A stretch of 64,000 nucleotides of DNA from Parvibaculum lavamentivorans DS-1 (GTDB lineage Bacteria; Pseudomonadota; Alphaproteobacteria; Parvibaculales; Parvibaculaceae), in assembly GCF_000017565.1 (NCBI RefSeq), contig NC_009719.1:2525001-2589000 (forward strand), given 5' to 3'. Each line of letters starts with the position of its first letter. Position 1 is the stretch's first letter. The notes beneath the pieces were generated by a model. That model searched no databases. It was not told the origin of the DNA and saw only the letters and a list, made by a program, of their open reading frames with translations. The position numbers and the translations under genes are program-made. Shown here in pieces: positions 1-64,000 of this stretch.

Positions 1-179
1 CATGCAGCGCGGCGGTGCAACTTGGACTTGATGACTTCAATGGATGCATCCAGAGGAGCGGCAACCACGACCGACGAATCTGGCTCGACGGCAATTTCCA
101 GCGTTCTACGGCTCCGCCGGGTGACCGAAAAACCGATCACATGATCGCCATACCGAATTTCATGCCGCTCTGCCTTCAT
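1..179 (-). CDS. YgjP/SprT-like M48-type metallopeptidase, N-terminal fragment (cut by window edge)
   Basis: Reading leftward from an ATG at 179, which overlaps the hsdR stop by four bases (ATGA), there is an open frame to base 1, about 59 codons. It begins MKAERHEIRYGDHVIGFSV and continues with RRSRRTLEIAVEPD and a VVVAAP stretch. This is the characteristic N-terminus of YgjP-type (DUF45) metal-dependent proteins, which often sit at the 3-prime end of type I restriction operons. The HExxH zinc motif would lie beyond the window, so catalytic competence cannot be judged. The overlap with hsdR implies translational coupling as the last visible member of the operon. The family call rests on a short segment. 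Confidence 0.6.
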   Translation of the reverse strand, partial: MKAERHEIRYGDHVIGFSVTRRSRRTLEIAVEPDSSVVVAAPLDASIEVIKSKLHRRAA

Positions 180-3100
180 CCAGGAAACCGCGCCTTTGCG
201 AGGTTCATAATACGACTTTCGAGGTCATCGAGAGTTCCGACGGAAAGGTTGATCCCCTTCTCATCGCGGACAACATCGAAGAAATAATCGTCGATCGCAT
301 TGCGTATCTTGTTCTGGGCCAGGTCATTGGACCAGACATCGACGATGTGGTGCTCCTTGATGATATCGATGATTGCAAGGGCGATGCCGGCCACTTCATC
401 TTCCTCCATCGCACGGCCATCGGCGAATATCATGGTTCCCTCAAGGACACCGAAGAACGCCTGCCCATCGTCGTTGCCCTTGATCACCTCCGGAACCGTG
501 CGTCCGCGATATTTGCGGGCAATCTTGCTTGAAAGATCGACCACACTAGCGAGATACTCGCGCTCCGATATTCGCCTCGCCCGATAGTCCCGAATGGTTT
601 CTTCCAGGAGTTCCGAGAACCGCATGTAGAAGGTCGGGTCTTCCTCCATCTTTTCGGTGATAACCCGGCGAGTGGCGCTCGCAATCCGATCAGCCCTCGA
701 CGCCTCGGATACACCCTTATCGTCGACAACAGCCTTTAGTGCGTCGGGATCGTTGATATTGACCATTTCGATGATGGTCTCTGCCGGCATGGCGACGACA
801 TGATCGTCGAGGAGCTTCTGTATCTTCGGCTCGAATTCGGTGACGTCGACTGTCTCCTGATAGCGCAGCTGGACCGACCGCCGCAATTCCGTGAACTGCC
901 TCCAGTCCCGCTTCATGGTCTCGACCCTGGCTTCGTCGAAGACGTCGAAAAGCTTGTCCGATGACAGCGACATGTGAAGACACCGGCTGAAGGCACGCAA
1001 CCTTTCGTAAAACTCGTTCCTGATAGCTTCGTCACCGAGGAACTGCTCGAATTGCTCCATATCCTTCTTGTTTCTCACCGACTTGAACAAGTCCCAGAGC
1101 CGGTCATGCACGTGCGGAAGCTTGCGGATCTGTTCGCGGACGTCATGAACGGCACCAATGAGATCGGCGTCTTCATATCCCTCGAAGGCGCTATAGGTCG
1201 TCAGCGCAGCATCGAGTTCGCCTAGCAGGCCCTCATAGTCGATGATGAATCCGAATTCCTTCTCAGTCCCATCCTCTTCATAGAGCCGGTTAACACGCGC
1301 TATAGCCTGCAGGAGGTTATGCTCGCGAAGCGTCTTGCAGACATAGAGTACTGTGTTGCGAGGTGCATCGAAGCCGGTGAGGAGCTTCGACACAACTATC
1401 AGGATTTCCGGATCCCCGGATCCTTTGAAGGCTTCGGTAATCTGCCTGTTATACTCGTCCTCGTTCCTGTAGCGCGCCATCATGCGTGTCCAGAACGCAC
1501 GAACGATATCCTTCGACTCGCGATCCACCTCCTCGTTGCCTTCGTTTTCATCAGGCGCCGAGATAATGATTTCGCTCGTCACATGGCCGATTTCGTCCAG
1601 CACTTCCTTGAAGCGAACGGCGGCCGCCTTTGAGGGAGCAACGAGCTGCGCCTTGAACCCGGTGCCCTGCCAGTGCTGACGGTAGTGCTCTGAAATGTCG
1701 AAAGCCTTGGCCCGGATCGCCTGGCCGGTCTTCGACAGCGCGTCGGTGCGAGAGAATTTGCGCTTTAGATCGGCCTTTTGACTCTTGCTGAGGCCCTCGC
1801 TGATCTTTTCGAACCAGCGATCAATCACACCCGCATTCACCTGCTGCTCGACAAGCCGCCCTTCATAGAGCAGAGGCACAACCGCACGGTCTGCCACAGC
1901 TTCGTCGATCGGATACTTGTGAATCAGACCGCCAAAGGTCGCGAGAGTGTTCTTTTCCTTCTTCAGCAACGGCGTGCCGGTGAAGCCGATATAGCAAGCC
2001 TTGGGCAACAGGCGGCGCATCTTCGTGGCGAACTGGCTATGGCCACCGTAGCGGCCGGTTTGAGACCTGTGGCTCTCGTCAACCAGCACGAAGATATTGC
2101 TATCCTCATCGACTTCCGCGGCATTCTTTGCCGCGCTGTCGAACTTGTTGATGATCGTCGTGACGAGGGCCGTCTTGTTGTGGATGTGTTCGACGAGATC
2201 ACTCCCGCTCGTCGCGCGGATCGGCTTCATGTCGCACGACTTGAACGTGTCCTTGATCTGCTTGTCCAGATCTTCGCGGTCCGTGACGATGATGATCCGC
2301 GGGTTCGGTATCGCCTTGTCGAGTGCCAGCGCCCGGCCGAGCATGACCATCGTCAACGACTTGCCGGATCCCTGGGTATGCCATATCACGCCCCCCTTTC
2401 GCCGGCCGCCAATGTCATAGTGACGAATGCGCTCCACCGTCTCCCGGATGCCGAAGAATTGCTGGTGACGGGCAATTTTTCGCACGCCTCCGTCAAACAC
2501 AGTGAACCGGCGCACCAGATCGAGCAGCCGCTCCGGTCGGCACAGGGCATGGATCGCCCTGTCCTGCGCTGTTATCGCACGAGGTCCTTCGGCCGCCATG
2601 GCTTCGAAGAATGCACGGGCATCGGAAAAATCTCCGGAAAAGATCGCATCCGCCTCTTCCCGCGACAGGGGGCGGTTTGCTTGTTTGGCAATATCTTCGT
2701 CCCTGTCTTCATCGTCGCGCCACGTCTGCCAATACTGCTGGGTAGCGCCGACAGTCGCATAGCGCGCCTCCGCTCGATTCATCACCATCAAAAGCTGGGC
2801 GAAATGAAACAGTTGCGGGATGTTGTCTTCGTTCTGATAGCCGATCAACTGGCTTTTGGCTTTCTTCAGGCTTTCGGTCGATCGCTTGTTTTCGACAACG
2901 AGAAAGGGAATGCCATTCACATAGCCAACAATGTCGCACCGCTTCGTTTGCGTGCTGGCCGTTCGCTCGACGGCAAGTTCGGCGGTGACGTGAAAGATAT
3001 TGTTTGACGGCGTATCCCAGTCGATGAACCGGAAAGAGTAGGACTTCGAGTCGCCTTGAATTGTCTTGGTGATGGTCGTCCCAAGAACAAGCGTGTCGTA

Positions 3101-3391
3101 AATGTCCTGGTTGGTACCGCGAAGACCCTTCTGTCTATCAGGCGTAGGCTTAAGCCGCCGAATGGCTTCATGTGCATCCTCGAGATCGAAGGGATACTCC
3201 CGGCCGCGATGGGTGAAGCTATTTATCTTCAGCAGCTGATCCGCAAGAACATCGTCCAGCACCACATTGCGCAAGCGGCCACCCCGCAAGCGTGCAGCGT
3301 CCGCCTGAGACAATGGCCTGAATCCCAGTGCTACCAGCATTTGAAGAGCCGGAATCTGGGACTGATACTTCTCGGCAGCGTTGAAGGTCAT
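176..3391 (-). CDS. hsdR: Type I restriction endonuclease R subunit
   Basis: ATP-dependent translocase/endonuclease subunit of a type I restriction-modification complex, 1071 aa. The N-terminal nuclease core shows PFLVVENKR, the E-x-K part of the PD-ExK site. The superfamily 2 motor follows with Walker A (TQGSGKSL), the DEAD-type box DESHRSQ, and motif III GFTGTPL. I start it at the ATG at 3391 (MTFNAAEKYQ), which overlaps the stop of the upstream HAD gene by four bases; an open frame extends further upstream but has no family resemblance. Its stop overlaps the next ATG, so this is the sixth gene of a seven-gene coupled run. Length is normal for the family and no disabling change is visible. 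Confidence 0.93.
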   Translation of the reverse strand: MTFNAAEKYQSQIPALQMLVALGFRPLSQADAARLRGGRLRNVVLDDVLADQLLKINSFTHRGREYPFDLEDAHEAIRRLKPTPDRQKGLRGTNQDIYDTLVLGTTITKTIQGDSKSYSFRFIDWDTPSNNIFHVTAELAVERTASTQTKRCDIVGYVNGIPFLVVENKRSTESLKKAKSQLIGYQNEDNIPQLFHFAQLLMVMNRAEARYATVGATQQYWQTWRDDEDRDEDIAKQANRPLSREEADAIFSGDFSDARAFFEAMAAEGPRAITAQDRAIHALCRPERLLDLVRRFTVFDGGVRKIARHQQFFGIRETVERIRHYDIGGRRKGGVIWHTQGSGKSLTMVMLGRALALDKAIPNPRIIIVTDREDLDKQIKDTFKSCDMKPIRATSGSDLVEHIHNKTALVTTIINKFDSAAKNAAEVDEDSNIFVLVDESHRSQTGRYGGHSQFATKMRRLLPKACYIGFTGTPLLKKEKNTLATFGGLIHKYPIDEAVADRAVVPLLYEGRLVEQQVNAGVIDRWFEKISEGLSKSQKADLKRKFSRTDALSKTGQAIRAKAFDISEHYRQHWQGTGFKAQLVAPSKAAAVRFKEVLDEIGHVTSEIIISAPDENEGNEEVDRESKDIVRAFWTRMMARYRNEDEYNRQITEAFKGSGDPEILIVVSKLLTGFDAPRNTVLYVCKTLREHNLLQAIARVNRLYEEDGTEKEFGFIIDYEGLLGELDAALTTYSAFEGYEDADLIGAVHDVREQIRKLPHVHDRLWDLFKSVRNKKDMEQFEQFLGDEAIRNEFYERLRAFSRCLHMSLSSDKLFDVFDEARVETMKRDWRQFTELRRSVQLRYQETVDVTEFEPKIQKLLDDHVVAMPAETIIEMVNINDPDALKAVVDDKGVSEASRADRIASATRRVITEKMEEDPTFYMRFSELLEETIRDYRARRISEREYLASVVDLSSKIARKYRGRTVPEVIKGNDDGQAFFGVLEGTMIFADGRAMEEDEVAGIALAIIDIIKEHHIVDVWSNDLAQNKIRNAIDDYFFDVVRDEKGINLSVGTLDDLESRIMNLAKARFPG

Positions 3392-4236
3392 TGCAGGCCT
3401 TCCGAAAACAGTCCGGACAGCGCCGCGCGTGTGGCGACAGCGTTGATGCTCGCTTTGATGACGTGGTCGAGTTCGCTGCCGTCCGTGTAGATCGCGGGCA
3501 CGGCGCAGTGCACCCGGCCATCCTTGATGTAGTTGTCGGCCTTGCCGCGAGCGCCCTTGGTGTGGGGTTTGAACACCGCGACCGAAAGGCCGCCTTGTTC
3601 CTTCACGAGTCGAAAGCACGGAATGTCGGTCGAGCCGTCGCCGATGAACACCATGTTCTCGAAGGGCACGGGTCGATCACGCTTCTCGACGAACTGGTTG
3701 ACCTTGCTGTTGTCGCTCAGGTCGAAAGCGCCCTTGTTGATGCGGAACAGATACTGCGTCTTGGTCGTGTAGTTGACCGCAAGGGCCGGCCACGCGGCGA
3801 CGCCGTTCTGATCGAACATGAACTTCGACGCATAGACTTGGGCGAACCTGGAGGCGATGGGCGTACCAGCGAAGATCTCGGCATTCCCCGACGAGACGAG
3901 ATAGTGCGTGACGCGGACACCCTGCGCCTTTCCATAGCCTGTGATGCGGTCGAACCAGTCCTCGACCCCCTCGAACAACTGGATCGCCTTGCCCCGCGCC
4001 TTGAAATCGTCGCGCCTCACCGGAACGCCGGCGGCGGCGGCCTTGCGCAGCATCAGGTTCATGTAGACGAGCACTTCGTCGGCCTGATGCTGCTTGGTGA
4101 GGCGCTTCACCTCGGCCCAAAAATCCTTCGGCTTCATGCCGATGTCGGGCAGGAACTGGTGCTCCTGCATGTTGCCGTCCGCCAGCGTGCCGTCGAAGTC
4201 GTAGGCGATCGCCATCTCGATGTGTTTTCTGGCCAT
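3388..4236 (-). CDS. HAD-superfamily hydrolase embedded in a type I restriction operon
   Basis: A 282-aa protein of the haloacid dehalogenase superfamily. Motif I is AYDFDGTLADG near the N-terminus (nucleophile and acid/base aspartates), motif II is a serine within LVSSGN, and motif IV is IGDGSTD near residue 205. All key phosphatase residues are therefore present, and the inserted helical cap between motifs I and II is large. The start at 4236 has a good ribosome site (AAGGAG) nine bases upstream and lies 11 bases beyond the hsdS stop. It ends in a four-base overlap with hsdR. A phosphatase in this position is not part of the canonical HsdRMS complex. Its substrate is unknown; a nucleotide or phosphorylated signal is a guess only. 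Confidence 0.8.
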   Translation of the reverse strand: MARKHIEMAIAYDFDGTLADGNMQEHQFLPDIGMKPKDFWAEVKRLTKQHQADEVLVYMNLMLRKAAAAGVPVRRDDFKARGKAIQLFEGVEDWFDRITGYGKAQGVRVTHYLVSSGNAEIFAGTPIASRFAQVYASKFMFDQNGVAAWPALAVNYTTKTQYLFRINKGAFDLSDNSKVNQFVEKRDRPVPFENMVFIGDGSTDIPCFRLVKEQGGLSVAVFKPHTKGARGKADNYIKDGRVHCAVPAIYTDGSELDHVIKASINAVATRAALSGLFSEGLQ

Positions 4237-4247
4237 GCGCTTCTCCT

Positions 4248-5426
4248 TCAGACAGCGACGCGCCATTCGCCCGTCAGCAGCTTCTGCATCAGGCCGCGTT
4301 TCTGGCGGGTGAGGGTTTCGATTTCGGTCTCCAGTAGACCGATCTCTTGCTTTGCGGTCGTCAGGGTCGATGCGATGGCCGATTGTTCGTCGGCAGGGGG
4401 AACCGGCACCTTGCAGCCGAAGAAATCCTCCGGGTTCAGGTTCAGGAGGCCATCGTTCCGGACGCCGGAATTGATCAGGCGCGACAGTTGGTGGTTCAGA
4501 GCACCGGCCGCAAACAGGTGGGCGAAGAACTCGCGGCTCAGGTCCGCCTTGAGCGCAAAGCAGAAATAGACGAACGGCACCAGCGCAGTCGGACGATCCA
4601 AGGGGAAAATGCAGCCATAAGGCGCCGTGAGAGAGTTGCCCTTGTTGTAAGCAAATTCGCCCTCATGCAGAACGATGTAGCGATCAACGCTGCTGCCAGC
4701 CATATCACGGCTGAATTTTTCGGATTGCAGACGAAAACCGGACTTTGCCGAAATGGTCATGACCGGATGATCGCCGCCGCCGTTCTGGCGACGCACACGG
4801 GTCGAGATGGCCGAAAGTGGGCGCTGCTTCCACCTGTCGGGGAAAGCTCCGCCAATGCCGAGCAGCTTTTGCGTCAGTCCTGTCAGGCGGTCACGCTTCG
4901 CCGCCCGCAGCGCCTCCAGCTTCTCGATGGCCTCGTCCCATGTCCGCAGGATTTCGGCGATCTTGCATTGTTCGGGGAGTGGGGGAACTGGAACCCTGAA
5001 TGGAGTAATCTTCTCAAGGCTGAGATTGGCCTGCGCGTTTTGCGTTGCCAAAGAGGATAGTCCGTCCTTGCAGTGCCTTAGGATTTGAAAGAGCCATTCT
5101 GCATCAGCCCCATTCCTGGGGATGACTGCAACAACACTGTCAGGGCACGCGGCATCGAATGTAGAAATAGCCACGTCACCGACGTTGGCTGCGATTGACA
5201 TGAATATCGTTCCTCGAGGGAAGAGCCGGCTGACCGCAAGCCCTTGTGCGTTCAGTGTCTGGTCCCAACCGACGATGAAGCGTCCGGCGCGAGCAATGTC
5301 ACCTGTTTGCAGAAAGGGAATGTCACCGCCGAAATATCGGGGGTCGTTGCGCGGACGCGCAGAGAACTTACCTCGCTCAACGGAAGCAATCTCGGAAATT
5401 GGGAGCTTGGCGAACAGCCTATTCAT
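4248..5426 (-). CDS. hsdS: Type I restriction-modification specificity subunit S
   Basis: Target-recognition subunit, 392 aa, the usual size for a protein with two target-recognition domains. The first domain runs to about residue 160 and ends in PLPEQCKIAEILRTWDEAIE, the typical central conserved repeat. The second domain ends in PPADEQSAIAS, followed by a coiled-coil helix (LETEIETLTRQKRGLMQKLL). The start chosen is the ATG at 5426, which overlaps the rhuM stop by eight bases and has an AAGAAGGGGG ribosome site. HsdS pairs with HsdM to methylate and with HsdR to cut. It is separated from hsdM by the rhuM-like gene. A second, half-length S protein lies at the front of the operon. Confidence 0.92.
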   Translation of the reverse strand: MNRLFAKLPISEIASVERGKFSARPRNDPRYFGGDIPFLQTGDIARAGRFIVGWDQTLNAQGLAVSRLFPRGTIFMSIAANVGDVAISTFDAACPDSVVAVIPRNGADAEWLFQILRHCKDGLSSLATQNAQANLSLEKITPFRVPVPPLPEQCKIAEILRTWDEAIEKLEALRAAKRDRLTGLTQKLLGIGGAFPDRWKQRPLSAISTRVRRQNGGGDHPVMTISAKSGFRLQSEKFSRDMAGSSVDRYIVLHEGEFAYNKGNSLTAPYGCIFPLDRPTALVPFVYFCFALKADLSREFFAHLFAAGALNHQLSRLINSGVRNDGLLNLNPEDFFGCKVPVPPADEQSAIASTLTTAKQEIGLLETEIETLTRQKRGLMQKLLTGEWRVAV

Positions 5427-6435
5427 TTGCCGCCCCCTTCTTTCGATCCTTGGCAGCCTTCTCCATCTCCTCCAGCTGAGCGATATCGGCCTCATCCGCC
5501 GCCAGCGCCTCGGCAGCGCGGCGCTTGGCGTCGAACACCTCGAAGCGCTCTACGGCCAGCTTCTGGGCCACGTCCATCCGCAGCCGGCCGGCATGGGTCA
5601 GCACGTCGCGTTCGTTGAAGGACAGGAAGGCGTCGAGCTTGTCGGCCCATTCGGCCATGGCGACCGGGCGGCGGCGCCTTGCCTGGTCTTCCGCGTAGTC
5701 GAGGTACATCACGACGATGCGGTTGAGCTCCTCGACCTCCTCGGCTTTCAGGTAGTTCTTGGCGGTGCCGACGTCGCCCTTGCGAACGATCGAGCCTTTC
5801 CAGCTGGTCAGGCCCATGTTGGGGGCGCTCGGATCGCTGCGGTTTTCGATCAGCTCGGCGGCCGTCTGGCCCGTGACTGCCCAGAGCATCTTGTTCTGCA
5901 CCTTCTTGAAGAAGGCCTGCGCCTGCTCGGACGTCTTGTCGTAGTCGATGGCGGTCGTGTAGAGGTCTCGGACCTTCTGGTAGAAGCGCTTCTCCGAGGC
6001 GCGGATGTCCCGGATGCGGGCAAGCCACTCGTCGAAGTAGTCCCATTGCTCGGCCTGCTTCAGCCGCGCATCGTCCATGGCGAAGCCCTTGACTAGGTAC
6101 TCGCGCAAGACGGTGGTGGCCCACCGGCGGAACTGGGTGCCCCTCGGGGAGCGGACGCGATAGCCCACCGCCAGAATGGCGTCCAGATTATAGACCTTCG
6201 TGCGGTAGGCCTTGCCGTCCGACGCAGTTGTCAAGGATTCCTTGACAACTGATTCCGCCGCCAGCTCCCCCTCGGACAGGATGTTGTTGATGTGCAGGCT
6301 GACGTTCTGCTTGGAGGTGTCGAACAGCTCCGCCATCTCCAACTGGGTCAGCCAGACCGTCCCGTCGATGGCCCGCAGGCCGATGGTCGCGGCACCATCG
6401 TCGGTGTTGTAAAGGATCAGTTCGCCCTCAGACAT
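5419..6435 (-). CDS. RhuM-family (virulence protein RhuM-like) protein in the restriction operon
   Basis: A 338-aa protein with the RhuM family layout. The N-terminal half carries WLTQLEMAELF followed by a helix-turn-helix-like stretch and the conserved segment YNLDAILAVGYRVRS with RGTQFRRWAT. The C-terminal half is helical and charged, ending in an AEALAADEADIAQLEEMEK-type coiled coil. RhuM was named from Salmonella, but homologues are common passengers in type I restriction loci of unrelated bacteria; their biochemical role is not established. The ATG at 6435 overlaps the hsdM stop by eight bases, so translation is likely coupled. The ANT/BRO-like N-terminus suggests DNA or protein contact, which is inference. 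Confidence 0.82.
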   Translation of the reverse strand: MSEGELILYNTDDGAATIGLRAIDGTVWLTQLEMAELFDTSKQNVSLHINNILSEGELAAESVVKESLTTASDGKAYRTKVYNLDAILAVGYRVRSPRGTQFRRWATTVLREYLVKGFAMDDARLKQAEQWDYFDEWLARIRDIRASEKRFYQKVRDLYTTAIDYDKTSEQAQAFFKKVQNKMLWAVTGQTAAELIENRSDPSAPNMGLTSWKGSIVRKGDVGTAKNYLKAEEVEELNRIVVMYLDYAEDQARRRRPVAMAEWADKLDAFLSFNERDVLTHAGRLRMDVAQKLAVERFEVFDAKRRAAEALAADEADIAQLEEMEKAAKDRKKGAANE

Positions 6436-7945
6436 CAACACCCAGCTCCTTCAAGTAGCCAGCCATCTTGCCGCGTACCTCGGCCAGCTCAGCCTCGATG
6501 GTGTTGATCTGCTTCTGCAGGGCGGCGACGTCGATTTCCTCCTCCGGCTCGAAGGTGTCGACATAGCGGGGGATGTTGAGGTTGAAGTCGTTCTCGGCGA
6601 TCTCCTCGGGGCTGGCGCGGTGGGAGTATTTCGGAGTTTCGGCCCGCGAGGCGTATGCCTCCAGCACCCTGGCGATGTGCGCCTCATCCATCACGTTCTG
6701 GGTTTTGCCGGGCGTGAATTCCTTGCTGGCATCGATGAACAGCACATCGCGGCGGTCCTCGTTCGCGCCGCCCTGTTCGCGGGAGCGGTCGAAGACCAGA
6801 ATGGCCACCGGAATGCCCGTGGTCGTGAACAGGTTCGCGGGCAGCCCCACCACCGCGTCGAGCAGGTTCTCCTCGATCAGCGCCTGGCGGATACGCCCCT
6901 CGGCTCCTCCCCGGAACAGAACGCCATGCGGTACAATCACCGCGACACGGCCGCTCTGCCGCTTGGCGATCTCAATCATGTGGGTGATGAAGCCGTAGTC
7001 ACCCTTGGACTTCGGCGGGATCCCGCGCCAGAAGCGCTTGAACTGGTCGGTGTCCGCGTTCTCCGCCCCCCACTTGTCGAGGCTGAACGGGGGATTGGCC
7101 ACCACTACGTCGAACTTCATCAGGTGATCGCCCTCGACCAGCGCGGGGCTGTTGAGTGTGTCACACCACTCGATGCGCGCGGCGTCCTTGGCGTGGAGAA
7201 ACATGTTCATCCGCGCCAGCGCCCAGGTGGCACCGTTCACTTCCTGGCCGTAGAGGGCGAAGTTCTCGGATCCGACCTCCTCCGCCGCCCGGATCAGCAG
7301 CGATCCGGAGCCGCAAGCCGGGTCGCAGATCGTGTCGCCCGGCTTGGGGGCTGCCAGCTTCGCCAGCAGGCGGGAGATAGCGGAGGGCGTGTAGAACTCG
7401 CCGGCCTTCTTGCCTGCGTCCGAGGCAAAGCGTGAGATCAGATAGATGTAACACTCGCCGATAATGTCCTCGGTCACCCGGCTGGGGCGCAGGTCCAGCG
7501 CCGGCTTCGCGAAATCCTCGAGCATGTTCTTCAGGCGCCGGTTGCGATCCTTCACCCGCCCGAGATTGGCTTCCGAATTGAAGTCGATATTGCGGAACAC
7601 GCCTTCGAGCTTGGCCCGGTTCGCGTCTTCTATCTTCTCGAGCGCTATGTTGATCAGTTCGCCAATATTCGCTTCGGTACGCTGAGCATGGAGGTCATAG
7701 AAGCTGGTGCCTTCGGGGAGAATGAAGCGCTCGCGTTCCAGGCGCCGGCGGATACGAGCTTCGTCCTCTCCAAACTGCTTGCGGTAGACCTCCACATGAT
7801 CGTTCCAGAGATCGCTGATATACTTCAGGAACAGCATGACAAGGATGTAGTCCTTGTACTGACCGGCATCGACAACGCCACGGAACGTATCGCACGCCGC
7901 CCACGCCGTCTGGTTGACTTGCTGCTGCGTCAGTTGATCGGTCAT
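6428..7945 (-). CDS. hsdM: Type I DNA methyltransferase subunit M
   Basis: N6-adenine DNA methyltransferase subunit, 505 aa, using S-adenosylmethionine. The N-terminal HsdM helical domain includes GQYKDYILVMLFLKYISD. The cofactor motif I is DPACGSGSLL, and the catalytic motif IV is NPPF (in VVANPPFSL). The region GEFYTP just ahead of motif I is typical. The start at 7945 (MTDQLTQQQ) overlaps the stop of the half-S gene by four bases and has a GGAAA ribosome site; a longer open frame upstream is not supported. It would methylate the host sites specified by HsdS and protect them from HsdR. No residue loss was seen. Confidence 0.94.
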   Translation of the reverse strand: MTDQLTQQQVNQTAWAACDTFRGVVDAGQYKDYILVMLFLKYISDLWNDHVEVYRKQFGEDEARIRRRLERERFILPEGTSFYDLHAQRTEANIGELINIALEKIEDANRAKLEGVFRNIDFNSEANLGRVKDRNRRLKNMLEDFAKPALDLRPSRVTEDIIGECYIYLISRFASDAGKKAGEFYTPSAISRLLAKLAAPKPGDTICDPACGSGSLLIRAAEEVGSENFALYGQEVNGATWALARMNMFLHAKDAARIEWCDTLNSPALVEGDHLMKFDVVVANPPFSLDKWGAENADTDQFKRFWRGIPPKSKGDYGFITHMIEIAKRQSGRVAVIVPHGVLFRGGAEGRIRQALIEENLLDAVVGLPANLFTTTGIPVAILVFDRSREQGGANEDRRDVLFIDASKEFTPGKTQNVMDEAHIARVLEAYASRAETPKYSHRASPEEIAENDFNLNIPRYVDTFEPEEEIDVAALQKQINTIEAELAEVRGKMAGYLKELGVDV

Positions 7946-8547
7946 TTGCGTTTCCTTTCCGGCTCGATGGTCCGGCATATTCGTTGGGCGTGTTGGGCGA
8001 GAAGCAGGCGGCTCAATTGTCGTTTTTTTTCAGCGAGAACCAGAGCCAATTGGTTCTCGCGTTCGGCAAGCGCATCGACGGCGACAATTCTGCGCTGTGC
8101 CTCAAGATCAGGGACGTCGATGTCGAGATCGTCGAGACAGGATTTCGGCACCATGCGGATGTTCGTACCGCGGGCTCCCTCGTCGAAGTGACGCTGTGCA
8201 GACGGCTGATTGATCGCCCAGGCAAGGTACTCGGGCAATACCGCATCCCGCTTGGGCCTCAAGATCAGAAGTGGTTGGAGAGCGAGCGCAGGCTCGATGA
8301 AACACCCGTCAAGGGCGGCAGCGGTGTTGCGATCGCCGCGAGAGCGGAAGACCACATCTCCGGCCGAAACCATATAGCGCTCTGCAACATCCCCCAGATC
8401 GACCCGGATCAGCTCGTCGGGGTGTGCCAGCCCATCCGCCGAAACATCTCGAAGCTGGATTGCAGCCATGCCCCTATCCCCCGCGGGCTCCAGGCGCGCC
8501 CGCGCTGTATATCCAGGGAAAATCGAGCATACTTCCGTCAGGCGCAT
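7942..8547 (-). CDS. Half-size type I specificity-like protein (single target-recognition domain)
   Basis: A 201-aa protein that resembles one half of an HsdS: an N-terminal segment (SIFPGYTARARLEP, IQLRDVS), a central GTNIRMVPKSCLDDL anchor, and a C-terminal conserved helix (DLEAQRRIVAVDALAEREN plus KKRQLSRLLL) of the kind that mediates S-subunit dimerisation and HsdM contact. It opens the operon and overlaps hsdM by ATGA. A full hsdS is also present downstream. It could be a second specificity module acting as a homodimer, or a regulator or assembly factor for HsdM; half-S proteins are known to form functional dimers in some type I systems. It is not a truncated remnant by appearance, since both conserved blocks are intact. 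Confidence 0.75.
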   Translation of the reverse strand: MRLTEVCSIFPGYTARARLEPAGDRGMAAIQLRDVSADGLAHPDELIRVDLGDVAERYMVSAGDVVFRSRGDRNTAAALDGCFIEPALALQPLLILRPKRDAVLPEYLAWAINQPSAQRHFDEGARGTNIRMVPKSCLDDLDIDVPDLEAQRRIVAVDALAERENQLALVLAEKKRQLSRLLLAQHAQRICRTIEPERKRK

Positions 8548-8556
8548 TGCATTTCT

Positions 8557-8631
8557 CTGTAAGTACTCCTACAGGAAACTGCATGGCGTCATATCTGTCA
8601 ATACGGGTTTTTGCTGTAGATGTTTCTACAG
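8557..8631 (-). promoter_or_regulatory. Paired palindromic operators around the restriction-operon promoter
   Basis: Two 18-bp palindromes of the form CTGTA-N8-TACAG lie at 8557-8574 and 8614-8631, centres 57 bp apart. Between them on the minus strand is a perfect TTGACA (8601-8596). Seventeen bases further downstream the -10 position falls at the inner edge of the operator nearer the gene, where only a weak -10 (TTTCCT) is seen. The first gene starts at 8547, ten bases past the proximal operator. This is a typical layout for repression by a dimeric regulator that binds both sites. No regulator gene of the controller-protein type is visible in the operon. Confidence 0.6.
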
Positions 8632-8662
8632 AGTACCTAGGACAGTTTAGTATGCGCCATGG

Positions 8663-10450
8663 TCAAACCTTTGAAGCAGCAAGAGCCTTGGCGGCGTTCG
8701 GATACTTCGTCGCGTATGCGTAAACCGATCGCCGCACAGCTCTCCGGCCCGGCCCACCGCTCTCGGTGTCGATCTTCTGAGCCCAAGCCAATTGAACAAT
8801 GACCTCCGGCGAAGTTCGCAGCAGGACCGCAGCGTCGTTGTAGGTCATCAGAACAGGCGCTTCGCGAAATTCGGGGAGAACAGTCCCGCGACCGATTTTT
8901 GCTTCGAACTGATCAGGCAAAACGAGCAAGGCATCGACGTAAGTCGAAGACGGCGCGTCATGCCTCCATGCGTTCAGCGTTCCTTTCAGAATGGCATCAA
9001 TCGCCGCCACCCAAGGCGGAACCGGACAGCTTGAGGAAGCGATCGCCTCCCTCAAGGGCACAAGGCTTTCGTCTCCAGTCGTGGGCGAGCAACGTGAGAA
9101 CAGACGATCGCCCAGATCCTGCACGGATTTCGTTTCAATGAAGCCCTTTCGTGGAGTCAGGATTCTGTCTTCGGAGGTCAGAAGCTTGAGATGTCCGCTT
9201 TCGAGCAGTTCCCAGAGCGCATGCTCGGGAATACCGATACGCTTCATGGCGGTCGGCGCATCCAAGGCTGCCTTCAGCTTTTCTACCCACGTGAGCAGGT
9301 CCGTCTCATGTAGGAGTGTCGGCGACCTCTCCCCTCCCTCGTGAGAAATCCTCCTGACTTCCGGAGAGCGCAGCGCCTGGTCTATCGTCCAGTCCGTTAG
9401 TTTGTGCTTCTTCTTTGCTTCGCTTGATGGCAACCAGCCAGGCCGCCGCCACTGGGCGCTGTTGCCGATGGGGCGCAAGGCGACGACACCTTTCTGCAGG
9501 TAGCTGTCGCTAACCATCTTGCGGAGCACCTTCGCAAGGTCAGCATTCGCCGGCATGAGGTGCAAACCGACGGGACCGAGCTCCTCCATCATGCCGTAGC
9601 CTGCGTCTTCTCTGGGCGTCTCCAGCTGCTTCCAGACGATCTCGTAGGCGGAGTCCGGCCAATCGCGAATACGTTCGAAACCGACACGCCACATTTCCAG
9701 GGAAGGTGCGGTGGCCCTGTTCATGTCGTACAGCGCTTTATGGACCATCTTCGGCGACCATTCGAAGCCGGATGCCAGCATGACGGCAAGACAAAGCAGG
9801 TCCACGTCCACGAGATGACGCAGGTCCTCGTGTAGCGACGCCCTGATGCGTGTCGCCGCTTCCCGATTCAGAACAAGATCGGACAAAAGGCGCGCAGTGT
9901 CCCTGTCGTGCTCGGCAACACATTCCGACGTCTGTTCGCGAACATCCCCTCCGCAGTTCTCGCAGATGTGGACCCCGGCCAGCTTGTGCCAACCGAAGCT
10001 CTTGCTGCACATCGTGCATTCCCCAAGGAGGTACTCGAAGGACTCGGGACACCAGTGAAGAAACCGAAGCTCCCAGGCAACTCGATGATACGCCGACACA
10101 CGCAAGCTTGCCGGAGAGAGGCGTCTCGTCTTCGACTCCCGGCATCGCAGAGCAAGATGCGAGCCCAGAAATTCGATTTCTGCACCAAAGCCGGAGATGC
10201 ACCTATCCATCCGCTTGTAGAAAAGAGGACGGAGGTCAGCCGGGCTCGAGCCGATAAGGCTTGCCAATTCGTCGCAATTTCCAGCGTAGCGCGTTGCGAT
10301 GCTCCCCAGGCGCACGACCGGCATATTCAGATGGAGAAAGATATTGGCCGGGTTCGTGAACAGATTCTCGTGGGCGGCGCGAGCCACGACCCCAGCAAGG
10401 CTCTCTCCAGGCAACGGGGAAACCGGCACAACGAACTTCGGATGCGTCAT
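8663..10450 (-). CDS. tniQ: TniQ/TnsD-family transposition target-selection protein
   Basis: A 595-aa TniQ-family protein. The N-terminal part shows PVSPLPGESLAGVVARAA, the family signature region, and a zinc-binding pair CTMC then CENC about 20 residues apart (near residues 145-170). The rest is long and divergent and ends in a possible helix-turn-helix (NDAAVLLRTSPEVIVQLAWAQ). In Tn7-type elements this protein chooses the target and recruits the TnsC ATPase. The start at 10450 follows the tniB stop by four bases. Its length is closer to TnsD than to the short TniQ of CRISPR-associated elements, and no Cas genes are nearby, so site-specific targeting by direct DNA recognition is expected. 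Confidence 0.82.
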   Translation of the reverse strand: MTHPKFVVPVSPLPGESLAGVVARAAHENLFTNPANIFLHLNMPVVRLGSIATRYAGNCDELASLIGSSPADLRPLFYKRMDRCISGFGAEIEFLGSHLALRCRESKTRRLSPASLRVSAYHRVAWELRFLHWCPESFEYLLGECTMCSKSFGWHKLAGVHICENCGGDVREQTSECVAEHDRDTARLLSDLVLNREAATRIRASLHEDLRHLVDVDLLCLAVMLASGFEWSPKMVHKALYDMNRATAPSLEMWRVGFERIRDWPDSAYEIVWKQLETPREDAGYGMMEELGPVGLHLMPANADLAKVLRKMVSDSYLQKGVVALRPIGNSAQWRRPGWLPSSEAKKKHKLTDWTIDQALRSPEVRRISHEGGERSPTLLHETDLLTWVEKLKAALDAPTAMKRIGIPEHALWELLESGHLKLLTSEDRILTPRKGFIETKSVQDLGDRLFSRCSPTTGDESLVPLREAIASSSCPVPPWVAAIDAILKGTLNAWRHDAPSSTYVDALLVLPDQFEAKIGRGTVLPEFREAPVLMTYNDAAVLLRTSPEVIVQLAWAQKIDTESGGPGRRAVRRSVYAYATKYPNAAKALAASKV

Positions 10451-10454
10451 GTCG

Positions 10455-11387
10455 TCAGACCTTCTTGTGCGCCTTGAACGGGTTGGTTGTGGAGATTCCA
10501 TATGCCAGAGCCCAACCATCCGTGCCCTTCACAAAATCCTCTCGCTCAAGGATCGTTGCGCCGCGCATGAAGCAGCACATGAGGGAATGGTAGACAAGTT
10601 GGTGGACGATCCCGACAACGCCGCGCGAAATCTCGTACAGGCATGCCGGCACGTCCCCCTCAAGAAGACCGTTCTTCTGGTCCGTGACCTTCTCTTTCAG
10701 CATCATTTCGTCGAGCCGCCCTATGAAGCCGAGAAACATCTCGCGCTCGGCCTTGTTCTGTATATCCAGAGGGCCAAGCGGAACGGGGCTGATACATCTT
10801 CTCGCAAGCTGTCCTCCCCGCTCGAACAGAACGGTCGACTTCTCGACGCCGCTCAACACGAGACAACAACTCTTGTTGTTCAGGATACCTTTGAAGAGTT
10901 CGGCAACATCCCAACTTACCTTGTTGGTTTCCGCGTTGATCAAGTGATGCACCTCGTCAACAATCAGGAGTTCCACGCCACACTTGCGGATGAACGCCTG
11001 CGTCCGCATCTCGAGCTGCTGCTGTGTTCCCCGGGCGGAGTTTGGATCTCCAAAGGCCTTCAGAACATCCGCATAGAAGCCTTTGACGGTGAGCTTGGTT
11101 GAAAGCTCTACGACCAGTACCGGAATTGCTCCAGGCGGATGCTCCTCCTCGCGAACTTTCTGCATGTACGCGTTGATAATGCGGGACTTGCCGGTCCCCG
11201 TAGGCGCTATGAGCGGCAAGGCAAAGAGACTGGTCACATTGAGTTTCTCGGACGCGTTGAGGCCACGCACCGCGCGAGCTTTCTTGCGAAGAAACTCGAA
11301 GCTCTTGAAGACCTCATTCATCCGGGGGTAGCGGATGATGATTCCCTCAAAGCGCTGCAGGCGAGCGAACTGTTGATCATCAAGCAT
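10455..11387 (-). CDS. tniB: TniB/TnsC-family AAA+ ATPase, transposition regulator
   Basis: A 310-aa AAA+ ATPase. Walker A is APTGTGKSRI near residue 70, Walker B is LLIVDEVHHL near residue 140, and a sensor-like LVLSGVEKS follows. TnsC/TniB proteins polymerise on DNA in an ATP-dependent way, link TniQ to the transposase and impose target immunity. The ATG at 11387 overlaps the tnsB stop by eight bases (ATGCTTGA), and tniQ follows after four bases, so the three are coupled. The length of about 310 aa fits TniB rather than the longer TnsC of Tn7 itself. Confidence 0.88.
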   Translation of the reverse strand: MLDDQQFARLQRFEGIIIRYPRMNEVFKSFEFLRKKARAVRGLNASEKLNVTSLFALPLIAPTGTGKSRIINAYMQKVREEEHPPGAIPVLVVELSTKLTVKGFYADVLKAFGDPNSARGTQQQLEMRTQAFIRKCGVELLIVDEVHHLINAETNKVSWDVAELFKGILNNKSCCLVLSGVEKSTVLFERGGQLARRCISPVPLGPLDIQNKAEREMFLGFIGRLDEMMLKEKVTDQKNGLLEGDVPACLYEISRGVVGIVHQLVYHSLMCCFMRGATILEREDFVKGTDGWALAYGISTTNPFKAHKKV

Positions 11388-13545
11388 CGTCGTCCCACCC
11401 ATCAGAGTTGCCGATGTGTGCCATGAAGGCCTGCGGATTTTCCAGCTTCAGATCCTCTGACGGCGCCTGGGCTGGATCCTTTTGACGAGGCGCGTCCGAT
11501 TTCTCGCGCTTCTTCTTAGCTCTCGCTTGAGCAGCCCTTCCCCTCAGGAAGCCGGCGGGCTTTTCTCCACCATCCGCGCGATTCTCCATGCCCGGCGAAA
11601 CCTCCACCGTTGTGGCGTTGCCATCGTGGCGAGGAGGCGCATAGCTGATCTCCACCGAGGACGAAGACGAGATCTGGCTCACCAAACGACTCCGTTTGCA
11701 CTTGTCGATCATGCCAGCGTTCTCAATCGACTTGACCAGCCGCCTGCGAGCTTTCAGTCGCTCATCTTCGGAAATGAATCCTTCTTGTTTCTGTAGCGCC
11801 ACTTTCTTGAGGTGCCGGTGGAACCAGAGAGACGTGCCCCGGCTATAGCGTTGCTGCTCGTTCGGTAGAGGTTGATAGGAGCTAGTGACGGAGTTCCATA
11901 CCCGGATCTCCGAAATATCCCCTGGATCGAGCTTTATCTTGACGGGGACGCTGTTGGATGCCTTCCGTCGTCTTCCACGCGGAGCCGCTGGCAGCAGGTC
12001 GGCAAGGAGTCCCGTAACGATATCCCTGTCGTGAAACCTGAGCCCCTCCACCTTTATGCCGTCACGCGTCAAAGTCGCATTCTTGACGTATCCGCATGCG
12101 TCATCGATACGCCTCAGATCATCAATAAAGTCGATGCCGTATTTCCTGGTCAACTCTTCCCAACGCATGAGGGGTATGTCGTCGATACCTCGATGAGGTC
12201 GGCACTGATAGACCTCCAGAATGAACTGGAGAACGAGTTCCTCAAGACGATCAAGCGTCATGCATGCTTGCTTGCGCGGATCGATGCCTTGTTCACGCAG
12301 CTGCTTGGGCGGCGCCGACACACCTCCCGGCAACTTGTGTAGAAGCCCCTTGTTCAGAGTACCGAAGAATCGCTCGACATAGGTTTTGAATTCCGGCGTC
12401 TTGATGGGTGCCCATTCGACGTCAATACCAAGGTCGCGCAGTGCGTCCTGCATTGAGGAGCCGACATTTTCGAGACCGTTATCCAGTATGATGAGTCTAG
12501 GGCAACCAAACGCAACGAATGGCTTCCGGAGGTCAGGAAACTTCTGGGCGACAAGTTCTTTCTTCCAAGTCAGTGCATTCTTGATGCAGTTCATGACCGA
12601 GTAGATGCTCGGTGGCTCGAAAGTGATGAATGTCCCCAGGATCATCCTGGTGCATACATCGATTGCAACCAGAAGCGTCGGGCGCCCAAGTACGTTACCC
12701 GTATCCGGATCAACGATGACAAACGCATCCATGGGCGTCGCGTCGATCATCACGACGTCAAGTGGTCGCTTTGCCTCCCGCCCGGAGCCGGCTCCGGAGT
12801 AGCGCCGCCGCGCTTCTTTTTCTCCGAATTTCTTCTTGTAGAAATCGTAGTTCTCGCAGCGCCTGATCCAGTTGCGGACAGTCTCATGGCTCGGGCATGT
12901 CAGTCTGGAAATGCGACCGTATCGCCGAGCACGCAGATTGAGCTCATCAACCACGATCTTGAGGCGGTCGTAGGCTTCGCAAACGGTTCTGTTCCGCGCC
13001 GCATAGTACCAATGGACGCATTTGATAAGCAGCCTCGACACTTCGTCGGACATGCGGGCAGAGGAAGAGCGTTTTCTCCGCCGGCCCATGATCGCGAGTG
13101 GTCTCAGGCCATTCTCGGTTCTGTTTCTAATGTCTCTCCTGAATGTGCCCGCACTCGGTCGCCAGCCAGCGGCCTCAAGTTCCTTCGGCAGGTCGGCGTC
13201 TCGAATGAACGCCTTCAGCGATTTGTCGGAGAGCGCAACGGGCGACTTGTCGTACTGGACAAGCAGTAGCTGACGGATCTTTGCTTTCGGGCCAAGTTCA
13301 ACATTGGGGTCACGAGGCGTGTATGCCTTGAGCGACGCTGCCCTGTCACGCCAATAATCGATACGTCTCGACACCCTGAGCTGTCGTTCCGCGTGTTGCT
13401 TGAGAAGCTCATCCTGCGACATGAAAATGCTCTCATGCCCGAATTGCTTCTGTAGCACGAGATGACCATCGGGCATGACTTGTTTGAGTTCGTAGTCGCC
13501 CTTGAGGCAGGAGACGATGTCGCCAACGGAAAGTCTGAGATACAC
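11380..13545 (-). CDS. tnsB: TnsB/TniA-family DDE transposase
   Basis: DDE-type transposase with a retroviral-integrase-like core, 721 aa. The catalytic triad reads D268 (in VVMIDATPMD), D355 (in IILDNGLEN) and E391 (in TYVERFFGTLN), with 35 residues between the last two, as the family requires. An N-terminal helix-turn-helix region (CPSHETVRNWIRRCE) precedes the core and would bind the transposon ends; the C-terminus is basic and disordered. I start it at a GTG at 13545, which has a GAGGAAA ribosome site and sits just beyond the tnsA stop; the open frame extends upstream through tnsA in another frame. With tnsA it would catalyse cut-and-paste strand transfer. Confidence 0.92.
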   Translation of the reverse strand: MYLRLSVGDIVSCLKGDYELKQVMPDGHLVLQKQFGHESIFMSQDELLKQHAERQLRVSRRIDYWRDRAASLKAYTPRDPNVELGPKAKIRQLLLVQYDKSPVALSDKSLKAFIRDADLPKELEAAGWRPSAGTFRRDIRNRTENGLRPLAIMGRRRKRSSSARMSDEVSRLLIKCVHWYYAARNRTVCEAYDRLKIVVDELNLRARRYGRISRLTCPSHETVRNWIRRCENYDFYKKKFGEKEARRRYSGAGSGREAKRPLDVVMIDATPMDAFVIVDPDTGNVLGRPTLLVAIDVCTRMILGTFITFEPPSIYSVMNCIKNALTWKKELVAQKFPDLRKPFVAFGCPRLIILDNGLENVGSSMQDALRDLGIDVEWAPIKTPEFKTYVERFFGTLNKGLLHKLPGGVSAPPKQLREQGIDPRKQACMTLDRLEELVLQFILEVYQCRPHRGIDDIPLMRWEELTRKYGIDFIDDLRRIDDACGYVKNATLTRDGIKVEGLRFHDRDIVTGLLADLLPAAPRGRRRKASNSVPVKIKLDPGDISEIRVWNSVTSSYQPLPNEQQRYSRGTSLWFHRHLKKVALQKQEGFISEDERLKARRRLVKSIENAGMIDKCKRSRLVSQISSSSSVEISYAPPRHDGNATTVEVSPGMENRADGGEKPAGFLRGRAAQARAKKKREKSDAPRQKDPAQAPSEDLKLENPQAFMAHIGNSDGWDDDA

Positions 13546-13564
13546 GGCGATTTCCTCGAAATTT

Positions 13565-14308
13565 CTAGGTCGAGACGGGAGATACAGGCGTGTCGGCGAC
13601 CAGCCTGGCGTCGAGATCCAAACCGAAATGTCTCCTGACAATCATCGCGCAGAGCTTCTTGTGGCCGACGACACCGCCACCCAGAATCTCAGCCGCTCGG
13701 GCAAAGGGTATGGTCCCGCTTGGATCGCGACAGGCTTCATCCATCAACCAGAAAACTTCGCTGCGCACGAAGTGTGTTCTCGAGTGCCGTTGGATTTCTT
13801 CGGCGTTTGAACAACGGGGCTCTACTCTCAAGTCAGACAGATCGAGGATACGGAACCCTACGTTGGCGGTTTGATAGATGCGTTCTGCCCGTTCCAACTT
13901 GGTGGCCAATTCACCAAATACTTCCCTTGCCTTGTCCCTCTTGATCTCGACGACCTCTTCCCGGCCGTCGGCATAGAGCACTGAAAAATCCGGGAAATAG
14001 ATGAGCTTCTTTCCCTCGACGAAGATTTCCAGCCGGTGGGGCTGAGCAAGCCAGGCAACTACTTCGTGGTCGGCTTCGCACTGCCGCATGAAAAACAGTT
14101 CGGCCTGGGATTCATAAGGCTGAGCATGGCCGGTCTTGACGCTGTTATAGACGCCTGTCGGACGGCACTTGGTTCCCGTCACGATCGTGCGAAGAGGGCC
14201 ATGGGTGGTGCTGAAGACGACCCGTGCCTCCCTGCTCATCCTTTTGACATCGGTTTTGATCTTCTCGAGGTCGGTAAAGGATCGCGGTTCTCTGAGGTGC
14301 TTGTTCAA
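13565..14308 (-). CDS. tnsA: TnsA-like heteromeric transposase endonuclease subunit
   Basis: A 247-aa protein with the TnsA nuclease fold. The catalytic series is visible: E within YESQAE, D within YFPDFSV, and the E-x-K pair in VVEIKRD. In Tn7 TnsA cleaves the 5-prime strands so that the element moves by cut-and-paste. The C-terminal third (VFWLMDEACRDPSG and following) is helical, like the TnsA C-terminal domain that contacts TnsC. The start is uncertain: I prefer the TTG at 14308 because GGGAG sits six bases upstream, but an ATG at 14239 is in frame. It is the first gene of the transposition operon. Confidence 0.8.
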   Translation of the reverse strand: MNKHLREPRSFTDLEKIKTDVKRMSREARVVFSTTHGPLRTIVTGTKCRPTGVYNSVKTGHAQPYESQAELFFMRQCEADHEVVAWLAQPHRLEIFVEGKKLIYFPDFSVLYADGREEVVEIKRDKAREVFGELATKLERAERIYQTANVGFRILDLSDLRVEPRCSNAEEIQRHSRTHFVRSEVFWLMDEACRDPSGTIPFARAAEILGGGVVGHKKLCAMIVRRHFGLDLDARLVADTPVSPVST

Positions 14309-14877
14309 ATGCTGTCTCCCAGTGGATTGGACAAGCAAATCCTGTCGCAGCCGGACAACGGTCTGCGTCGCAAGGACTTGTCGTTGATGATTGGTGGTGC
14401 CGCCAGATATGGCGGCGCGGCTCCGGATCCGGAAAACTCACGGCCTCACGTCTCGGCCGCGCTTCCCGCAGGAACGCGATCAGGGGATCAAGTGAAAACT
14501 GCTGTCATTGTCTGCTTCTCCTGGTGGCTGCGGCCAAATCGGTCTTATCCGCGATGTGGCCGCGCATTGAAGGCAGACGCTTATATATTCCAATTTTTCG
14601 CCAAGAGTCGCAGTCTATCCCTCTGAATGCATTTCGAAATTTAGGGTGGTTAAAAGTAACTGTCGAGTCACTTTATGCGATAACGGCGCAGATCCACAGT
14701 GCGGGAGCCCGACAGGCAGGACAACGCACCGTATTCTCTCGGAGCAGATCGAAAGGCCGGCCTCGCCAAGCCCCCCGTACAAACCGCCAGGGCAGACGAA
14801 TCCAGCCTTCAGTCAACCGCCTCCGTCCGATGCTCGTTCGCGCGCGGGACTCGAACGGAGGCATGACCAGAAAGCGG
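14309..14877. other. Gap holding the presumed right end of the transposon and an MBL-gene terminator
   Basis: No convincing gene is present. The stretch from about 14570 to 14680 is notably AT-rich for this genome and probably carries the tnsA promoter and the transposase binding sites. Candidate termini beginning TGT on the minus strand start at 14698 and 14713. A very good ribosome site (AGGAG) stands ahead of an ATG at 14505 on the minus strand, but the frame stops after six codons. At 14819-14862 an inverted repeat (GCCTCCGT and ACGGAGGC) follows the stop of the metallo-beta-lactamase gene and may end its transcript; there is no T run. Confidence 0.45.
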
Positions 14878-15798
14878 TCAGAAGTCCCAGGAGGCCGCTA
14901 CCCAACGGAAGGCCTCGCCATCCAGCGCAACCCTGCCGACGGATGGGAAGGACAAGTGGGTAGCCACGAGGAGTTCTCCCGTGGCCGCTGCTTCCTGCAA
15001 CAGGCGGACTCTGACGCGAACCGACTCTTCCGGGTCATGTTCGAAGCCATTGTGCCAGTCGGGGTGATCGAAGCCGACCGGGAACAGGGCATCTCCGGCG
15101 AATGTCAGCCGCTCGCCGCCGGACGTCACATGGACGACGCTATGTCCCGGCGTGTGGCCGCCGGTAAGCCTGGCGACCACTCCCGGTGCCACCTCGCGCT
15201 CTTCGGCGAAGGTCTGCAGATTGGCACCATATACCTTCAAGAACTCCGTGGCAGTGGTCCTGAGAACGTCGGGAACCGGCGTCGGCATCGCAGTCTGGGA
15301 GAAATTGGGCGTCCCCCAGAAGTCGACCTCGGTGGCCGAAACGTGAATCCGCACATCCGGACGCAGCCGCTTCTTCACGTCGTCGACGAGCAGTCCGCCG
15401 ACATGGTCCATGTGCATATGGGTGACGATAATGTCGGTCACCGATGCGAGGTCGATGCCGGCCGCCTCCAGCCGCTTCGGAAATAACCCGGCCCGCGGAA
15501 AGCCGGGGAATTGCCCTCCCAGACCAGCATCGATGAGGATGGTCTTGTCGCCGCTTCGCACGACCAGGACGTTCAGCGCCCAGTCGAACATGTCGGGTCC
15601 CAGAAACATGTCCTTGAACCAGGCGGCGCGGACGGCAGGGGCCACATTGGTGGCCATCGTTTCGGTCGGCAGCGGAAGGACCCCGTCGCTCACCACCAGC
15701 ACGTCGATTTCACCGATCCGCAGCGCGTAGCGCGACGGGACCAGTTCCTCGAACTCTGCTCCGCTTTTTTGGGGGACGTAGCTCAGATGCGTCGTCAT
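14878..15798 (-). CDS. MBL-fold metallo-hydrolase (lactonase-like)
   Basis: A 306-aa metallo-beta-lactamase-fold hydrolase. The dinuclear zinc motif HxHxDH is THMHMDHVGG near residue 140. A further metal histidine lies in TGGHTPGHS, the bridging aspartate in FAGDALFP, and the last histidine in VATHLSFPS. This pattern resembles the AttM/AidC type of N-acyl-homoserine lactonases and related hydrolases; substrate cannot be told from sequence. There is no signal peptide, so it is cytoplasmic. The ATG at 15798 has a clear CAGGAG ribosome site. It is the first chromosomal gene beside the transposon end and is transcribed toward it. Confidence 0.85.
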   Translation of the reverse strand: MTTHLSYVPQKSGAEFEELVPSRYALRIGEIDVLVVSDGVLPLPTETMATNVAPAVRAAWFKDMFLGPDMFDWALNVLVVRSGDKTILIDAGLGGQFPGFPRAGLFPKRLEAAGIDLASVTDIIVTHMHMDHVGGLLVDDVKKRLRPDVRIHVSATEVDFWGTPNFSQTAMPTPVPDVLRTTATEFLKVYGANLQTFAEEREVAPGVVARLTGGHTPGHSVVHVTSGGERLTFAGDALFPVGFDHPDWHNGFEHDPEESVRVRVRLLQEAAATGELLVATHLSFPSVGRVALDGEAFRWVAASWDF

Positions 15799-16163
15799 GT
15801 CGTTCTCCTGTTGCTCAAATGAGAAATCTCAGGCGAACGCCACGCCTCCGGCGCGAGAGCGGCCGCCGCCCAGGAGTTGAGCGTGCACCGCCGCTCTCAG
15901 CGGCCGATACCGTTCACGGGTATAGGTCGCCACCGCCAATCGCCAGATGCTCCACATCGGCAACCTGGGGACCGGCCGCGCACCACCCCTCGGGGGGCCG
16001 CTTTTGGGGCGGTTTCAAAGGCAATACATGGATTTCCATGAAGTGTACTTCGGTCATCCCGGGGCTAAGATGAAAGATGACTTGCCGGCTCATCGTTCGA
16101 GCTAACCGTTGAGGTCCCCAGGAAACGTCCATCCCCGATTTCCTTGTCCGGCGGGAGAGCCCC
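15799..16163. other. Divergent intergenic region, MBL hydrolase / PAS kinase
   Basis: This gap separates two divergent genes and must hold both promoters. It contains a GC-rich hairpin-like stretch near 15985-16015 (runs of C and G) and a small palindrome CATGGATTTCCATG at about 16028-16041 that could be an operator. A GGCGGGAG ribosome site stands just ahead of the kinase ATG. I could not pick out a clear -35/-10 pair, and no gene is evident. Confidence 0.4.
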
Positions 16164-18872
16164 ATGACGACAGCGTCCAACTCGATTGGCGAAACCGATC
16201 CTGAATCAATGCGTGCGCTGCAAATCATCGAAAGCATGCCAGGCTTTGCATGGTCGGCGGACAGCGCCGGGCAGTTCACCTATGTCAGTCCGAAAGCGTT
16301 GGTCTTTCTCGGCAATACCAGCGCCGATCTCAATACGGCCGATGAAGAGGACGAATTCGGATGGCGCACGGTCGTCCATCCGGATGACTACGATCGAGTC
16401 GCGGCACGGTGGCGCCACTGTCTTCGTACAGGCGAGCACTATGACACCGAGCATCGACTGCGGCGTACGGACGGAGTGTATCGCTGGTTCCGCAATTCGG
16501 GCCGCCCTTCACGCGATAGCGAGGGGCGTATCACCCAATGGTACGGCACGACTATAGATATCGAGGACCAGAAGCAGGCCGAGGCCACATTACGCGACCG
16601 AGAACAGGAGCTGTCGCAGCTTGTGGATATGGTTCCCAGCCATCTTTGGCGGCTCACGGCGGATGGCGAGCCGATCTTCTTCAACAGGCGCATGATCGAG
16701 TTTATCGGCATGGACGTGGGGGATCTCGGCAATTCGCGACGGAACCGGATGGAGGATCTGATCGACTCCTTCGTCCATCCGGATGACGCCCATGCGATGA
16801 AGCAAGCGCTCGCCCAAAGTCTCACCACAGGTCAGCATTTTGTCATGCGGTATCGTCTACGCAGGACCGACGGTGTTTATCACTGGATGTCGAGCCGCGC
16901 CGAACCGCTACGGGATCACGTCGGCCGGATCGTTCAATGGTACGGCCTCTGTCACGACATAGACGACCAGGTGAAGGCCGAGGAGGCAGTGCGGGAAAGC
17001 GAGCAGCAGCTTCAGGGGATCATCGACGCCGTACCGGTTCATATCTGGAGTTGGACACCGTCAGGCGATTTGGCCTACGTCAGCAAGCGCTATCTGGCAC
17101 ATCTAGGTCTCTCAGAAGCAAACTTCGAAGACTTCACGCGAGTGGCACAGGAATTGGTCCATCCGGACGATGCTCCCGGGGTTCAGGCCACTGCGGCGGC
17201 CTCTCTTGCGAGCGGCGACGCTTTCGCCATGAGATACCGACGGCTCTCCAAGGACGGTGCCTATCGCTGGATGGAAGGCAGGTGCGAGCCTCTGCACAAC
17301 CGCGATGGAACGATCCTGCACTGGTACGGCGTCTCCATCGACATCGACGATCAAGTAAGGGCGGAGGAAGCTCTCAGAGCCAGCAAGCGGCAGCTGGAGC
17401 AGATGATCGATGCCCTGCCTGTCAATATTCTGAGCTTCTCCCCTTCGGGCGAGATGACCTATGCCAGCAAGCGCTATCTGGAGAGAGTCGGCATACCACC
17501 GCATATCAGGAATTTCGACACGCTGGCTCGGGACGTAGCTCATCCTGAAGACTTTCCTGTGATGTTCCGCAGGGCGACGGATGGCTTCGCAGCAGGCACG
17601 CCTTTCGTTAGCCGGTTTCGACGGCGCGAAAAAGATGGCGTCTATCGCTGGATAGAAGCACGCGCGCACCCGTTACGCGATACCGACGACACGATCGTGC
17701 AATGGTACATCGCTGCTATCGACATCGAAGAGGAGATGCATGCGCAACAGGCATTGCGAGAGAGCGAGCGCACGCTACGCCAACTCATCGAAACGTTGCC
17801 TGCGCTTATCTACTGCGCCGCACCGGACGGCAAGCCGACCTATCGCAGTCAGCAGCTCACCGAATTTCTGGGATTCGGCCTCGATGACAAGGACGAAACG
17901 GGAGTATCGCGTCTGGTGAGCACGCTCGACGCCATCATCCATCCCGATGACCTTGCGCTCGTCCATGAAAAGTATGGCCATTCGCTGGCTACCGGGAAGC
18001 CGTATGCGCTCAGGCACCGGCTACGGCGCTTCGATGGCGTCTATCGCTGGGTCGAGACACGCGCCGCACCAATGTGCAATGACGAAGGTGAGATTGTGCA
18101 GTGGAACGGTGTCTGCATAGACATCGATAGCGAGGTGAGGACGCAGGAAGAACTTCGTTTGGCGCAGGACAGACTTGCACGAGCCAGTCATGCGGCCGGG
18201 CTGGCCGAACTTTCGGCCTCGATTGCGCATGAGGTGAACCAGCCTTTGGCAGCAATCGTCGCCAACTCTCATGCCTGTCACCATTGGCTCTCGGCGGAGC
18301 CGGCGAACATGGAGCGTGCGAAGATCACGGTAGAGCGCATTATCCGGGACGCGAACGGTGCCGCCGACATCGTGAGCCGTATTCGCGCCTTGTTCAAACA
18401 ATCAACGGAGACGAGGGTAGTCACGCCGCTGAGTAGCGTCATCACCGAGATACGCGAGCTTCTGACGGATGAAGTGACCCGGAGACGCGTGCACATGGAG
18501 GTCGACATAGCTGATGGCCTTCCACCGATCGCCCTCGACCGGGTCCAGATTCAACAGGTTCTGATAAATCTCATCCGAAACGGGATGGAGGCTATGGGCT
18601 CTGTACCTGGCAGGAGAGAGCTTCGTCTCCGTGTGCGCTTTATCGAAGATGCCATTCGGGTTGAGCTCAGTGACAGCGGTCCAGGAATTGAACTGTCCGA
18701 AAAGATATTCGAGCCCTTCTTCACGACGAAGGAGCGCGGAATGGGCATGGGGCTCGCCATCTGCCGCTCGATTGTAGAGTCCCATGGCGGCCGGCTCTGG
18801 GCAGAGAACAACACCCCGCACGGCGCGACGTTTGTTTTTGCGCTGCCAGTTGAAGCAACGGCGGCGGCATGA
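16164..18872 (+). CDS. Soluble multi-PAS sensor histidine kinase
   Basis: A 902-aa histidine kinase with no membrane segment. Five consecutive PAS-PAC units occupy roughly residues 20-145, 150-280, 285-405, 410-530 and 535-660; each ends with the recurrent YRW plus QWY...IDI signature of the PAS_3 type. The HisKA box is SIAHEVNQP with His689, followed by an HATPase domain (NLIRNGMEAMG, DSGPGI, GMGMGLAI). This kinase class pairs with FixJ/NarL regulators. It overlaps the next gene, a FixJ-like regulator, by ATGA. PAS_3 domains commonly sense redox, light or ligands; no cofactor residue (for example haem or flavin ligand) could be assigned. Confidence 0.93.
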   Translation: MTTASNSIGETDPESMRALQIIESMPGFAWSADSAGQFTYVSPKALVFLGNTSADLNTADEEDEFGWRTVVHPDDYDRVAARWRHCLRTGEHYDTEHRLRRTDGVYRWFRNSGRPSRDSEGRITQWYGTTIDIEDQKQAEATLRDREQELSQLVDMVPSHLWRLTADGEPIFFNRRMIEFIGMDVGDLGNSRRNRMEDLIDSFVHPDDAHAMKQALAQSLTTGQHFVMRYRLRRTDGVYHWMSSRAEPLRDHVGRIVQWYGLCHDIDDQVKAEEAVRESEQQLQGIIDAVPVHIWSWTPSGDLAYVSKRYLAHLGLSEANFEDFTRVAQELVHPDDAPGVQATAAASLASGDAFAMRYRRLSKDGAYRWMEGRCEPLHNRDGTILHWYGVSIDIDDQVRAEEALRASKRQLEQMIDALPVNILSFSPSGEMTYASKRYLERVGIPPHIRNFDTLARDVAHPEDFPVMFRRATDGFAAGTPFVSRFRRREKDGVYRWIEARAHPLRDTDDTIVQWYIAAIDIEEEMHAQQALRESERTLRQLIETLPALIYCAAPDGKPTYRSQQLTEFLGFGLDDKDETGVSRLVSTLDAIIHPDDLALVHEKYGHSLATGKPYALRHRLRRFDGVYRWVETRAAPMCNDEGEIVQWNGVCIDIDSEVRTQEELRLAQDRLARASHAAGLAELSASIAHEVNQPLAAIVANSHACHHWLSAEPANMERAKITVERIIRDANGAADIVSRIRALFKQSTETRVVTPLSSVITEIRELLTDEVTRRRVHMEVDIADGLPPIALDRVQIQQVLINLIRNGMEAMGSVPGRRELRLRVRFIEDAIRVELSDSGPGIELSEKIFEPFFTTKERGMGMGLAICRSIVESHGGRLWAENNTPHGATFVFALPVEATAAA

Positions 18873-19516
18873 CGACGGACGAACATATTGTGTTCGTCGT
18901 GGACGACGATGCGCGCCTCAGAGAGGCACTGGGCGAACTTCTGGCCGCGCACGGAATCGACTCCCGCACCTTTGCATCGGCCGGCGACTACATGACGGCG
19001 AAAAAGCCGGATGTCCCCGCATGTCTCATCCTCGATGTCGAGCTTCCGGACATCAATGGCCTCGACTTCCAGAGGCAGATCGTTGAAGGCAATCACCCGC
19101 CGATCGTCTTTATAACTGGGCATGGCGATATCCCGTCATCGGTACGGGCAATCAAGGAAGGCGCTGTCGATTTCCTGACAAAACCTTTCGATGAAGCGCA
19201 CCTCATGGCCGCTATCAATGTGGCGATTGGGCGTGATCGTGAAGTTAGATCGCGGAGAGCCGAACTCAATGCACTTCAGGAACGCTATCGAGATCTGACA
19301 CCGCGCGAGCGCGAAGTGTTGCCGCTCGTGGTGAGCGGTCTTCTCAACAAGCAGGCAGCGGCACAATTGGGCATCAGTGAGGTCACTCTGCAAATTCACA
19401 GAAGAAACGTCATGAAGAAAATGGAGGCGGCATCGCTCGCCGATCTCGTGCGTATCGCGGGGCAATTGGAAATTCCGATCGCGCACTCGCGTCGATCGAA
19501 GGATGGCTCAGCGTGA
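18869..19516 (+). CDS. FixJ-family two-component response regulator
   Basis: A 215-aa regulator. The receiver domain has the acidic pair VVDDD near the N-terminus, the phospho-acceptor Asp56 in CLILDVELP, Thr in VFITGHG, and Lys in FLTKPFD. The C-terminal LuxR-type helix-turn-helix begins TPREREVLPLVVSG and includes LNKQAAAQLGISEVTLQIH. This combination is the FixJ/NodW layout: phosphorylation by the partner kinase should release the DNA-binding domain. It shares ATGA with the kinase upstream, so the two are a cognate pair, and its own stop overlaps the next start (GTGA). Confidence 0.93.
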   Translation: MTTDEHIVFVVDDDARLREALGELLAAHGIDSRTFASAGDYMTAKKPDVPACLILDVELPDINGLDFQRQIVEGNHPPIVFITGHGDIPSSVRAIKEGAVDFLTKPFDEAHLMAAINVAIGRDREVRSRRAELNALQERYRDLTPREREVLPLVVSGLLNKQAAAQLGISEVTLQIHRRNVMKKMEAASLADLVRIAGQLEIPIAHSRRSKDGSA

Positions 19517-19902
19517 AGAAGGCAAATCCCAGCGTCGCTATCGTTGATGACGATCCGAGGCTGCTTGAGTCGATGGAGAACCTGTTGGAATCCGCCGGAT
19601 ATGTTCCCCACAGCTTTTCATCGGCGGAAGCGTTTATCGTCAGCGGGCTGTCGAACATGGACGTTCTTATCACCGATATCGGCATGCCGGGAATGAATGG
19701 TTTTGAACTTCGCGACCTCATGAAAAGAACGCGACCGGAGCTACCGGTGTTCCTCATCACCGGACGGCACGAAAATGTCGAACAGGGTCGAACCATGGGC
19801 GCAAGCGGATTCTTCCGCAAACCCTTCGATGCCCGCGCCTTGCTTGCGGCTGTCGAAAGGGTCTTGGACGATCGAAACAAGGAGGGTGAACATGAGGCTT
19901 GA
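19513..19902 (+). CDS. Single-domain response regulator (receiver only)
   Basis: A 129-aa stand-alone receiver domain. VDDD at the N-terminus, Asp55 in LITDIGMPG, a Thr in FLITGRH and Lys in FFRKPFD form the complete phosphorylation site. There is no output domain, so it probably shuttles or drains phosphate, or acts by protein contact. The GTG start at 19513 overlaps the preceding TGA. It ends ten bases after the next gene begins, continuing the translational coupling of the cluster. Confidence 0.9.
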   Translation: MKKANPSVAIVDDDPRLLESMENLLESAGYVPHSFSSAEAFIVSGLSNMDVLITDIGMPGMNGFELRDLMKRTRPELPVFLITGRHENVEQGRTMGASGFFRKPFDARALLAAVERVLDDRNKEGEHEA

Positions 19903-20593
19903 TCAGACGCAAAGGCGAAGTTCGGCGCCATTTTCATCGGCACCGGAGAATGCGGAAAAACAGCCAATCGTCATTATTGTCGATGACGATCCCACTGTCC
20001 GTGAAGCATTGTCCGAGTTGATCCTCTCGGCGGGCTTCCAAATGGCCTGTTTTGCTTCGACCCGCGAACTGCTGGACGGTGACGCGTTGGACAGTCACGG
20101 TTGCCTGATTCTCGACGTCCGCATGCCAGGGGCGAGCGGTCTCGATCTGCAGCATCATCTCGCGGAGAGCGGAAACACAAAGCCGATCATCTTCTTGACG
20201 GGACACGCGGATATTCCAATGACCGTGCAGGCGATGAAGGCGGGTGCCGTTGACTTCCTGACCAAACCGGTGAGGGACCAGACTCTGATCGACGCGGTGA
20301 ACGCTGCCATTACCGTCGATGCTCAACGGAGAGCGGAATCTGCGGTCACGGAGCGCAATATCGAACGTTACAGGACGTTGACACCACGAGAGCATGAAGT
20401 CCTGTATGAAGTCGCGCGGGGACGCGTCAACAAGCAGATCGCATTCGACCTGGGTATCAGTGAAGTCACCGTGAAGCTGCATCGCGGCAATGTGATGCGC
20501 AAGATGGAGGCTGCTTCTATCGGTGAGTTGATCCGGGCGTGGGAATCGCTGCCCCCACAATTGCGTGAAGCTGCTGCGCGACCCGTTCTCTGA
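19892..20593 (+). CDS. FixJ-family two-component response regulator (second copy)
   Basis: A 233-aa regulator with a receiver domain (IVDDD, Asp75 in CLILDVRMPG, TGHAD, Lys in FLTKPV) and a LuxR-type DNA-binding domain (TPREHEVLYEVARG, NKQIAFDLGISEVTVKLH). I start it at the ATG at 19892, which has an AAGGAGGGTGA ribosome site; the N-terminal 25 residues before the receiver are polar and unstructured. It overlaps the single-domain receiver by 11 bases. With the regulator at 18869 this makes two DNA-binding outputs downstream of one kinase, so different promoters could be driven from one signal. Partner assignment is inference from position. Confidence 0.92.
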   Translation: MRLDQTQRRSSAPFSSAPENAEKQPIVIIVDDDPTVREALSELILSAGFQMACFASTRELLDGDALDSHGCLILDVRMPGASGLDLQHHLAESGNTKPIIFLTGHADIPMTVQAMKAGAVDFLTKPVRDQTLIDAVNAAITVDAQRRAESAVTERNIERYRTLTPREHEVLYEVARGRVNKQIAFDLGISEVTVKLHRGNVMRKMEAASIGELIRAWESLPPQLREAAARPVL

Positions 20594-20739
20594 CAGGTGT
20601 TGGCGGCGGCGTCCAAAGTGCTGCCGGCGTATCTGCGCCATGAGTTGTACGAAGAAGGTACTCGGTATGATATCGCCGGCCCGTTCCGCCGAGTGAGTGG
20701 CCGCCTGGACCGGACCGACTTCTCGCCCTCGTACAGCAC

Positions 20740-20781
20740 GCAAAGAAAAGGGCATGCCGGGATTCATCCCTGACATGCCCT
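20740..20781 (-). terminator. Rho-independent terminator of the flavoprotein gene
   Basis: On the minus strand, seven bases past the stop of the NADH dehydrogenase-like gene, AGGGCATG (20781-20774) pairs with CATGCCCT (20756-20749) and is followed by TTTTCTTT. The internal GGGAT/ATCCC can extend the stem. The same hairpin sits 150 bp beyond the convergent regulator cluster, but the T run is on the minus-strand side only. Confidence 0.75.
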
Positions 20782-20787
20782 GCGCCT

Positions 20788-21999
20788 TCAGAGATCGGTA
20801 ACACGTTCCGGGTCTGCCGAGGCGAGCGCGATTTCGCGATTGGCCTTGGGTGGGTAGATCCAGATCGTGTTGATCTCCTGCTTGGTCTTCTTTGCCGTTT
20901 CTCCGGCCATCTCGACCATACAGTCCCAGCCACGCGTGAAGACCGCACCTGCCGCGCCCAGATCCAGACAGGTCACATAGGCTTCCTGGTGATAGGGTGA
21001 CGTGCTCACGCCGAGCAACTCAGCCGCTGCGTTGTTGCCGGCGAATGCGCCCATCCGGGTCGCGTGCTGGCACGACATCAGGGCGTCGTGGCCGATGTCG
21101 TCGCAGGCAGCCTTTGCAGCATCGCCCGTAGCGAAGACGCCGGGAACGCCATGGACTCGCAGCTCGCGGTCGACCGGGAGACGTCCGAGTCTGTCGAGTT
21201 CGGCTGGAATCTGCGCTGTCAACGGTGCCGCTCGCATCCCGGCCGCCCAGATCACGGTGGCGCTTTCGATGTGCTCGCCATCGCTGAGCGTAACCCCGCT
21301 CTCGTCCAGCGCCGCGACGCCGACGCCGAGACGGGTTTCTATTCCGAGATCGCGCAAAGCAGCTTCAATGATCGGGCGAGGATCGGATCCCATTTCGGGT
21401 GCCACCGTTCCATTGCGTTCGACGATCACAACACGGATCGCAGCGTCCATGCCAAGGATGGCGCGCAGACGCTCGGGCATTTCCGTCGCCACCTCGATAC
21501 CGGTGAAGCCTCCGCCCGCGACAACCACCGTGTTGCGCGTCGCCGATGCGGGACGATCGGCCAGGCGGTGAAGGTGCCGATCGAGCGCAACGGCTTGGTC
21601 GTACTGGTCGACGCTGAAACCATGCTTCGAAAGGCCTGGGATGTCCGGACGGAACAGCCTGCTTCCTGTGGCCACCACCAGGCGGTCATATGTGATGGTG
21701 GAGCGCGCGCCATCGGCGCCGAGAATTTCGGCGGTGCGGACAGAAGTGTCGATGGTTTCAACATTGCCCTGCAGATAGACAACATCGATCGCCTTGAAGA
21801 CTTCGTCCAGAGGCGCTGTGAGGGTCTCCGGATTCGGTTCATACAGGCGCGGACGGATCACCAGACGAGGCTCCGGCGCGACGAGCGCGATTTCGAGTTC
21901 GTCGGACGGGACGCCTTCGGCGTCACGCAACCGCGCCGCGGAAAGCGCCGCATACATGCCGGCGAAGCCGGCGCCGATGATGAGAAGTCGTTGTCGCAT
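20788..21999 (-). CDS. NAD(P)/FAD-dependent oxidoreductase, type II NADH dehydrogenase-like
   Basis: A 403-aa flavoprotein of the pyridine nucleotide-disulphide oxidoreductase class. The N-terminal FAD-binding Rossmann motif is IIGAGFAGMYAA; a second NAD-binding motif is VVAGGGFTGIEVA near residue 165; the late FAD motif is GVFATGDAA near residue 285. The architecture matches Ndh-2 or ferredoxin-reductase-like proteins; no CxxC redox disulphide is present, which favours NADH:quinone reductase. The C-terminal region has an IWIYPP segment that could contact membrane. The start is the ATG at 21999 with a GGAGGAC ribosome site; the longer open frame lacks family similarity. Divergent from the efflux pair. 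Confidence 0.85.
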   Translation of the reverse strand: MRQRLLIIGAGFAGMYAALSAARLRDAEGVPSDELEIALVAPEPRLVIRPRLYEPNPETLTAPLDEVFKAIDVVYLQGNVETIDTSVRTAEILGADGARSTITYDRLVVATGSRLFRPDIPGLSKHGFSVDQYDQAVALDRHLHRLADRPASATRNTVVVAGGGFTGIEVATEMPERLRAILGMDAAIRVVIVERNGTVAPEMGSDPRPIIEAALRDLGIETRLGVGVAALDESGVTLSDGEHIESATVIWAAGMRAAPLTAQIPAELDRLGRLPVDRELRVHGVPGVFATGDAAKAACDDIGHDALMSCQHATRMGAFAGNNAAAELLGVSTSPYHQEAYVTCLDLGAAGAVFTRGWDCMVEMAGETAKKTKQEINTIWIYPPKANREIALASADPERVTDL

Positions 22000-22482
22000 G
22001 GTCGTCCTCCGTTGAGTGCTGATGAAGGCAGCTCTGCGCAAGGTTTGCCGCCCTGTTGGCGACCCCATTTGGCGCCGCAACGACGATGCGCTGCCGGAAC
22101 CGGCGTCGATACCATGCGATCAGACAGGTTCCTGTCGCCGATCGTTGAGGAAGGCCAAGCCCTCGCATGAGATGGCTGTGATCGTCTTCCCTCCAGGCGA
22201 GAGACTCACTTGCCGCGCAAGGGCACGAATTGATGCAATGCAGGCGCGTCACTTCGGCACATCATACGGAAGATCACGCCAGCCTGACGATCGGCGACAG
22301 CGACATAGCCGATCGCACGATGTCTGCGCCAGGCCGACGTCTCCATTCTTGCTTCAACGCACCGGGAACCCGCAGGCCCTTTCGTACCGGGCATGTCACC
22401 CGATCGATTCCGGGAGGGATCGAAATGGAATAGGGCCGCAGCTCTTCAAACGGGGTAGCAGCTACTACCGACAGGAGTCGTT
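22000..22482. other. Divergent control region between flavoprotein gene and efflux operon
   Basis: No gene is evident in these 480 bases. Three operator-like elements are visible: a 14-bp palindrome GACAGGTTCCTGTC at 22123-22136, the inverted repeat CGATCGGC-N12-GCCGATCG at 22288-22315, which recurs ahead of the SDR gene, and GTAGCAGCTAC near 22456-22466, close to the hlyD ribosome site (CAGGAG). Confidence 0.5.
22288..22315 (+). promoter_or_regulatory. Conserved inverted repeat, copy 1 (ahead of efflux operon)
   Basis: CGATCGGC, 12 bases, GCCGATCG: a perfect 8-bp inverted repeat 168 bp before the HlyD-like gene. It belongs to a longer block shared with the copy at 25107-25134: 16 identical bases from 22284, a 10-base variable spacer, then GCCG.TCGCAC.AT, and 25 bases later a related CATTCTTGCTTC/CATCCTTGGTTC. 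The constant spacing suggests a shared binding site or promoter. Confidence 0.55.
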
Positions 22483-23517
22483 ATGCGACACAGAATGAAG
22501 GAGCAGCTTCTCGGGGTCTCCGTCACGGCTGGCTTGCTCATCATCCTGTCGTTCGGGTGGCTCTACGCAGGGCGCTTCGAGGAAGAGACCGACAACGCCT
22601 ATCTGCGGGCCGATATCACATCCATCGCGCCAAAGGTGTCCGGATACGTCGTCGGTGTCGACGTCGCCGACAACGAAACCGTCGAGGCGGGCGACATTCT
22701 CTTCCGCATCGACGACAAAGACTACCGGACACGCCTGGCACGGGCAGAGGCAGATGTCGCTTCCGCTCATGCGTCCCTCCTGAACATGGAAGCCGAGAGA
22801 GATCTTCAGGAATCGACGATCGCCCAGAGCGAGGCTCAACTCGACGCCGCGCGGGCCTCGCAAAAATTCTTCGCCCGCGAATTCGAACGATATCGTTCGC
22901 TGGTTCGGACGAATGTCGTCAGCCGGGCTCAGCTGGAGCAAAGAGAGGCTGCCAGCACGCAGGCAGATGCCGCCGTTGGGGCGGCGAGAGCCGCTGTCGA
23001 GGTGCAACGCAAGAAGTTGAATGTTCTCGCCGCCCAAAGAGAAGCTGCGGAAGCGGCGCTTTCGCAAGCCGAAGCCTCTCGGGCTCTGGCTCAGATCGAC
23101 CTCGATAATACGATTGTAAAAGCTCCCGTCAGCGGCGTTGTCGGCAATCGTCAAGTGCGGGTTGGCCGGCTTGTGACTGCGGGAATGCCGCTGCTCGATC
23201 TCGTGCCAATCCCCCACATCTGGGTTGTCGCCAATTTCAAGGAGAGCCAACTGGAGCATGTTCGGGTCGGTCAGCCAGTGCGCGTCACGGTCGATGCCTA
23301 TCCACACGCAGAAGTCCGAGGCGTCGTCGACAGTCTTTCGCCGGGAAGCGGTGCCGCATTCAGCCTGATTCCTCCCGATAGCGCGACGGGTAACTTCGTC
23401 CGCGTTGTGCAGCGCGTGCCCGTCAATATCAGGTTGACGAGTGTTGTCCCGCAGCTACGCCTGGTTCCCGGCTTGTCCGCACGTGTGACGATCGATACCG
23501 CCGGAGTGGAGGAATAG
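22483..23517 (+). CDS. HlyD/EmrA-family membrane-fusion (periplasmic adaptor) protein
   Basis: A 344-aa adaptor protein. One N-terminal membrane anchor (residues about 8-28, VSVTAGLLIILSFGWLYA) is followed by the lipoyl half-motif (TDNAYLRADITSIAPKVSG), a long alpha-helical hairpin rich in Ala, Glu and Gln (about residues 90-200), and the second lipoyl/beta-barrel part (IVKAPVSGVVGNRQVRVG). This is the EmrA layout that links an inner-membrane MFS pump to an outer-membrane channel. The start has GACAGGAG upstream. The MFS partner begins two bases after the stop. No outer-membrane factor gene is nearby, so a shared TolC-like channel is implied. Confidence 0.93.
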   Translation: MRHRMKEQLLGVSVTAGLLIILSFGWLYAGRFEEETDNAYLRADITSIAPKVSGYVVGVDVADNETVEAGDILFRIDDKDYRTRLARAEADVASAHASLLNMEAERDLQESTIAQSEAQLDAARASQKFFAREFERYRSLVRTNVVSRAQLEQREAASTQADAAVGAARAAVEVQRKKLNVLAAQREAAEAALSQAEASRALAQIDLDNTIVKAPVSGVVGNRQVRVGRLVTAGMPLLDLVPIPHIWVVANFKESQLEHVRVGQPVRVTVDAYPHAEVRGVVDSLSPGSGAAFSLIPPDSATGNFVRVVQRVPVNIRLTSVVPQLRLVPGLSARVTIDTAGVEE

Positions 23518-23519
23518 TC

Positions 23520-25106
23520 ATGAACCTTGCGGCATTTCCACTTGTCGTAGGCATTCTCCTCGCCGCGCTTACCGAAGCGGTAGCAGGTACGGTTCTGGCG
23601 ACGGCGCGGTTCGACATGATCGGCGACATCTACGCAACTACGGACGAGTTCTCGAGGCTGGATGTTGTCTATGCGGCGGCCAAACTGACGGGTTTTGTCC
23701 TGAGCCCGTGGCTTTTGGGCAAGGTATGTGCACGGACATGCTTGCGTGCCGCGACAGGCGCCATGACACTCGCCTGCGGCGCGGCCGCGCTGACTTTCGA
23801 TCTGGATATTCTCGTCGGTTTGCGACTGCTGCAGGGAGCGGCGGGGGGAGTGCTGCTCGTCAGCGGACAGACCATGCTGTTTCAGACATTTCCCCGCTCC
23901 AGTCAGCCTGTCGTCCAGTGCTTCTTTGCCATGGGAGCGGTCGTCGCGCCAGCAACGCTCGCCCCTTACATGGAAGGTTGGCTCGTCGACAGCCTGGCAT
24001 GGACATGGATATTCCTGAGCATAGTGCCCATCGGTCTTGCTGCTTTGGTGCTTCTTGTCCTGGCTCAACCGGGAGCCGGTGTGCACGCGAAGGCAGGCAG
24101 ACCCGATTGGCCGGGACTTTTGCTGTTTTCCATCGCTGCATATTGTCTGACTTACGTCCTTAGCCAGGGCAGCCGCTGGCAATGGCTGGAAGAGCTTTCG
24201 ATTCTGCGGCTGATGCTTGGCGGCACCGTTTCCCTGACGCTGTTCATGGTCTATCAGCTTCGCGCCGGACGCACTGACGCGCTCCTCGACCTTTCGATTT
24301 TCCGGTTCAGTGGATTTGCCTTCGGCTTTGTCGCAAGCATTGCCGCGGGCATCGCCCTGGCCGGGAGCACCTACCTCATCCAATCTTTCGTCGTCACCAT
24401 CCTCGGCATGACGCTGACCGCAGCTGGCAGGTTGCTCCTTCCTGGAGCGCTCGCATTTATCGGCACGCTTCTCCTGACCGCCCTACTGGTTCAGCGGCAC
24501 GGAATTAAGCCTATCGCTACAGTGCCTCTCGGTATCATTGGCCTCATGGTGGCGATGTGGATGCTGTCCGGTTCTACCGGCGAAAGCGGCTTCCCGGATT
24601 TGATGCCGGCGGTTCTGTTGCGCGGCCTCGCGCTTGGCTTCCTCTTTCTGTCGATCACGCTGATCACGCTGCTTGATCTTCCTGGACGGAAAATTGCTTA
24701 CGGAGTCGCGCTCTTCAACGTCGGCCGCCAGACAGGCGGGCTCTTCGGTGTGGCTTTTCTCGAAACACTGATCGACCACCAGACGGCGCTTAACCGGTCT
24801 GTTCTGACCGCACATATCGTTCCCGGCCGCGTAGCTGTAACGGAGCGTCTTGCAGCATTGACCGATGGTCTTGCTGCGCATGGAGTCGAGCTCGACACCG
24901 CCTCCAGAGCCGCCGTTCAGATACTCGCCAGAGAGCTCACCATGCAGGCGAGCGTCATCGCTTTCGACACGGCTTTCTTTGCCGTTGCGCTGTTCTTCGT
25001 CGGCGCGGCGCCTGTACTGGTGACGGTGAAAATCGTGCTGGGACGCATTTCCGGCCGCGAAGAAAAGAAGATGGTCGGAACCCCGCAACAGGTCAGGTCG
25101 GCCTGA
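23520..25106 (+). CDS. DHA2-family MFS drug/proton antiporter (EmrB-like)
   Basis: A 528-aa integral membrane transporter with about 14 hydrophobic segments, the DHA2 (14-helix) arrangement. The N-terminal half shows LRLLQGAAGGVLLVSGQTML, corresponding to the conserved motif C-like region, and a late cytoplasmic Arg/Glu-rich tail. It follows the HlyD-like adaptor by two bases, so the two form an EmrAB-type efflux complex. The first helix lacks the usual motif with a charged residue run seen in EmrB (DxxIVNVALP); here it reads LTEAVAGTVLATA, so substrate range may differ. Substrate unknown. Confidence 0.9.
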   Translation: MNLAAFPLVVGILLAALTEAVAGTVLATARFDMIGDIYATTDEFSRLDVVYAAAKLTGFVLSPWLLGKVCARTCLRAATGAMTLACGAAALTFDLDILVGLRLLQGAAGGVLLVSGQTMLFQTFPRSSQPVVQCFFAMGAVVAPATLAPYMEGWLVDSLAWTWIFLSIVPIGLAALVLLVLAQPGAGVHAKAGRPDWPGLLLFSIAAYCLTYVLSQGSRWQWLEELSILRLMLGGTVSLTLFMVYQLRAGRTDALLDLSIFRFSGFAFGFVASIAAGIALAGSTYLIQSFVVTILGMTLTAAGRLLLPGALAFIGTLLLTALLVQRHGIKPIATVPLGIIGLMVAMWMLSGSTGESGFPDLMPAVLLRGLALGFLFLSITLITLLDLPGRKIAYGVALFNVGRQTGGLFGVAFLETLIDHQTALNRSVLTAHIVPGRVAVTERLAALTDGLAAHGVELDTASRAAVQILARELTMQASVIAFDTAFFAVALFFVGAAPVLVTVKIVLGRISGREEKKMVGTPQQVRSA

Positions 25107-25134
25107 CGATCGGCGATTGAAACCTCGCCGGTCG
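25107..25134 (+). promoter_or_regulatory. Conserved inverted repeat, copy 2 (ahead of SDR gene)
   Basis: CGATCGGC, 12 bases, GCCGGTCG, one mismatch from a perfect repeat. It starts directly after the MFS stop codon and 148 bp before the SDR gene. It matches the copy at 22288 over 16 leading bases and 12 of 14 trailing bases at the same spacing. A TTGAAA-N17-TACTGG promoter-like pair (25118-25146) overlaps its right arm, so binding would likely affect transcription of the SDR. Confidence 0.5.
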
Positions 25135-25254
25135 CACAATACTGGCGTCGAATAAATCCCGTCATCCTTGGTTCCAGCCGAGATCCACCGGCCTTCCGGC
25201 GTCGGTGCGGTCCCGTAGTGCGATGAAAGTCTGGCAACTCGGAGATCAGGAACA

Positions 25255-26004
25255 ATGGAAAACCTGAAGGGAAAGGTCGCCGTAGTCACCGGCGGCAATA
25301 GCGGAATCGGCAAGGCAACGGCGCGGCTGTTTGCCGAGCGGGGCGCACAGGTCGTCATCACGGGTCGCCGGCGGGACGCAGTACAGACCGCCGCAGCGGA
25401 GATCGGGTATGGCGTCATAGGACTGACCGGTGATGTCGCGGAACTGGACCATCACGCACGCCTGGTAGAGGAAATCCGGCGACGCTTTGGTGGCCTCGAC
25501 ATTTTCGTGGCCAATGCTGGCGTCATCAGCCTCGCGGCAACCCCCGATGTAACGGTCGCCGACTACGATCGGCAGTTTGCGGTCAATACACGAGGTACCT
25601 TCTTCGGCGTACAGGCGCTGCTGCCGCTCTTGCGCGACGGCGGCAGCATCGTGCTGGTGGGCTCTCTTGCAGCCACGAAAGTCCTCGAAAACCACGCCGT
25701 CTATGCCGGAACGAAGGCGGCGCTCGCAGCCTTCGCTCGCAACTGGGCGCTCGAGCTGAAAGCACGGCGTATCCGCGTGAATGTTCTCAGTCCGGGACCA
25801 GTGGATACGCCAGTCGTGACCAAGTTGGGCGTGTCCGACGCGGACAGACCCGCCTTTCTGGAGGCTATGGGCGAGAAGATTCCTGCCGGCCGCTTCGGCG
25901 ACGTCAGGGAGCTCGCGCGTGCCGCGCTGTTTCTGGTGTCGGACGAGAGCAGCTTCGTCAATGGAACAGAGCTGCATGTCGATGGCGGGATGTCGTTGAC
26001 CTGA
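25255..26004 (+). CDS. Short-chain dehydrogenase/reductase (SDR)
   Basis: A 249-aa classical SDR. The nucleotide-binding motif TGGNSGIG is at residues 12-19, with an Arg-rich ITGRRRD after the second strand favouring NADP(H). NAG is at about residue 88, the catalytic Ser in LVGSLAAT, and Tyr-x3-Lys in YAGTK. The C-terminal [12 protein letters not shown] closes the fold. Substrate unknown. The gene lies between an efflux pair and a Tat-exported hydrolase on the same strand, each with its own ribosome site. Confidence 0.92.
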
Positions 26005-26077
26005 GCTGCCACGCACGTGGCTCGACGAGCCGGCCAAGCAATCCACACCGCCTATTTCAAACCGAAGGATAACGACA

Positions 26078-27064
26078 ATGGAAACCGATCCTCCCTTAAG
26101 TCCTACCGCATCCCGCCGCGACGTCATGTTGGGCGCCGCATCCGCTGCCATAGCCGCGGGACTATCTGCTGCTGCCTTGGCTCAAACAACATCGGCAAAG
26201 GCAATCTCCTTCTCAACTCCAACCAACGGAAAGCAGATCATGAATACAATCACCACAAAGGACGGCATCGAAATCTTCTACAAGGACTGGGGTTCGGGAC
26301 AGCCGATCGTATTTCACCACGGTTGGCCGCTGAGTTCCGACGACTGGGACGCACAGATGCTCTATTTCGTCAAGCGGGGTTATCGCGTCATCGCTCATGA
26401 CCGGCGCGGCCACGGCCGTTCGAGCCAGGTCGGCGACGGCCACGACATGGATCATTATGCGGCCGATGCGGCGGCCGTTGTCGAGCATCTCGACCTTCGC
26501 AACGCAATTCACATCGGTCATTCCACCGGCGGCGGCGAAGCCGCGCGCTACGTCGCTCGCCACGGACGGGGACGCGTCGCCAAGCTGGTTCTCATCGGGG
26601 CAGTGCCGCCGATCATGGTGAAGACGTCCGCGAATCCGGGTGGTCTGCCGATCGAGGTGTTTGATGGCTTGCGTGAGCAGCTTGCCGCCAACCGCGCCCA
26701 ATTCTATCTCGATTTCGCAAGCGGGCCTTTCTACGGCTTCAACCGGCCGGGCGCAAAGGCGTCACAGGGCATTATCGAGAACTGGTGGCGTCAGGGCATG
26801 ATGGGCGGCGTCAAGGCGCACTACGACGGGATCAAGGCCTTTTCCGAGACCGATTTCACGGAGGACCTCAAGGCAATCGATGTGCCTGTTCTCGTCATGC
26901 ACGGAGATGACGATCAAATCGTGCCAATCGCCGACTCCGCACCGCTCTCGGCAAAGCTGCTGAAAAAGGCTGAGCTCAAGGTGTATGAAAAGCTCCCCCA
27001 TGGCATGTGCACGACCCACGCCGACCTGATCAATTCCGACCTTCTCGACTTCATCAAGGCGTAA
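26078..27064 (+). CDS. Tat-exported alpha/beta hydrolase (non-haem chloroperoxidase-like)
   Basis: A 328-aa alpha/beta hydrolase. Residues 1-36 form a twin-arginine signal ([11 protein letters not shown], then a hydrophobic stretch ending ALAQ), so the enzyme should be exported folded to the periplasm. The mature part shows [11 protein letters not shown] (oxyanion hole), the nucleophile elbow GHSTGGGE, the acid in [10 protein letters not shown] and the histidine in KLPHGM. This is the pattern of bacterial cofactor-free haloperoxidases/esterases. A methionine (MNTITTKDG, about residue 55) marks where cytoplasmic homologues begin, so a signal has been added to a common enzyme. Start supported by AAGGATAACGAC. 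Confidence 0.88.
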
Positions 27065-27087
27065 TCGCAGGAACTTCGGTGAGTGGA

Positions 27088-27110
27088 AGGGCGGGCAACT
27101 TGCCCGCCCT
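27088..27110. terminator. Bidirectional hairpin between convergent genes
   Basis: AGGGCGGGCAA pairs with TTGCCCGCCCT, forming a strong GC-rich stem 24 bases after the hydrolase stop, in the gap before the convergent trpS end. No T run follows on either side, so termination efficiency is uncertain. Confidence 0.6.
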
Positions 27111-27225
27111 GTTCGCGACAAGTGCGTCGCCACCGCGTGTTGCGGATCGATGAGCGTCGACATCGTTGAAAGCCGAGACGCCTCGGAACCAACCTTCTAC
27201 TCGATGTCTCTTTCAGTATCTTTCA

Positions 27226-28227
27226 CTACAACACAAACAGACCGAGGCCCTCAACCACTTCGCGCTTTGTGGTCTCGGTACGGCTCCGGGCCCTTTCGGT
27301 CCCGCTGCGTATCACGTCGAGCACGTACGGCAGGTCTTTGGCCAACTCTTCGCGGTGTGTCCGGATTGGCCCGATGAGCGCCTGCAGAATTTCGTCGAGA
27401 CGCCGTTTGATCTTGCCGTCTCCCAATCCGCCTTGCCGATACTGAGCCTTCAGCTCCTCGAGAGTGATGAGGTCCTCGTCGAAAGCGTCGAGGAAGGCAA
27501 AGACGACGTTACCCTCCACCTGTCCCGGATCTTCTATCCTCAGATGGTTGGGATCGGTAAACATCGCCCTTACCGCTGTCGAGATGACCTCGGGCGGAGC
27601 AGAGAGTGAGATGGCGTTGCCCGCCGATTTGGACATTTTGGCTTTGCCGTCGATCCCCGGCAGCCGCCCGGTTTTCGGAATGATTGCCTGTGCTTCCAGC
27701 AGGATCGTCTTGCCCGCCGTAGCATTGATGCGGCGCACTATTTCGTTGGTCTGTTCAATCAACGGAGCCTGGTCCTCGCCCACCGGCACCACCGTTGCCT
27801 TGAAGGCTGTGATATCCGCTGCTTGCGCCGCAGGATAACAAAGGAAGCCTGCCGGAATGTCGCGCCCAAAGCCACGTGCCCTGATTTCGTCCTTGATCGT
27901 CGGATTGCGTTCTAGGCGGGAGACTGTCACGAAGTTCAGATAGAGCATCGAGAGCTCGGCCAGGGCCGGGAGGCCCGATTGCAGACAGATCGTCGTCTTC
28001 TCGGGATCGATCCCTGTTGCAAGATAGTCCAGAGCGACTTCGGTTACGTTGCGACGCACCTTGCCTGGATCATGGGCATTGTCGGTGAGGGCCTGCGTGT
28101 CGGCCAGGAGCAGAAACTGCTCGTGGCTCTCCTGAAACCGAAGCCGATTGCGCAACGATCCCGCGAAGTGGCCTATGTGCAGGGGACCGGTGGTGCGGTC
28201 GCCGGTCAGAATTACAGGTCTGGTCAT
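27226..28227 (-). CDS. trpS: Tryptophanyl-tRNA synthetase
   Basis: A class I aminoacyl-tRNA synthetase of 333 aa that charges tRNA-Trp. The ATP-binding signature is GPLHIGHF near residue 14 and the second signature is KMSKSAG near residue 200. Length is typical of bacterial TrpRS. A trp-type attenuator lies in the leader: a tandem-Trp leader peptide at 28335-28382 and a terminator at 28277-28302, 50 bases before the start codon. An AGAGG ribosome site lies about 11 bases ahead of the ATG. Attenuator control suggests this may be a second, inducible TrpRS beside a housekeeping copy elsewhere, as seen with indolmycin-type resistance; that is inference. Confidence 0.95.
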   Translation of the reverse strand: MTRPVILTGDRTTGPLHIGHFAGSLRNRLRFQESHEQFLLLADTQALTDNAHDPGKVRRNVTEVALDYLATGIDPEKTTICLQSGLPALAELSMLYLNFVTVSRLERNPTIKDEIRARGFGRDIPAGFLCYPAAQAADITAFKATVVPVGEDQAPLIEQTNEIVRRINATAGKTILLEAQAIIPKTGRLPGIDGKAKMSKSAGNAISLSAPPEVISTAVRAMFTDPNHLRIEDPGQVEGNVVFAFLDAFDEDLITLEELKAQYRQGGLGDGKIKRRLDEILQALIGPIRTHREELAKDLPYVLDVIRSGTERARSRTETTKREVVEGLGLFVL

Positions 28228-28276
28228 GGGGTATCATCCTCTCGAGGTGAGGGAGACGCCGCATGGAGGGATCATT

Positions 28277-28302
28277 AAAAAAGGCCGCTCAATACGGCGG
28301 CC
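28277..28302 (-). terminator. Attenuator terminator in the trpS leader
   Basis: On the minus strand GGCCGC (28302-28297), an 8-base loop, GCGGCC (28288-28283) and six T residues form a rho-independent terminator upstream of trpS. Its 5-prime arm is also perfectly complementary to GCGGCC at 28330-28325, which gives a competing antiterminator hairpin. GCGGCC can in turn pair, through GGCCGG, with CTGGCC at the end of the leader peptide codons. This is the 1:2, 2:3, 3:4 logic of trp attenuation. Confidence 0.85.
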
Positions 28303-28334
28303 CTGAAGATGCAAAGAAACGTCCGGCCGCGTTG

Positions 28335-28382
28335 TCAGCAGGCCAGCCACCAGAAATTGGCGATGTTCGTTTCCGTTTTCAT
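28335..28382 (-). CDS. trp-type leader peptide of trpS
   Basis: A 15-codon open frame, MKTETNIANFWWLAC, with two adjacent tryptophan codons at positions 11 and 12, directly before the antiterminator/terminator pair. Ribosome stalling at the Trp codons when charged tRNA-Trp is scarce would free segment 2 to form the antiterminator and let trpS be transcribed. There is no ribosome site: the ATG lies exactly where transcription should begin (seven bases after the -10 element), so the transcript is probably leaderless, as reported for rhizobial trpL. Its cysteine codon is followed by TGA. No protein function is expected. Confidence 0.85.
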   Translation of the reverse strand: MKTETNIANFWWLAC

Positions 28383-28389
28383 GGGCAAC

Positions 28390-28418
28390 TCCGTATGCCC
28401 ACCGGGGGAGCAAGTCAA
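28390..28418 (-). promoter_or_regulatory. Promoter of the trpS leader transcript
   Basis: TTGACT (28418-28413), 17 bases, TACGGA (28395-28390) on the minus strand. The expected transcription start falls on the A of the leader ATG at 28382. The -35 element is a five-of-six match; the -10 is weak. Confidence 0.6.
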
Positions 28419-28561
28419 CGGGAAGTTGCGCAGGCGTCGCTTTGGACAGAAAGCGGCCCCTCCGCTCGTCTTCACCTATCATCAAGCATCGCTGCGCCCA
28501 TCCGACATGTGGCGGTGCATGGCATCATCGCAAGATCGACTCACAACCTGGAGTGCTCGCG

Positions 28562-30064
28562 ATGGGGCCAGATCAATTGCTTGTCCGGATGATCGACACT
28601 TTCTGCCGTCAGCGCGCCGCGACGGGACTTTCAGATGATGAGGTCGATGACCTCTGCAGGTACTGCCAACGGCTGATCGAAGAGCGTCAGCTTCCACCAA
28701 GAACGGGAACGAAGTTCGATTGGCAGTCGATAGCGTTTGCTACCGGGATCGATCCCGAAAGGTTCAGGGCGGTGGCTAAAAGCCTCACCTACGGCTTCGA
28801 TGCACTCGCGCGCGAAATCCCGAGGCTGCCGGAGAGGGAATTCCTGCCTCCACAAATGCCCGAAGCGGATTCCGCCGCACCAGCCGCAAAGCGAACATCC
28901 AAACGGGTTGAGAAGGTGCCGGAGGTAGGTCCGAGGAAACGAGCGCCGCGGCGGCAAATCAGCAGGACGAGGCAAAGGAAGGATGGATCTCGTAAGCCCG
29001 GGCCAATTCCAAGACCCGTCGTGGAGTTTCCCGAAGCTCAACCGGGAGACTGGGAGGATCTGGTGGAATTCCACGCCGCGCTGCAGCTTCACATGCGAAG
29101 GCACGGCGACAGCGCCTGGCACCTGCACAAGGCGATCGCGAAGCCCAGGGATGCCTTCGACAGAAGAACCATCCTGGCATGGGCGCGAGGAGAAAACCTT
29201 CCCGCAAATGTCGACAGCCTCGAAATGCTGCGGCGGATCGAGCATCGCTACCGTCTGCCCGCGGGCTATTTTCAGGCGAAACTGCAGGGCCGGAAACGCT
29301 CTGTCTCCGGACACCGGCGCCTGCCGGATATCTCGGCGTCGGAACGCAGGCGCATGGCCTGGCATCTGCCTACCGACTTCGACCGCCGCCCCGAGGAGGA
29401 ACGCAACGAGATCCTCGATTGGGTAAGGCGGGTGATCATCACGGGAACGACGGACTATCGCCGCTACCAGGCGGCGATGTGCAAGCAGCGGTTCTCCGTC
29501 CAGTTCACGGGGCTGGATAACACGAAGGCCCGCCGTCGCCGCCCTGCGAGCGAAGGTGCCACCGGGTTCGTAACGCCAGTCGAAGCCCCTGCTCAACTCA
29601 GGCAGGAGATGGCCGATCTCATGGGCTTCAAGACGGCCACCCTGACGGCAATCGGCTTCCAGAGACAGGGGCAATGGGGTGAGGAGACGGCGTCCCAGAA
29701 ACTTGAGCACCTCGGTCTGATGCTTGGTGCGCTCACAGCCACGCCCGACAGCGAAGTCAGAGGATACGGCATCGCGCTCGAGAATCTGACACTGGGCCTT
29801 CTGGTCTTTCCGGCGGTGTGGGACTGGTACCTCCGATGGAGAGAGCGCCGCCGCGGCTTCTTCACCAACTGGGAGGTCGACATGCTTCGGACGGCCTTGG
29901 CGCTCACCCGGAAGGACACGGGCTGGGTCCGGCAGACGCCGCGTCTCGCAGAGATGTTGAATCCCATCGAGGGGCTCGTGTCGGCAGAGGACATTGCAGA
30001 GACACGGGCGGACTGGAACGCAGCCTGCGACAGGCTGCACAGCTTTGCCACGGCACGCGCGTAG
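28562..30064 (+). CDS. Uncharacterised partner protein of a split tyrosine recombinase
   Basis: A 500-aa protein I do not recognise by name. The first 110 residues look helical; residues about 110-150 are very basic (runs such as RKRAPRRQ and RTRQRK), suggesting DNA contact. A region near residues 185-240 (WHLHKAIAKPRDAFDRRTILAWARGENLP) resembles a Cro/C1-type helix-turn-helix and is followed by an Arg-rich segment. The C-terminal half is Trp- and Arg-rich. The following gene is in the same frame after one TAG and four codons and holds a tyrosine-recombinase catalytic domain, so this protein probably supplies DNA binding. The ATG at 28562 has GGAG eight bases upstream. Confidence 0.6.
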   Translation: MGPDQLLVRMIDTFCRQRAATGLSDDEVDDLCRYCQRLIEERQLPPRTGTKFDWQSIAFATGIDPERFRAVAKSLTYGFDALAREIPRLPEREFLPPQMPEADSAAPAAKRTSKRVEKVPEVGPRKRAPRRQISRTRQRKDGSRKPGPIPRPVVEFPEAQPGDWEDLVEFHAALQLHMRRHGDSAWHLHKAIAKPRDAFDRRTILAWARGENLPANVDSLEMLRRIEHRYRLPAGYFQAKLQGRKRSVSGHRRLPDISASERRRMAWHLPTDFDRRPEEERNEILDWVRRVIITGTTDYRRYQAAMCKQRFSVQFTGLDNTKARRRRPASEGATGFVTPVEAPAQLRQEMADLMGFKTATLTAIGFQRQGQWGEETASQKLEHLGLMLGALTATPDSEVRGYGIALENLTLGLLVFPAVWDWYLRWRERRRGFFTNWEVDMLRTALALTRKDTGWVRQTPRLAEMLNPIEGLVSAEDIAETRADWNAACDRLHSFATARA

Positions 30065-30076
30065 GAGATCGAGCGT

Positions 30077-30889
30077 GTGTCACGCGTCCACCGCGATCCG
30101 TTCGAGCCCATCCTTCCGATCCTGGAGGCGGAAAGCCCTCTTGCCGAGTACCGGAAGATCACCGAAGAAATCCTCCGCTATATGCCCGACGAGCGACGGT
30201 ATCCCATTGCGGCATCCGAGGCCGTTCGTTCGTTCCTGATGCTGAGGATCGGGCTGCACTCCGGTCTCCGTCAGAAGAACCTGCGCCAGCTTCTCATCTG
30301 CGGCCGAGACGAGGTGCCCTTGTCGGAACGGCGTCTGACAGAACTCAAGCGGGGTCAACTCCGTTGGAACAACCGCTCTTCGGGATGGGAGCTCTTCATT
30401 CCGTCCGCCGCCTTCAAGAACGCGAACTCATCCTACTTCGGGAGCAAACCGTTCCAGCTCGTGCTTCCGGATCTCGGCGGCCTTTATGAGGCGATAGATG
30501 CCTATGTCAGCCGGCACCGGCCACGACTGCTCCGCCAGGCATCCGATCCGGGAACCTTCTTCGTGAAGACCGTGAAGACCACCTCGGCGAACGCAGCCTA
30601 CAATCAGACGACCTTCTACGAAGCGTGGCGGCTCGCGATCCAGCGATACGGCATCTACAACCCCTATACCGGACGAGGCGCTATTGAAGGCCTGCTGCCC
30701 CATGGTCCGCATAACGTCCGGGACGTACTCGCAACTCATATCCTGAAGAAGACCGGCTCCTACGAGCAGGCGAGCTACGCCATTCAGGACACACCCGACA
30801 TGGTGGCGAAGCACTACGGCCGGTTCCTGCCGCACGACAAGGCGGCGCTCGCGGCGCAGGTCCTCAACAAGGTATGGGAGGCTTCGTAG
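30077..30889 (+). CDS. Tyrosine recombinase/phage-integrase catalytic domain protein
   Basis: A 270-aa protein with the catalytic domain of tyrosine site-specific recombinases. The first catalytic Arg is in HSGLRQKNLR (near residue 60), the His-x2-Arg box is HNVRDVLATH (near residue 215), and the nucleophile Tyr is in AKHYGRF (near residue 245). There is little room for the N-terminal core-binding domain, which may be provided by the gene upstream. The GTG start is preceded by TAGGAG, where the upstream stop forms part of the ribosome site, a sign of coupled translation. It would catalyse integration or inversion through a short site. Confidence 0.8.
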   Translation: MSRVHRDPFEPILPILEAESPLAEYRKITEEILRYMPDERRYPIAASEAVRSFLMLRIGLHSGLRQKNLRQLLICGRDEVPLSERRLTELKRGQLRWNNRSSGWELFIPSAAFKNANSSYFGSKPFQLVLPDLGGLYEAIDAYVSRHRPRLLRQASDPGTFFVKTVKTTSANAAYNQTTFYEAWRLAIQRYGIYNPYTGRGAIEGLLPHGPHNVRDVLATHILKKTGSYEQASYAIQDTPDMVAKHYGRFLPHDKAALAAQVLNKVWEAS

Positions 30890-31259
30890 GCATGCAGGGC
30901 AACGGTGACCTTTTCAGCCCATCAGAAGCGCTAACTCTTTGATATTGCGGCGTTTGCCCCAAAATCAGCGAAAAGCCGGAATTTCTGGGGCAAAGTCTTT
31001 GCTTTCAACAGGTTAGCCAAAAAGGGCAATGATCCGTCTACGTCACGCCAGCAACTAGCAACGCCAACTTCGAGACGGCGTTGTTGCTGCCAGCCAACAC
31101 TTCCACAAGAAAGCAGCAATCAGCGCTTCGCTGAAGCCGCGGAATTGCGGGTGTTATGTTGCTGAAAGAACCTTGACTCGGGATATCGTCCGCGCCTTTG
31201 TTCTTGTTATGTTCTCGGCGTCGCCGTAGCCTTCTCCGCACCGCAAAAGGAGGACGGGC
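30890..31259. other. Intergenic region with a spaced inverted repeat
   Basis: No gene is seen. TTTGCCCC at 30953-30960 is repeated inverted as GGGGCAAA at 30987-30994, 26 bases apart, about 65 bp after the recombinase stop. It could be a recombination core or an operator. The rest is of lower GC than the flanking genes, consistent with an accessory region. A ribosome site AAGGAGG lies just ahead of the next gene at 31260. Confidence 0.4.
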
Positions 31260-31604
31260 ATGGTTATCGTGGTTGCACGTGAAGGTGTTCTGCAAACCCG
31301 CTATCTGAACGAAGAGATCGAGCGGCTGAAAGCGCTCTGCCTCGACCTCGAATGGCTCCGAGCCGGTGTGTTGCCGTCGATCGAGGACCTCGAAGACGCA
31401 CCTCTTCTCGACAATTACGAAATCACCTTGCGGGACGTACCCGCTCTCAAGGGAAGGGTCGTTGCGCACCCGGTTATCGGCACGGCGACTGCTCTCACAT
31501 CTGAGCTGCGCGTGATGGCTCCTGATCTAGGCTGGGCGCGCACAATGTCTCGCTTCTACAGGCTTGGCTCTCCCCGCGATACGATCACGAGGATGTTCTC
31601 CTGA
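31260..31604 (+). CDS. Small hypothetical protein, possibly DUF6634
   Basis: A 114-aa protein with no membrane segment or signal. It has an N-terminal charged helix (TRYLNEEIERLKALCLDLEWLRAG) and a C-terminal part ending RFYRLGSPRD. The overall look recalls DUF6634 proteins of Rhizobiales plasmids and islands, but this is a weak recollection. Function unknown. A good AAGGAGG ribosome site supports the ATG. A perfect 14-bp inverted repeat begins nine bases after its stop. Confidence 0.55.
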   Translation: MVIVVAREGVLQTRYLNEEIERLKALCLDLEWLRAGVLPSIEDLEDAPLLDNYEITLRDVPALKGRVVAHPVIGTATALTSELRVMAPDLGWARTMSRFYRLGSPRDTITRMFS

Positions 31605-31612
31605 CATGGGAG

Positions 31613-31648
31613 TCCTTGCCACACAAAAATATTCTTGTGTGGCAAGGA
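31613..31648. repeat. Perfect 14-bp inverted repeat (hairpin)
   Basis: TCCTTGCCACACAA at 31613-31626 and its exact complement TTGTGTGGCAAGGA at 31635-31648 enclose an 8-base AT loop. It follows the small gene by nine bases and could terminate transcription, but no T run follows on the plus strand. A protein-binding or recombination site is also possible. Confidence 0.65.
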
Positions 31649-31783
31649 TTGGCGCAGAGCTACTGAAGTTGGGAGGCCGAGCTGAGGCATGTTTCAGATT
31701 TGATGTCCCCGGCGCGCCATTGGCCCTTTGCTTGAAATAGCGTTCTCGTGCAAGGCGACCGAATGCTTCGAGCTTTATGCGGG

Positions 31784-32455
31784 TCAGGCCTTCAATTTAC
31801 GGATTTCGATATTTCGTCCGGTTGAGGACACGGTGATTTCAAAATGATCCGTCTGCGCAATACCGGCAATGTTGCGCGGCCGATGCGCGACGACATTGAC
31901 GCCTGTGCGCCGTCGCGGGCTGTCGTAAAGAATGCCTGCGCCGCCGGACGCGCGAACCGCCTCGCCGAATTTCTGTGCCTCGGCATAGCTATCGCTTGCG
32001 TAGAGATCAGGGCGGACTGATTGTTGCCCCCTGATGTCGAGATACTCGCCTTGAAGCGTTGCCGTGTAGGCGCGGTAAATCCGGGTCATTCCCGGCACGC
32101 CGCGGGCAACCGCTTCGCGGCGCAGATGATGCCCGACTTCCGCGGCCGCGGTGCGGATATCACCGGCGGCATACCATGCGCCGAGATCCGGGCCGTTGAA
32201 CCGCATGCCGCCGGGGGCGGCATGAAGAAAGGCGGCCATGACCACACTCGCATTCGGCACGCCATAGACCCATTCGTCCTTGGGTAGACGATCGATGCGT
32301 TCGGCGACAAGCCGGTCATTGGTCCAGCCGGCAAGTTCCATCACGGCTTCGAGGTCGGCCGCCGTCGCAACCGTGTCGAACAGTCCGACGGGCGGAAATC
32401 GCGAAGGGATCAGCCGATGCGAGGGCTGCGGCGCGGCAGCGTACGCATCCGTCAC
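31784..32455 (-). CDS. RES-domain toxin of a type II toxin-antitoxin pair
   Basis: A 223-aa RES-family protein. The conserved motif residues are visible: Arg in HRLIPSRFPPVGLFD near the N-terminus, Glu/Tyr in the central region (TRIYRAYTATLQGEYLDIRG) and Ser in ILYDSPRR. RES toxins (for example ParT, MbcT) modify or degrade NAD+ or target NAD-linked enzymes and stop growth. It starts with a GTG whose last bases overlap the antitoxin stop (GTGA), the usual antitoxin-first order, so translation is coupled. The neighbouring antitoxin is of the matching Xre/MbcA type, which supports the call strongly. Confidence 0.88.
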   Translation of the reverse strand: MTDAYAAAPQPSHRLIPSRFPPVGLFDTVATAADLEAVMELAGWTNDRLVAERIDRLPKDEWVYGVPNASVVMAAFLHAAPGGMRFNGPDLGAWYAAGDIRTAAAEVGHHLRREAVARGVPGMTRIYRAYTATLQGEYLDIRGQQSVRPDLYASDSYAEAQKFGEAVRASGGAGILYDSPRRRTGVNVVAHRPRNIAGIAQTDHFEITVSSTGRNIEIRKLKA

Positions 32456-32976
32456 TGGAAACCGAGCTCATCGTCGGTATAGGGCTCGAACGCTTCGTCG
32501 ATACTGCCCGGCGGCATGTAGAGCCCGCCGCGGGCACCGTCGAGAAAACGGCGCACGCTCAGCAATCCATCCTGAGAGCCGCTTGTGAGGAGATCGAGCG
32601 GTGGTCTGCCGCCGAACGGAAGGGCGCCATGCGACGTCGTCAGCCACTCGACGCCGGAACGCTCATCGGGAAAAAGAATGCCGAGCGCCTGGTGGATGCC
32701 CAGAACCGCCGAAATCCGCAACAGCACATCCACATCGAGCGTGATGGCCTCGTGCTCGCGCACCCGCTTGCACCAGTTGTGATAGGTGGATCGGGCCGGA
32801 AGGCCCAGGACCAGAAGGCGCTGTTCTTCTGTCAGGCCCCAGAGGTCCGCGATAGTCAGGAAGGTCCGCAGAGCGGGCGCGCTGAGACGGCGGCGGTTGG
32901 CCGGTGCGAACCGGGACACGTCGAGTCGCTGAAGGCCATCTCCTTCCCTAACGGGCCGCTTCTTCTGATTAGCCAT
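32452..32976 (-). CDS. Xre/MbcA/ParS-family antitoxin
   Basis: A 174-aa antitoxin. The N-terminal half contains a helix-turn-helix (LWGLTEEQRLLVLGLPARSTYHNW) and the C-terminal half the MbcA/ParS/Xre toxin-binding domain (LLRISAVLGIHQALGILFPD, then PLDLLTSGSQDGLLSVRRFLDGARGG split by short loops). It should neutralise the RES toxin and repress the operon. I prefer the ATG at 32976 because GGAGG lies five bases upstream; an ATG at 32988 is in frame. A palindrome GTCCA-TATC-TGGAC at 33005-33018 sits in the promoter, as expected for autoregulation. Confidence 0.87.
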   Translation of the reverse strand: MANQKKRPVREGDGLQRLDVSRFAPANRRRLSAPALRTFLTIADLWGLTEEQRLLVLGLPARSTYHNWCKRVREHEAITLDVDVLLRISAVLGIHQALGILFPDERSGVEWLTTSHGALPFGGRPPLDLLTSGSQDGLLSVRRFLDGARGGLYMPPGSIDEAFEPYTDDELGFQ

Positions 32977-33004
32977 CTTCGCCTCCATTCCAAATATAGA
33001 TATA

Positions 33005-33018
33005 GTCCATATCTGGAC
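33005..33018 (-). promoter_or_regulatory. Likely antitoxin operator in the RES/Xre promoter
   Basis: GTCCATATCTGGAC is an inverted repeat with 5-bp arms. On the minus strand it overlaps a TTGTCC-N16-TATATT promoter-like pair whose -10 lies about 10 bases before the in-frame upstream ATG. Repression by the antitoxin-toxin complex is the simplest reading. Confidence 0.5.
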
Positions 33019-33133
33019 AAACTACAACAATGCTGAACGGCACACCGGGTTCGCGCCCGCCTCCGTTTCGAGCCTGTGCCCGCAGACTTGAAAGAGAGGT
33101 GGCAAAATGCCACCTTTGGTGCGGAGGTTCCAC

Positions 33134-33490
33134 ATGGCCCAATCCATCAAGCTTGCCGACGACATCATGAAGATCGTGCGGCGCGAATCCGAACTGCAGA
33201 GCCGATCGGTCTCGGGACAGGTTGCACATTGGGTGCGTATAGGTCGCGCGATCGAGAAGTCGGGTAATTTCGATTACGCCCGGATAACGGCAGCCCTTTC
33301 GGGGGAAATCGGGACTGTGGATCTCACCTGCGAGGAAAAGGACGTCTGGCTCGACAGCTTCGTCGAGAAAATGGGGCAGCCCGGATCCGATGAGGAGGCC
33401 TGGTTTGCCCGGCGACGGCAGCTTGGCCTCGGTGTCGGTCTGGATACCAACGGCAACTTCGTGCGCGAGAAGACCGCAGGCGAGACTTGA
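33134..33490 (+). CDS. ParD-like antitoxin
   Basis: A 118-aa protein beginning MAQSIKLADDIMKIVRRES, with a ribbon-helix-helix-like N-terminus (RSVSGQVAHWVRIGRAIEKSG) typical of the ParD-like family that accompanies zeta-type toxins in proteobacteria. The C-terminal 50 residues would cover the toxin. The ATG at 33134 has GGAGG upstream; an earlier in-frame start is less likely. It ends in a four-base overlap with the zeta-toxin gene. It is divergent from the RES/Xre pair, 158 bp away, so two toxin-antitoxin systems share one control region. Confidence 0.8.
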   Translation: MAQSIKLADDIMKIVRRESELQSRSVSGQVAHWVRIGRAIEKSGNFDYARITAALSGEIGTVDLTCEEKDVWLDSFVEKMGQPGSDEEAWFARRRQLGLGVGLDTNGNFVREKTAGET

Positions 33491-34074
33491 AACCGACAAT
33501 GATTGTCCTTGCCGGGCCGAACGGCGCCGGCAAGTCTACGCTCTATGCGACCCGCGTCGCTCCCGGCTTCGCGGGTCCGTTCATCAATGCCGACATCATC
33601 CAGCGCAACGAACTACGCGATCCTTCGCCAGAGGCGTCCTATGAAGCAGCGCGCATCGCCTCCTCGCGCCGTGCGGAGTTTGTCATCCAGCGGCGGGATT
33701 TCGTCACCGAAACCGTCTTCTCGCACCCCTCCAAGCTTGAACTGATCGGCGAAGCCCGCGCCAACGGATTTACCGTCATCGTGATGCATGTTGGGGTCGA
33801 GACGGCCGAACTCTCCGTGGCCCGTGTCGAAGCGAGAGTCGAAGAAGGCGGGCATATCGTGCCGGTGGACAAGATCCACGCGCGGTATAACCGCAGCGCG
33901 CCGCTCATCCGTGATGCTGTTCTCCAGGCCGACCGCGGGATGGTATTTGACAATTCCCGCCTCAACCTGCCGCCGCGCCACTGCCTGACATTCGCGAACG
34001 GGCGATTGGTGTTCGCCTTGCCACGCTTGCCGACGTGGGTCAGATCAACTTACGACTCAGACCTCATAGTCTAG
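33487..34074 (+). CDS. Zeta-toxin family kinase
   Basis: A 195-aa P-loop kinase. Walker A is VLAGPNGAGKST at the N-terminus, followed by the family motif FINADIIQ and the basic-region FVTETVFSHPS. Zeta toxins phosphorylate UDP-N-acetylglucosamine or related nucleotide sugars and block wall synthesis. The arginine that positions phosphate is present in KIHARYNRSAPLI. The TTG at 33487 overlaps the antitoxin stop (TTGA); an ATG at 33499 is four codons further in and equally possible. Context with a ParD-like antitoxin supports function as a toxin rather than a housekeeping kinase. Confidence 0.87.
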   Translation: MKPTMIVLAGPNGAGKSTLYATRVAPGFAGPFINADIIQRNELRDPSPEASYEAARIASSRRAEFVIQRRDFVTETVFSHPSKLELIGEARANGFTVIVMHVGVETAELSVARVEARVEEGGHIVPVDKIHARYNRSAPLIRDAVLQADRGMVFDNSRLNLPPRHCLTFANGRLVFALPRLPTWVRSTYDSDLIV

Positions 34075-34464
34075 GATGCTTGTTGCCGGGACTTGCAGTC
34101 GAAGCGACGCCCATCATACCCGGAAACATAGATATGCCGTCCGGTAACCCGGTTCCAACGCACAGTGCGATCGGACAGGTCGCTCTGATCAGGTGAGGTC
34201 GGAGTTTATCAGCCCAACTAGTCTAGGGTTGGGGCAAGTTCAGGCTGCTTGTGATCCCACTTTGCGGACAATATTCACTCGGTGGCACGATTCCGAAAAT
34301 CCAGAGAAATCAGGGGGTTGGCCGTATTGAGTCAGACGAACTTGAAAACCAGCCCATCCGAGTCACGTTAAGCTGGTGAAACGAGTCACGGGCTCCCAAA
34401 AAAGTTCAACGAATTCAATGCCGGGCTGAGTCACTCTCAACCTGCGCGCGCATGCCGGCGCCGG
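34075..34464. other. Gene-poor junction at the edge of the accessory block
   Basis: No full gene is visible. On the minus strand at about 34072-34198 there is a 42-codon reading frame without a start (contains TVRWNRVTGRHIYVSGYDG) that looks coding and may be the remnant of a lost gene. GAGTCAC occurs three times between 34369 and 34434. The lower GC and absence of genes fit the boundary of an insertion. Confidence 0.35.
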
Positions 34465-35400
34465 TCAATCCGGCAACGGGATGTGCTCATCCCGGTCATC
34501 GATCGGGAGATCGAAGCGTCCCTTGCCCCAGTCTGCGGCGCGCCATTCGGCTTTCGCTTCTTCGAGGCGCTCCTGTGAGGAGGCGACGAAGTTCCACCAG
34601 ACATAGCGCGGGCCTTCGAGCGTTGCGCCGCCGAGGATCATCAACCGCGCGCCTCTGCCGCTGGCTGCGACCGTGATCCGGTCGCCGGGACGGAAGACCA
34701 TCATCTGGCCCGCGTCGAATTCCTGTCCGGCAATCGAGATTAATCCCTCGACGATATAGATGCCCCGGTCTTCATGGTCGTCCGGCATCGGCAGCCGGCT
34801 TCCGGCGTCGAGCAGCACGTCGGCGTAGAATGTTTCGGAGAACATCTTTGCGGGGCCGGTTTCACCATAGGCCGTGCCGAGGATGAGACGGATTGAAACA
34901 CCATGATCCTCGATTACCGGCAACGTCTCCTTGCCATGATGCTCGAACATCGGTGCCACATCCTCAAACCGGTCCGGCAGCGCCAGCCAGGTCTGAATGC
35001 CGAAGAGACCGTTCGGGCCTTTGCGGGCAGCTTCCGATGTGCGCTCGGAATGGGTGACGCCGCGCCCGGCGACCATCCAGTTCAACTCGCCTGGGCGGAT
35101 GATCTGGTCGGCGCCGGTGCTGTCGCGGTGATGGAAGTCGCCGCGATAGAGATAAGTGACGGTGCCGAGACCGATATGCGGGTGCGGCCGCACGTCAATG
35201 CCTTGTCCGGCAAGAAGCTCGGCCGGGCCGGCCTGGTCGAAGAAGATGAAGGGGCCCACCATCTGCCGCTTCGGCGCGGGCAGGGCGCGGCGAACCTCGA
35301 AACCGCCGAGGTCGCGAGCGCGCGGAATGATGAGCGTTTCGATTGCGTCGACGGCCACCTGATCGGGGCAGCCAGGGGCGAGGGCGGGGTTCCAGCTCAT
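34465..35400 (-). CDS. Pirin-family cupin protein
   Basis: A 311-aa bicupin of the pirin family. The N-terminal cupin carries the metal ligands in RPHPHIGLGTVTYLYRG and the partner HHRDSTG, then the family block LNWMVAGRGVTHSER. The C-terminal cupin has RGIYIVEG. Some bacterial pirins are quercetin dioxygenases, others bind metabolic enzymes such as pyruvate dehydrogenase. The start at 35400 is preceded by AAAGG; a start nine bases earlier also exists. It is followed, on the same strand, by nothing but the end of the block; upstream lies a lysR gene, 186 bp away. Confidence 0.9.
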   Translation of the reverse strand: MSWNPALAPGCPDQVAVDAIETLIIPRARDLGGFEVRRALPAPKRQMVGPFIFFDQAGPAELLAGQGIDVRPHPHIGLGTVTYLYRGDFHHRDSTGADQIIRPGELNWMVAGRGVTHSERTSEAARKGPNGLFGIQTWLALPDRFEDVAPMFEHHGKETLPVIEDHGVSIRLILGTAYGETGPAKMFSETFYADVLLDAGSRLPMPDDHEDRGIYIVEGLISIAGQEFDAGQMMVFRPGDRITVAASGRGARLMILGGATLEGPRYVWWNFVASSQERLEEAKAEWRAADWGKGRFDLPIDDRDEHIPLPD

Positions 35401-35585
35401 GCACGTCATCCTTTCTGGGCTTCCGGAGGCTTTGGCCTTGCCGGTACGAGTGCCCAGACTGGCGGGGAGCCGTCCGCTTAACTAGCCCTGGGATACGTCA
35501 AGCTGTGTCGCGGGAAGTGGAACGTGGAGCCTGGTGGCCTGACGCGAAGCGGAGGCCGAACGCAGTTCCTCGATGAGGCCCGGTC

Positions 35586-36479
35586 TCAGTCTTCCCGGCC
35601 CCAGATGTCCGGGTTGCTTGCGAAGTAGTCGATCAGCATTTCGGTAAGCACCCGGACTTTCCGTGCGGGGTGCTGCCCCGGCGGCCTGACGACATATGTG
35701 CCTGCCGAAGGCACGGGATGCCGCATCATCACCGGAACGAGCGCACCGGACGCCACATAGTCGTGTGTGACGCAATCCGGGAGCCAGGCGATGCCCAGTC
35801 CTGCGGCTGCGGCGGCGGCAAGTACCGTTGCATTGTCGGCCTTGAACCTCCCTTGCGGCTGAACCGTGACGATCTTGTCGCCATCCATGAACTGCCAGGT
35901 CTCCATGCCCTGCATGAGCGCCTGATGATCGGCGATCTGTTCCAGCTTCTCGGGTGCGCCATGCGCCTTGATGTAATCGGGGCTTGCAACGAGCTTTCCA
36001 GAGATCGGTCCGACGCGCTTCGCGACAAGATTGGAATCCTGGAGATAACCGACGCGGATCGCGCAGTCGAAGCCTTCGGCGATCAGGTCGACGAAGCGAT
36101 CGCTGTAGGAGGTATGAATATGGAGCTGCGGGTTACGAAGCGCCATTTCCGCCAGCACGGGGGCGAAGTGTGTGGGCCCGAGAGACAGCGGTATGGCGAC
36201 TCTCAGCCGGCCGGACAGGGCACCGGCGGGAAGGAGCGTATCCCGCGCAGTGTCAATCTCGGCGGTGGCTCGGGCCGCATGGTCCCTGAATGTGAGCCCA
36301 GCCTCGGTGAGTGCGGCGCCGCGGGTCGTGCGCGCGAGAAGCTGGACGCCAAGTTCCGCCTCGATCCGAAAAAGCCGCCGGCTCACGATCGACTTGGAGA
36401 CGCTGAGGCGGCGCGCTGCGGCCGATATGCCCCCCGCATCGGCAACCGCAACGAATGTCTGCAGATCTTCGATATCCAA
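35586..36479 (-). CDS. LysR-family transcriptional regulator
   Basis: A 297-aa LysR-type regulator. The N-terminal winged helix-turn-helix (LQTFVAVADAGGISAAARRL, then SKSIVSRRLFRIEAELG) is followed by the periplasmic-binding-like effector domain with the Ser/Thr-rich ligand cleft. It is divergent from the isochorismatase-family gene at 36635, with 155 bp between them, the usual arrangement of a LysR protein and its target. The RLSVSKSIVSRR version of the recognition helix is close to the CrgA/DsdC-like subgroup. Inducer unknown. Confidence 0.93.
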   Translation of the reverse strand: MDIEDLQTFVAVADAGGISAAARRLSVSKSIVSRRLFRIEAELGVQLLARTTRGAALTEAGLTFRDHAARATAEIDTARDTLLPAGALSGRLRVAIPLSLGPTHFAPVLAEMALRNPQLHIHTSYSDRFVDLIAEGFDCAIRVGYLQDSNLVAKRVGPISGKLVASPDYIKAHGAPEKLEQIADHQALMQGMETWQFMDGDKIVTVQPQGRFKADNATVLAAAAAAGLGIAWLPDCVTHDYVASGALVPVMMRHPVPSAGTYVVRPPGQHPARKVRVLTEMLIDYFASNPDIWGRED

Positions 36480-36634
36480 CTCTGTGTTCCTCGTTTCGCG
36501 ACACAGCTTGCCCGACTATGGCACTACCGCGTCGGAGAAAGGAACAGCAAAGTGCGTTCAGGCACCGTCGTCCGCTGGCGCATGTCACCTCCCTGAACCC
36601 ATTGCCCCCCATAGCGGCACAGAAAGGAACTCCA

Positions 36635-37288
36635 ATGACTTTTCGCAACGGTCTGGATTCGCTTCTTCGTCCCGAAGACTCGGTCCTCGTGCTGATCGAC
36701 CATCAGCCCTATCAGCTCGCAAACCTGAACAGCCATGATCCGCATATGGTGGTCAACAATTCTGCAGGGCTGGCGAAGGCCGCAAAGGTCTTTGGCGTTC
36801 CCACCATCCTGACGAGCGTGGTCGCGGATCGCGGCGGTCATATCTTTCCGCAGATCACCCAAGTGTTCCCCGATCAGGAAGTGATCGACCGCACCTTCAT
36901 CAACACCTGGGAAGATCCGAACGTGGTGGATGTGGTCAAGGCGACCGGTCGCAAGCAGCTGATCATCGCAGGTCTTTGGACCGAAGTCTGTGTCGCCATG
37001 CCGGCGATACAGGCTGCCGGCGAAGGCTGGGATGTGACAGTGGTCACGGATGCATCGGGCGCCGTTTCGGTGGAGGCACACGAGATCGCCATCCAGCGCA
37101 TGATCGCAGCCGGGGTCAACATGATTACGTGGATGGCGCTGGCCGCGGAATGGCAGCGCGACTGGGCACGGGCCGAAACCGCCTTCGCGCTGAATGATGT
37201 TGTCATTCAGCATGGCGCGGGTAGCGGCATTGCCTTCCTCTGGGAGCAGCAGCTTCTCAACACGCCGCTTTCACGCGCCGCAGACTGA
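36635..37288 (+). CDS. Isochorismatase-family (YcaC-like) cysteine hydrolase
   Basis: A 217-aa cysteine hydrolase. The catalytic Asp is in VLVLIDHQPYQL, the Lys in the following AKAAKVFGVP segment, and the nucleophile Cys in IAGLWTEVCVAMP. The HINTWEDPNV-type lid and QRDWARAET tail match YcaC. Substrates of YcaC proteins are not firmly known; amidohydrolase or nicotinamide-like activity is typical. The ATG at 36635 has AAAGGAA upstream. A strong terminator follows within nine bases. Divergence from lysR suggests LysR control. A paralogue lies at 45914. Confidence 0.88.
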   Translation: MTFRNGLDSLLRPEDSVLVLIDHQPYQLANLNSHDPHMVVNNSAGLAKAAKVFGVPTILTSVVADRGGHIFPQITQVFPDQEVIDRTFINTWEDPNVVDVVKATGRKQLIIAGLWTEVCVAMPAIQAAGEGWDVTVVTDASGAVSVEAHEIAIQRMIAAGVNMITWMALAAEWQRDWARAETAFALNDVVIQHGAGSGIAFLWEQQLLNTPLSRAAD

Positions 37289-37296
37289 TCTGAGCG

Positions 37297-37339
37297 AGGA
37301 TGACGAGGCAACCCGGAACGGTTCAGGCCTCGTCATCCT
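37297..37339 (+). terminator. Terminator after the isochorismatase-family gene
   Basis: AGGATGACGAGGC (37297-37309) pairs with GCCTCGTCATCCT (37327-37339), a perfect 13-bp stem with a 17-base loop, eight bases after the stop. Only TT follows, so it may act with rho or as a protective 3-prime end. Confidence 0.7.
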
Positions 37340-37582
37340 TGGCGCCACCCATACCTTTTCAAGCGGGGCGGACGGATTGCGAGAAAGCTGCCCGGAAAGG
37401 CTGCCTTCGTCGTATCATCTCAAGCATCATTGTCCGATACCGCATCTGAATATTCCGGCATGGTGATTGGCGGAACGACGCGGACCCCGGTTCCGTGAAA
37501 CAGGGAGAACAGGCGGCGATTGTGCAACCCGTGTATGGTCGTCGCGAGTTTCGTCGAGACAATCAACACAGGAGTTTGGGTC

Positions 37583-39238
37583 ATGCCGAAAGGATCGGAC
37601 CTTCTGGTCGCCGCGCTTGAAAATGAAGGCGTGGATCGCATCTTCGGCGTGCCGGGTGAAGAGAACCTCGATCTGCTGGAGTCGTTGAGAACCTCCGGCA
37701 TCGAACTTGTCCTGAGCCGTCATGAGCAGGCCGCGGCCTTCATGGCGGCCACGCATGGGCGGCTTACCGGCAGGCCCGGCGTCTGCCTCGCCACGCTGGG
37801 TCCCGGCGCGCTGAACTTCTCGACCGGCGCGGCCTATGCGCATCTTGGTGCCATGCCGATGATTCTCATCACCGGGCAGAAGGCGGTCATGAGCGCCAAG
37901 CAAGCCCGTTTCCAGATCGTCGATATCGTCGCCTCGATGAAGCCGCTGACCAAGATGACGCGCCAGATCGTCAGTGCAGCGGCGATCCCATCTACGGTGC
38001 GCGATGCGTTTCGCATCGCGACGGAAGAGCGGCCGGGGCCGGTGCATCTCGAGCTTCCCGAGGATGTCGCGGGCGCGGAGGTGGACAATGTCTCCCTCAT
38101 TCCGCCTCATGCGCTGGAGCGCCCCGTGGCCCATGCCGCCGCGCTCGACAGGGTGGCGGAGGCGATCCTCGCTGCAAAGCGCCCGCTGGTCATGATTGGC
38201 GCGGCCGGCAACCGGCCGTCGCTGGTGGAGCCGCTGTCGACTTTCGTGACCCGCACGCGATTGCCCTTTTTCAATACGCAGATGGGCAAGGGCGCGGTTA
38301 CCGGTGGCTCCAACCTCTATATGGGGACCGCCGCGCTCTCGGAGGGCGACTATGTGCACGAGGCCGTCGCGCGCGCTGACCTGATCGTCGCGATCGGCCA
38401 CGATACGATCGAAAAGCCACCCTTCCTGATGCAGAGTGCCGGCGGGTCCAAGGTCATCCATGTCGGCTATCAGTCCGCCAGCGTCGAACAGGTCTACCAC
38501 CCGGATATCGAGCTGATCGGCGATATCGGGGCTTCCGTCGAGGCGCTCGGCGCGCGGCTCGAAGGCCGGCTGTCCGCAGATGCGGGGATGCTGGAACTGC
38601 GCCAGAAGATTCTGGCCCGCATAAACGACCGCGCCGAGGAAGACCGCTTCCCGCCGACGCCGCAGCGCATCGTCCATGATGTCCGCGAGGTCATGCCGGA
38701 AGACGGCATCGTCTGCCTCGACAACGGCATGTACAAGATCTGGTTCGCCCGCAACTACCGCACCCATGTCGCCAACACGCTGCTGCTCGACAATGCACTT
38801 GCCACGATGGGAGCTGGCCTGCCCTCGGCGATGATGGCGGCAATGCTCCACCCCGAGAGACGTGTCATGGCGGTCTGCGGCGATGGCGGCTTCATGATGA
38901 ACTCGCAGGAGATGGAAACGGCGGTGCGGCTTGGACTGAACCTCGTGGTGGTCGTCCTGAACGACAGCGCCTATGGCATGATCCGTTGGAAGCAGGCGGT
39001 GGACGGTTTCCCGGATTTCGGCATGAGCTTCGGCAACCCCGATTTCGTGCGCTATGCCGAGGCCTATGGCGCAAAAGGCTCCCGGGTGAGCGCGGTCGAG
39101 GATCTCGTGCCGACGCTCGAGGCCGCATTCGCCAGGGGCGGGGTTCATCTCGTTGACGTGCCCATCGACTATTCCGAGAACACGCGTGTGCTGGTCGACG
39201 AGTTGCGCAACCGGGCGCCGGATGTAGAGTGTGCCTAG
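37583..39238 (+). CDS. Thiamine-diphosphate enzyme, acetolactate-synthase-like
   Basis: A 551-aa ThDP-dependent enzyme. The catalytic Glu is in LSRHEQAAAFMA near residue 50, and the cofactor motif GDGGFMMNSQE...N is near residues 435-460. The central domain lacks the clear FAD-binding pattern of biosynthetic acetolactate synthase, and there is no small subunit gene nearby, so a catabolic or decarboxylase-type member is possible. The ATG at 37583 has GGAG eight bases upstream; earlier in-frame starts have none. It is followed after 22 bases by an aldehyde dehydrogenase, so it may release an aldehyde that the partner oxidises; this is inference from pairing. Confidence 0.87.
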   Translation: MPKGSDLLVAALENEGVDRIFGVPGEENLDLLESLRTSGIELVLSRHEQAAAFMAATHGRLTGRPGVCLATLGPGALNFSTGAAYAHLGAMPMILITGQKAVMSAKQARFQIVDIVASMKPLTKMTRQIVSAAAIPSTVRDAFRIATEERPGPVHLELPEDVAGAEVDNVSLIPPHALERPVAHAAALDRVAEAILAAKRPLVMIGAAGNRPSLVEPLSTFVTRTRLPFFNTQMGKGAVTGGSNLYMGTAALSEGDYVHEAVARADLIVAIGHDTIEKPPFLMQSAGGSKVIHVGYQSASVEQVYHPDIELIGDIGASVEALGARLEGRLSADAGMLELRQKILARINDRAEEDRFPPTPQRIVHDVREVMPEDGIVCLDNGMYKIWFARNYRTHVANTLLLDNALATMGAGLPSAMMAAMLHPERRVMAVCGDGGFMMNSQEMETAVRLGLNLVVVVLNDSAYGMIRWKQAVDGFPDFGMSFGNPDFVRYAEAYGAKGSRVSAVEDLVPTLEAAFARGGVHLVDVPIDYSENTRVLVDELRNRAPDVECA

Positions 39239-39260
39239 TTCCGGCATAGGGAGAGAGGCG

Positions 39261-40643
39261 ATGCTGACAGTTGTGCAAGCCTTCGACCGCGCGCCGATCG
39301 CAGAGATCGCGACCGACGATGCCGCTGCGCTGGAGCGCAAGTTGCGAGCCGCCGAAAAGGTCTTCAGGGATCGCGATGGCTGGCTGAAGCCTCACCAGCG
39401 CATCACGATCCTCCGCAAGCTGGCCGCATTGATGCAAGACAAGCGCGATCATCTCGCCTTGCAGATCGCGCGCGAGGGTGGCAAGCCGCTTCCAGATGCC
39501 ATTATCGAGACGAACCGCGCCATCGACGGTGTCCAGAATGCCGCCGACGAGTTGCGCAATTTCGCCGGCCGGGAAATTCCCATGGGGCTATCGGCGGCGG
39601 CGGAGAACCGTTGGGCTTTCACGACCAAGGAGCCCATCGGCATCGTCGCGGCGATCTCCGCTTTCAACCATCCGCTGAACCTGATCGTCCATCAGGTCGC
39701 GCCGGCCATCGCGGTCGGCTGCCCGGTGATCGTGAAGCCGGCGAGCACGACGCCGCTGTCCTGCCTCGACTTCGTGGCGCTTGTACGGGAAGCCGGTCTG
39801 CCCGAGCCGTGGTGTCAGACCTTCATCACAGAAGACAACTCACTCGCCGAAAAGCTGGCGACCGACGAGCGTGTCGCTTTCCTCAGTTTCATCGGCTCTG
39901 CCCGGGTCGGCTGGTACCTGCATTCCAGGCTTGCCCCCGGCACGCGCTCGGCGTTGGAGCATGGCGGCGCCGCGCCGGCGATCGTCGACCGCAGCGCCGA
40001 CCTCGGCAAGGTCATCGAACCCATCGTCAAGGGCGGTTACTACCATGCCGGGCAGGTCTGCGTTTCGACGCAGCGCATCTTCGTCCACGACGACGTCGCC
40101 GAAGAGTTCACGCAGATGCTCGTCGCCCGCGTCAAGAAACTACGCACCGCCGACCCTACGCTGAAAGATACCGAGGTCGGTCCGTTGATCCTGCCGCGCG
40201 AGGCGGACCGGGTCGCGCAGTGGATCAAGGAAGCTGTCGGGGGAGGAGCCACCCTCGCGACCGGCGGCCAACGCCTGTCCGAGACGACGCTGCAGCCGGC
40301 GGTACTGCTTGACCCCCCAGCCGATGCGAAGATATCGACGCTGGAGGTCTTCGGCCCCCTTGTCGCGGTCTATCGCTATGTCGAGCTCGACGAGGCCATT
40401 CGCCAGGCCAATTCCCTGCCGACCGCCTTCCAGGCCAGCGTCTTCGCACAGGACATAGACGTGGCAATGCGCGCCGCAAATCGTCTCGACGCCTCGGCTG
40501 TGATGGTCAACGATCCCACCGCCTTCCGAACCGACTGGATGCCCTTCGCCGGCCGCAGGGAATCCGGATACGGCACCGGCGGCATTCCCTACACCATGCG
40601 CGACATGACGCAGGAAAAGATGATCCTGATGCGCAAGAGCTGA
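39261..40643 (+). CDS. Aldehyde dehydrogenase family protein
   Basis: A 460-aa NAD(P)-dependent aldehyde dehydrogenase. The Asn that stabilises the intermediate is in SAFNHPLN, the general-base Glu in LEHGGAAPA, and the nucleophile Cys in GQVCVSTQRIF near residue 270. The usual ELGG reads EHGG, as in PhnY/SafD-like and lactaldehyde-type members. The ATG at 39261 is preceded by GAGAGAGG. It is the second gene of a two-gene unit with the ThDP enzyme. The specific aldehyde is not deducible. Confidence 0.93.
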   Translation: MLTVVQAFDRAPIAEIATDDAAALERKLRAAEKVFRDRDGWLKPHQRITILRKLAALMQDKRDHLALQIAREGGKPLPDAIIETNRAIDGVQNAADELRNFAGREIPMGLSAAAENRWAFTTKEPIGIVAAISAFNHPLNLIVHQVAPAIAVGCPVIVKPASTTPLSCLDFVALVREAGLPEPWCQTFITEDNSLAEKLATDERVAFLSFIGSARVGWYLHSRLAPGTRSALEHGGAAPAIVDRSADLGKVIEPIVKGGYYHAGQVCVSTQRIFVHDDVAEEFTQMLVARVKKLRTADPTLKDTEVGPLILPREADRVAQWIKEAVGGGATLATGGQRLSETTLQPAVLLDPPADAKISTLEVFGPLVAVYRYVELDEAIRQANSLPTAFQASVFAQDIDVAMRAANRLDASAVMVNDPTAFRTDWMPFAGRRESGYGTGGIPYTMRDMTQEKMILMRKS

Positions 40644-40731
40644 CGCCGACGCCTTGTCGGATATCTCTGATTCAGGCCTGATCGGCTCAACATCTCCGCG
40701 CGTCGGGGCAACATACTGGAAAGGCAAGTCG

Positions 40732-42501
40732 ATGGCTGAAGCGGGCCTGGTGCATACGATCGGACCGGCGGTCCTGTTGATGGGAGCGGCCGTTGTTGCC
40801 GTACCCCTGTTTCAACGGCTCGGCCTCGGCTCGGTCCTTGGTTATTTCGCGGCGGGCCTCCTCGTCGGGCCGTCGGTGCTGGGGCTCATCACCGATACGC
40901 AGTCCATCCTGCATTTTTCGGAGCTCGGGGTCGTCATGTTCCTGTTCGTGATCGGACTGGAATTGCGCCCCCGCAAGCTGTGGGCGATGCGCGGACAGAT
41001 ATTCGGCCTGGGCCTTGTGCAGGTCGCCGCTGCAACGACAGCCCTCGCTCTGGCGGGGGCCCTCGTCTTCGGCCTGCCCGGTCCGGTTGCCTTCGTCGCC
41101 GGTGCGGGTTTTGTCCTCTCCTCGACGGCGGTCATCATGTCGATGCTTCAGGACAGGGGCGAGATCGCCAGCAGCGAAGGCCAGAAGTCGGTCTCTATCC
41201 TGCTTTTCGAGGATCTGATGATCGTGCCGCTGCTCGCGGTGGTCGCCTTCCTGTCGCCACTCGCGACCGGGGATGCGGGGTGGACACATATCATGGTGGC
41301 TCTGGCCTCGCTGCTCGCGCTCCTTGCGGTGTCATACTGGGGCCTGAACCCGTTCTTCGCCCTGCTGGCGCGGACCAGGACGCGAGAGGTGCTCACCGCC
41401 GGCGCGCTGCTGGTTGTTCTCGGCGCGGCGCTGCTGATGGAGGCCGCCGGCCTGTCGATGGCAATGGGTGCATTCCTCGCTGGCGTGATGCTTTCGAGTT
41501 CAAGCTATCGCCACCAGATCGAGAGCGATATCGAGCCGTTTCGCGGTCTCCTCATGGGGCTGTTCTTCCTCGCTGTCGGTATGTCGCTCGACCTTTCCAT
41601 CGTCGCGGCTGAGCCGTTGTTCCTGGTGTCCGTGTTGTTTGCGTTCACGCTTGCCAAGGGAGTGGTGGTCTACACGGTCGCGCGCCTGTTCGGCGGTTCA
41701 AACCACCAGGCTCTGCACCGGACTTCCATGTTTCTGCAAGGCGGCGAGTTTGCCTTTGTGCTCTATGCCGCTGCGGCGGCAAGCGGTGTGATCGATGCGC
41801 GGGAAAATTCTCTGTTCACGACCGTTGTCATCCTCTCCATGGCCTTGACGCCTCTCCTGATAATCGCGACGGACCGGCTGCTGCGCAGCGAAGCGTCGAT
41901 GGACGGGATCGACATTGCCGAGGATCTGAAAGGGCGGATATTTGTCATCGGCTTCGGCCGCTTCGGCCAGATTGCGTCGCAGCTCCTGCTATCGAGAGGT
42001 GTCAGCCTTTCCGTCATCGACAGAGACCCCGACCGGATCCGCGATGCGGCACGATTTGGGTTCAAGGTCTTCTTCGGCGACGGCACACGGCTCGATACGC
42101 TGCGCCACTCGGGTGCGGCCACAGCCGACGCGATCATGATTTGTGTAGATGATCCGAAAGCGGCATTGCAGATCGTGGAACTCGCCCAACACGAATTTCC
42201 GCAGGCCAGATTGCTGGTGCGAAGCTATGACCGTGGACATGCCGTTGAGCTGATCCGCGCGGGCGTCGATTATCAGATCCGCGAGACCGTTGAATCCGCC
42301 TACCTCATGGGAGCGGAAGGACTTCGTGCGCTGGGTTTTTCCGAACTCGAAGTCGAAGAGGCCGCTGCCGACATCCGCCAGCGGGATGTCGAGCGTCTGT
42401 CCGAGCAAGTGCAGGGAGACATCATGTCGGGTCGCGATCGGATACATACCCAGCTCATTCCGGAACCGCTCGGCAATATGCCAGCCTCCAGGCAGCAGTA
42501 G
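40732..42501 (+). CDS. Kef-type (CPA2) potassium/proton antiporter with TrkA-N domain
   Basis: A 589-aa CPA2 antiporter. About 12 hydrophobic segments occupy residues 10-385 and include FELG-type VVMFLFVIGLELRP and the GFVLSSTAVIMSML region. Residues about 405-540 form a TrkA-N (RCK) domain with the nucleotide-binding IFVIGFGRFGQIASQ. KefB/C proteins release potassium during electrophile stress, gated by NAD(H) or glutathione adducts. Start at 40732 with GGAAAGG upstream. It lies 88 bp after the aldehyde dehydrogenase, a sensible neighbour for electrophile defence. Confidence 0.93.
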   Translation: MAEAGLVHTIGPAVLLMGAAVVAVPLFQRLGLGSVLGYFAAGLLVGPSVLGLITDTQSILHFSELGVVMFLFVIGLELRPRKLWAMRGQIFGLGLVQVAAATTALALAGALVFGLPGPVAFVAGAGFVLSSTAVIMSMLQDRGEIASSEGQKSVSILLFEDLMIVPLLAVVAFLSPLATGDAGWTHIMVALASLLALLAVSYWGLNPFFALLARTRTREVLTAGALLVVLGAALLMEAAGLSMAMGAFLAGVMLSSSSYRHQIESDIEPFRGLLMGLFFLAVGMSLDLSIVAAEPLFLVSVLFAFTLAKGVVVYTVARLFGGSNHQALHRTSMFLQGGEFAFVLYAAAAASGVIDARENSLFTTVVILSMALTPLLIIATDRLLRSEASMDGIDIAEDLKGRIFVIGFGRFGQIASQLLLSRGVSLSVIDRDPDRIRDAARFGFKVFFGDGTRLDTLRHSGAATADAIMICVDDPKAALQIVELAQHEFPQARLLVRSYDRGHAVELIRAGVDYQIRETVESAYLMGAEGLRALGFSELEVEEAAADIRQRDVERLSEQVQGDIMSGRDRIHTQLIPEPLGNMPASRQQ

Positions 42502-42525
42502 ATCGGCCGCTCGAGAAGTTGTTTT

Positions 42526-42981
42526 CTACTCGGGCAAGACCGCTGTGAAACTGATCTCGACAAGTTGTCCGGGAAGCGCAAGGCCCGATATCGCCACGAT
42601 GGTGCTTGCGCATGCTGGCCGGTCGGTGGCGTAGGCCGCCTTGCGCACCTTCCCGGAAATGGCGAAGGCCGCAGCCATGTCTGTCACGAATATCGTCTCT
42701 TCGACGACATGATCGAGTGTGGCTCCCAGTTTCGCGAGAATCTTGGAAGCATTTTCGTAGGTTATGCGCATCTGAAGTTCCATGTTCGAGGAATCCAGAA
42801 TCTCGCCGTTGGAATTAACCGGGGCAGCTCCGATGAAGTTGCCGGTCTCGTCATGACTGAGTTGGCCGGATACGTAGATCGTGCGCCCGGCCTGAACGGC
42901 TTGCGCGTATCCGAATGCCTCTTCCCAGGGTGCGCCGTGATAGGCGGGCTTCTTTTCGATAGATCCGGCTGCTTTCGTCAT
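42526..42981 (-). CDS. RidA/YjgF-family protein
   Basis: A 151-aa Rid-family protein. The family core reads TIYVSGQLSHDETGNF near residue 35, with the helix and loop ENASKILAKLGATLDHVVEET, the Arg in DRPACAST and the C-terminal LVEISFTAVLP. RidA homologues hydrolyse reactive enamine/imine intermediates; the conserved Arg is present here. There is an N-terminal extension of about 20 residues. It is convergent with the antiporter (24 bp apart) and divergent from the kinase gene at 43110. A TATAAT-like -10 is seen on the minus strand near 43036-43041. Confidence 0.9.
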   Translation of the reverse strand: MTKAAGSIEKKPAYHGAPWEEAFGYAQAVQAGRTIYVSGQLSHDETGNFIGAAPVNSNGEILDSSNMELQMRITYENASKILAKLGATLDHVVEETIFVTDMAAAFAISGKVRKAAYATDRPACASTIVAISGLALPGQLVEISFTAVLPE

Positions 42982-43109
42982 CCAATCACCTCTCTGTGAA
43001 GAGGCGACGGTAGGATGAAGGCGTGCAGCGGAACAATTATACTGTAGGTTGGAATGGGTGCCCCATCAGATAAGGGAAAGTTCCAGAGAGCGAATCGGGG
43101 GCGGGAGCG

Positions 43110-44726
43110 ATGGCGGAAATTGCGCATGAAAAGGAACAAACGTTCCTGATAACCACCGCACGGCCGACCCGTCGTCAGGTGCAGCTGGCGGTGTGGATGC
43201 TTGCCAGTCTGGTCGTCGCGCTCCTCATCACCATGCCTTTCGCACGCACGCCCCTCGAGAACACCGAAATTTTCCTGCCTGCCTATGCCTCGGCCATTCT
43301 CGTCAATGAGCTGTTCACGGCGGCGCTGCTTGTTGCGATTTATGCGGTACAGCGGTCCGCCGCCATTCTCGTTCTCGCGGCAGGTTATCTGTTCACAGGG
43401 CTTCTCGTCGTGCCCTGGGCGATGTCCTTTCCCGGCGTTTTCAACGCGCTGGGTTTTGATATGGGGCTGCAGAGCACAGCGATGATCGCCGTCATGAGGC
43501 GGATCGGCTTTCCGCTTTGCGTCATTGCCTATGTGTTGCTGAAGGACGAGGACGCAGCAGGAAAGCTGGAAACGGGTCCGGTCCAGATGCGGATCGTCGG
43601 GATGGTGTTCGGCGTCACCGCCTTTGTCGGTGTTGCAACCTGGCTCATCGTGCTTGGAGATGACCTGCTGCCGGGCTTCATGGAGGATACGCGCAATGTC
43701 ACACCACTGTGGAGCTATGTGCCCGCAGTATCGGTGACACTCTATGTGACGGGCATTGTGCTGCTCTGGAGGCAGCGGCGCTCTGTGCTCGATCTGTGGC
43801 TGATGGTGGTGCTGGCGACACTCTGTATCGAGATTGTGCTGCTTTCCTATGTGAGCGGCGGCATCCGCCTCAGCATTGGCTGGTGGGCCGGCAGGATTTG
43901 CGGGCTCATCTCCGCCAGTATGGTGCTCGTGGTGTTGTTGTCGGAAACCGCGATGCTCTACGGGCGGCTCGCCCGCGCGCTTGCACAGGAACGGCGAATC
44001 CGCGATGCGCGGCTGTCGGAAATGGAAGCCCTGTCGGCCTCGATCGCGCATGAGGTAAACCAGCCTGTCGCCAGCATGGCGACCAATGCCAATGCGGGGC
44101 TGCGTTGGCTTGAGCGGGAATATCCGGAGGCGCATGAGACAAAGGCAGCACTGACGCGGATCGTTCGGGATGGCCATCGCGCGGGGGACATAATCCGTGG
44201 TGTGCGCAGCATGTTCAACAGGGATTCGCAGGTTCGGGTCCCGACTTCCATCAACGACTTGATTGCTGAAGTCGTGGAGCGGCACAGAGCGGAGATGCGG
44301 CAGAGCCATGTAGCTCTCGACCTGCAATTCAAGGCGGATATGCCGGTCGTCACCGTCAACCGCATCCAGATAGAGCAGGCTGTCGCAAATCTCGTCACGA
44401 ACGCCATCGACGCGATGCGGAGCATATCGGAACGGGAACGTCGCTTGAGTATCGTCACCGGCCTCGGAGACGAATTCACCGTGCTGGTTTCAGTGGCAGA
44501 TCGCGGTGCAGGCGTTACGCCGGCTCATGCAGGGGAGATATTCAAGCCGTTCTACACGACCAAGCCGGATGGAATGGGAATGGGATTGATGTTCTGCCGC
44601 TCGGCTGTAGAGAGCCACGGGGGAAATCTCTGGGTTGAACAAAACAAACCGTGCGGCGCGGTATTCAGATTCACACTGCCATGTAGTATAGAGGTGGCTC
44701 CGCAATATTTAAGAGACGCAGGATGA
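43110..44726 (+). CDS. Membrane sensor histidine kinase (MASE4-like sensor)
   Basis: A 538-aa kinase. About seven to eight hydrophobic segments fill residues 25-290 and resemble the MASE4 integral-membrane sensor domain. The HisKA box is SIAHEVNQP with His314, and the HATPase domain ends with GMGMGLMFCRS and the usual HGGNLWVEQN. The kinase half is close in sequence to that of the PAS kinase at 16164, so the two are paralogues with different sensors. It overlaps the next FixJ-type regulator by ATGA. Signal unknown; it may be a membrane-soluble compound. Confidence 0.9.
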   Translation: MAEIAHEKEQTFLITTARPTRRQVQLAVWMLASLVVALLITMPFARTPLENTEIFLPAYASAILVNELFTAALLVAIYAVQRSAAILVLAAGYLFTGLLVVPWAMSFPGVFNALGFDMGLQSTAMIAVMRRIGFPLCVIAYVLLKDEDAAGKLETGPVQMRIVGMVFGVTAFVGVATWLIVLGDDLLPGFMEDTRNVTPLWSYVPAVSVTLYVTGIVLLWRQRRSVLDLWLMVVLATLCIEIVLLSYVSGGIRLSIGWWAGRICGLISASMVLVVLLSETAMLYGRLARALAQERRIRDARLSEMEALSASIAHEVNQPVASMATNANAGLRWLEREYPEAHETKAALTRIVRDGHRAGDIIRGVRSMFNRDSQVRVPTSINDLIAEVVERHRAEMRQSHVALDLQFKADMPVVTVNRIQIEQAVANLVTNAIDAMRSISERERRLSIVTGLGDEFTVLVSVADRGAGVTPAHAGEIFKPFYTTKPDGMGMGLMFCRSAVESHGGNLWVEQNKPCGAVFRFTLPCSIEVAPQYLRDAG

Positions 44727-45349
44727 GCGACACCGAGGTCTGCGTTCTGATCATCGACGACGACCTGGCGATGAGGGAGTCGCTCGAAAGCCTGTTTCGA
44801 TCGCTCGGGCATGAGGCACGTGCGTTTGCGACGGGCCGGGAGCTTGTGGAAAGCGACCTGCCGGACATGCCGAGTTGCCTCGTCCTCGACGTAAGACTGC
44901 CGGGGGCGAGCGGGCTCGAGTTGCAGCTCGAGCTCCTGCGTCTCGGGTTCGATCTGCCGATTGTGTTCATCACCGGTCATGGCGACGTGCCGATGTCGGT
45001 CGCGGCGATGAAGGCTGGTGCCATCGAATTTCTGACCAAGCCTTTTCGCGAGCAGGAGCTTATCGACGCCGTTCACCGGGGCGTCGAGATCGACCGGGAG
45101 CGCCGCGCGGCCTTGACATCGCTCGCCGAGCTGCGCAGCCGGTTCGAGACGCTGACCCCTCGCGAGCGCGAGATTATCGCTCTCGTGGTGACCGGGCAGA
45201 TGAACAAGCAGATTGCCGCCGAGCTCAACCTGAGTGAAGTGACCGTCAAGGTTCATCGCGCCCAGGTGATGCGCAAGATGCAGGCAAAGACGCTTCCCGA
45301 TCTCGTGCGATATGCAGACCGGCTCCTCACGGATACCTCAAAGCCGTAG
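44723..45349 (+). CDS. FixJ-family two-component response regulator
   Basis: A 208-aa regulator with receiver (IIDDD, Asp56 in CLVLDVRLPG, TGHGDV, Lys in FLTKPF) and LuxR-type output (TPREREIIALVVTG, NKQIAAELNLSEVTVKVH). It is the cognate partner of the kinase at 43110 by ATGA overlap, and its sequence is close to the regulators at 18869 and 19892, so cross-talk between the two modules is conceivable. Confidence 0.93.
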   Translation: MSDTEVCVLIIDDDLAMRESLESLFRSLGHEARAFATGRELVESDLPDMPSCLVLDVRLPGASGLELQLELLRLGFDLPIVFITGHGDVPMSVAAMKAGAIEFLTKPFREQELIDAVHRGVEIDRERRAALTSLAELRSRFETLTPREREIIALVVTGQMNKQIAAELNLSEVTVKVHRAQVMRKMQAKTLPDLVRYADRLLTDTSKP

Positions 45350-45469
45350 CGGGCGACACCTCAGTATAATTGTAGCACTCACGCCTCTTGCTCCATTCTC
45401 GGCAGTACGACGCGGCAACCGCTCTGCGTCTCCGGCTTGTCATGCCGGGTCGAGACAGGAGCAGGAGCC

Positions 45470-45844
45470 ATGCTCGCGAGTGCAATGGTGGCGGTTGTCG
45501 ATGACGATGAATCGGCACGTGAGGCGATAGTCGAGCTGGTGAGGGCTTTGGGATACGAAGCTCTCGGCTTTTCAAGCGGAGAGAATTTTCTCCTCTCGGA
45601 CGGCAGGCGGCGGACCGCCTGTTTGATCACGGATATGAGGATGCCCAATATGTCGGGACTTCAACTCCACGCCGAGCTGGTCGCAGCCGGTACATGGATC
45701 CCGACGATCCTCGTCTCCGCCCATGAAGATGACGCCACGCGCATCCAGGCGCTGAACGCAGGCATGCTGTTCTACCTCTCAAAGCCGCTCGACCCGGAGG
45801 AATTGCTCCGCTGCCTTCGCGCGGCCATGGGAGAGAGAAATTGA
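45470..45844 (+). CDS. Single-domain response regulator
   Basis: A 124-aa receiver-only protein: VVDDDES at the N-terminus, Asp55 in CLITDMRMPN, Ser in LVSAHED replacing the usual Thr position, and Lys in YLSKPLD. No output domain. The ATG at 45470 has GCAGGAG upstream. It lies 120 bp after the FixJ-type regulator. This repeats the kinase/FixJ/receiver order of the cluster at 16164, which argues for an ancient duplicated module. Confidence 0.9.
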   Translation: MLASAMVAVVDDDESAREAIVELVRALGYEALGFSSGENFLLSDGRRRTACLITDMRMPNMSGLQLHAELVAAGTWIPTILVSAHEDDATRIQALNAGMLFYLSKPLDPEELLRCLRAAMGERN

Positions 45845-45913
45845 CCGTCAGCCGCATTTCGCGACACCCGCAATCCGCAATGAACAACTGACGCCAGAAC
45901 TGGAGAGACCGAG

Positions 45914-46618
45914 ATGTCCAATCCGAAACTTGAGGTCCTGACCCCGCGGAATTCGCAGGTCATTTTCATCGATCAGCAGCCGCAGATGGCATTCGGCGTG
46001 CAGTCGATAGACCGGCAGACACTGAAGAACAATGTGGTCGGTCTTGCCAAGGCCGCGAAGATTTTCAACATTCCGGCGGTCATCACGACCGTCGAAACGC
46101 TCTCCTTCTCGGGTCACACCTATCCGGAGCTGCTCGACGTTTTCCCCGACCATCCCCTGCTCGAACGCACTTCCATGAATTCCTGGGACGACCAGAAAGT
46201 CCGGGACGCCCTGAAAAAGAACGACCGCAAGAAAGTGGTCGTTTCAGGCCTCTGGACGGAAGTCTGCAACAATACTTTCGCACTCTCGGCGATGCTCGAA
46301 GGCGGCTACGAAATCTACATGGTCGCCGATGCGTCCGGCGGTACGACCAAGGAGGCGCATGACTATTCCATGCAGCGCATGATCCAGGCGGGTGTGGTGC
46401 CGGTGACCTGGCAGCAGGTCCTGCTCGAATGGCAGCGCGACTGGGCGCATCGCGACACCTATGACGCCGTGATGAAGGTCGTGCAGGAACATTCGGGTGC
46501 TTACGGCATGGGCGTCGATTATGCCTACACGATGGTCCACAAGGCGGAAGAACGCGTGAAGCATGGCCAGCGCCTCGATCCGGTGCCGGCTGGCATGGCC
46601 ACCGCTGAAGGAGGGTAG
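45914..46618 (+). CDS. Isochorismatase-family (YcaC-like) cysteine hydrolase, second copy
   Basis: A 234-aa hydrolase with catalytic Asp in VIFIDQQPQMAF, Lys in GLAKAAKIFNIP and Cys in VVSGLWTEVCNNT. It shares the tail QRDWAHRDTYD with the copy at 36635. It begins a tightly spaced run (amidohydrolase, MFS, DoxX, porin) transcribed away from the second kinase module and may be its target; that is inference. The start has TGGAGAGA upstream. Confidence 0.88.
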   Translation: MSNPKLEVLTPRNSQVIFIDQQPQMAFGVQSIDRQTLKNNVVGLAKAAKIFNIPAVITTVETLSFSGHTYPELLDVFPDHPLLERTSMNSWDDQKVRDALKKNDRKKVVVSGLWTEVCNNTFALSAMLEGGYEIYMVADASGGTTKEAHDYSMQRMIQAGVVPVTWQQVLLEWQRDWAHRDTYDAVMKVVQEHSGAYGMGVDYAYTMVHKAEERVKHGQRLDPVPAGMATAEGG

Positions 46619-46622
46619 GCCG

Positions 46623-48590
46623 ATGAGCCGCACGCCGACGCGCCGCGACACGGTAAAGGGGATGGCGGCAGCCGCCCTCGTGACGGCGGCCGGTATGGGC
46701 CGCGCCTGGGGAAGCGAAACGAGCGGACAGCAAATGGTAGACGTCATCCTGAAAAACGGGCGCATCACGACGCTCGACCGCAAGAAGCCGGAGGCGCAGG
46801 CGATTGCCGTAAAAGACGGCCTCGTCATGGCGACCGGGCGTGACGAAGAAGTCATGCGCCTTGCAGGATCGAATACCAAGATTGTCGATCTCGGCGGCAG
46901 GCGCGTCATCCCCGGCCTCAACGACAGCCATACGCATCTGATCCGCGGCGGGCTGAACTACAATATGGAACTGCGGTGGGAGGGCGTTCCTTCCGTCGCG
47001 GATGCACTTCGCATGCTGAAGGAACAGGCAGACCGAACGCCTGTCCCGCAATGGGTGCGCGTCGTCGGCGGCTGGTCCGAGTTTCAGTTTGCGGAAAGGC
47101 GCATGCCGACGCTGGACGAGATCAACGCCGCCGCGCCCGCAACGCCCGTTTTCATCCTGCATCTCTATGGACGCGCTCTGCTGAACAAGGCTGCCCTCGA
47201 TGTTCTCGGCATCACCAAGGACACGCCAAATCCGCCGGGCGGCCTGATCGAGAAAAATGCGAGAGGCGAGCCGACCGGCATGCTGGTCGCAAAGCCCTCC
47301 GCTCTCATTCTCTATTCGACGCTGGCGCGCGGCCCGAAACTGCCGGTGGAGGACCAGGTGAATTCGACGCGCCACTATATGCGCGAGATGAACCGGCTTG
47401 GCATCACCAGTGTCATCGACGCAGGCGGTGGCGGGCAGAACTATCCTGAAGATTACGATGTCATCCGCCGTCTGCACGAGGACGGCAACCTCACCTTGCG
47501 CATCGCCTATAATCTCTTCGCGCAGAAGGCGGGGAGCGAGCTATCCGACTATGAGCGTTGGCTTGAAATGACAGAGCCGGGCGCTGGCGATGCATTCCTG
47601 CGCATGAACGGCGCCGGCGAAAACATCGTCTGGTCGGCCGCCGACTTCGAGAATTTTCTGGAGCCGCGCCCCGAGCTCGCGCCCATCATGGAAAGCGAAC
47701 TCGAGCCGGTGGTGGAACTGCTGGCCGCGAACAAGTGGCCTTTCCGCATTCACGCAACCTATGACGAGTCGATCTCGCGGTTCCTTTCGGTTTTTGAACG
47801 TGTGAACGGCAAAATTCCTTTCCAGACCCGCTTCATCATCGATCACGCGGAGACGGTGAGCGAAGGCAACATGGAGCGTATTGCGGCGCTGGGCGGCGGC
47901 ATCGCCACCCAGCATCGTATGGCCTTTCAGGGCGAATATTTCGTCGATCGCTTCGGCGCGGAAGCGGCAAAGCAGACGCCCCCAATCGCGAAGATGCTGC
48001 AGGCGGGCCTGCCCGTCGGCGGCGGCACGGATGCGACGCGTGTTGCCTCCTACGATCCCTGGGTTGCGCTCTACTGGCTGACCACGGGCAAGACGCTGGG
48101 CGGTCTGTCGCTCTATGACGAGGACAATGTGCTCGACCGGGAAACGGCGTTGCGTATCTGGACGCAAGGGTCGGCGTGGTTTTCCGGAGAGGCGGAGGTC
48201 AAGGGTACGCTGGAACCGGGACGTTATGCCGACCTGGCCGTTCTCTCGGCCGACTATATGAGCGTGCCGCCTGAAGCCATCCGGCGCATCAACGCCGTCC
48301 TCACCATGGTCGGCGGGCGCATCGTTTACGGCGAAGGCGACTTCGCTTCGCTGTCGCCGCCAATGCCGCCCGCGTCTCCGGCATGGAGCCCCGCGGCACT
48401 GATCCCAAGCCCCGCCATGCGCGCGGAGAGCTCCGGCACCAGCCAGTTCGCACGGGCCTGTCACGATGCCTGCGCCTCGGGCTGCGGCATTCATGGGCAC
48501 GCACACGGGATTGCATGGGAAGCGCCATTGCCGGTCGCCGACAAGACGGCTTTCTGGGGTGCGCTTGGCTGCTCCTGTTTTGCTGTCTGA
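46623..48590 (+). CDS. Tat-exported amidohydrolase (YtcJ-like) with Cys/His-rich tail
   Basis: A 655-aa amidohydrolase. A Tat signal (TPTRRDTVKGMAAAALV) covers residues 1-30, so it should act in the periplasm. The metal-binding motif is NDSHTHL near residue 105, with later histidines in RIHATYDES and IIDHAET, and the Asp in GGGTDATR. The main domain ends near residue 570 as in YtcJ; the extra 85 residues include ACHDACASGCGIHGHAHG, rich in Cys and His. That tail could bind metal or a haem. The ATG at 46623 is four bases after the previous stop with GGAGG upstream. Substrate unknown. Confidence 0.86.
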   Translation: MSRTPTRRDTVKGMAAAALVTAAGMGRAWGSETSGQQMVDVILKNGRITTLDRKKPEAQAIAVKDGLVMATGRDEEVMRLAGSNTKIVDLGGRRVIPGLNDSHTHLIRGGLNYNMELRWEGVPSVADALRMLKEQADRTPVPQWVRVVGGWSEFQFAERRMPTLDEINAAAPATPVFILHLYGRALLNKAALDVLGITKDTPNPPGGLIEKNARGEPTGMLVAKPSALILYSTLARGPKLPVEDQVNSTRHYMREMNRLGITSVIDAGGGGQNYPEDYDVIRRLHEDGNLTLRIAYNLFAQKAGSELSDYERWLEMTEPGAGDAFLRMNGAGENIVWSAADFENFLEPRPELAPIMESELEPVVELLAANKWPFRIHATYDESISRFLSVFERVNGKIPFQTRFIIDHAETVSEGNMERIAALGGGIATQHRMAFQGEYFVDRFGAEAAKQTPPIAKMLQAGLPVGGGTDATRVASYDPWVALYWLTTGKTLGGLSLYDEDNVLDRETALRIWTQGSAWFSGEAEVKGTLEPGRYADLAVLSADYMSVPPEAIRRINAVLTMVGGRIVYGEGDFASLSPPMPPASPAWSPAALIPSPAMRAESSGTSQFARACHDACASGCGIHGHAHGIAWEAPLPVADKTAFWGALGCSCFAV

Positions 48591-48605
48591 ACAGCGGAGG
48601 ATGAT

Positions 48606-50255
48606 GTGACGGACGCGGCAAAAGCGGAAAAAGATGCGGTCTCCGCCTGGGCGCCCTTCGGGCACGCCGCCTTTGCCGTTCTCTGGACAGCGACGGTCGT
48701 TTCCAACATCGGCACCTGGATGCACGACGTCGCCTCCGGCTGGCTGATGACCTCGCTTTCGCCGTCGCCCTTGATGGTGGCGCTGGTGCAGGCGGCGACC
48801 ACGGCGCCGATTTTCCTCTTCGCGCTTTCCGCCGGCGCGATGGCCGATCTCGTGGACCGGCGTCGCTTGCTCATCGTGATCATGACCGCGCTCGTCATCG
48901 TCACGCTGGGCCTCGGCGTGCTGGTGCTACTTGGCCTCGTCAATGCATGGATGCTGCTGCTTTTCACCTTCCTGTCCGGGGCAGGGGCTGCCTTTGTTGC
49001 ACCGGCATGGCAGGCGATCGTCCCTCAACTCGTTCCAAGACCCGATCTTTCGTCGGCGGTGGCGCTCAACAGCGTCGGGATCAACATAAGCCGCGCCATA
49101 GGTCCGGCGCTTGCTGGCCTCATCATTGCCTCTTTCGGTATCGCATGGCCCTATATGCTCAACGCCCTGAGCTATGTGATCGTCATCGGCGCACTTCTGT
49201 GGTGGCGACCGCCGCCGCAGCCGAAAAGCGACCTGCCTGTCGAACGCTTCTGGAGCGCCATCCGCTCGGGTCTGCGCTATGTCCGCGCGAGCAGCCCCAT
49301 GCGCGCCACGCTGGTTCGCGCTATAGCCTTCTTCCTCTTCGCCAGTGCCTATTGGGCGCTGCTTCCCATTATCGCCCGCCGGGAATTGCAGGGGGGGCCA
49401 GAGCTTTACGGTCTCATGCTCGCTTCCGTCGGCATCGGGGCCGTCAGCGGCGCGCTCTTTCTGCCGCGCCTGAAGAAGAGCATGGGGCCGGATACTCTCG
49501 TCGCCGCCGGAACCGCGGGAACGGCGCTTGTTCTCGCCGTCTTCGCTCTCGTCGCCATTCCGGCAGCCGCGATCGCCGTCAGCTTCATCGCGGGCGCTTC
49601 ATGGATCATGGTGCTCTCCAGCCTCAATGTATCGGCGCAGATGGTCCTGCCGGATTGGGTTCGCGCTCGCGGCCTTTCGGTCTTCATCACCGTTTTTTTC
49701 GGCTCTATGACTCTGGGAAGCATGATCTGGGGACAGACCGCCTCGCTGCTCGGCGTTCCGTTCACATTGCTTTTGGCCGCCGCCGGTTCGCTGCTGGGCG
49801 CGGTTCTCTCCTGGCCCTTCAAGCTGCGGCAGGGCGATGCGCTCGATCTTTCGCCCTCCATGCATTGGCCCGCACCGGTTGTGGCGGGCGATGTAGCGCA
49901 TGATCGCGGGCCCGTGATGATCACCGTCGAATATCGGATCGCACCGGCAACCGCCGCTGATTTTGCCGCCGCCATGAAGGATCTCCGTGCCGCGCGCCGC
50001 CGCGACGGGGCTTATGCCTGGGGTCTTTTCGAAGATGTCGCCATGCCGGGCCGCTATATCGAATATTTCACCGAGGAATCATGGCTCGCCCATCTGCGCC
50101 ATCATGAGCGTGTGGCGGAGTCCGATCGCCTTCTCCAGCAGAAAGTCCGCGCCTTCCATCTGGGTCCGGACGATCCCGTAGTCACTCATTATCTCGCGCC
50201 GGCGCCGGGCGCCGCTGTGGTGCCTCCACCGCCGCGTGACGGAGAGTTGCAATGA
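48606..50255 (+). CDS. MFS transporter (EntS/MFS_3 type) with C-terminal ABM-like domain
   Basis: A 549-aa protein. Residues about 20-405 hold 11-12 hydrophobic segments (starting FAVLWTATVVSNIGTWMHD, the MFS_3 signature) and the cytoplasmic DRRRLL loop. Residues about 430-540 form a soluble domain (MITVEYRIAPATAADFAAAM, then YIEYFTEESWLAHLRHH) that resembles the dimeric antibiotic-biosynthesis-monooxygenase ferredoxin-like fold, known as a tail in this transporter class. Start is a GTG with CGGAGG upstream. Likely exporter of a small compound; substrate unknown. Confidence 0.87.
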   Translation: MTDAAKAEKDAVSAWAPFGHAAFAVLWTATVVSNIGTWMHDVASGWLMTSLSPSPLMVALVQAATTAPIFLFALSAGAMADLVDRRRLLIVIMTALVIVTLGLGVLVLLGLVNAWMLLLFTFLSGAGAAFVAPAWQAIVPQLVPRPDLSSAVALNSVGINISRAIGPALAGLIIASFGIAWPYMLNALSYVIVIGALLWWRPPPQPKSDLPVERFWSAIRSGLRYVRASSPMRATLVRAIAFFLFASAYWALLPIIARRELQGGPELYGLMLASVGIGAVSGALFLPRLKKSMGPDTLVAAGTAGTALVLAVFALVAIPAAAIAVSFIAGASWIMVLSSLNVSAQMVLPDWVRARGLSVFITVFFGSMTLGSMIWGQTASLLGVPFTLLLAAAGSLLGAVLSWPFKLRQGDALDLSPSMHWPAPVVAGDVAHDRGPVMITVEYRIAPATAADFAAAMKDLRAARRRDGAYAWGLFEDVAMPGRYIEYFTEESWLAHLRHHERVAESDRLLQQKVRAFHLGPDDPVVTHYLAPAPGAAVVPPPPRDGELQ

Positions 50256-50304
50256 AAATGTCCCCTGTCCGCTTTCCGGTACCGATTGATCTTGCAGGTG
50301 CTCC

Positions 50305-50700
50305 ATGAAGAACGCCGATATTCACCTCCTGATCGCGCGCCTCTGCCTCGCCGCCATATTCATCTATAGCGGCGTGACGAAACTGGTCGGCTGGGAAGGC
50401 GCGCTTGCCGAATTTTCCGGGCTCGGATTGCCGTTTCCCGCCTTGGCGGTGCTCGCGACCATCGCGGTGCAGCTTGCGGGCGGCCTCGCGGTCGCCAGCG
50501 GTTATGGCGCGCGTACGGCTGCGCTCGTCCTTGCCGGTTTCACCATTGTGGCCACGATGATCGGTCATCCCTTCTGGCGGTTCGAGGGTGAGGATTTTCA
50601 TCGCCAGCTCACGGTTGCGCTCGAGCATCTGGCCATTGTCGGCGGCTTTCTTCTTCTCGCGGCGCGGGGGCCAGGCGCCCTGTCCCTCGGCCGTTCTTGA
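50305..50700 (+). CDS. DoxX-family membrane protein
   Basis: A 131-aa protein with four hydrophobic segments and the DoxX signature (ARLCLAAIFIYSGVTKLVGW). Members associate with quinone or thiosulphate:quinone oxidoreductases or act in redox stress. It follows the MFS gene by 49 bp and precedes the porin by 3 bp, so it is probably cotranscribed with both. Confidence 0.87.
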   Translation: MKNADIHLLIARLCLAAIFIYSGVTKLVGWEGALAEFSGLGLPFPALAVLATIAVQLAGGLAVASGYGARTAALVLAGFTIVATMIGHPFWRFEGEDFHRQLTVALEHLAIVGGFLLLAARGPGALSLGRS

Positions 50701-50703
50701 GCA

Positions 50704-52053
50704 ATGCGTGCGGTAGCGTTTGCCCTTTTGCTCGTGGCGTTTCCCGATGCGGTGAAGGCTGCCTGCGGCACCGGCTTCATGAAGTTGCGCTTTGACGAAG
50801 ACCCGTCCTGCTTTCGGACAGAAGCGCCAGGAGACGCTCTCGACCGGCTCAAATTCATGCCCCTGGATCGGGACGGAGACGTCTGGCTGGGAATGGGCGG
50901 TGAAATCCGTCAGCGCTATGAATATACAAATAACCCGGCCTTCGGCGCTGCCCGCCAGGACAAGGCCGGCGTCTGGCTGCAGCGCTACGTCCTTCACGGC
51001 GACCTGCATCTCGGCTCCCGTCTCCGCCTCTTCGGGCAGTTGAGCAGCGCGCTGGAGAGCGGGCGGGCAGGGGGCGGAAGTCCTGTCGACGAAAACCGGC
51101 TGGAGATACAGAACGCCTTTGCCGATGTGACGCCGTTTCAGGTGCCTCTCACATTGCGTGCCGGCCGTCAGGAACTTCAGTTCGGCTCGGGCCGTCTCGT
51201 CGATGTCCGCGAAGGCCCGAATGTACGCCGCAGCTTCGACGGTATTCGCGCCTTCGTCGCGGCGGGCGGCTGGCGCGTGGATGCCCTTGCCGTTCGTCCG
51301 CGCCTGTCGCGACCGGGCGCTTTCGACGACAAGACCAATCATGGCCAGTCGCTCTGGGGCCTTTATGCGGCAGGGCCCGGTCTCGATCTCTATTATCTCG
51401 GATTCCAGAGCGATGCGTCGGTCTTCGTGCAGGGAACGGCGAAGGAGCATCGCCATTCCATCGGCGCGCGCTTGTGGGGCGCGCGCGACGGCTGGGACTG
51501 GAACCTGGAATCTCTCTACCAGTTCGGCAGCTTCGGAGCAGGCGATATAAGCGCATGGACGGTGGCGAGCGAGACCGGCTACCGCTGGGAGACCGCGGCA
51601 TGGCAGCCGCGCGTCGCCCTCAGTGCCAATATTGCCAGCGGTGATGACGATCCGGCGGATGGCGACCTCGGCACCTTCAGCCCACTGTTCCCGCGCGGCA
51701 ATTACTTCTCGGAAGCGGCTGTTCTCGGCCCGCGGAATTTCTACAATCTCCACGCCTTCCTCACCGTCGAACCCGCGCAAGACTGGACGCTGACGACGGA
51801 TGTGAATTTCTTCTGGCGCCTCGAGACGGAAGATGGCGTCTATACGCCGGGCGGCAGTCTTCTGCGCGGACCCGGCGGCAGCGATGAACGCTTCGTCGGC
51901 TCGGCATTTTCCCTTTCATCGAGCCACACGCTCTCGCAACGGATCGACGCCACGGCGATCTACACGCATTTCTCCGCGGGGGATTTCCTGGAATCGACCG
52001 GCTCGTCCGCCGATATCGATTTTCTGGAGCTGACGTTGCGCTTCCGGTTCTGA
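50704..52053 (+). CDS. Alginate-export-family outer-membrane porin
   Basis: A 449-aa protein with an N-terminal signal (residues 1-19, ending VKA) and alternating aromatic/polar strands that end in a terminal Phe (LELTLRFRF), as outer-membrane barrels do. Segments such as GGEIRQRYEYTNN, LRAGRQELQFGSGRLVD and RSFDGIRAF match the AlgE-like family. Many members take up small organic acids rather than alginate. It closes the amidohydrolase-MFS-DoxX run and may supply the outer-membrane route for the same compound. Confidence 0.87.
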   Translation: MRAVAFALLLVAFPDAVKAACGTGFMKLRFDEDPSCFRTEAPGDALDRLKFMPLDRDGDVWLGMGGEIRQRYEYTNNPAFGAARQDKAGVWLQRYVLHGDLHLGSRLRLFGQLSSALESGRAGGGSPVDENRLEIQNAFADVTPFQVPLTLRAGRQELQFGSGRLVDVREGPNVRRSFDGIRAFVAAGGWRVDALAVRPRLSRPGAFDDKTNHGQSLWGLYAAGPGLDLYYLGFQSDASVFVQGTAKEHRHSIGARLWGARDGWDWNLESLYQFGSFGAGDISAWTVASETGYRWETAAWQPRVALSANIASGDDDPADGDLGTFSPLFPRGNYFSEAAVLGPRNFYNLHAFLTVEPAQDWTLTTDVNFFWRLETEDGVYTPGGSLLRGPGGSDERFVGSAFSLSSSHTLSQRIDATAIYTHFSAGDFLESTGSSADIDFLELTLRFRF

Positions 52054-52096
52054 ACCCGCCCTTCATCCGCCGCCTCCCGATCTCATTTTTCCATAC

Positions 52097-52146
52097 TTAG
52101 GTCTTGACCTAACCATCCACCTGCTGTTACTTAGGCATATGCCTAA
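52097..52146 (+). promoter_or_regulatory. Twin ArsR operators on a leaderless promoter
   Basis: TTAGG-N6-CCTAA occurs at 52097-52112 and again at 52131-52146. The first overlaps a -35 (TTGACC, 52104-52109); the spacer is 17 bases and the -10 is TTACTT (52127-52132). The second operator covers the predicted transcription start and the ATG at 52139. The transcript would thus begin at the start codon. Autorepression by the ArsR protein is the simplest model. Confidence 0.65.
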
Positions 52147-52480
52147 TCAACAGCAGATACAGCTCGATCGTGTTTTCCACGCCCTTGGCGACCCCACAAG
52201 GCGGGCCGTTCTCCGGCGGCTGAGTGGCGGTCCTGCCGCCGTCAGCGAACTGGCGCGGCCTTTCAAGATGGCGCTGCCCTCCTTTACGCAGCATTTGAAC
52301 GTGCTGGAGGAGTGCGGCCTTGTCCGCTCGCGCAAGGCGGGGCGGGTGCGCACCTATCAGCTTGTGCCGAAGCCGCTCAAGGCGGCCGAGAGCTGGATGG
52401 TCGAGCAGCGTTCCCTCTGGGAGAAGCGCCTCGACCAGCTCGACGATTACCTCATGCAAATGAAGGAGAGAGAAGAATGA
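52139..52480 (+). CDS. ArsR-family transcriptional repressor
   Basis: A 113-aa winged-helix protein beginning MPNQQQIQLDRVFHALGDPTRR, with the recognition helix FTQHLNVLEECGLV. It lacks the metal-binding CxCxxC of arsenic sensors and belongs to the class paired with SRPBCC proteins. Its start codon lies inside the second operator, with no true ribosome site, which suggests leaderless translation. It shares ATGA with the SRPBCC gene, and a small membrane protein follows. Confidence 0.92.
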   Translation: MPNQQQIQLDRVFHALGDPTRRAVLRRLSGGPAAVSELARPFKMALPSFTQHLNVLEECGLVRSRKAGRVRTYQLVPKPLKAAESWMVEQRSLWEKRLDQLDDYLMQMKEREE

Positions 52481-52965
52481 CCAGGCCCGATATAGACCCG
52501 AAGCTCGACCTCGTGCTCGAACGCACCGTCGATGTGCCGCCGCGCCTCGTCTGGCGCGCCTGGACGGAGCCGGAGCATCTCATGCCGTGGTTCTGCCCGC
52601 GCCCCTGGGCGACGGTCGAATGCCGGATCGACCTGCGGCCCGGCGGCGAGTTCTACACCCAGATGCGTTCGCCCGAAGGCAAGGACATGGAGGGCGGCTC
52701 CGGCTGCTATCTCGAAATCGAGAAGGAGCGGAAGCTCGTCTGGACCTCGGCGCTAGGCCCCGGCTACCGGCCGGCCGTGGCGCGGGTGCACGATCTTTTC
52801 TTCACCGCCTGGATTCTCATGGAGCCGCAGGGGCAGGGCACGAAATACACCGCCATCGCCAAGCACCCGGACGAGGCCTCGGCGAAGCGTCACGAGGAAA
52901 TGGGTTTCCATGAAGGCTGGAACACCGTTGTGGACCAGCTTGCCGAATACATGAAGACGATCTAG
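52477..52965 (+). CDS. SRPBCC/AHSA1-family protein
   Basis: A 162-aa protein of the AHSA1-like SRPBCC fold: LERTVDVPPRLVWRAWTEPEHL at the N-terminus, MPWFCPRPW, and C-terminal helix HEGWNTVVDQLAEYM. Such proteins bind hydrophobic ligands in a cleft and are very often encoded with an ArsR repressor, as here. Function unknown. The ATG overlaps the ArsR stop. Confidence 0.9.
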   Translation: MTRPDIDPKLDLVLERTVDVPPRLVWRAWTEPEHLMPWFCPRPWATVECRIDLRPGGEFYTQMRSPEGKDMEGGSGCYLEIEKERKLVWTSALGPGYRPAVARVHDLFFTAWILMEPQGQGTKYTAIAKHPDEASAKRHEEMGFHEGWNTVVDQLAEYMKTI

Positions 52966-52976
52966 GGAGCGCGATC

Positions 52977-53612
52977 ATGATTGCAGGACTGACGGCGGAC
53001 CGCCTCCTTCTCCATTCCGGCATCGTCGCGGGACTTCTGTTCTTCGTCGTACCCACGATCCTCGTGTTCACGCGCCCCGGCTTCGACATCGAGCGCCACG
53101 CGATCAGCATGTTGAGCCTTGGCGAGGGCGGCTGGATGATGAAGGCGGTCTTCATCGTGAGCGGGCTCTTCGTGCTTGCCTGCGCCTGGGGCATTCATGC
53201 GGAGCTTGCGCGGGGGCAGGGCGGCATCGCCGCCCCCTTGCTCATCGGCGCCTATGGCGTCGGGCTGGTCCTTGCCGGCATTTTCGATGCGCCTGCGGGG
53301 CTCGGCTTTCCGCAAGGCACGCCGGACGATCAGCAGCCGGTGATGACGACTGCCGCCACTCTGCACAGCCTCGCCTTCATGATCGCCTTTGGCGGTCTCA
53401 TTCTTTCCTGCTTCGTGTTTGCCTTTCATTTCTGGCAAACGGAGCAACTGTTCTGGGCGGTGGCGTCGCTCGCTACGGGCATTGTGCTGCCGCTGCTGAT
53501 CGGCCTCGGCATGTCCATGGTTGTCGCTCCCGGCATCGCCTTCTACTGGGCGGCCATGCTTGGCTGGCTGTGGCTCGCCGCGGTGCTGATCGTGCTGCCT
53601 CACGGTACATGA
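52977..53612 (+). CDS. DUF998-like integral membrane protein
   Basis: A 211-aa protein with about six hydrophobic segments (for example LLLHSGIVAGLLFFVVPTIL and GLFVLACAWGIHAEL). Early GFDIERHAISMLSLGEGGW resembles the DUF998 signature that follows the first helix. It is 11 bases after the SRPBCC gene and likely in the same ArsR-controlled operon. Function unknown. Confidence 0.8.
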   Translation: MIAGLTADRLLLHSGIVAGLLFFVVPTILVFTRPGFDIERHAISMLSLGEGGWMMKAVFIVSGLFVLACAWGIHAELARGQGGIAAPLLIGAYGVGLVLAGIFDAPAGLGFPQGTPDDQQPVMTTAATLHSLAFMIAFGGLILSCFVFAFHFWQTEQLFWAVASLATGIVLPLLIGLGMSMVVAPGIAFYWAAMLGWLWLAAVLIVLPHGT

Positions 53613-53631
53613 CCTGCCGCCGGTTTGGGAA

Positions 53632-53660
53632 AGGAAGCCGCGCCTTGCGGGCGGCTTCCT
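53632..53660. terminator. Bidirectional terminator between convergent ArsR operons
   Basis: AGGAAGCCGC (53632-53641) pairs with GCGGCTTCCT (53651-53660), 20 bases after the membrane gene and 17 bases beyond the end of the facing SRPBCC gene. No long T run is present on either side. Confidence 0.6.
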
Positions 53661-53676
53661 CCCCGGTCCCTCTGTC

Positions 53677-54141
53677 TCAGAAGAAGGCCGGCACGACGCC
53701 GCGTTCCAGCGCCGATTTGAGGCCGGAGAGAATGCCCGGCCAGCCGCTCGAAATGCCTTTCAGCACGGCCGAGTTCTTCGGGAAATTCGTGTGGCTGACG
53801 GTCAGCTTCGTCAGCTTGCCGTTCGCCGCCACGTCATAGGTGACGATGGAAGGGCCCTCGTCATGCTGCGGCCCCGGGCCTTCGACCTGGAAGGTGTAGA
53901 CGAGGCGGCGCGGCGGCTCGCTTTCGAGAATTTCGCCGCGCACATCGACGCCGCCCTTGCGGCGATAGATGATCGGCGAGCCCGGCTCGAAGCTCGAGTC
54001 CTGGCGCGTTCCGCCCCACCAGGCGCGTTCCGTCTTGTTGTCGGTCAGCGCCGCCCAGACATCTTCCGGCTTCGCATCGATATGGATCACATAGAGGAAG
54101 TCCGGGTCGCGTTCCGCATGTATCGCAGGTGCCTTGGTCAT
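53677..54141 (-). CDS. SRPBCC-family protein (second ArsR module)
   Basis: A 154-aa SRPBCC-fold protein (DFLYVIHIDAKPEDVWAALTD, RAWWGG, C-terminal SGWPGILSGLKSALERG). It overlaps the ArsR stop by four bases. This module faces the similar ArsR/SRPBCC pair at 52139, but the two SRPBCC proteins are only distantly alike. Ligand unknown. Confidence 0.88.
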   Translation of the reverse strand: MTKAPAIHAERDPDFLYVIHIDAKPEDVWAALTDNKTERAWWGGTRQDSSFEPGSPIIYRRKGGVDVRGEILESEPPRRLVYTFQVEGPGPQHDEGPSIVTYDVAANGKLTKLTVSHTNFPKNSAVLKGISSGWPGILSGLKSALERGVVPAFF

Positions 54142-54485
54142 TTGTCTTGTCCTTCAGCCGGTTTGCCGTTGCGTTTTCTTTCGAGCGATTTCTTCAGGTC
54201 GATCAGCCCGTCGACTTCCGCCCTTTCGAACTTCCTGATCCAGCGGTCGGCGATTTCGGCAATCGGCACCGGGTTCAGGTAGTGAAGCTTTTCGCGGCCG
54301 CGCCAGGCGGTCGCCACGAGGTTCGCCTCTTCGAGAATGGCGAGATGTTTCGTCACGGCCTGCCGCGTCATGGCAAGCCCCTCGCAGAGTTCGCCCAGCG
54401 TCTGTCCGTTTCGTGCATAGAGCCGGTCCAGCAGTTCGCGCCTGCTGGCGTCGGCGAGGGCGCGAAAGGCGGCGTCGAGCGTCAT
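54138..54485 (-). CDS. ArsR-family transcriptional repressor (second module)
   Basis: A 115-aa winged-helix protein (FRALADASRRELLDRLYA, recognition helix MTRQAVTKHLAILEEANLV). No metal-binding cysteines. The ATG at 54485 lies four bases after the -10 element, so the transcript is leaderless or nearly so. Its presumed operator fills the spacer of its own promoter. Confidence 0.9.
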   Translation of the reverse strand: MTLDAAFRALADASRRELLDRLYARNGQTLGELCEGLAMTRQAVTKHLAILEEANLVATAWRGREKLHYLNPVPIAEIADRWIRKFERAEVDGLIDLKKSLERKRNGKPAEGQDK

Positions 54486-54489
54486 GGCC

Positions 54490-54519
54490 GTATAATGCAA
54501 CTATTTGGTTGCATGTCAA
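54490..54519 (-). promoter_or_regulatory. Promoter with operator in the spacer (second ArsR module)
   Basis: On the minus strand TTGACA (54519-54514), an 18-base spacer, TTATAC (54495-54490). The whole spacer is a palindrome TGCAAC-N6-GTTGCA (54513-54496), so a bound dimer would block RNA polymerase. Confidence 0.75.
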
Positions 54520-54600
54520 GCCGCTCCCGATTGCCCGTTTTGTCCCGATCCGCTAGAAGAGGCGCCAATCAGCCCTCGAAGCGCAAGGAACTCCGCCGTC

Positions 54601-56256
54601 ATGGCCGCCTATCAGTACGTCTATGTCATGGACCGCCTGTCGAAGACCTATCCGGGCGGCAAGCAGGTTCTGAAGGACATCCGTCTTTCCTTCCTCCCCG
54701 GCGTCAAGATCGGCGTTGTCGGCCTCAACGGCGCGGGCAAGTCCACGCTGCTCCGCATCATGGCGGGCGTCGACAAGGATCACACGGGCGAGGCCTGGGC
54801 GGCGGCGGGCGCGAAGGTCGGCTATCTCCAGCAGGAGCCGGAGCTCGACCCGGCGCTCAACGTCTTCGGCAACGTCATGGAAGGTGCGGCCGAGAAGAAG
54901 GCGCTCATCGACCGCTACAACGAACTCGCCATGAACTACTCGGACGAGACGGCCGAGGAAATGGCGAAGCTGCAGGACATCATCGACGCGCAGAACCTCT
55001 GGGATCTCGACAGCCAGGTCGAGATGGCGATGGATGCACTGCGCTGCCCGGACCCGGAAGCGGATGTGAACAATCTTTCGGGCGGTGAAAAGCGCCGTGT
55101 CGCGCTCTGCCGCCTGTTGCTCGCCTCGCCCGATCTGCTGCTCCTCGACGAACCGACCAACCATCTCGACGCGGAATCGATCGCCTGGCTCCAGAACTAC
55201 CTGAAGGAATATACAGGCACCGTCGTCATGGTCACCCATGACCGCTATTTCCTCGACAATGTGACGGGCTGGATTCTCGAACTCGATCGCGGTTCGGGCA
55301 TTCCCTATGAAGGCAATTATTCCTCATGGCTCGAACAGAAGGAAAAGCGCCTCGAACAGGAAGGCCGCCAGGAGGAGGCGAAGCAGCGCACGCTGGCGCG
55401 CGAACTCGAATGGATCAGGCAGAGCCCGAAGGCGCGCCAGGCGAAATCCAAGGCCCGTATCAGCGCCTATGACGAGTTGCTGGCCGAGGCCGGCAAGCAG
55501 CAGGAAGGCAGGGCCCAGATCGTCATTCCGGCGGGCCCGCGCCTCGGCGGCAATGTCTATGAGGCCGAAAACATCTCCAAGGGTTTCGGCGACAAGCTCC
55601 TGATCGACGATCTCTCCTTCAAGCTGCCGCCCGGCGGCATTGTCGGCGTCATCGGCCCGAACGGCGCCGGCAAGACCACGCTTTTCCGTATGCTGACGGG
55701 TCAGGAAAAGCCCGACAGCGGCAAGCTCACGATCGGTGAGACCGTCGTCATGGGTTATGTCGACCAGAGCCGCGACTCGCTCGACAGCAACAAGACCGTC
55801 TGGGAGGAAATCTCCGGCGGCACCGACATCGTCGAACTCGGCAAGATCACCATGCCGAGCCGCGCCTATGTGGGCTCGTTCAACTTCAAGGGTTCGGACC
55901 AGCAGAAGAAGGTGGGCCTTCTCTCAGGCGGCGAGCGCAACCGCGTTCACCTCGCCAAGATGCTGAAGTCCGGCGCGAACCTCCTTCTCCTCGACGAACC
56001 GACCAACGACCTCGACGTCGAAACGCTGCGCGCGCTCGAAGACGCGCTCGTCGCCTTCGCCGGCTGCGCCGTGGTCATCTCGCATGATCGCTGGTTCCTC
56101 GACCGCATCGCCACGCACATGCTCGCCTTCGAGGGCGACAGCCATGTCGAATGGTTCGAGGGCAACTACCAGGATTACGAGGAAGACAAGAAGCGCCGCA
56201 TGGGCCCCGCCGCCGAAATTCCGACGCGGATCAAGTACAAGCGTTTCAGCCGGTAA
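54601..56256 (+). CDS. ettA: ABC-F translation factor EttA
   Basis: A 551-aa cytosolic ABC-F ATPase with two nucleotide-binding domains and no membrane part. Walker A motifs are GLNGAGKST and GPNGAGKTT; signatures NLSGGEKRR and LLSGGERNR; Walker [13 protein letters not shown] and [12 protein letters not shown]. The inserted arm and linker ([16 protein letters not shown]) match EttA, the energy-dependent translational throttle that gates entry of the ribosome into elongation. It is usually single-copy and chromosomal. No operon partner; a divergent ArsR module lies 115 bp upstream. Confidence 0.95.
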
Positions 56257-56355
56257 CGCAGTGGAGGGCAGGCCCCGTCAGGCGGATGCGGCCTGCCTCT
56301 GCCGCGGCATTGCCGCGAGCCACAAAAGCGCCTTTCGGGCTCGCCGTCCGATAGT

Positions 56356-56900
56356 TCAAGCCGCTGCGCGGACTTTCTCCTTCGCCGCCTCCATATCTCG
56401 AGCAGGCGGCAAGCCGAACATGCGGCGATATTCCCGCGTGAACTGGGGGACGCTTTCATAACCGACAGCGAAGGCGGCGCTGCTCGCCGTATTTCCCGCC
56501 GCTAACATCAATCGGCGTGCCTCGATCAGACGCAGTTGCTTCTGGAACTGCAGCGGTGAGAGCGAGGTCACGGCGCGGAAATGTTTGTGGAAGGATGACG
56601 CGCTCATCCCCGCCACATCCGCCAGCCGTTCGACCCGCAGCGTTTGCGCAAATTCGGCACATCCGCCGTGATCAATAGCGAGTCTCCGGCGCTGAAGGTG
56701 AAGGCCCGATTCCCCATCGTGACCTGCTTTGCCCCTTGCACGACGAGACAGACCAGCGGCTTGGAGATGGCGTGTTGCAGGTCGCTCGGCGCGGTCGCGC
56801 GAACGGTCATCACGCCTGGAATAGGCGTCGGAGCGATGCCGGCCCGATCAGCATGGGCCTCGCCATGGCGGCGAACGGTGCTGAGCAATGTCTCGGTCAT
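56356..56900 (-). pseudogene. AraC-family regulator with internal deletion
   Basis: Two fragments in different frames. Residues 1-84 from 56900 are the N-terminal arm and early cupin of an AraC_N-type regulator (CLVVQGAKQVTMGNRAFTF, then LLITADVP), after which the frame turns to nonsense. The C-terminal DNA-binding half resumes in another frame as TLRVERLADVAGMSASSFHKHF and ends at 56356. About 100 residues of the cupin domain are missing between them, so an internal deletion near 56635-56650 has broken the gene. It is divergent from the SDR at 57042, its probable former target. Confidence 0.8.
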
Positions 56901-57041
56901 GTCGCGATCCTAATCCCCGGCTGGCGGTTCGGTAAACCGGATTTGCAGGAATAGGCAAGGAACGTCGAGGTTCCGGCAACGACTCCCCGCTCCCCGTTCC
57001 AATATCAAGGCGGTGCCAACATCAAGTGAAGGAGCCATCTC

Positions 57042-57797
57042 ATGACCAGCATATCTCTTGTTACCGGCGGGAGCCGCGGCCTTGGCCGCAATACCGCGCT
57101 CAGCATCGCCCGGCGCGGCGGCGATGTCGTTCTCACCTATCGGAGCCAGGCCGCCGAGGCCGAAGCAGTGGTCGCGGAGATTCAGGCAATTGGCCGGAAG
57201 GCGGCGGCCCTGCAGCTCGATACCGGCGACACGTCGGCCTTCGCGGCCTTTGCCGATCGTTTGCGCAAGGTCCTACGCGACACGTGGGGACGCGAGACAT
57301 TCGATCACCTGGTGAATAATGCCGGTCATGGCGACTATGCCCTGATCGGCGACACGACCGAGGCGCAGTTCGACCGTTTGGTGGATGTCCACTTCAAGGG
57401 TGTCTATTTCCTTACCCAGACCTTACTGCCGCTGATCGCGGATGGCGGCCGCATTGTGAACCTCTCCTCCGGGCTCACACGTCTGTCTTACCCCGGCTAT
57501 GCAGCTTACGCGGCGGTGAAGGGCGCGGTTGAGGTCCTCACCCGCTACATGGCAAAGGAGCTGGGCGGGCGCGGCATCGCGGTCAACACGGTGGCGCCGG
57601 GTGCCATCGAGACCGATTTCGGCGGCGGCGCGGTCCGCGACACTCCTGAACTCAACAGGCAATTCGCGGAGATGACGGCTCTGGGCCGCGTCGGCCTGCC
57701 GGATGATATAGGGCCGATGATTGCCGGCCTTCTTTCCGGGGAAAATCGCTGGGTGAATGCCCAGCGGATCGAGGTGTCCGGCGGTCAGGGCATCTGA
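57042..57797 (+). CDS. Short-chain dehydrogenase/reductase (SDR)
   Basis: A 251-aa SDR. Nucleotide motif VTGGSRGLGRN near residue 8, NNAG near residue 90, catalytic Ser in VNLSSG, and Tyr-x3-Lys in YAAVK. C-terminal WVNAQRIEVSGGQGI is standard. The start has AAGGAG upstream. With its AraC regulator disrupted, expression may be constitutive or lost. Confidence 0.92.
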   Translation: MTSISLVTGGSRGLGRNTALSIARRGGDVVLTYRSQAAEAEAVVAEIQAIGRKAAALQLDTGDTSAFAAFADRLRKVLRDTWGRETFDHLVNNAGHGDYALIGDTTEAQFDRLVDVHFKGVYFLTQTLLPLIADGGRIVNLSSGLTRLSYPGYAAYAAVKGAVEVLTRYMAKELGGRGIAVNTVAPGAIETDFGGGAVRDTPELNRQFAEMTALGRVGLPDDIGPMIAGLLSGENRWVNAQRIEVSGGQGI

Positions 57798-57990
57798 CAG
57801 GCGGCCGGACATGGCGGCAGGCTCCGGTGGGCCTGCCGTCCGGTCCCTTATTCCGGGAAAATACCGCCTTCGGCCGCGTTTTTAGGGGCTGTTCACGGCA
57901 CATTAAGCCCCTCCGCCTAGTCTCTTTCCCGTTGGGGGATGAGGAGGAGCGTTTCGAGGCGTCATTGGCGCATCGGGCGGCCACGTGCCT

Positions 57991-59610
57991 ATGGACGAGA
58001 AATATCTGAGCGATCAGGAAATGGCGGCGATCGTGCGGGAGGCGGTGGACCGTCTGCCCGGCGGCTTCGTCATCTTTGGCCCCGACCACGAAATCCTTCT
58101 GTCCAACGCGCAGAACGAGCGCGATTTTCCCTTCACCAACGAGGCGCTCCGCCAGGGCAAGACTTATCTCGAGGCGACGCATTTCGCGGTCAAGAAGGTC
58201 GCGCCCGATTTGCCGGACGAAGTGGCGCTTTCGGTGGCGCGAAACATTCACGATACATTGGCGAAGGGTGAGCCGGTCGAGTTGAGAACCCATCTCGGCA
58301 CGGTCATGCAGGTCATCGAGATTCCGCTTTCCTTCGGCGGCTGGGTTGCTGTCGGGGCCGATGTTACGGCGCTTCGCGAGCGCGAACGCGAATTGAAAAA
58401 GTCGCGCAAGCAGGCCGAGGCCGCCAATGAGGCGAAGTCCGCATTCCTGGCCAATATCAGCCATGAAATCCGCACGCCGCTGAACGGTATTCTCGGCATG
58501 GCGCAGCTCATGGCGTCAGGCGATCTCACGCCCGGGCAGAAGGACCAGATCGAGACGATCCTCGATTCCGGCAAGACGCTGATGGCGCTTCTCAACGACG
58601 TGCTGGACCTCTCCAAAATCGAAGCCGGCCGCTTCGACATTTCGCCCATCGACAATGATCTCGGGCAGTTGTTGCGCCGCATGGAAAAGCTCTGGGCGCC
58701 CCGCGCGTCGGAAAAGGGGCTCGTCCTCACGCTCGATATAAACAGCGCCATGCCGGAGCTCTTGCGGTTCGATCCGATCCGCGTGCGCCAATGCGTCTCC
58801 AACCTCGTTTCAAATGCGATCAAGTTCACCGAGCGGGGCAGCGTGCGCGTTGCCGCGCGCTGCGTTCCCGCCGGCGAAGGCGAGTTCGATGTGCTTGTCG
58901 AAATTTCGGATACCGGCATCGGCATGAGCGGCGAGACACTCGGCAAGCTTTTCGCGCCTTTCACACAGGCCGATGCTTCCACCTCGCGCCGCTTCGGCGG
59001 CACCGGCCTCGGCCTGTCGATCAGCCGCAAGCTCGCGCAATTGATGGGTGGCGATGTGGTGGCCGAGAGCGAGGAGGGCAGGGGCTCCCTCTTCACGCTC
59101 ACCTTCCGCGCCGCCGAAGGCCGCCGCGTCAGCGAAGCGCCGCAAAACGCCGATGTCGACCAGACAGGCGGCGCGCGCTGGGCGAAAGGTCTCGCCGTCC
59201 TGCTGGTCGACGATCATCCGCTCAATCGCAAGGTGGCGCGTCTTTTCCTCGAACCGCTCGGCATCGCAATCACGGAAGCCGAAAACGGTGAAGAGGCGCT
59301 GCGCTGGTTGCAGACGCAACCCTTCGACCTTGTGCTGCTCGACATGCACATGCCGGTGATGAACGGTATGGAGACGCTGGCTCATATTCGTGCGCATGAG
59401 CCGCATATCCGCGACCTGCCGGTCATTGCGCTGACGGCTGACTCGCTCGGCCCCGACAATTCCCGCTACCGCGATTTCGGCGCCGATGGCTATGTCGGCA
59501 AGCCGATGGACCATCGCGATCTCATTCTGGAAATCGGCCGCGTGCTGGAAGAAAAGCATGGCCGCGCACCCATGCCGCGCGAAGCCATGCCGGATCTGCG
59601 CCGCGCCTGA
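57991..59610 (+). CDS. Hybrid sensor histidine kinase/response regulator
   Basis: A 539-aa cytosolic hybrid kinase. Residues about 15-125 form a PAS_7-like sensor (LPGGFVIFGPDHEILLSN). A coiled coil leads to HisKA with His158 in NISHEIRTPLNG, the HATPase (NLVSNAIKFTERG, DTGIGM, GTGLGLSI), and a receiver with Asp451 in LVLLDMHMPVMNG. The start is uncertain: the ATG at 57991 lacks a good ribosome site, and a GTG six bases earlier is equally weak. Output is presumably through a phosphotransfer protein elsewhere. Confidence 0.9.
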   Translation: MDEKYLSDQEMAAIVREAVDRLPGGFVIFGPDHEILLSNAQNERDFPFTNEALRQGKTYLEATHFAVKKVAPDLPDEVALSVARNIHDTLAKGEPVELRTHLGTVMQVIEIPLSFGGWVAVGADVTALRERERELKKSRKQAEAANEAKSAFLANISHEIRTPLNGILGMAQLMASGDLTPGQKDQIETILDSGKTLMALLNDVLDLSKIEAGRFDISPIDNDLGQLLRRMEKLWAPRASEKGLVLTLDINSAMPELLRFDPIRVRQCVSNLVSNAIKFTERGSVRVAARCVPAGEGEFDVLVEISDTGIGMSGETLGKLFAPFTQADASTSRRFGGTGLGLSISRKLAQLMGGDVVAESEEGRGSLFTLTFRAAEGRRVSEAPQNADVDQTGGARWAKGLAVLLVDDHPLNRKVARLFLEPLGIAITEAENGEEALRWLQTQPFDLVLLDMHMPVMNGMETLAHIRAHEPHIRDLPVIALTADSLGPDNSRYRDFGADGYVGKPMDHRDLILEIGRVLEEKHGRAPMPREAMPDLRRA

Positions 59611-59620
59611 GCGGTTTGCG

Positions 59621-60196
59621 CTATTCCGGGAGTCCCGCGCCGATATCGATGAAATGCTCCGCGTCGAGGCTTTCGAAGCGGAACTGTCCATTGTCGGCTG
59701 CCGCATGCGCGTGGTTCTCGCCAAACCCTTCCACAATGCCGATCACCAGCCAGCAGCCGCTCGCCATGTCCGTCATCGGCATCTGGGTCAGTTCGATCCG
59801 TTCGCGAAAGCCGTCGCTATGCACGATTTCCTTGCGCACCCATCTTCCGCAGGGCACGGGTCCGAACATCTTGCGCATGGAAATACCGGAGGCTTCGCGG
59901 TGCTCCGGCGGAACGAAGTCGACATAGTTCAGGCCGCGCATCTCGATGCCAAGGCCATCGCGCACCGATTGTCCGGCAAGACGAAAGAGCACGCGCCGCT
60001 CCGCCTCCTCATGCAGCTCCACCAGATAGATGTCGTTGAGAAATGTCTTCAGCCGTTCGGGCCGGAAGTCGGCTTTGTCGGGTATGAGCGCAGATTTCGG
60101 AATTTCGGCCCACGCCTCTTGAAAGGCGATGCTCTTCGCCGAGCGCACGGGGCAGGCGGGCGCGGCGCCTTCCATAATGGCCGACCGGATACTCAC
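59621..60196 (-). CDS. PAS_5-type PAS domain protein
   Basis: A 191-aa protein with one alphaproteobacterial PAS_5-like domain (KSALIPDKADFRPERLKTFL, then VLFRLAGQSVRDGLGIEMRG and NYVDFVPPEHR). No output domain. The GTG at 60196 is preceded by AAAGAGGTGG, better than any upstream start. It is convergent with the hybrid kinase (10 bp). Role unknown; possibly a soluble sensor or regulator. Confidence 0.8.
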   Translation of the reverse strand: MSIRSAIMEGAAPACPVRSAKSIAFQEAWAEIPKSALIPDKADFRPERLKTFLNDIYLVELHEEAERRVLFRLAGQSVRDGLGIEMRGLNYVDFVPPEHREASGISMRKMFGPVPCGRWVRKEIVHSDGFRERIELTQMPMTDMASGCWLVIGIVEGFGENHAHAAADNGQFRFESLDAEHFIDIGAGLPE

Positions 60197-60524
60197 GGTC
60201 CCACCTCTTTTTACTGAAACATACAAAGGGCATTGTCGGCGAGGCCGGTTAACGGCGGCTGAATCCGCGGCAGTTCAAATCCGGGGATAAGTTGGCGGCG
60301 ATTTTCCGGCCGGTGCGATGTTTCCGTCACTGTGGCATCGGCTTGTGGCCGTCCTGCCGCAGCGGGGATAAGCGTCTGTCGCCGGCCCGCGAAACTCCGT
60401 GCGACGGTTTCGTGACAGTTCGATGACGATCTGCGGGATAAGTGCCGTTTCCGGCCTGCCTGAAACGAAAACGGCGCGCCTTTGAAGGGCGCGCCGTCCG
60501 TATACGAATTTTATGCCGGCGAGA
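60197..60524. other. Gap between mlaC and the PAS gene
   Basis: Apart from the terminator at 60463-60497 and the ribosome site of the PAS gene, nothing distinctive is seen; the promoter for the PAS gene should be near 60220-60300 on the minus strand. Confidence 0.5.
60463..60497 (-). terminator. Rho-independent terminator of the mlaA-mlaC unit
   Basis: On the minus strand ACGGCGCGCC (60497-60488), a 7-base loop, GGCGCGCCGT (60480-60471), then TTTTCGTTT. It lies 28 bases after the mlaC stop. Confidence 0.88.
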
Positions 60525-61187
60525 TCAGTTCGCTGCGCTGATGCCCGAAATATCGCCCGTTTCCGCCTTGGCGATCTGCGAGCGCAGATGCTCCAGCAGG
60601 GCTTCGAAATTGCCGCCATTGTTGCGAATGACGGTGGTGAAGGTAGAGCGCTGCTCCTGCGCCAGCCAGATGCCGACGACGTTCACGTCGAAGATTTTGA
60701 AGTCGCTACCATTCTTCACAAGCCACCAGTCGACCTTGACGGGTTCGCGGCCATTGGTGAACTTGATCTCGCTCTGCACGATCGCCTGGGTGTCGCCCTT
60801 GGCCTTCGCGCTGAGCACGTCGAGCTTTTCATTATTGTAGTCGGAGAGGCGCGTCACATAGACCTTCACGATGAATGTCTCGACGAGCTTCAGATATTCG
60901 TTCTTCTGCTCTTCCGTCGGTGTGCGCAGGTACTGGCCGAGCGCGAAGGCGGCGATGCGCTGCATGTCGGCCGTTTCATTAAGCAGCTGCTGGAACGCCT
61001 TTTCCCGTTCCGCCTTCGAGGCGGACTTGTCGCTGATGATGTCGATGGCGCGTGTCGAGACATCTTCCACGAAGCTCACTGCGGCCTGATCCGTCGATGC
61101 TTGCGCATGGGCGGCGCTGGTCATGAGCGCCACGCAAATTGCGAGCGGTGCGACCAGCGTTCGCAGGGCAATCCGTGTCGTGAACAT
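60525..61187 (-). CDS. mlaC: Phospholipid-shuttle protein MlaC
   Basis: A 220-aa periplasmic lipid carrier. A signal peptide spans residues 1-28 (ending SAAHA). The mature domain shows the MlaC/Ttg2D pattern: AFALGQYLRTPTEEQK, then FIVKVYVTRLSDYN and a long WWLVKNGSDFKIFDVNVVGIWL core. It moves phospholipid between the outer-membrane MlaA complex and the MlaFEDB pump. It is 76 bases downstream of mlaA on the same strand; mlaFEDB is not here. Confidence 0.92.
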   Translation of the reverse strand: MFTTRIALRTLVAPLAICVALMTSAAHAQASTDQAAVSFVEDVSTRAIDIISDKSASKAEREKAFQQLLNETADMQRIAAFALGQYLRTPTEEQKNEYLKLVETFIVKVYVTRLSDYNNEKLDVLSAKAKGDTQAIVQSEIKFTNGREPVKVDWWLVKNGSDFKIFDVNVVGIWLAQEQRSTFTTVIRNNGGNFEALLEHLRSQIAKAETGDISGISAAN

Positions 61188-61263
61188 CTATAGTCCTCCT
61201 GCTCGTCGATACGCGCACGAAACCCGCTCGCGGAGTGCGGCGCGTCTTCGGCGGCGTGGCGTT

Positions 61264-62097
61264 CTAGAAACGCATGCCGGGATTGTTTGTTTCGTTTGTG
61301 TCGAAATTTAGGTTGTCGATATCCGGCAAGTCGTCGAAGTCGCGCTGGCCGTTGGCGATCTCGTTCGCGCGGATCTGGCGATAGAGATTGCGGATGGTTG
61401 CGTAATGATCGACAGAGGTCCGTTCGATCTGGTCGAGCGTCTTCAGGCTGCGTGCGCGCTGATCGATACCGTTCACGACGAAGCGGATCGTCGGCACCGT
61501 CTTCGGCTTGTCCCAATAGATATAGGTCAAGGGGTCGAAAAACTGGTCGACGAAGAAGCCCGTCAGGTCGCGGGGCGGGGCAGGGCCGAGCACCGGCAGA
61601 TAGAGATAGGCGCCTTCGCCCGTACCGTAGACAGCGAGTGTCTGGCCGAAATCTTCACTGTGCTGCGGCATTCCCCAGCTCGATGCCGGATCGAACAGGC
61701 CGAGTACGCCGACAGTCGTATTGATGCCGAAGCGGCTTGCCGTCGTGCCCGCGCGCTCCCACTCGCCTTGCAGCATGTCGTTCGCGAGAATGACGGGGCT
61801 GCGCAGATTGTCGAGGAAGTTGCGGACGCCGTCGCGGCCCGGTTCCGGCACGACGCCGTCATACCAGGTGGCGACCGGCTTCAGCAGAATGGTGTCGAAG
61901 AATTTGTTGAGCTCGAAGAAGTAGCGGTTCATCGGCTCCAGCGGATCGTTCTCGTCGACGCCGTTGTCGACGGCCGCCGGCGCTTCGGCCTGGGCCATGG
62001 CGACATGCGGCGCTGCGGCGAACGCAATGAGCGCCACCATCGCAAGCGCCATGTTCCTCATCGCTTTCGGCATGCCGGACCCGTCCTTCATCTTCAT
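61264..62097 (-). CDS. mlaA: MlaA/VacJ-family outer-membrane lipid-asymmetry protein
   Basis: A 277-aa MlaA protein that removes mislocalised phospholipid from the outer leaflet. The family core is DPLEPMNRYFFELNKFFD, GVRNFLDNLRSPVI, FGINTTVGVLGLFDPAS and the PLTYIYWDKP loop. A signal peptide is present (to about residue 34), but no lipobox cysteine is visible (AAAPHVAMAQ), so lipid anchoring seems absent. The C-terminus is long and acidic. The start at 62097 is preceded by GACGGGG; six bases later another ATG is possible. Confidence 0.9.
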   Translation of the reverse strand: MKMKDGSGMPKAMRNMALAMVALIAFAAAPHVAMAQAEAPAAVDNGVDENDPLEPMNRYFFELNKFFDTILLKPVATWYDGVVPEPGRDGVRNFLDNLRSPVILANDMLQGEWERAGTTASRFGINTTVGVLGLFDPASSWGMPQHSEDFGQTLAVYGTGEGAYLYLPVLGPAPPRDLTGFFVDQFFDPLTYIYWDKPKTVPTIRFVVNGIDQRARSLKTLDQIERTSVDHYATIRNLYRQIRANEIANGQRDFDDLPDIDNLNFDTNETNNPGMRF

Positions 62098-62335
62098 GTA
62101 GCCCCGTCCCCAAAAGAATAGCTGCCCCGACAGGGCGCCCTCTGCGAGCATTCCCTGTCCCGCATTAAATCCGCGTGAATATGGCTAGGATTCACGAATT
62201 TTGGCCGATTCCCGCAACTTTGCCCTCATCTAGCTATCATACGGCACCAAGGTTAACCAGCACGAGCGACCCTCCCAGGCGCCGATTTTCTGCTGTTATT
62301 GCCTAAAAGCTTCGGCACAAAAAGGTTTTGAAAGA

Positions 62336-62355
62336 CATAAAGATATGTTTATATG
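62336..62355 (+). promoter_or_regulatory. Candidate operator ahead of the ArsR-methyltransferase gene
   Basis: CATAAAGATATGTTTATATG is an AT-rich imperfect palindrome in an otherwise GC-rich gap, 27 bases before the start codon. TTGAAA at 62329-62334 and TATGCT at 62353-62358 could be the promoter, so the site would overlap it. Binding by the ArsR protein itself is plausible. Confidence 0.4.
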
Positions 62356-62382
62356 CTTTTCAAAATCAGGGAATGACGGCGC

Positions 62383-63375
62383 ATGGAGCAACTTCTGGCA
62401 GGTCTGAGAGCGGCGGGTGAACCAACCCGCCTGCGTTTGCTCGCTCTGTTGGCGCGCGGGGAACTGACCGTGACCGAGCTCACGCAGATCCTGCGTCAGA
62501 GCCAGCCGCGCGTCAGCCGCCACCTGAAGCTTCTCTGCGAAGCCGCCTTGCTGGAGCGGTTCCGGGAGGGAAGCTGGGTTTTCTACCGCCTGGCGGGCTC
62601 GGGTCCGGTGGCTGAGCTGGCAGAAGTCCTGAGCGACCTGATCCCGCAGGAAGACATTGTGATCGCGAGGGATATGGAGCGCCTCGAGGCGGTGCGCGCG
62701 GCGCGGGCCGAGAAGGCTGCAGCCTATTTCCGGGCCAATGCCGAGGAATGGAGCCGCATCCGGTCTCTTTATGTCCCGGAGGACAAGGTCGAGCAGACGA
62801 TGCTGGAGTTCGGCGCGCGGGACGATATCGGCCTTATCGCGGATCTCGGTACCGGCACCGGCCGGATGCTGGAACTGTTCGGGCCCAAGGCAAAAAGCGG
62901 CGTCGGGATTGATCTGAGCCCGGAAATGCTTGCGCTGGCGCGGACGCAGCTTGCCCAGGCGCCGCTGCAAAACTGTTCGATCCGTCAGGGCGACCTCTAC
63001 GACCTGCCAATGCAGGACGAGACGGCCGACCTGGTGACGCTGCACATGGTGCTGCACTACCTGGACGACCCGGCGGCTTCCATCGCGGAAGCTGTGCGGA
63101 TTTTGAAGCCGGGCGGACGCCTGCTGATCGCGGATTTCGCGCCGCATGAACTCGACTATCTGCGCGAGACGCATGCGCATCGGCGGCTCGGGTTTGGCGA
63201 GGACGAGGTCAAGGAATGGCTGGCGGATGCCGGCCTTCAAATAAGAGAGACAAGGCATTTGCCGCCGGAAGGCGGCGAGGACGCCAAACTTACCGTCTCG
63301 ATCTGGGTTGCGGACAAGGCCGCCGGGCCGGCACGCAAACCCGAAAAGGCGATGGAATTCGAAGGAGCAAAATAA
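62383..63375 (+). CDS. ArsR-type regulator fused to a SAM-dependent methyltransferase
   Basis: A 330-aa fusion. Residues 1-95 are an ArsR winged helix (TRLRLLALLARGELTVTELTQ, recognition LRQSQPRVSRHLKLL). Residues 140-310 form a class I methyltransferase with motif I LIADLGTGTGRMLEL and motif VTLHMVLHYLDD. Such fusions lie beside metF or metH and sense S-adenosylmethionine or S-adenosylhomocysteine in control of methionine synthesis. Its TAA overlaps the metF ATG by one base, so they are one operon. Confidence 0.93.
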   Translation: MEQLLAGLRAAGEPTRLRLLALLARGELTVTELTQILRQSQPRVSRHLKLLCEAALLERFREGSWVFYRLAGSGPVAELAEVLSDLIPQEDIVIARDMERLEAVRAARAEKAAAYFRANAEEWSRIRSLYVPEDKVEQTMLEFGARDDIGLIADLGTGTGRMLELFGPKAKSGVGIDLSPEMLALARTQLAQAPLQNCSIRQGDLYDLPMQDETADLVTLHMVLHYLDDPAASIAEAVRILKPGGRLLIADFAPHELDYLRETHAHRRLGFGEDEVKEWLADAGLQIRETRHLPPEGGEDAKLTVSIWVADKAAGPARKPEKAMEFEGAK

Positions 63376-64000
63376 TGGGAAAACCAGAAAAAAAGGAGCA
63401 GCGCGAGCGGACCCGCGTTTCGTTCGAGTTCTTTCCGCCGAAGACCCCCGAGATGGAAGAGACGCTGTGGCGCTCGATCCGGCGGCTGGAGCCCCTGCAG
63501 CCGGAATTCGTGTCGGTGACTTACGGCGCGGGCGGATCGACGCGGGAGCGCACGCATGCGACGGTCAAGCGCATTCTCGATGAAACGACGCTGGAGCCTG
63601 TCGCCCATCTCACCTGTGTCGGTGCGTCGCGCGCGGAAGTGGATGATGTAATCCGTGCTTATTGGGACGCGGGCATTCGCCACATCGTCGCGCTGCGCGG
63701 CGACATGCCGGAATTGGGCGCGCCATACCAGCCGCATCCGGATGGCTATCAATCGACGCCCGAGCTTATCGCCGCCATTCGCAAGATCGGCGACTTCAAT
63801 GTGATCGTGTCGGCCTATCCCGAAAAGCACCCGGAATCGGTTTCACTCGAAGCCGATATCGAATTGCTGAAAAGGAAAGTCGATGCGGGCGCCACGCGCG
63901 CCATCACCCAATTCGTGTTCGATACCGAAAAGCATGTCCGCTTTCTGGAGAAGGCGACCAAGGCCGGCATCGATGTGCCGATCGTGCCGGGGATCATGCC
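63375..64000 (+). CDS. metF: 5,10-methylenetetrahydrofolate reductase (partial, cut by window end)
   Basis: The first 208 codons of metF, running off the window. It begins MGKPEKKEQRERTRVSFEFF and shows the family core FEFFPPKTPEME, SVTYGAGGSTRERT, HLTCVG and LRGDMP. MetF reduces methylene-THF to methyl-THF with FAD and NADH, feeding methionine synthase. The start overlaps the upstream stop (TAATG). All visible active-site motifs are intact. Confidence 0.95.
   Translation, partial: MGKPEKKEQRERTRVSFEFFPPKTPEMEETLWRSIRRLEPLQPEFVSVTYGAGGSTRERTHATVKRILDETTLEPVAHLTCVGASRAEVDDVIRAYWDAGIRHIVALRGDMPELGAPYQPHPDGYQSTPELIAAIRKIGDFNVIVSAYPEKHPESVSLEADIELLKRKVDAGATRAITQFVFDTEKHVRFLEKATKAGIDVPIVPGIM

Follow-up and report, generated by a model that had tools for sequence, protein, structure and literature searches.

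A probable leaderless tryptophan attenuator upstream of an auxiliary tryptophanyl-tRNA synthetase gene in Parvibaculum lavamentivorans and other Proteobacteria

Organization of the trpS2 leader region

The DNA analyzed here (64,000 nucleotides of Parvibaculum lavamentivorans DS-1, hereafter the window) carries on its minus strand trpS2 (27226..28227), whose 333-residue product is, by protein comparison, a TrpRS II-like auxiliary tryptophanyl-tRNA synthetase (TrpRS). Upstream of this gene, and on the same strand as all elements described below, lies a leader ORF of 15 codons (28335..28382, ATG at 28382; MKTETNIANFWWLAC and a stop codon), which has no Shine-Dalgarno (SD) site and carries tandem Trp codons, TGG TGG, at 28347..28352. 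The leader is preceded by a -35-like hexamer, TTGACT (28413..28418), in which the placement of TTG is kept across leaders, and by a -10-like hexamer, TACGGA (28390..28395), which is a weak match; the spacer between the hexamers measures 17 nt, and 7 nt separate TACGGA from the leader ATG.

Segment 1 (GGCTG, 28344..28348) can pair with segment 2 (GCGGCC, 28325..28330), which lies four nt beyond the leader stop codon and has segment 3 (GGCCGCC, 28296..28302) as its alternative partner, 2:3 being the predicted antiterminator. Alignment and folding indicate that segment 3 can also pair with segment 4 (GCGGCC, 28283..28288), the 3' arm of a predicted terminator that is detected by a terminator scan and continues into a U tract (TTTTTT, 28277..28282), ending approximately 50 nt upstream of the trpS2 start at 28227. 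A sequence-only reading of this region had proposed a 15-codon leader with tandem Trp codons ahead of trpS, a GCGGCC stretch with two alternative partners, and a terminator with six T residues. All of these elements are present, and both the 1:2 and the 2:3 pairings are supported in the window and in 16 aligned relatives.

The same reading had suggested that the genome would harbor a second TrpRS, and had pointed to trpE as another place where the leader might be found. In the genome of the strain (3.9 Mb, one contig) a search indeed recovered, besides the trpS2 product, one other TrpRS, of the housekeeping type and 32% identical to it, whose gene does not carry a leader with tandem Trp codons (WW leader); the region upstream of trpE yielded no WW ORF. 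Both enzymes exceed the TIGR00233 trpS cut-off, the trpS2 product with 222.8 bits and the other one, which scores better, with 314.1 bits. The solved structures closest to the trpS2 product are TrpRS II chains 2A4M and 1YI8 (E 7.2e-112; 377 bits versus 115.8 bits to 5DK4), which we take to be TrpRS II of Deinococcus radiodurans, and the product is nearer to TrpRS II than to housekeeping TrpRS. A TGDR motif is present in 85 of 86 family members, versus SGxQ in 22 of 25 housekeeping-type enzymes.

Folding of the window leader in silico showed that 1:2 and 3:4 both form when no ribosome is placed on the RNA. When segment 1 is masked, 2:3 can form (-14.3 versus -13.6 kcal/mol for 3:4), and with a ribosome placed at the leader stop 3:4 alone remains. 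Co-folding of segments 2-4, which mimics the stalled state, gave as best fold a shortened 2:3 helix with a 5-pair remnant of 3:4 adjoining the U tract and, since this remnant survives, the modeled switch may be leaky. Taken by itself, the region has an unremarkable folding energy (z = -1.18). Searches of the leader against Rfam returned no family above threshold; for Trp_leader (RF00513) the window leader scored 19.7 bits against a gathering score of 41, which was also reached by none of 20 related loci.

Conservation of the leader and of its promoter

A WW-containing ORF of 8-25 codons that starts with ATG within 300 nt upstream of the gene was found at 46 of 85 family loci, a count in which one leader appears three times (L004, L032 and L033). 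The same scan detected such an ORF in 4 of 1700 dinucleotide shuffles, on none of the 85 antisense strands, and ahead of one of 25 housekeeping-type trpS genes. Rows L032 (same leader and gene as L004), L033 (same DNA as L004), L044 (no upstream sequence), L057 (gene start missing) and L132 (same place as L048) were left out of later analyses. The spacing of the elements is narrow, with 2-4 codons from WW to the stop in 57 of 58 leaders and 1-5 nt from the stop to segment 2 in 56 of 58, segment 2 being located for these counts by the first hit to a short pattern. Placement of a leader before a trpS gene had been considered much less usual than placement before trpE, but many members of this TrpRS subfamily have it, and Streptomyces also has known trpS attenuators (PMC1262725, PMC8079986).

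In an alignment of 17 sequences (the window and 16 relatives), mutually exclusive 1:2, 2:3 and 3:4 pairing is found together with an intrinsic terminator, and the short ORF places its regulatory codons ahead of segment 2, as in trp-type attenuators. Segments 1 and 2 are paired in 95.3% of cells, 2:3 in 111 of 119 cells, and the 6-pair 3:4 helix in all cells of all 17 sequences, with two pairs showing compensatory change in one sequence each. Pairing falls from 97.9% to 29-52% when the helix partners are slid against each other. A conserved ATGCGG element is also present downstream of the terminator (28259-28264 in the window); its complement is formed by the end of segment 3 together with the loop, which makes it a third possible partner of segment 3, with 3:5 paired in 83 of 91 cells of alignment A1.

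The leader ATG had been placed at the transcription start, a proposal that fared unevenly. Over 75 related leaders, TTG lies within positions -38 to -33 of the leader ATG in 60 cases (versus 1-13 of 75 in upstream windows), A or T is found at -12 in 64 and at -11 in 55, C or T is found at -1 in 66, and only three carry an SD-like 5-mer upstream of the ATG; where several in-frame ATG codons were available, the one giving 13-17 residues was taken, a choice made before the promoter was examined. This spacing and the lack of an SD are as expected for a leaderless mRNA, which the leader transcript probably is. On the other hand, a strict sigma-70 scan of the window leader region returned no promoter, the -10 being poor, so that assignment of the ATG to the transcription start rests on conservation; given this result and the unremarkable folding energy, the case as a whole rests on comparison. 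Leader codons display no third-position bias (241:327:308 by codon position), and translation of the leader is therefore deduced from frame, length and geometry. Outside WW, the peptide sequence is variable.

Distribution and association with a second TrpRS

Within the genus, trpS2 is present in 4 of 27 genomes (four of the 27 are less than 80% complete), and all four keep WW, the loss of which in close relatives would have spoken against the attenuator. An RNA model of the leader, which in the genome of the window strain yields a single strong match (102.7 bits; the next scores 18.9), detects it in exactly these four among 25 same-genus genomes searched.

In an even sample of the class, the subfamily occurs in 33 of 385 genomes. 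Seven members have at least 67% identity, and all seven coexist with a second TrpRS, six having WW leaders and one a single-Trp leader. Among the other 26 members (47-57% identity), no WW leader was found in the 23 inspected, and no other TrpRS was detected in the ten genomes checked. Acinetobacter loci gave no leader in 27 of 27 cases, the enzyme being the sole TrpRS in the five genomes checked. In Cupriavidus no leader was found at seven of eight loci, and six of those seven, with the genome checked, have no other TrpRS; C. basilensis has both TrpRS enzymes and the leader. Further weak matches in these genomes corresponded to TyrRS in the three tested and were TyrRS-like by motif in some others.

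For 61 rows both facts were known, the genomes of 47 of 80 loci having been searched (L046 left out) in addition to the sampled genomes: a WW leader is present in 40 of 43 rows with a second TrpRS, and in none of 18 without. An even phylum sample of 398 genomes, 36 of which have the subfamily, provided 25 genomes (four of which overlap earlier sets) after exclusion of two broken copies (G747, G655) and of nine relatives of family f188 at 40-44% identity; among these, 18 of 20 that have a second TrpRS carry the leader, versus one of five without. No WW leader starting with ATG was found in the three f188 relatives, of the nine, that were inspected. Exceptions to the rule are G610 and L102, which have no leader despite a second TrpRS; L081 and G142, in which a second TrpRS goes together with single-Trp leaders only; and G729, with a leader and no second TrpRS found (G142, G610 and G729 belong to the phylum sample). 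When relatedness is allowed for, on a tree from which L138, L139 and L141 (sole TrpRS, no leader) were left out, 4-5 independent pairs can be drawn; the second trait is the same in about half of these, and none is contrary to the rule. Since the tree offers only 4-5 independent contrasts, the association cannot reach formal significance after this correction.

Proposed mechanism and alternatives

These comparisons argue, with a probability of approximately 0.88, for a ribosome-mediated transcription attenuator upstream of an auxiliary TrpRS gene, and we infer that it would operate as follows. Transcription would start at or beside the leader AUG, and the leader would be translated as a leaderless mRNA. 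As long as Trp-tRNA is plentiful, the ribosome would pass the two Trp codons, reach the stop four nt before segment 2 and cover this segment; the 3:4 terminator would then form, a leader RNA of approximately 105 nt would be released, and trpS2 would stay off. If Trp-tRNA is scarce, either through Trp starvation or through impairment or inhibition of the housekeeping TrpRS, the ribosome would stall on WW over segment 1, whereupon 2:3 would pair, the full terminator would be blocked, and trpS2 would be transcribed to provide a back-up TrpRS. The selective reason for such an arrangement would be to have a substitute when the main enzyme is poisoned or insufficient.

The same switch could have a narrower purpose, namely tolerance to natural products of the indolmycin type that poison TrpRS: by acting on the main enzyme, the inhibitor would leave tRNA-Trp uncharged and thereby induce an insensitive TrpRS. 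We find this plausible, though somewhat short of an even chance. A His lining the pocket in 24 of 25 housekeeping-type enzymes, and corresponding by motif to His43 of the Bacillus stearothermophilus TrpRS, is replaced by Gln in 84 of 86 family members, the trpS2 product included; the motif pattern did not capture the remaining sequences. In the B. stearothermophilus enzyme, a His43-to-Asn substitution confers indolmycin resistance (PMC4899734), and Streptomyces TrpRS1 and an auxiliary TrpRS of S. griseus are described as indolmycin resistant in the sections consulted (PMC9437257, PMC6804068). The occurrence of trpS2-type genes on plasmids and in varying contexts points in the same direction. 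However, Gln is a family trait that is also carried by the sole TrpRS of Acinetobacter and Cupriavidus and thus need not relate to regulation, and a His43-to-Gln change was not found reported in the portions of the literature examined.

Control might instead be exerted on translation of trpS2, by a hairpin holding its SD site, with the terminator being incidental. The output does differ among leaders: the terminator criterion selects 30 of 58 leader loci (versus 8 of 232 shuffles), and since the other 28 fail it, the transcriptional form is not valid for the whole family. In addition, the SD site is buried at 24 of 42 leader loci, versus 36% of controls with shuffled upstream DNA and 4 of 15 housekeeping trpS genes. 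Nevertheless, blocking segment 3 in silico does not free the SD site, whose mean unpaired value goes from 0.20 to 0.15 over 44 loci; a terminator-less form in which engagement of segment 3 would release the site was modeled and is unsupported. Moreover, a terminator is found in all 16 WWL/WWQ leaders among the genome loci, which is the type of the window, as well as, among distinct plasmid loci, in three of four WWL leaders (the exception being L175), and those that fail include 22 of the 27 other leaders (L048 apart). We consider translational control a very unlikely account of the window leader. By eye, we also considered whether segment 2 might pair with the anti-SD strand, and abandoned the idea because the two do not covary in L050 and L073.

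A further alternative is a role mainly in trans for the terminated leader RNA or its peptide, like that of the rhizobial rnTrpL and peTrpL, control of trpS2 being secondary. The trpL of Sinorhizobium meliloti is itself leaderless, and both its RNA and its peptide are described as acting in trans in the parts of the reports consulted (PMC7298713, PMC10117765). We nonetheless consider this very unlikely here, as the RNA model, across 25 same-genus genomes, detects the leader only where the gene is, the peptide is variable outside WW, and the block common to two genus relatives comprises the leader plus trpS. Finally, a chance association of an ORF with a hairpin, to which the weak folding z-score and the lack of a consensus promoter could be attributed, is hardly credible in view of the conservation, spacing and pairing in relatives.

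Relation to known systems

Ribosome-mediated attenuation of an auxiliary, antibiotic-resistant TrpRS gene of the Streptomyces kind is reportedly the subject, by title, of a 2010 paper by Vecchione and Sello, and a 2004 study by Vitreschak is said to deal with attenuation in Proteobacteria and may mention the trpS-leader family. In the literature searched, as far as its accessible parts go, no account of a proteobacterial trpS-leader family was found besides a small ORF on the trpS mRNA of Caulobacter crescentus, which came to light in ribosome profiling and was described as a putative leader peptide (PMC4117421); like the present leader, it is a small ORF associated with an alphaproteobacterial trpS.

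In Streptomyces, trpS attenuators with a Trp-codon leader, including that of trpS2 of S. avermitilis, were predicted by comparison in 2005 (PMC1262725), and trpL2 of S. lividans is reported as leaderless and upstream of a monocistronic trpS (PMC8079986). The window system is alike in having a Trp-codon leader upstream of trpS, with a second TrpRS gene elsewhere in the genome that lacks such a leader. It differs in belonging to Proteobacteria rather than Actinobacteria, and in having tandem Trp codons and a U6 tract, whereas in S. lividans the peptide, MMTRTCTQLWRAA, contains a single Trp and a U tract was not detected. The rhizobial trpL (S. meliloti trpLE(G)) is a leaderless trp leader with tandem Trp codons and a terminator, as described in the consulted parts of PMC7298713 and PMC10117765; it resembles the window leader in these codons and the terminator and probably in being leaderless, but the gene it controls is trpE(G) rather than trpS2. 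TrpRS II has been described as a second TrpRS that is induced on radiation damage (PMC9437257, in the section consulted).

Thus, trpS attenuators themselves were already known, and the new parts are the second-enzyme rule and the behavior of the cassette described below. Beyond Streptomyces, the present analysis adds a broad set of Proteobacteria to the bacteria with an auxiliary TrpRS under probable attenuation control, and it offers a simple testable rule, according to which the attenuator is present where a main TrpRS exists and mostly absent where the trpS2-type enzyme is the sole one. It also suggests a TrpRS that is mobile and possibly tolerant to inhibitors, and that the very compounds directed against the main enzyme would induce.

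Genomic context and mobility

Comparison of the window by blastn with 19.9-kb regions of two genus relatives showed that the common stretch is limited to trpS and leader in one (27225-28384, L218) and to trpS, leader and promoter in the other (27225-28426, L219); with L217, 27225-31609 is in common. The gene tree of the trpS2 family mixes orders. At 1e-20, 144 of 72,556 plasmid records match the family, a number that may include other TrpRS types, and a WW leader was identified in 12 of 14 plasmid regions examined, from Roseibium, Variovorax, Methylocystis, Burkholderia, Escherichia coli, Klebsiella, Vibrio, Agrobacterium, Bosea and a Deinococcus plasmid; the two regions without a WW leader are of staphylococcal type. 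A nucleotide search of E. coli recovered a trpS2-type gene in 2 of 5426 genomes, on plasmids. We give about even odds to a picture in which a self-contained cassette of approximately 1.2 kb, consisting of a leaderless Trp attenuator and TrpRS II, serves as an inducible spare synthetase and is passed between Proteobacteria and into Deinococcus, residing on plasmids as well as chromosomes; lineages in which it is the sole TrpRS would usually lose the attenuator, and many Rhizobiales and Burkholderiales would have lost the terminator or replaced it with another output.

Several observations concern the surroundings of these genes. On a Klebsiella plasmid (L174, 1532-2788), the tryptophan permease gene mtr adjoins the leader-bearing trpS, between IS1 transposase genes. 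A plasmid labeled Streptomyces griseorubiginosus (L178, NZ_CP107771.1), a label that is doubtful, carries a trpS that clusters with a copy from a Staphylococcus epidermidis plasmid; the DNA upstream of this trpS is AT-rich. In relative G011 (L219, 3268-7871), genes for an AcrB-type efflux protein and an MFS protein lie upstream of the trpS cassette; the window itself carries an EmrB-like efflux gene (23520-25106) that scores slightly below the family cut-off. Two consecutive ORFs at 28442-30889, in the stretch shared with L217, have no Pfam match, the end of the second presumably resembling a tyrosine recombinase as judged by eye. At 31784-32988, a RES-domain gene adjoins a gene with Xre/MbcA/ParS-type antitoxin domains, likely forming a toxin-antitoxin pair.

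Other leaders were encountered in the course of the searches. Those of alignment A2 (L047, part of L049-L082, L099 and L100) mostly end in WWRS and mostly lack a U-tract terminator; GCCGCC/GGCGGC segments are conserved in them, and a hairpin covers the trpS SD site. A similar leader, MNRSIMIARRWWWRS, with a terminator-like hairpin precedes an ORF at L129 and L130 (G212 and G307), that of L130 encoding anthranilate synthase; in the same family, L128 (G030) has an ORF, MFTRENFDCFQDWWTVF, and a terminator-like hairpin upstream of an ORF with a methyltransferase domain. L120 and L127, weak matches of the RNA model, carry short ORFs containing Tyr/Phe before similar downstream ORFs, perhaps another aromatic attenuator. 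An unrelated Guanidine-II riboswitch is present at L041 (4781-4828).
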